Shown here: positions 1 through 10,112 of the stretch, in pieces
Position numbering within the stretch: position 1 is the first letter of the stretch
Layout: each line of letters begins with the position of its first letter
Source of the DNA: Candidatus Acidiferrales bacterium
GTDB lineage: Bacteria > Acidobacteriota > Terriglobia > Acidiferrales > UBA7541
Length of the DNA: 10,112 nt
NCBI GenBank assembly: GCA_955651735.1
Contig: CATPAM010000364.1
Span: 1 to 10,112, forward strand
Direction: 5' to 3'
Notes under the pieces: model-generated
Told to the model about the DNA's origin: nothing
Seen by the model: the letters and a program-made list of their open reading frames with translations, nothing else
The model's database searches: none
Program-made: the position numbers and the translations under genes

Positions 1-209
1 CGCGAAGATAGTAAGCGCCAGCACGACCCAAACAAAATGCGCAATGTGTGCGTAAGTGGACAGACTTCCCCCTACGTTGCAACTAACATGCGCATGTAGG
101 AAAAAACAAGAAGACTTTCGCGCAGACCCCACCTCTCGTCTGATCGTCTCGGCTTCGTCCTACATAACCAGCCATCGGAAAAACTCGCAACTCTTGGGAG
201 GACATTCGG
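1..209. other. Left-edge intergenic region with small dyads
   Basis: No convincing complete gene lies here. Positions 86-97 form a perfect 12-base palindrome (ACATGCGCATGT). It lies inside a wider inverted repeat, CCTAC at 71-75 against GTAGG at 96-100, and an 8-base palindrome GTTGCAAC sits at 76-83. On the minus strand, positions 63 to 1 are open in a frame giving a hydrophobic stretch (HFVWVVLALTIFA). That could be the first membrane segment of a divergent gene leaving the window, but only weak starts (CTG at 63, GTG at 24) are available. The plus-strand leader of the next gene ends in a strong GGGAGGA ribosome site at 196-202. I see no clear sigma-70 promoter. Confidence 0.4.
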
Positions 210-893
210 ATGAAAAATGTAAAAGCAGCATTTTGTTTGCTCGCAATCACTATGTTCAGCGCCACGGTACTGTGCAGCGCTCGAGCCGATACATGGGACA
301 AGAAAACTGTCGTCACTTTCAATCAGGCCGTGGAAGTTCCGGGGAAAGTTCTACCCGCGGGGACATACACGTTTCAGCTCTTAGATTCGCCTTCCGATCG
401 GCACATTGTTCAGATTTTCAGTGCAGACGGCACCCACATCATCGCCACCATCCTGGCCATCAACAACTACCGTTTGCAACCGACCGGCGAAACGGTCATG
501 AAGTTCAGCGAAAGACCGGGCGATTCTCCGGACGCTCTTCGCGCTTGGTTCTATCCCGGCGACAACTTTGGGCAGGAATTCGTCTATCCAAAGGTTCGTG
601 CGATTCAGTTGGCACAGACGACGAAGGTAATCGTGCCAGCCGTCGCCGTCGACACGTTTGACGACGACACGATGAAGACAGTTCCGATCGTGGCCGTCAC
701 ACCCGACGAGAAAGAAGTTGAAGTGGCCACGGTCATCCAGACCACTCCGACCGCGCCAGCCGCTGCGGCACCAGCCGCGGAAACCGAAGAACTGCCCCAA
801 ACAGCAAGCCTAATGCCGTTGCTCACATTACTTGGTGCGGCATTCATTGGCCTTGCTCTCAGCCTGAAGCTTATCTTAAAGCAAGCTTCGTAA
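210..893 (+). CDS. Secreted protein with C-terminal LPQTAS sortase sorting signal
   Basis: Predicted exported protein of 227 residues. The N-terminus is a signal peptide (K2-K5, hydrophobic core 6-22, cleavage probably after ARA at about 26). Residues about 33-130 form one compact, beta-rich domain of a type often left as hypothetical in Acidobacteria; I cannot name its family. An Ala/Pro/Thr-rich linker (about 178-192) leads to LPQTA at 195-199, then Ser, a hydrophobic helix (201-219) and a short tail with lysines at 220 and 224. This is the three-part layout of a sortase substrate. LPxTA(S) is the motif assigned to subfamily-4/class D sortases rather than the LPxTG of class A. A sortase gene of that type lies about 1.1 kb downstream on the same strand, so anchoring by that enzyme is a reasonable inference. 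The start is supported by GGGAGGA at 196-202, 7 bases before the ATG. In-frame overlapping reading frames on both strands are shadows. Confidence 0.85.
   Translation: MKNVKAAFCLLAITMFSATVLCSARADTWDKKTVVTFNQAVEVPGKVLPAGTYTFQLLDSPSDRHIVQIFSADGTHIIATILAINNYRLQPTGETVMKFSERPGDSPDALRAWFYPGDNFGQEFVYPKVRAIQLAQTTKVIVPAVAVDTFDDDTMKTVPIVAVTPDEKEVEVATVIQTTPTAPAAAAPAAETEELPQTASLMPLLTLLGAAFIGLALSLKLILKQAS
866..889 (+). repeat. Inverted repeat at the 3' end of the LPQTAS gene
   Basis: GAAGCTT at 866-872 pairs perfectly with AAGCTTC at 883-889 across a 10-base loop. It lies within the last codons of the gene, just before the stop at 891-893. No T-run follows, so it is not a classical terminator. It could stabilise the mRNA 3' end or be incidental to the Lys/Leu codons of the membrane anchor. 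Confidence 0.35.
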
Positions 894-917
894 ATGTAGG
901 AAGCTCCTGCGCGTCGC

Positions 918-941
918 GGACGTGATGTCTCCATCACGTCC
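918..941 (+). promoter_or_regulatory. Perfect 10-bp hairpin across the annotated start of the VWA gene
   Basis: Bases 918-927 pair perfectly with 932-941 around a TCTC loop (stem GGACGTGATG). The GTG at 922 and the ATG at 925, which are the first candidate starts of the VWA gene, both lie inside the 5' arm. The hairpin begins 25 bases after the stop of the preceding gene and has no T-tract. It may be an attenuating or terminating structure between the two genes, or a translational gate. If the VWA gene really starts at the GTG at 964, the hairpin is wholly intergenic. Confidence 0.6.
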
Positions 942-1965
942 CGCTTCGCGAGAAAGCCTTTCCGTGCCCCCCATCTTAGATTGTTCCAAGTATCTTCTGG
1001 AAAGGCGCCGCCTTTTTCTTGCTCCCTTCTTGCTCTTCCTCGGCATCACTGGCTACTCAAAATCTCTCATTACGGTGGGCTCCGCCACTGTCGCCGGTCA
1101 GGCGAATATTGCCGTGGCCGCCAACCTCGTGCTGCTGCCTGTGAACGTGACTAACGCGCGTGGAACCTTCGTCTCGGGTCTCAAGTCGCGGGACTTCCGT
1201 GTCTACGAAGACGGAAAGCTCCAAGACCTAACCGTATTCGAACAAGGAGATACTCCTGTTACCGTGGGGCTCGTAGTTGACCACAGCAGAAGCATGGGCT
1301 CAAAGCTCCCAGGTGTCGTTATTGCGGTGTCTTCCTTCATACATTTGAGCAACCCACAAGACGAAATGTTCGTCGTGGATTTCAACGATGACGTGTCGAT
1401 TGAACTTATGAAGGGAAAGGCATTTTCAAGCGACGCAAAGGAGCTTGAAGAGGCTCTCACGGCCGTCTCAGCGCGGGGACGAACCGCGCTTTATGATGCT
1501 GTGAGTGAGGGACTCCACCATCTGCAGTATGGCCGTTGGGGGAAGAAAGCACTAATCGTTGTCAGTGACGGGGGAGACAACGCCAGCCATCTGAAGTATT
1601 CCCAGGTGCTGGCACAGGCTCGCCAGTCACAGGCATTGATCTATTCCGTTGCTCTATTGGGCGCGGACGAAGAAGAGAATCCGAAGGTCCTTCAGCGGCT
1701 CTGCAAGGATACCGGTGGAGTAGCGTTTTTCCCTGGTCCAAAGGATCGCGTCGCGGACATCTCTAAAGAAATCGCCCGAGATCTTCGCGAGCAGTACACG
1801 CTCGGGTATGTACCGCGAAACATGAACGGCGCCGATCCCTTTCGGAAAATTGAAGTGAAGGTGACCGCGCAAAACTATGGCAAAGTGCGCGTGCGAACCC
1901 GGCTGGGCTACTCTCCTACGGCGGACAAACAGTCCACGGTGCAGCCGCGATCGGGGACGAGATGA
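922..1965 (+). CDS. VWFA-related acidobacterial protein with intact MIDAS
   Basis: Secreted or membrane-tethered von Willebrand factor A domain protein of up to 347 residues, matching the VWFA-related family expanded in Acidobacteria. After an N-terminal hydrophobic segment (about 31-45) comes the family's entry region (about 68-110; NLVLLPVNVTNARG, DFRVYEDGK). The VWA domain spans about 113-290. The metal-ion site is complete: D120-x-S122-x-S124, T188 and D216 in VVSDGGDN. The C-terminal QYTLGYVP (291-298) is another family hallmark. VWA domains bind protein partners through this metal, so a role in adhesion or envelope assembly is inferred. It has no sorting signal of its own. Its stop overlaps the sortase ATG (ATGA), implying translational coupling. 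The start is uncertain: GTG 922 and ATG 925 lack a Shine-Dalgarno and lie in a hairpin, while GTG 964 has GAGAAAG 7 bases upstream and keeps the whole signal region. Confidence 0.88.
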   Translation: MMSPSRPASRESLSVPPILDCSKYLLERRRLFLAPFLLFLGITGYSKSLITVGSATVAGQANIAVAANLVLLPVNVTNARGTFVSGLKSRDFRVYEDGKLQDLTVFEQGDTPVTVGLVVDHSRSMGSKLPGVVIAVSSFIHLSNPQDEMFVVDFNDDVSIELMKGKAFSSDAKELEEALTAVSARGRTALYDAVSEGLHHLQYGRWGKKALIVVSDGGDNASHLKYSQVLAQARQSQALIYSVALLGADEEENPKVLQRLCKDTGGVAFFPGPKDRVADISKEIARDLREQYTLGYVPRNMNGADPFRKIEVKVTAQNYGKVRVRTRLGYSPTADKQSTVQPRSGTR

Positions 1966-2588
1966 ATCTGCTGGCTCGGGAACCGAAAGGAATCTCGCCG
2001 ACCCGAGCCCACATCCTCGGTGGCGCCTGCTACTTTTTTCTGGCCCTCGGAGTACTCGCGCTGGGCTACGCCGGCTTCGTCTTCGCTGACTCGCATGTGT
2101 ATCAGGCCCTCGAAATGAAGAAATTCAAGCAGGCGGGCCTGCTTTCGGAACCGCACATCTTGGCGGAAGGCGACGTAATTGGCGAAATTCAAGTACTCCG
2201 CTTGGATCTCAACGCGATTGTTGTCCAGGGCGACTCCCCTGCTAACTTGCGGAGAGCCGTAGGCCACATTTCGACTTCGGCTTTGCCTGGGGAACGGGGC
2301 AATGTCGCTTTGGCTGGTCACCGGGACACTTTTTTCCGCCCACTGCGAGACATCCGGCTGGGCGACAGGGTTAACTTCAACACTCCAGAACATCGCTTCG
2401 AGTACATCGTGGAGTCAATTGATGTCGTTGGACCCAATGACATTCAAGTGTTGGAACCATCGACCGGTCGAGAGCTGACATTCGTCACTTGCTTCCCGTT
2501 TCATTTTGTAGGCCCGGCGCCGAAGCGTTTCGTCGTCCATGCCCGTGAGGTTGATGGGCCGGTACGCGAGCAGCTTGCCAAGGAGTGA
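1962..2588 (+). CDS. Class D-like sortase (cysteine transpeptidase)
   Basis: Membrane-anchored sortase of 208 residues. Sortases cut the sorting signal of a secreted protein and join it to an amine acceptor through a thioester intermediate. One N-terminal transmembrane helix (about 18-42) places the catalytic domain (about 70-200) outside the cytoplasmic membrane. All three catalytic residues are visible: His120 in LAGHRDTFF, Cys177 in TFVTCFPF and Arg189 in PKRFVVHA. The GHRDTFFRPL and VTCFPF contexts resemble class D enzymes, which use LPxTA-type signals. The protein at 210-893 ends in LPQTAS. The start ATG overlaps the VWA stop by four bases, with GGGGACGAG immediately upstream as ribosome site. 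In a diderm the acceptor molecule is unknown, and the sequence does not reveal it. Class assignment is from motif memory, not an alignment. Confidence 0.92.
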   Translation: MNLLAREPKGISPTRAHILGGACYFFLALGVLALGYAGFVFADSHVYQALEMKKFKQAGLLSEPHILAEGDVIGEIQVLRLDLNAIVVQGDSPANLRRAVGHISTSALPGERGNVALAGHRDTFFRPLRDIRLGDRVNFNTPEHRFEYIVESIDVVGPNDIQVLEPSTGRELTFVTCFPFHFVGPAPKRFVVHAREVDGPVREQLAKE

Positions 2589-2600
2589 AGCCATTACCCG

Positions 2601-2637
2601 ATTGCGTTCAGTACGATTCTCCTGTACTCACCGCAAT
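2601..2637 (+). terminator. Imperfect stem-loop after the sortase gene
   Basis: ATTGCG (2601-2606) pairs with CGCAAT (2632-2637) and, inside it, AGTAC (2610-2614) pairs with GTACT (2624-2628). The two stems are separated by a symmetric 3x3 internal loop containing one T:A pair. It starts 12 bases after the sortase stop. No T-run follows, so this may be a weak or factor-assisted terminator, or an operator-like dyad for the next gene. Confidence 0.4.
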
Positions 2638-2728
2638 ATCGTTAAAAACGCAAAAGTGTACTCAAGTGAACAGACATAGAGTTTCAGGTCGGGCTAACAT
2701 CAGTGGCCTGGGGAATTGATAAGACAGT

Positions 2729-2953
2729 ATGAAACCGATCATGTGGGTTGGCATTCTTTTGGTCGTTCTGGGCGCGCTGGCCATCGCATACCAGGGATTT
2801 AATTACACCCATCAAGAAAAAATACTCGACGTCGGACCGATCCATGCCACCGCGGAAGAACATGACCGAGTGTCCATTCCACCGGTCCTCGGCGGGCTCG
2901 CGCTGGTGGCAGGAATCGCCTTGCTCGTTGTTGGAGCGAAAAAGAATTCTTAG
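2729..2953 (+). CDS. Small two-helix membrane protein
   Basis: A 74-residue protein with two transmembrane helices (about 5-23 and 51-70). They are joined by a polar loop containing YTHQEKILDVGPIHATAEEHD, and the protein ends in a short KKNS tail. Small proteins of this shape, with a conserved DxGP-like loop and a PPxLGGLALxxG second helix, are common in Acidobacteria and Proteobacteria and lack a known function. It may resemble the DUF3185 class, but I am not certain. The ribosome site is weak: GGGGA at 2710-2714 is far from the ATG at 2729. The gene stands between two stem-loops and upstream of the SYLF gene, with 139 bases between them, so it may be transcribed alone or with that gene. Confidence 0.7.
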   Translation: MKPIMWVGILLVVLGALAIAYQGFNYTHQEKILDVGPIHATAEEHDRVSIPPVLGGLALVAGIALLVVGAKKNS

Positions 2954-3092
2954 CTCGAGACGACGAAAGTGCCCCGCTGAGAGTCGGGTAACGATGGCCC
3001 TCTCTTAAACTTGAACCGAGTTGAATGTTCTTCAGCCAAAGGTCGTCAGACGTAAACGTCAGCAAGAGAAATTTTGACCGTGGAGGTCAGCG

Positions 3093-3806
3093 ATGAAACG
3101 ATACTTAGTTGGAGCAATGTGTCTTACTCTCGTAGCAGCCGCAGTCTATGCCAAGAAATTGAATAACGAACAGAAACGCCTGGAAAACTGCGGTGTTGTC
3201 ATGCAAGAAGTGCTCAACATCCCCGACAGTATTCCTAAAGAGCTCTTGGAAAAGGCCGAGTGCGTTATCGTGATTCCGTCCGTCCGCAAGCTTGCATTTG
3301 GAGTAGGCGCGAGCTACGGGCGCGGCGCAATGGTTTGCCGCAAGGGCGAGAAATTCAATGGATCTTGGGGAGCTCCCGCAATGTACGCGCTAGAAGGCGG
3401 CAGTGTCGGCTTTCAAATCGGCGGAGAAGCTACCGACCTGATCCTACTGGTGATGAATGACAGAGGCATGGAATCGATTCTCAGCAGCAAGATTAAATTG
3501 GGAGCGGATGCTTCCATTGCTGCAGGGCCCAAAGGACGTGACGCTTCCGCGGACACTGACGCTTGGATGCGCGCTGAGATCCTCAGTTATTCGCGTTCCC
3601 GCGGTGTGTTCGCCGGCGTCTCCCTCGAAGGATCCACGCTTCGCCCCGACGATGAGGCAAGCGAACAGGTCTACGGACATGCCATCAAGGCAAAGGACAT
3701 CGTGAGAAGTGAGACGATGGGTGTGCCCGAAACAGGCCGCCATCTCGTCAACACCTTGCAAAAGAACGCGCCGCACAACGAATCCGAACGCGCTTCGACT
3801 CCGTAG
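3093..3806 (+). CDS. Secreted SYLF-domain (Ysc84-like) lipid-binding protein
   Basis: A 237-residue exported protein. It has a signal peptide (KR at 2-3, hydrophobic core to about 18, cleavage after AYA at 20) followed by a SYLF domain over about 25-205. Supporting segments are the opening helix with NIPDSIPKELLEKAECVIVIPSV, the Gly-rich strands around 68-111, the DLILLVMNDRGMESIL segment (115-130) and SYSRSRGVFAGVSLEGS (166-181), the part that gives the family its signature. Eukaryotic SYLF domains bind phosphoinositides. Bacterial secreted members are thought to bind lipid or act at the envelope, but no substrate is known. GGAGG at 3082-3086 is 6 bases before the ATG and fixes the start. 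The polar tail after about 215 is outside the domain. It converges with the minus-strand GH130 gene and shares the terminator at 3865-3907. Confidence 0.92.
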   Translation: MKRYLVGAMCLTLVAAAVYAKKLNNEQKRLENCGVVMQEVLNIPDSIPKELLEKAECVIVIPSVRKLAFGVGASYGRGAMVCRKGEKFNGSWGAPAMYALEGGSVGFQIGGEATDLILLVMNDRGMESILSSKIKLGADASIAAGPKGRDASADTDAWMRAEILSYSRSRGVFAGVSLEGSTLRPDDEASEQVYGHAIKAKDIVRSETMGVPETGRHLVNTLQKNAPHNESERASTP

Positions 3807-3864
3807 TTGGTTAGCAGCTTGCCGAGGGTTTCCTCATCTCGGCATTGCCAATCTTCGGGAAGAC

Positions 3865-3907
3865 AAGGCCAAACTGCAAAGGTCGATTGCCTTTGCAGTT
3901 TGGCCTT
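3865..3907. terminator. Strong bidirectional terminator (18-bp perfect stem)
   Basis: Bases 3865-3882 pair perfectly with 3890-3907 across a 7-base loop (TCGATTG). The stem carries AAGG at one end and CCTT at the other, and CCTTTT follows at 3911-3916. It lies between two converging genes, the SYLF gene (stop 3806) and the GH130 gene (stop 4004 on the minus strand), so it most likely ends transcription in both directions. The stem, GC-rich in part, with A-rich and T-rich flanks, is a classical intrinsic terminator. Confidence 0.88.
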
Positions 3908-4003
3908 TGCCTTTTCAGATCATTGCGCATCAACCATCCGCCTGAAGTGAAGGCCAATTGTGAGTGCATGCGACGAGGACTGTGCGGCAGTGCCCTCAAG
4001 GGA

Positions 4004-4987
4004 TCATTTGTGACGTCGGTCGCCGCTGTGTTCCGAATGGCCGTTGGCGTCCAGCCAGCTCAGGAGAGAGCGAATGCTGCCGCGCGCCAGAGCAATACTT
4101 GAATCGGCGGCGCCATAGTAGAGATTGATAGTGTCCCCATCGGCGGCCACGGTGTAGCCGCAAGGAAATACGACGTCTTGGACATCTCCCTGACGCTCGT
4201 ACTCCGCCTCTGGCGCAAACATCCAGGAATCCCCACGGATCAGACATCTATCCGGCTGTTGAAGATCGAAGAGAGCCAGGCCCAGCCGATAGATGGAACT
4301 CGAAGGCGTCCGTCGCACGCCGTGATAGATCATCAGCCAGCCTCTTGAAGTTTCAATCGGCGGCGGCGACATGCCAATCTTGTTTGCATCCCACCAGGCG
4401 CCGCGGCGGGCTTCGAGCATGAGCTTGTGAGTTCCCCAATGACGCAAATCGGGAGAATACGAGATCCAGACGTGCGCCCCGAGAGGCGTCATGGGCCGAT
4501 GGATCAATGCCCAGAACCCACCGATCCTGCGTGGCAGCAGGGCGGCGTCCTTGTCGTCTGGCGGCATGACGACACCAATTCTTTCGAAGCTCCGAAAGTC
4601 CTCCGTCAGGGCCAAAGACACTCCGGGACCCCCGCGAGAGTAGGAAGTGTAAACCACAGCAAATTTCTTGAGTTCCGGCATGTAGGTAATGCGTGGATCC
4701 TCGATGCCCCAAATTTCCTCAGGGTATTGGTCGGGTTTGGGTAACAGTGTCGGTTCACGATCGATTTGCCAATCATCAGCACCGTTTACCGACCGGGCCG
4801 CACACAGGTGCGAGAGTCCGCGACGATCTTCCACGCGGCAAAGCAGCAGCGTGGAACCGTCAGGCAGAAGAGTTGCACCAGCGTTGAAAACGCTGTTGAT
4901 GGAATACGGCCAATCCTTTCCTGTTAGGATTGGATTGGCAGCGTGCCGGCAAAACAGCGTTTCGTATTGTTTCGTCATTGCCTTCAT
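4004..4987 (-). CDS. GH130-family beta-mannoside phosphorylase or glycosidase
   Basis: Five-bladed beta-propeller enzyme of family GH130, which acts on beta-mannosides, many members by phosphorolysis giving mannose 1-phosphate. With start ATG 4987 the protein has 327 residues, usual for the family. Visible motifs (this numbering): FNAGA (34-38), CRVEDRRG (50-57), GIEDPR (94-99) with Asp97 as the expected catalytic acid, a KDAALLPRR segment (146-154), SPPPIETSRGWLMIYHGV (207-224) and TINLYYGAAD (286-295). The Arg/His set suits a phosphorylase, but I cannot settle phosphorylase versus hydrolase, nor the substrate. There is no signal peptide, so it is cytoplasmic. A longer version from TTG 5023 is possible, but GGTGA lies 7 bases before ATG 4987. 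It follows the glycosyltransferase gene after 44 bases (8 if the TTG is used), so the two are probably one operon and act on the same mannose-containing glycan. Confidence 0.9.
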   Translation of the reverse strand: MKAMTKQYETLFCRHAANPILTGKDWPYSINSVFNAGATLLPDGSTLLLCRVEDRRGLSHLCAARSVNGADDWQIDREPTLLPKPDQYPEEIWGIEDPRITYMPELKKFAVVYTSYSRGGPGVSLALTEDFRSFERIGVVMPPDDKDAALLPRRIGGFWALIHRPMTPLGAHVWISYSPDLRHWGTHKLMLEARRGAWWDANKIGMSPPPIETSRGWLMIYHGVRRTPSSSIYRLGLALFDLQQPDRCLIRGDSWMFAPEAEYERQGDVQDVVFPCGYTVAADGDTINLYYGAADSSIALARGSIRSLLSWLDANGHSEHSGDRRHK

Positions 4988-5031
4988 CTGAATTTCACCA
5001 CGCTCCTGGAATCGATTTCTCAAGGTTTTGC

Positions 5032-7431
5032 TCAGGCTAAGAGTAACGCCTGCTTGTCAAGGCTTTTCTGAGTGCCGTCGGCTTTTTCCAACTTACGCAT
5101 TTCCAGGAGCGCCATCAGAAAGGACAAAGTGGACTCCGCACCCTGATTTTCATTTGCCCGGTCGGGATGCAAGCCGTCTCGACAACCGCCGGTAGTCGGA
5201 TCGTAGAGCGCGATTTGAAGGTCGTTGTCTCCCAAAAACCAGTTGAACGCGCACCACGCCTCTTTGCGCCAGTGGTCTTTCCCCGTAGCGCGGTAGGCCT
5301 GCACGCATGCTGAAACGACCGCACAAGCTTCGACGGGTTGTTGATCGAAACGGGCCTTTTCCGTTTTCTTGGAATAGAAGCCTTGCGATCCGATGGGCAC
5401 GAAGTGACCCTTCACATCGCAACGCTGAATCGTGACCAGCCAATCGAGGGCTTCAAGTCCCGCCGAAACCATCTCTTCGTTTGCGGCGCGTATCCCCGCT
5501 CGAATCAGAGCTTGCGGCAATCGTGCATTAGAATACGCGAGGACATTTTCAAACCAATTCCAGTCAGCGGAATGGCTGACGCGGTAGGAATTCAACAATC
5601 GATTTGCCAAAATATCGGATGCACTGAGCGCAGCGCGATCTCCTGGGAACGAGTCGAGATACTCCTGCACTCCCAGCAAGGCAAAAGCGCAGGCGCGAGG
5701 ACTCTTAAATTCGATAGCGGCGGGAACAGCCAGTTCAAACATGCGCCCCGCAGCTCCTCTCCATCCCGCGTTATTGGATCTGCCGAGAACAGTCCCCAGT
5801 CCCCACAACGCTCGCCCGTGACTGTCTTCCGAGCCCTCCGACTCCTGCCATTCGTGTTCGTAACTCAGGCAGTTTCTGAACCGTCCAGTGGCTGGATCAA
5901 ATGCAAGCCACAGGAAGGCGAGATACCGAGAGGCTAAATCGGTCACTGTTAGCGCGCCAGCTGCGTACTCTTCCAAAAGAATGGCTACGATTAGTGCGCG
6001 GGCGTTGTCATCTGTCGTGTAACCTTCCGGATAGTTAGGGACCACGAAAACCGCATGCTCGAGGATTCCGGTGTGGTCTGTCATTCGATACAGGTGGTCC
6101 AAATTTATGGTTGGAAGGTGGTCGAGAGTCTTTTCCGTATGCTGCGCCGAGAATGTGGCGCGGGGATTTCGCAGGCGCTCGTTGTATATGCGCTCAAAAC
6201 TCTTCATATATTTCTGTGCAACGCGATTCCACACCATGTCTCTTGCGTAAAGATAGGCGCGTTTCCGCATGGCGTGCCTTGCGGTGTCGTTGTCCAGAAG
6301 TTCGACTGTTTTTGCGGCAATGGCTTCCGGATCATCAAAGGGAACAAGCGCGCCACGCTCGGCATCCAACAGCTCGATTGCGTGCAGGTAGGGCGTCGAA
6401 ATGATTGCTTTGCCGGCGCTCAAAGCATACGCGAGCGTACCGGAAACGACTTGCGCTTTATGCTTGTAAGGCGTGATGTAAATGTCTGCCGCGCCGATCA
6501 ATTCAACCATCTCTTGAGGGCTCACGAAGCGATTGCGAAAGATCACATTGGCTTCAACTCCGAGATCGCTCGCCAGTTTCTGCAAGTAAATGCGGTATTT
6601 GTCGCCTTCACGCCGCAAGACATGCGGATGAGTCGCACCAGCAACCATGTAAATAACATTGCTATGACGCGACAGGATTTTTGGCAGAGCCTGGATAACA
6701 TTTTCTATGCCCTTGTTTGGCGAGAGCAGGCCAAACGTGAGCAAGACTTCTTTTCCTTCCGTTCCGAACCCGTCTTTGTAGAAGCTGGGATCCGTAAAGG
6801 GCAAATCGGGAATGCCATGCGGAATCAGGTCGATCTTGTCGATGGGAACGCGGAATACTTCCTGCAGGATCTCCGCAGAGTGCTGGCTCATGACGATCAT
6901 ACGGTCTGATAGGGCCGCAATCTCCTCCAAAACCGCGCGCTGGTCAGGATTTGGATCGCGAAGGACGGTGTGCAAGGTAGTTGCGAACGGCATTCGCAGG
7001 CGCCGCAGAAGCTCCAGGATATGCCCGCCGGCACGTCCTCCAAAGATTCCATATTCGTGTTGCAGGCAAACCAGATCGATATTGCTGAAATTTAGAAAGT
7101 CGGCGGCCTGCCGGTAGGAAGCCAGCTCATCTTCGGACAGCTCGAACCGCACTCGGACGGGATAGGCATAACCCTCGTCGGTATCGTTAACCGGGAGTGC
7201 CAACAGCTCCGTCGCTCCGTATTCGGCATGAATGGCATCGCATAAATCAGTTGTGAACGTGGCGATTCCGCACCGCCTCGGAAGATAATTCCCCACGATT
7301 GCGATTCGATTGGGGAGTGCCGGGCGCGCTGGTGCGGGTATCAGGGTGTCTGGCTTCTGTTCCAATACGAGAGACTGCACCTCAATCAGCGCTACGGTTT
7401 CGGTAAGAGGCATTATTTTCGGCGGCGACAA
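5032..7431 (-). CDS. GT4-type glycosyltransferase fused to a putative alpha/alpha-barrel domain
   Basis: A 799-residue cytoplasmic protein with two parts. Residues about 41-420 are a GT-B glycosyltransferase of family 4 type: RIAIVGNYLPRRCGIATFTTDL (43-64), LQHEYGIFGG (123-132), TTLHTVLRDP (151-160), IPHGIPD (203-209), LTFGLLSPNKGIENVI (231-246) and SGTLAYALSAGKAIISTP (330-347), which would bind the nucleotide sugar. Residues about 440-780 are helical and repetitive, with GYTTDDNARAL (470-480), EDSHGRALWGLG (535-546), WNWFENVLAYSNARLPQAL (624-642), RFDQQPVEACAV (694-705) and NENQGAESTLSFLMAL (760-775). This looks like an (alpha/alpha)6 sugar-processing fold, but its activity is unknown. The start is TTG 7431, backed by AGGA 7 bases upstream; ATG 7413 lacks such a site. 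The neighbouring GH130 enzyme suggests a mannose-containing product. The long open frame on the opposite strand (6055-6909) is a shadow. Confidence 0.88.
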   Translation of the reverse strand: MSPPKIMPLTETVALIEVQSLVLEQKPDTLIPAPARPALPNRIAIVGNYLPRRCGIATFTTDLCDAIHAEYGATELLALPVNDTDEGYAYPVRVRFELSEDELASYRQAADFLNFSNIDLVCLQHEYGIFGGRAGGHILELLRRLRMPFATTLHTVLRDPNPDQRAVLEEIAALSDRMIVMSQHSAEILQEVFRVPIDKIDLIPHGIPDLPFTDPSFYKDGFGTEGKEVLLTFGLLSPNKGIENVIQALPKILSRHSNVIYMVAGATHPHVLRREGDKYRIYLQKLASDLGVEANVIFRNRFVSPQEMVELIGAADIYITPYKHKAQVVSGTLAYALSAGKAIISTPYLHAIELLDAERGALVPFDDPEAIAAKTVELLDNDTARHAMRKRAYLYARDMVWNRVAQKYMKSFERIYNERLRNPRATFSAQHTEKTLDHLPTINLDHLYRMTDHTGILEHAVFVVPNYPEGYTTDDNARALIVAILLEEYAAGALTVTDLASRYLAFLWLAFDPATGRFRNCLSYEHEWQESEGSEDSHGRALWGLGTVLGRSNNAGWRGAAGRMFELAVPAAIEFKSPRACAFALLGVQEYLDSFPGDRAALSASDILANRLLNSYRVSHSADWNWFENVLAYSNARLPQALIRAGIRAANEEMVSAGLEALDWLVTIQRCDVKGHFVPIGSQGFYSKKTEKARFDQQPVEACAVVSACVQAYRATGKDHWRKEAWCAFNWFLGDNDLQIALYDPTTGGCRDGLHPDRANENQGAESTLSFLMALLEMRKLEKADGTQKSLDKQALLLA

Positions 7432-7515
7432 TCGTTATTCCTAAGAGTCCATGACTTGCGGAAGAATCACCGCGCGAACGACCCAAGAACCACTCGCTCT
7501 GGATGAGCTTCGACT

Positions 7516-7550
7516 ATCGGGCTTTTCTGCCGAGAGGGATGCGGCCCGAT
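7516..7550 (-). terminator. Weak inverted repeat between the regulator and the glycosyltransferase gene
   Basis: ATCGGGC (7516-7522) pairs with GCCCGAT (7544-7550) around a 21-base loop. It lies just downstream of the regulator stop on the minus strand, and a T-run is absent after the 3' arm. It could slow or end transcription from the regulator gene, but the large loop makes it doubtful. The rest of the 139-base gap (7432-7570) shows no clear promoter for the glycosyltransferase operon. Confidence 0.3.
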
Positions 7551-7570
7551 CAACAGAAAATCTTGAGGCC

Positions 7571-8242
7571 TTACTCGTGTAAGACAACGGTTAGTAGTGA
7601 CTTGTTGATCTTGATTTTGCCATTGTATTCGATGAAGCCCAGTTTCCTGAATTTGTTCATGAAGAAATTCACACGCGAACGCGTTGTCCCGACCATCTTC
7701 GCCAGGGTCTCTTGGGAGACTTTGGTTAGGATGCGATCCGGCTGTTCTTGTTTTCCATAACGTGCGAGGAGCAGAAGCGTGCGCGCCAGCCGTTTTTCAC
7801 TCGAGTTGAAGAGCTGATCGATCAAATCCTCTTCGACCCGGATGTTGTGGGCGAGCATGTAGCCGATGAAATGATCGGACAATTCATGCTCTTCATGGAG
7901 TACGCGTAGCAATTCATTTTTGTCGATGACGAGAATGGTGGTCGGCGTAATTGCCGTTGCCGTGCCCATGCGGACCGCCTGTCCCGCCATACATCCCTCG
8001 CCAAAAAAGTCGCTGGGGCCAAACATCGCGACCACCGCTTCCTTTCCGGACCCATTCACGACAGTGAATTTCACGCCGCCCTTTTGGACATACATAACGC
8101 TGTTCGCGGCCTCGCCCTGAGAGTAAATCGATTCGCCCCTGCGAAACTCTGCCACTTTTCTCGCTACTCCTGAAGTATCGAGAAACACCTGGGGGTCGAA
8201 AGAGTTGATCTTCTTCGATTGCAAGGATTTCTTCATCTTCAT
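7571..8242 (-). CDS. Crp/Fnr-family transcriptional regulator
   Basis: A 223-residue DNA-binding regulator. The N-terminal half (about 18-125) is a cyclic-nucleotide-binding-type beta-roll: FRRGESIYSQGEAANSVMYVQKGGVKF (33-59) and SDFFGEGCMAGQAVRMGTATA (77-97). In the pocket loop Glu82 and Arg91 align with E. coli CRP Glu72 and Arg82, but Met replaces the Ser that follows, so the ligand need not be cAMP. A dimer helix follows (about 115-145). The winged helix-turn-helix is at about 174-215, with recognition helix TTRSRVNFFMNKFRKLGFI (186-204). It lacks the Fnr-type N-terminal cysteine cluster. An in-frame stop lies 15 bases upstream of the ATG, so the start is 8242 or the ATG at 8236; the ribosome site is weak. 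The divergent promoter region holds two palindromes of Crp operator geometry, implying autoregulation and control of the DUF3494 gene. Confidence 0.92.
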   Translation of the reverse strand: MKMKKSLQSKKINSFDPQVFLDTSGVARKVAEFRRGESIYSQGEAANSVMYVQKGGVKFTVVNGSGKEAVVAMFGPSDFFGEGCMAGQAVRMGTATAITPTTILVIDKNELLRVLHEEHELSDHFIGYMLAHNIRVEEDLIDQLFNSSEKRLARTLLLLARYGKQEQPDRILTKVSQETLAKMVGTTRSRVNFFMNKFRKLGFIEYNGKIKINKSLLTVVLHE

Positions 8243-8290
8243 CTTCAGCTGGAGACATCATTGCTCCAGCTCGCTCCACGGCCGCTGCCC

Positions 8291-8296
8291 ATACTA
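8291..8296 (-). promoter_or_regulatory. Candidate -10 box of the regulator gene
   Basis: Read on the minus strand this is TAGTAT, four of six matches to TATAAT. The predicted transcript start is near 8284, leaving a leader of about 40 bases. The operator centred at 8326.5 then lies at about -42.5, within one base of the class II activator position. No good -35 is present, as expected for an activated promoter. The call rests on position and a partial match only. Confidence 0.4.
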
Positions 8297-8315
8297 ACAA
8301 GAGTGCTTCTCTCAG

Positions 8316-8337
8316 AACTGTCTTAAACAAGACAGTT
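8316..8337. promoter_or_regulatory. Crp/Fnr-type operator 1 (9-bp perfect arms)
   Basis: AACTGTCTT (8316-8324) and AAGACAGTT (8329-8337) are perfect inverted copies separated by AAAC. The 22-bp span and the TGTCT-N6-AGACA core match the dimensions of Crp-family sites (TGTGA-N6-TCACA in E. coli). It lies in the divergent region between a Crp/Fnr gene and a surface-protein gene, centred at 8326.5. Binding by the adjacent regulator is inferred. Confidence 0.75.
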
Positions 8338-8353
8338 GATTTTAAATTTGTCA

Positions 8354-8369
8354 TGTCTTTTAAGAGACA
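8354..8369. promoter_or_regulatory. Crp/Fnr-type operator 2
   Basis: TGTCT (8354-8358) and AGACA (8365-8369) form a second perfect TGTCT-N6-AGACA core, centred at 8361.5 and 35 bp from operator 1. Recurrence of the same half-site and spacing makes chance unlikely. It sits where the -35 of the plus-strand promoter would be, the class II activation arrangement. Confidence 0.72.
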
Positions 8370-8390
8370 GACGTCAGATAGTCGAATCCG

Positions 8391-8396
8391 TATATT
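8391..8396 (+). promoter_or_regulatory. Candidate -10 box of the DUF3494 lipoprotein gene
   Basis: TATATT matches TATAAT at five of six positions. Taking the usual 6-base gap to the start site puts +1 at about 8403, so operator 2 is centred at exactly -41.5 and operator 1 at -76.5. The -35 position (8368-8373) is a poor match, consistent with activator dependence. The leader before the ATG is then 80 bases long. Confidence 0.55.
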
Positions 8397-8408
8397 TCTG
8401 TACGTTCC

Positions 8409-8444
8409 CTGAGGTTCGCGCACTGAGGTTCGCGAGTTCGCGAG
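8409..8444 (+). repeat. Short direct repeats in the DUF3494 leader
   Basis: CTGAGGTTCGCG occurs at 8409-8420 and again at 8423-8434, a 14-base period. The unit TTCGCGAG then repeats in tandem at 8429-8436 and 8437-8444. They fall just after the predicted transcript start. They may be replication-slippage repeats or a regulatory element of the leader; the sequence does not decide. Confidence 0.6.
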
Positions 8445-8482
8445 CGTGGAACGCCTTGTCGGTGGGTGAAGAGGAGAAGCTA

Positions 8483-9631
8483 ATGCACAAATTGATGGTT
8501 AGCAAAATTTGGATCTCGGCGTTCCTGCTGGCCGTTCTTGTAGCCGGATGCAGCGACTCGGACAAGAATGCAGGGGCCGGGAACCCCGGCGCCCCGCTAA
8601 CCCCGCCTACAGTGACCTCCGTAACTCCGCTGGACGGCTCGACAGGTGTTTGCCCCAACAATGGTCTTATCACCGCAACATTCAGCAAGCCGATGAACCC
8701 TGCGACGATCAACACCTCATTTACTTTGACCTTAAACGGGGCGAGTGTGCCTGGGACAGTCACCTACGTTGTCGCGACCCAGATTGCCACCTTTACGCCC
8801 TCGGCCACGCTTGCTGCGAGCACCACTTTTAACGCCACGATCACCACCGGGGCAGCTGACACCTTCGGCAATACGCTGGCGACCAATAAGATGTGGACGT
8901 TCACGACCTCTCCCCCTTGTCCCGCGCCCGCCGCGGTTGCTTTGGGAGCGGCCTGCACTTACGGAGTTCTGGCCGGCACTACCGTCACGAATACGGGCAA
9001 CACCCATGTTACGGGCCCCAGTCCCAGCGGAGATCTGGGACTGAGTCCAGGAAGTTCGGTGACGGGCTTTCAAGACTCACCGTTTAACACTTATGTGGGG
9101 TCAGGGACCCACACCGCCGGGCCGGGGCTCGTGAGCGGGATAATACACTTGACGGATCCTCCCCCGCCGTCGGCCACCTCCGCTGCCGCCGCCCAAGCCG
9201 CCTTGACTGTCGCGTATAACGACCTGGCTGGACGAACTGCGCCTGCTCCGGCTACTGTGGCCGGAGATTTAGGCGGGCTAACCCTCGCCCCGGGGATTTA
9301 TAAGTCCACGTCCACATTGCAGATAACCGGCACCTTGACCCTCGACGGCCAGGGCAACGCGAATGCTGTCTGGATCTTCCAGATAGCTTCCTCACTCACC
9401 ACCTTAGGCAGTAGCTCGGTTGTTCTTGCCGGCGGGGCCTCGGCGCACAACATCTTCTGGCAAGTGGGCAGTTCAGCGACTCTGGGAACCAACTCTACCT
9501 TCAACGGAAGCATCCTGGCGCTCACATCCGTCACGCTTACCACCGGCGCGACGCTGAACGGCAGAGCGCTGGCACGAAACGGCGCGGTCACGTTGGACAC
9601 CAATATGGTTACCGTACCTGCCTGTCCATGA
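8483..9631 (+). CDS. DUF3494 (ice-binding-like) lipoprotein with Ig-like domain
   Basis: A 382-residue surface lipoprotein. The signal peptide (1-22) ends in a lipobox VAG-C with Cys23 as the lipidation site. Ser at +2 argues for outer-membrane sorting by the E. coli rule. After a linker rich in Gly and Pro, residues about 41-143 resemble a bacterial Ig-like (Big_5) domain (PPTVTSVTPLDGSTG, ITATFSKPMNPATI, MWTFTTSP). Residues about 152-380 are a DUF3494 beta-solenoid: LGAACTYGVLAGTTVTNTG, GDLGLSPGSSVTGF, ANAVWIFQI (293-301), NIFWQVGSSATLGTNSTFNGSILA (323-346) and GATLNGRALA. Some DUF3494 proteins bind ice; others are thought to act in adhesion, and sequence alone cannot say which. The start is ATG 8483 with GAGGAG at 8471-8476, 6 bases upstream. 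An open frame extending back to 8336 covers the operators and is not coding. A beta-barrel gene follows after 95 bases. Confidence 0.92.
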   Translation: MHKLMVSKIWISAFLLAVLVAGCSDSDKNAGAGNPGAPLTPPTVTSVTPLDGSTGVCPNNGLITATFSKPMNPATINTSFTLTLNGASVPGTVTYVVATQIATFTPSATLAASTTFNATITTGAADTFGNTLATNKMWTFTTSPPCPAPAAVALGAACTYGVLAGTTVTNTGNTHVTGPSPSGDLGLSPGSSVTGFQDSPFNTYVGSGTHTAGPGLVSGIIHLTDPPPPSATSAAAAQAALTVAYNDLAGRTAPAPATVAGDLGGLTLAPGIYKSTSTLQITGTLTLDGQGNANAVWIFQIASSLTTLGSSSVVLAGGASAHNIFWQVGSSATLGTNSTFNGSILALTSVTLTTGATLNGRALARNGAVTLDTNMVTVPACP

Positions 9632-9726
9632 GGTATTCGATAGTGAGACCAGCTTGAGATTGGTCAACTACCAGTCAGGATGGAAGAGCAAGATTTCACG
9701 TTCTTGAAGTTCGGAGGAATATTCGC

Positions 9727-10112
9727 ATGTCATCTCAATCAAAGAGCCATCCTGGTCGGCTATTGGCAATGCTGCCGGCAATGATTGCTGTCCTGTTTAC
9801 GTTTGCCACCCTCGCCGCAGCTCAGGACCAGCCTGCTCCGAAGTGGGAGCTTTTCGGCGGATACTCCTTCTTTCAGCCGGGCGCGGATGTGCATGGCGAA
9901 CTCCCGGGAGCCTTGTTCCCGTTAAGCAGCCGCATGGAAGCGAATCCTCGCGGCGTTGGCCTCAGCGCTACCTATGATTTCAACCGCTGGTTTGGGCTCA
10001 CTCTCGATACCAGCACCCATTGGGGCAGCGGCGAGAGTGGGCTACCCAAGAGAATTGATGACGCCGCTTTTTCCAATCTTTCTTTCGGACCAAAAGTTAC
10101 TTTCCGTAGCCA
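9727..10112 (+). CDS. Outer-membrane beta-barrel protein, 5' part only (cut by window edge)
   Basis: The first 128 codons of an exported protein continue past the right edge. The start ATG 9727 has GGAGGA at 9713-9718, 8 bases upstream. A signal peptide (R11, hydrophobic core 12-31, cleavage near LAAA-Q at 32-33) is followed by PKWELFGGYSFFQPG (38-52), the usual first strand of OmpA-N-like eight-stranded barrels in Acidobacteria. Alternating strands follow (GVGLSATYDFNRWFGLTLDTS and FSNLSFGPKVTF). Whether a C-terminal OmpA peptidoglycan-binding domain follows cannot be seen. The 95-base gap after the DUF3494 gene holds only a weak hairpin (9647-9651 with 9661-9665), so the two genes may be co-transcribed. 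If so, the barrel would fall under the same Crp-type promoter. Confidence 0.82.
   Translation, partial: MSSQSKSHPGRLLAMLPAMIAVLFTFATLAAAQDQPAPKWELFGGYSFFQPGADVHGELPGALFPLSSRMEANPRGVGLSATYDFNRWFGLTLDTSTHWGSGESGLPKRIDDAAFSNLSFGPKVTFRS

Follow-up and report, generated by a model that had tools for sequence, protein, structure and literature searches.

The window analysed here, a 10,112-nucleotide stretch of Acidobacteriota DNA, carries two exact palindromes between divergent genes for a Crp/Fnr-type regulator (crp) and an ice-binding-like lipoprotein (IBP). With good confidence, we regard both as predicted operators at which a dimeric Crp/Fnr-superfamily protein like the one encoded next to them would bind, placed as at class II promoters, where activation would be the most likely outcome. 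Comparative sequence analysis indicates that the operators are real, recurring and functional-looking, that their sequence is unlike the CRP operator, and that the accompanying promoter signature is genus-wide. The source genome (G000) comprises 3.26 Mb in 577 contigs and is 73% complete; the relatives used for comparison are Candidatus Acidiferrum, Acidobacteriota, and among 80 named loci, nearly all from Acidobacteria metagenome-assembled genomes, the closest is that of Candidatus Acidiferrum typicum (89%). The relevant part of the window is laid out as follows.

4004–5023, minus strand: gene for a GH130 mannooligosaccharide-phosphorylase-like protein (PF04041, 1.8e-48)
5032–7431, minus strand: glycosyltransferase gene, 799 aa, downstream of crp (PF00534)
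7571–8242, minus strand: crp, Crp/Fnr-type regulator, 223 aa (PF00027, 4.2e-19; PF13545, 2e-12)
8296–8291, minus strand: predicted crp -10 hexamer TAGTAT, 22 nt from operator 1 (offset signature)
8319–8334, centre 8326.5, minus strand: operator 1, TGTCTTAAACAAGACA, reading TGTCTTGTTTAAGACA toward crp (exact palindrome)
8354–8369, centre 8361.5, plus strand: operator 2, TGTCTTTTAAGAGACA, followed by GAC (exact palindrome)
8391–8396, plus strand: predicted IBP -10 hexamer TATATT, 21 nt from operator 2 (offset signature)
8483–9631, plus strand: IBP, DUF3494 ice-binding-like lipoprotein gene with Big_5, 382 aa (PF11999, 8.5e-69; PF13205, 7.6e-21)
9727–10112, plus strand: outer-membrane beta-barrel protein gene, running off the window (PF13505, 9e-5, under the Pfam cut-off)

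The preliminary description had named the flanking genes as a Crp/Fnr regulator and a DUF3494 lipoprotein, and Pfam domains confirm both. The crp product has cNMP_binding (PF00027) and HTH_Crp_2 (PF13545) domains, both above cut-off, and is by this domain content a Crp/Fnr-superfamily member with an N-terminal cNMP-binding fold and a C-terminal HTH_Crp. The Ice_binding domain of IBP (PF11999, DUF3494) scores 231.8 bits against a Pfam cut-off of 28.7, which makes the protein DUF3494 ice-binding-like by domain; its residues ~148 to 379 match solved DUF3494/antifreeze proteins (best 3.7e-47), and its N-terminus, judged by eye, looks like a lipoprotein signal. The outer-membrane protein gene is probably co-transcribed with IBP; the gene order is repeated in four loci (L081, L082, L084, L085), and the full-length counterpart in the relative G022 contains OMP_b-brl and OmpA domains. 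On the other side, the glycosyltransferase gene lies directly downstream of crp in five of the nine close-orthologue loci laid out (L085, L090, L091, L092, L096) and not in L086, L087, L089 and L093, with the GH130 gene following it in L090, L091, L092 and L096; it is this gene order that points to co-transcription with crp.

The operator motif and its spacing from the -10 hexamer

The two palindromes were found exactly where the preliminary description had put them, and its arithmetic was likewise correct: from the TATATT hexamer, operator 2 lies at -41.5 and operator 1 at -76.5 of a predicted IBP start at about 8403, and from TAGTAT, operator 1 lies at -42.5 and operator 2 at -77.5 of a predicted crp start at about 8284. 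The motif it gave, TGTCT-N6-AGACA, is exact in the window, and a scan of G000 found it in these two places only (reversed-pattern control, 1), but it is too narrow, as related sites read TGTnC-N6-GnACA. Judged from these sites, the wider regulon operator is cTGTnC-N6-GnACAGAC, of which both window palindromes are instances. Among 123 oriented TGT-N10-ACA sites with a -10 hexamer at 21/22 nt, the fourth half-site position shows little preference (A.14, C.21, G.33, T.33), the fifth has C in 85% of sites and T in 11%, A/T prevails at positions 8 and 9, and the base after the palindrome is G in 85%; the window half-site TGTCT departs from this consensus at position 5. An exact twin search (TGTCT-N6-AGACA N15-25 TGTCT-N6-AGACA) matched only G000 among 151 genomes and was dropped as a conservation test because the half-site is degenerate.

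Many of these operators stand at a fixed distance from a -10 hexamer. We collected 256 oriented TGTnC-N6-GnACA sites (128 palindromes) from loci not chosen by spacing, many of them chosen for holding a Crp or DUF3494 gene, and found TAnnnT at 21 nt in 66 and at 22 nt in 26 (92/256), against 0–6 at any other distance between 5 and 40 nt; these other spacings of the same sites served as the control, since the reversed motif gave 6 oriented sites, too few to use. No TAnnnT lies at 21 or 22 nt on either side of 47 of the 128 palindromes, and 11 of the 81 with at least one such hexamer have it on both sides, where 1.4 would be expected by chance. On the promoter side, the palindrome is followed by GAC in 30 of 62 one-sided 21-nt sites, compared with 2 of 62 for the mirror image before the palindrome. 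With the hexamer at this distance, GAC occupies -33 to -31, the place of GAC in TTGACA, and the extension may thus be a partial -35 element. A site near -41.5, a -10 hexamer and a poor -35 are the sequence features, relative to predicted starts, of a class II activator-dependent promoter.

The promoter pattern follows the distribution of the regulator family. Counts of TGTnC-N6-GnACA by themselves discriminate weakly between genomes (43 in G000 against 20 for the control, with many genomes near parity and some below control), and we set them aside; with the -10 spacing added, discrimination is clear. Of the 151 genomes searched, 72, the window's own included, encode a Crp homologue at E<=1e-30, and these contain 323 copies of TGTnC-N6-GnACA-N21-TAnnnT compared with 20 in the 79 lacking one; for the reversed control the counts are 41 and 49. 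In the genus itself, the pattern occurs 186 times in 27 genomes with a homologue and 4 times in 9 without (control, 11 and 3), and site number climbs with the number of Crp matches (Spearman 0.55 over the 27), all of these tests ignoring the relatedness of the genomes and using a motif drawn partly from loci that were counted. The 21-nt pattern is absent from three genus members with Crp homologues (G008, G027, G030). It is extremely improbable that the palindromes are products of chance or sites of another factor. Allowing two mismatches, TGTCT-N6-AGACA matches the window 8 times against 3.3 expected, a count reached by 8 of 200 shuffles and so weakly above chance, which would suit a chance origin; the reappearance of the sites at orthologous genes, their constant distance from the -10 hexamer and the dependence of the pattern on a Crp homologue being present contradict it.

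As a separate observation, the reversed control ACAnG-N6-CnTGT is very abundant in four genomes of another genus (g5) of the same family, with 485, 375, 212 and 101 places in G074, G061, G051 and G071 against 78, 41, 36 and 36 for the motif itself; this excess suggests a dispersed repeat family in g5.

Recurrence at ice-binding protein genes and at crp orthologues

We compared the region upstream of IBP with those of the seven Big_5 plus DUF3494 lipoprotein genes of its type that occurred among the relatives' genes examined. The operator 2 palindrome is present at every one of them, and six (G021, G022, G016, G081, G074, G071) have TA at 21/22 nt; the seventh, G066, has the palindrome and no TA at that spacing, and its reading frame has an ambiguous base and is missing the N-terminus. 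Across six of the upstream regions (window, G022, G021, G016, G081, G074), TGT...ACAGAC is invariant and the surroundings align poorly. The site is present at IBP genes that stand apart from crp: no crp was found within the 3.5–9 kb fetched around IBP in G021, G016 and G071, and G081 and G074 each have a more distant crp homologue, about 1.4 and 3 kb away respectively, that does not share an upstream region with IBP.

This association is tight, as far as sequence comparison can tell, only for the window-type Big_5 lipoproteins. We inspected the upstream regions of 26 of the 50 DUF3494 matches besides the window's own in the 151 genomes, a hand-picked, non-random selection; a site with TA at 21/22 nt precedes 12 of them, the six IBP genes included and one site lying 396 nt upstream, and is missing from the other 14, among them G000:C92, which starts at the end of its contig. 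No site stands upstream of several additional DUF3494 genes outside the family either (e.g. L035, L037, L038, L041, L045, L048). With 14 of 26 lacking a site with that spacing, we rejected a general link between DUF3494 and Crp.

At the crp end, 11 of 12 other close orthologues have TGT-N10-ACA at -86 to -93 relative to the ATG, followed by TAnnnT at 21/22 nt; with the window counted in, this holds for 12 of 13 copies that share about 80% identity or more. The exception, L005 (G033), has no site upstream, and the other G033 crp copy has TGTCGTGTTCTAGACA, which is outside the TGTnY motif. In a wider set of 108 Crp homologues, scanned from 300 nt upstream to 45 nt past the start, TGTnY-N6-RnACA was found at 50 and not at the other 58; 24 combine the site with TAnnnT at 20–23 nt, the other 26 with a site lacking such a hexamer, whereas single-base shuffles of the same upstream regions give 1.7% for the site and 0.09% for site plus hexamer. 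Of the 12 close crp copies with the site, 7 have TAnnnT at 21/22 nt on both sides of the one palindrome. The crp-proximal site is often without the GAC extension, with GTTC in the window and GTCTTG or GTTTTG in several relatives.

Together with the 21/22-nt signature, recurrence at the orthologues of each gene upholds the earlier proposal that the palindromes are Crp-type and that each divergent gene has one site in the class II position. What is conserved is the wider operator, as neither the exact TGTCT half-sites nor the exact twin arrangement is kept at orthologous loci. The preliminary description went further and proposed that both operators act on both genes, a class II site and a far site at about -77 co-activating each. 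The shared-site geometry it described is correct, and G022 likewise has more than one site between the same two genes (L085/L012). Against this, the proximal site stands alone within 300 nt at 10 of the 12 other close crp orthologues, and the IBP genes of G021, G016, G081, G074 and G071 have a single site within 400 nt upstream. A second site was seen only where the other gene is the neighbour: G000 and G022 are the only two loci seen in which crp faces IBP, and there the crp-proximal site is one-sided and a second operator stands at IBP. Moreover, the distance between centres corresponds to about 3.3 helical turns in G000 (35 bp) and about 4.5 in G022 (47 bp), so the two sites keep neither a constant phase nor a common face; on this spacing we rejected the far site as a helically phased co-activator site. 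Shared co-activation is consequently not supported, and we consider it quite improbable.

In the reading that we prefer, with one operator for each gene, the operators would be members of the cTGTnC-N6-GnACAGAC regulon, standing at -41.5 or -42.5 of TAnnnT promoters with a partial -35. Operator 1 would serve crp and perhaps the downstream glycosyltransferase and GH130 genes, and operator 2 would serve IBP and probably the OmpA-like protein gene behind it, the active regulator recruiting RNA polymerase to its own gene and to the surface-protein genes by class II activation.

Several features of the relatives deserve mention. G022 has a third palindrome, TGTTCTGTCTTGAACA (L085:3078-3093, within 3013-3093), between the predicted IBP start and its ATG; read toward crp, it has TATATA at about the same spacing, and it may be a second, distal crp promoter or a roadblock. 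At L004, L006, L008-L011 and L013, a predicted divergent class II promoter points away from crp with no recognisable close gene downstream. Divergent from the operator-less crp orthologue of G033 (L086:1-1759, G033:C13) is a gene for a Big_5-repeat protein that matches only the N-terminal part of IBP.

The regulator, its specificity and the sign of control

The solved chains nearest to the crp product are of the Crp/Fnr family (3h3u, 3mzh, 3d0s; ~3e-20). Together with 3i54, which like these we take to be the mycobacterial CRP Rv3676, they are the closest solved sequences, with likeness over both domains. The recognition helices differ: 3h3u has ASRETVNKA and the window regulator TTRSRVNFF, an Arg-Glu (SRETVN) against an Arg-Ser-Arg (TRSRVN). 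In solved complexes of CRP with DNA, the G of TGT is contacted by Arg180 and the G after it (TGTG) by Glu181 and Arg185. By alignment to 3h3u, the window regulator keeps the equivalent of Arg180 and has Ser and Phe in place of Glu181 and Arg185, which fits the kept TGT core and the nearly free fourth base; the replacement of the G-reading residues would thus agree with the change from TGTGA to TGTnC. In the phosphate-binding stretch, the Arg is kept and the next residue is Thr in 3h3u and Met here. The protein scores 55.7 against a cut-off of 266 for the NCBIfam CRP equivalog and 27.7 bits against 228 for Fnr, below the cut-off and hence outside FNR as defined by that model, and its presumed operator, TGTnC-N6-GnACA, is not the strict cAMP-CRP operator TGTGA-N6-TCACA.

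Binding by the adjacent protein would fit the recurrence of operator 1 upstream of that regulator's orthologue group. The sites could instead be mainly those of a paralogous Crp, with several paralogues reading the same operators, which is possible although we lean against it. G000 has six Crp matches at E<=1e-30, a second Crp gene lies downstream of a class II site in G022 (L224), and most of the 108 Crp homologues listed have a similar recognition helix (TTRSRVNFFMNKFRKLGF and close variants); the four other G000 homologues among these (a pair in L079, plus single ones in L078 and L080) deviate from the window's at a few positions. With the helix so alike among most homologues, paralogues may share sites, and they are not separable by sequence. 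One G000 locus (L079:1840-3263, G000:C404) has two tandem Crp paralogue genes, 68% and 38% to the window's, with the palindrome TGTCCTATATTGGACA between them. Records of the CAJCHZ01 series titled Betaproteobacteria (L151, L176, L186) contain an 84% and other Crp homologues, and the title looks wrong.

E. coli CRP class II promoters involve a dimeric CRP fold, a 16-bp palindrome with a TGT core at -41.5 or -42.5, and a weak -35. The arrangement described here resembles them in each of these respects (CRP-fold regulator, 16-bp palindrome, TGT core, -41.5/-42.5, weak -35) and differs in its half-site, TGTnC in place of TGTGA, and in that TAnnnT is enriched at 21/22 nt only, in the sites examined here. 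The position of the site together with the poor -35 suggests activation; placement by itself leaves the sign of control unfixed. El-Robh and Busby (2002) reportedly dealt with divergent E. coli promoters under CRP. Divergent CRP promoters in E. coli are tabulated as having either one shared site or one site per promoter (PMC3105977), so the principle that one CRP site can serve two divergent promoters is known from there; what the crp copies add by comparison with that material is a single palindrome with two-sided TAnnnT at 21/22 nt.

For operator 1 in particular, an autorepressive role is conceivable, with operator 2 activating its target. The analogy is with MrpC of Myxococcus xanthus, a CRP-like protein with the operator TGTYN8RAC and sites in its own promoter, which is described as regulating itself negatively by competing with its activator (PMC4320627, PMC10701913), while the earlier of these papers states positive autoregulation (PMC4320627). 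That loose operator is nearly identical to ours, and both window palindromes fit it, as would many CRP-family sites. The crp-proximal site's frequent lack of the GAC extension would also accord with a separate role. The mrpC gene is described as having a putative sigma54-dependent promoter with at least four MrpC sites (PMC10701913); operator 1, centred at -42.5, belongs to a predicted promoter with a TAnnnT -10 hexamer. The crp site has this hexamer at the same spacing as the target promoters, by eye we saw neither a separate -35 nor a competing activator site in the crp promoter, and the placement of operator 1 recurs in 12 of the 13 close copies. We judge autorepression unlikely and prefer activation of crp from operator 1.

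Further sites and the candidate regulon

TGTnY-N6-RnACA has five matches in the window, the two operators included. Two of the others also show the promoter spacing.

47–89, plus strand: third site TGTGCGTAAGTGGACA (47–62), then GAC, with TAACAT (84–89) 21 nt away (motif and spacing)
2657–2700, plus strand: fourth site TGTACTCAAGTGAACA (2657–2672), then GAC, with TAACAT (2695–2700) 22 nt away (motif and spacing)

The third site lies upstream of the frame 210–893 and of VWA and sortase genes, and a site with TAnnnT at 21 nt was found upstream of the 210–893 orthologue in all three loci examined (L093, L096, L135), the last of which had been selected by the promoter pattern itself. The fourth lies upstream of 2729–2953, encoding a small membrane protein, and of a SYLF gene; a site with TAnnnT precedes four of seven homologues examined (L141, L030, L144, L094; L141 pattern-selected) and was not found upstream of L149, L194 and L195, L149 being cut short at 291 nt and the site of that genome lying at L093:12896. 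Both the third and the fourth site have counterparts in G021 (L093). The fifth match (1328–1343) is inside the VWA gene and has no TAnnnT at the spacing.

We then took 20 stretches with such promoters from G022 and G021 and scanned with Pfam the 18 proteins encoded within about 450 nt downstream. Those behind the sites include GGDEF, PAS, another Crp, PqqD-like, Nramp transporter and YtxH proteins, among others, and 9 of the 18 match no Pfam family at 0.001. From these annotations, the regulon reads as one of envelope, surface and signalling genes. Genomes of the genus have up to seven Crp matches, and we put forward tentatively, leaning slightly against it for now, that a Crp paralogue family with a shared altered DNA specificity controls this envelope, surface and signalling regulon largely via class II promoters, a single palindrome being able to drive two divergent ones. 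A literature search, mostly outside subscription papers, returned no description of a Crp regulon in Acidobacteria or of DUF3494 regulation.

The analysis provides a defined predicted regulator-operator pair, scannable and testable, for an uncultured soil group (Candidatus Acidiferrum and relatives), and links genes for ice-binding, OmpA-like, sortase, VWA and GGDEF proteins to a single predicted switch. The genus-wide promoter signature makes the predicted operators directly testable, and the homologues offer a natural series relating recognition-helix residues to operator bases in the CRP superfamily. One further locus in G022 (L227, L249; G022:C10) has a PqqD-like gene with a class II site ~430 nt before it, about 5 kb from a DUF3494 gene whose own upstream palindrome is without the -10 spacing.
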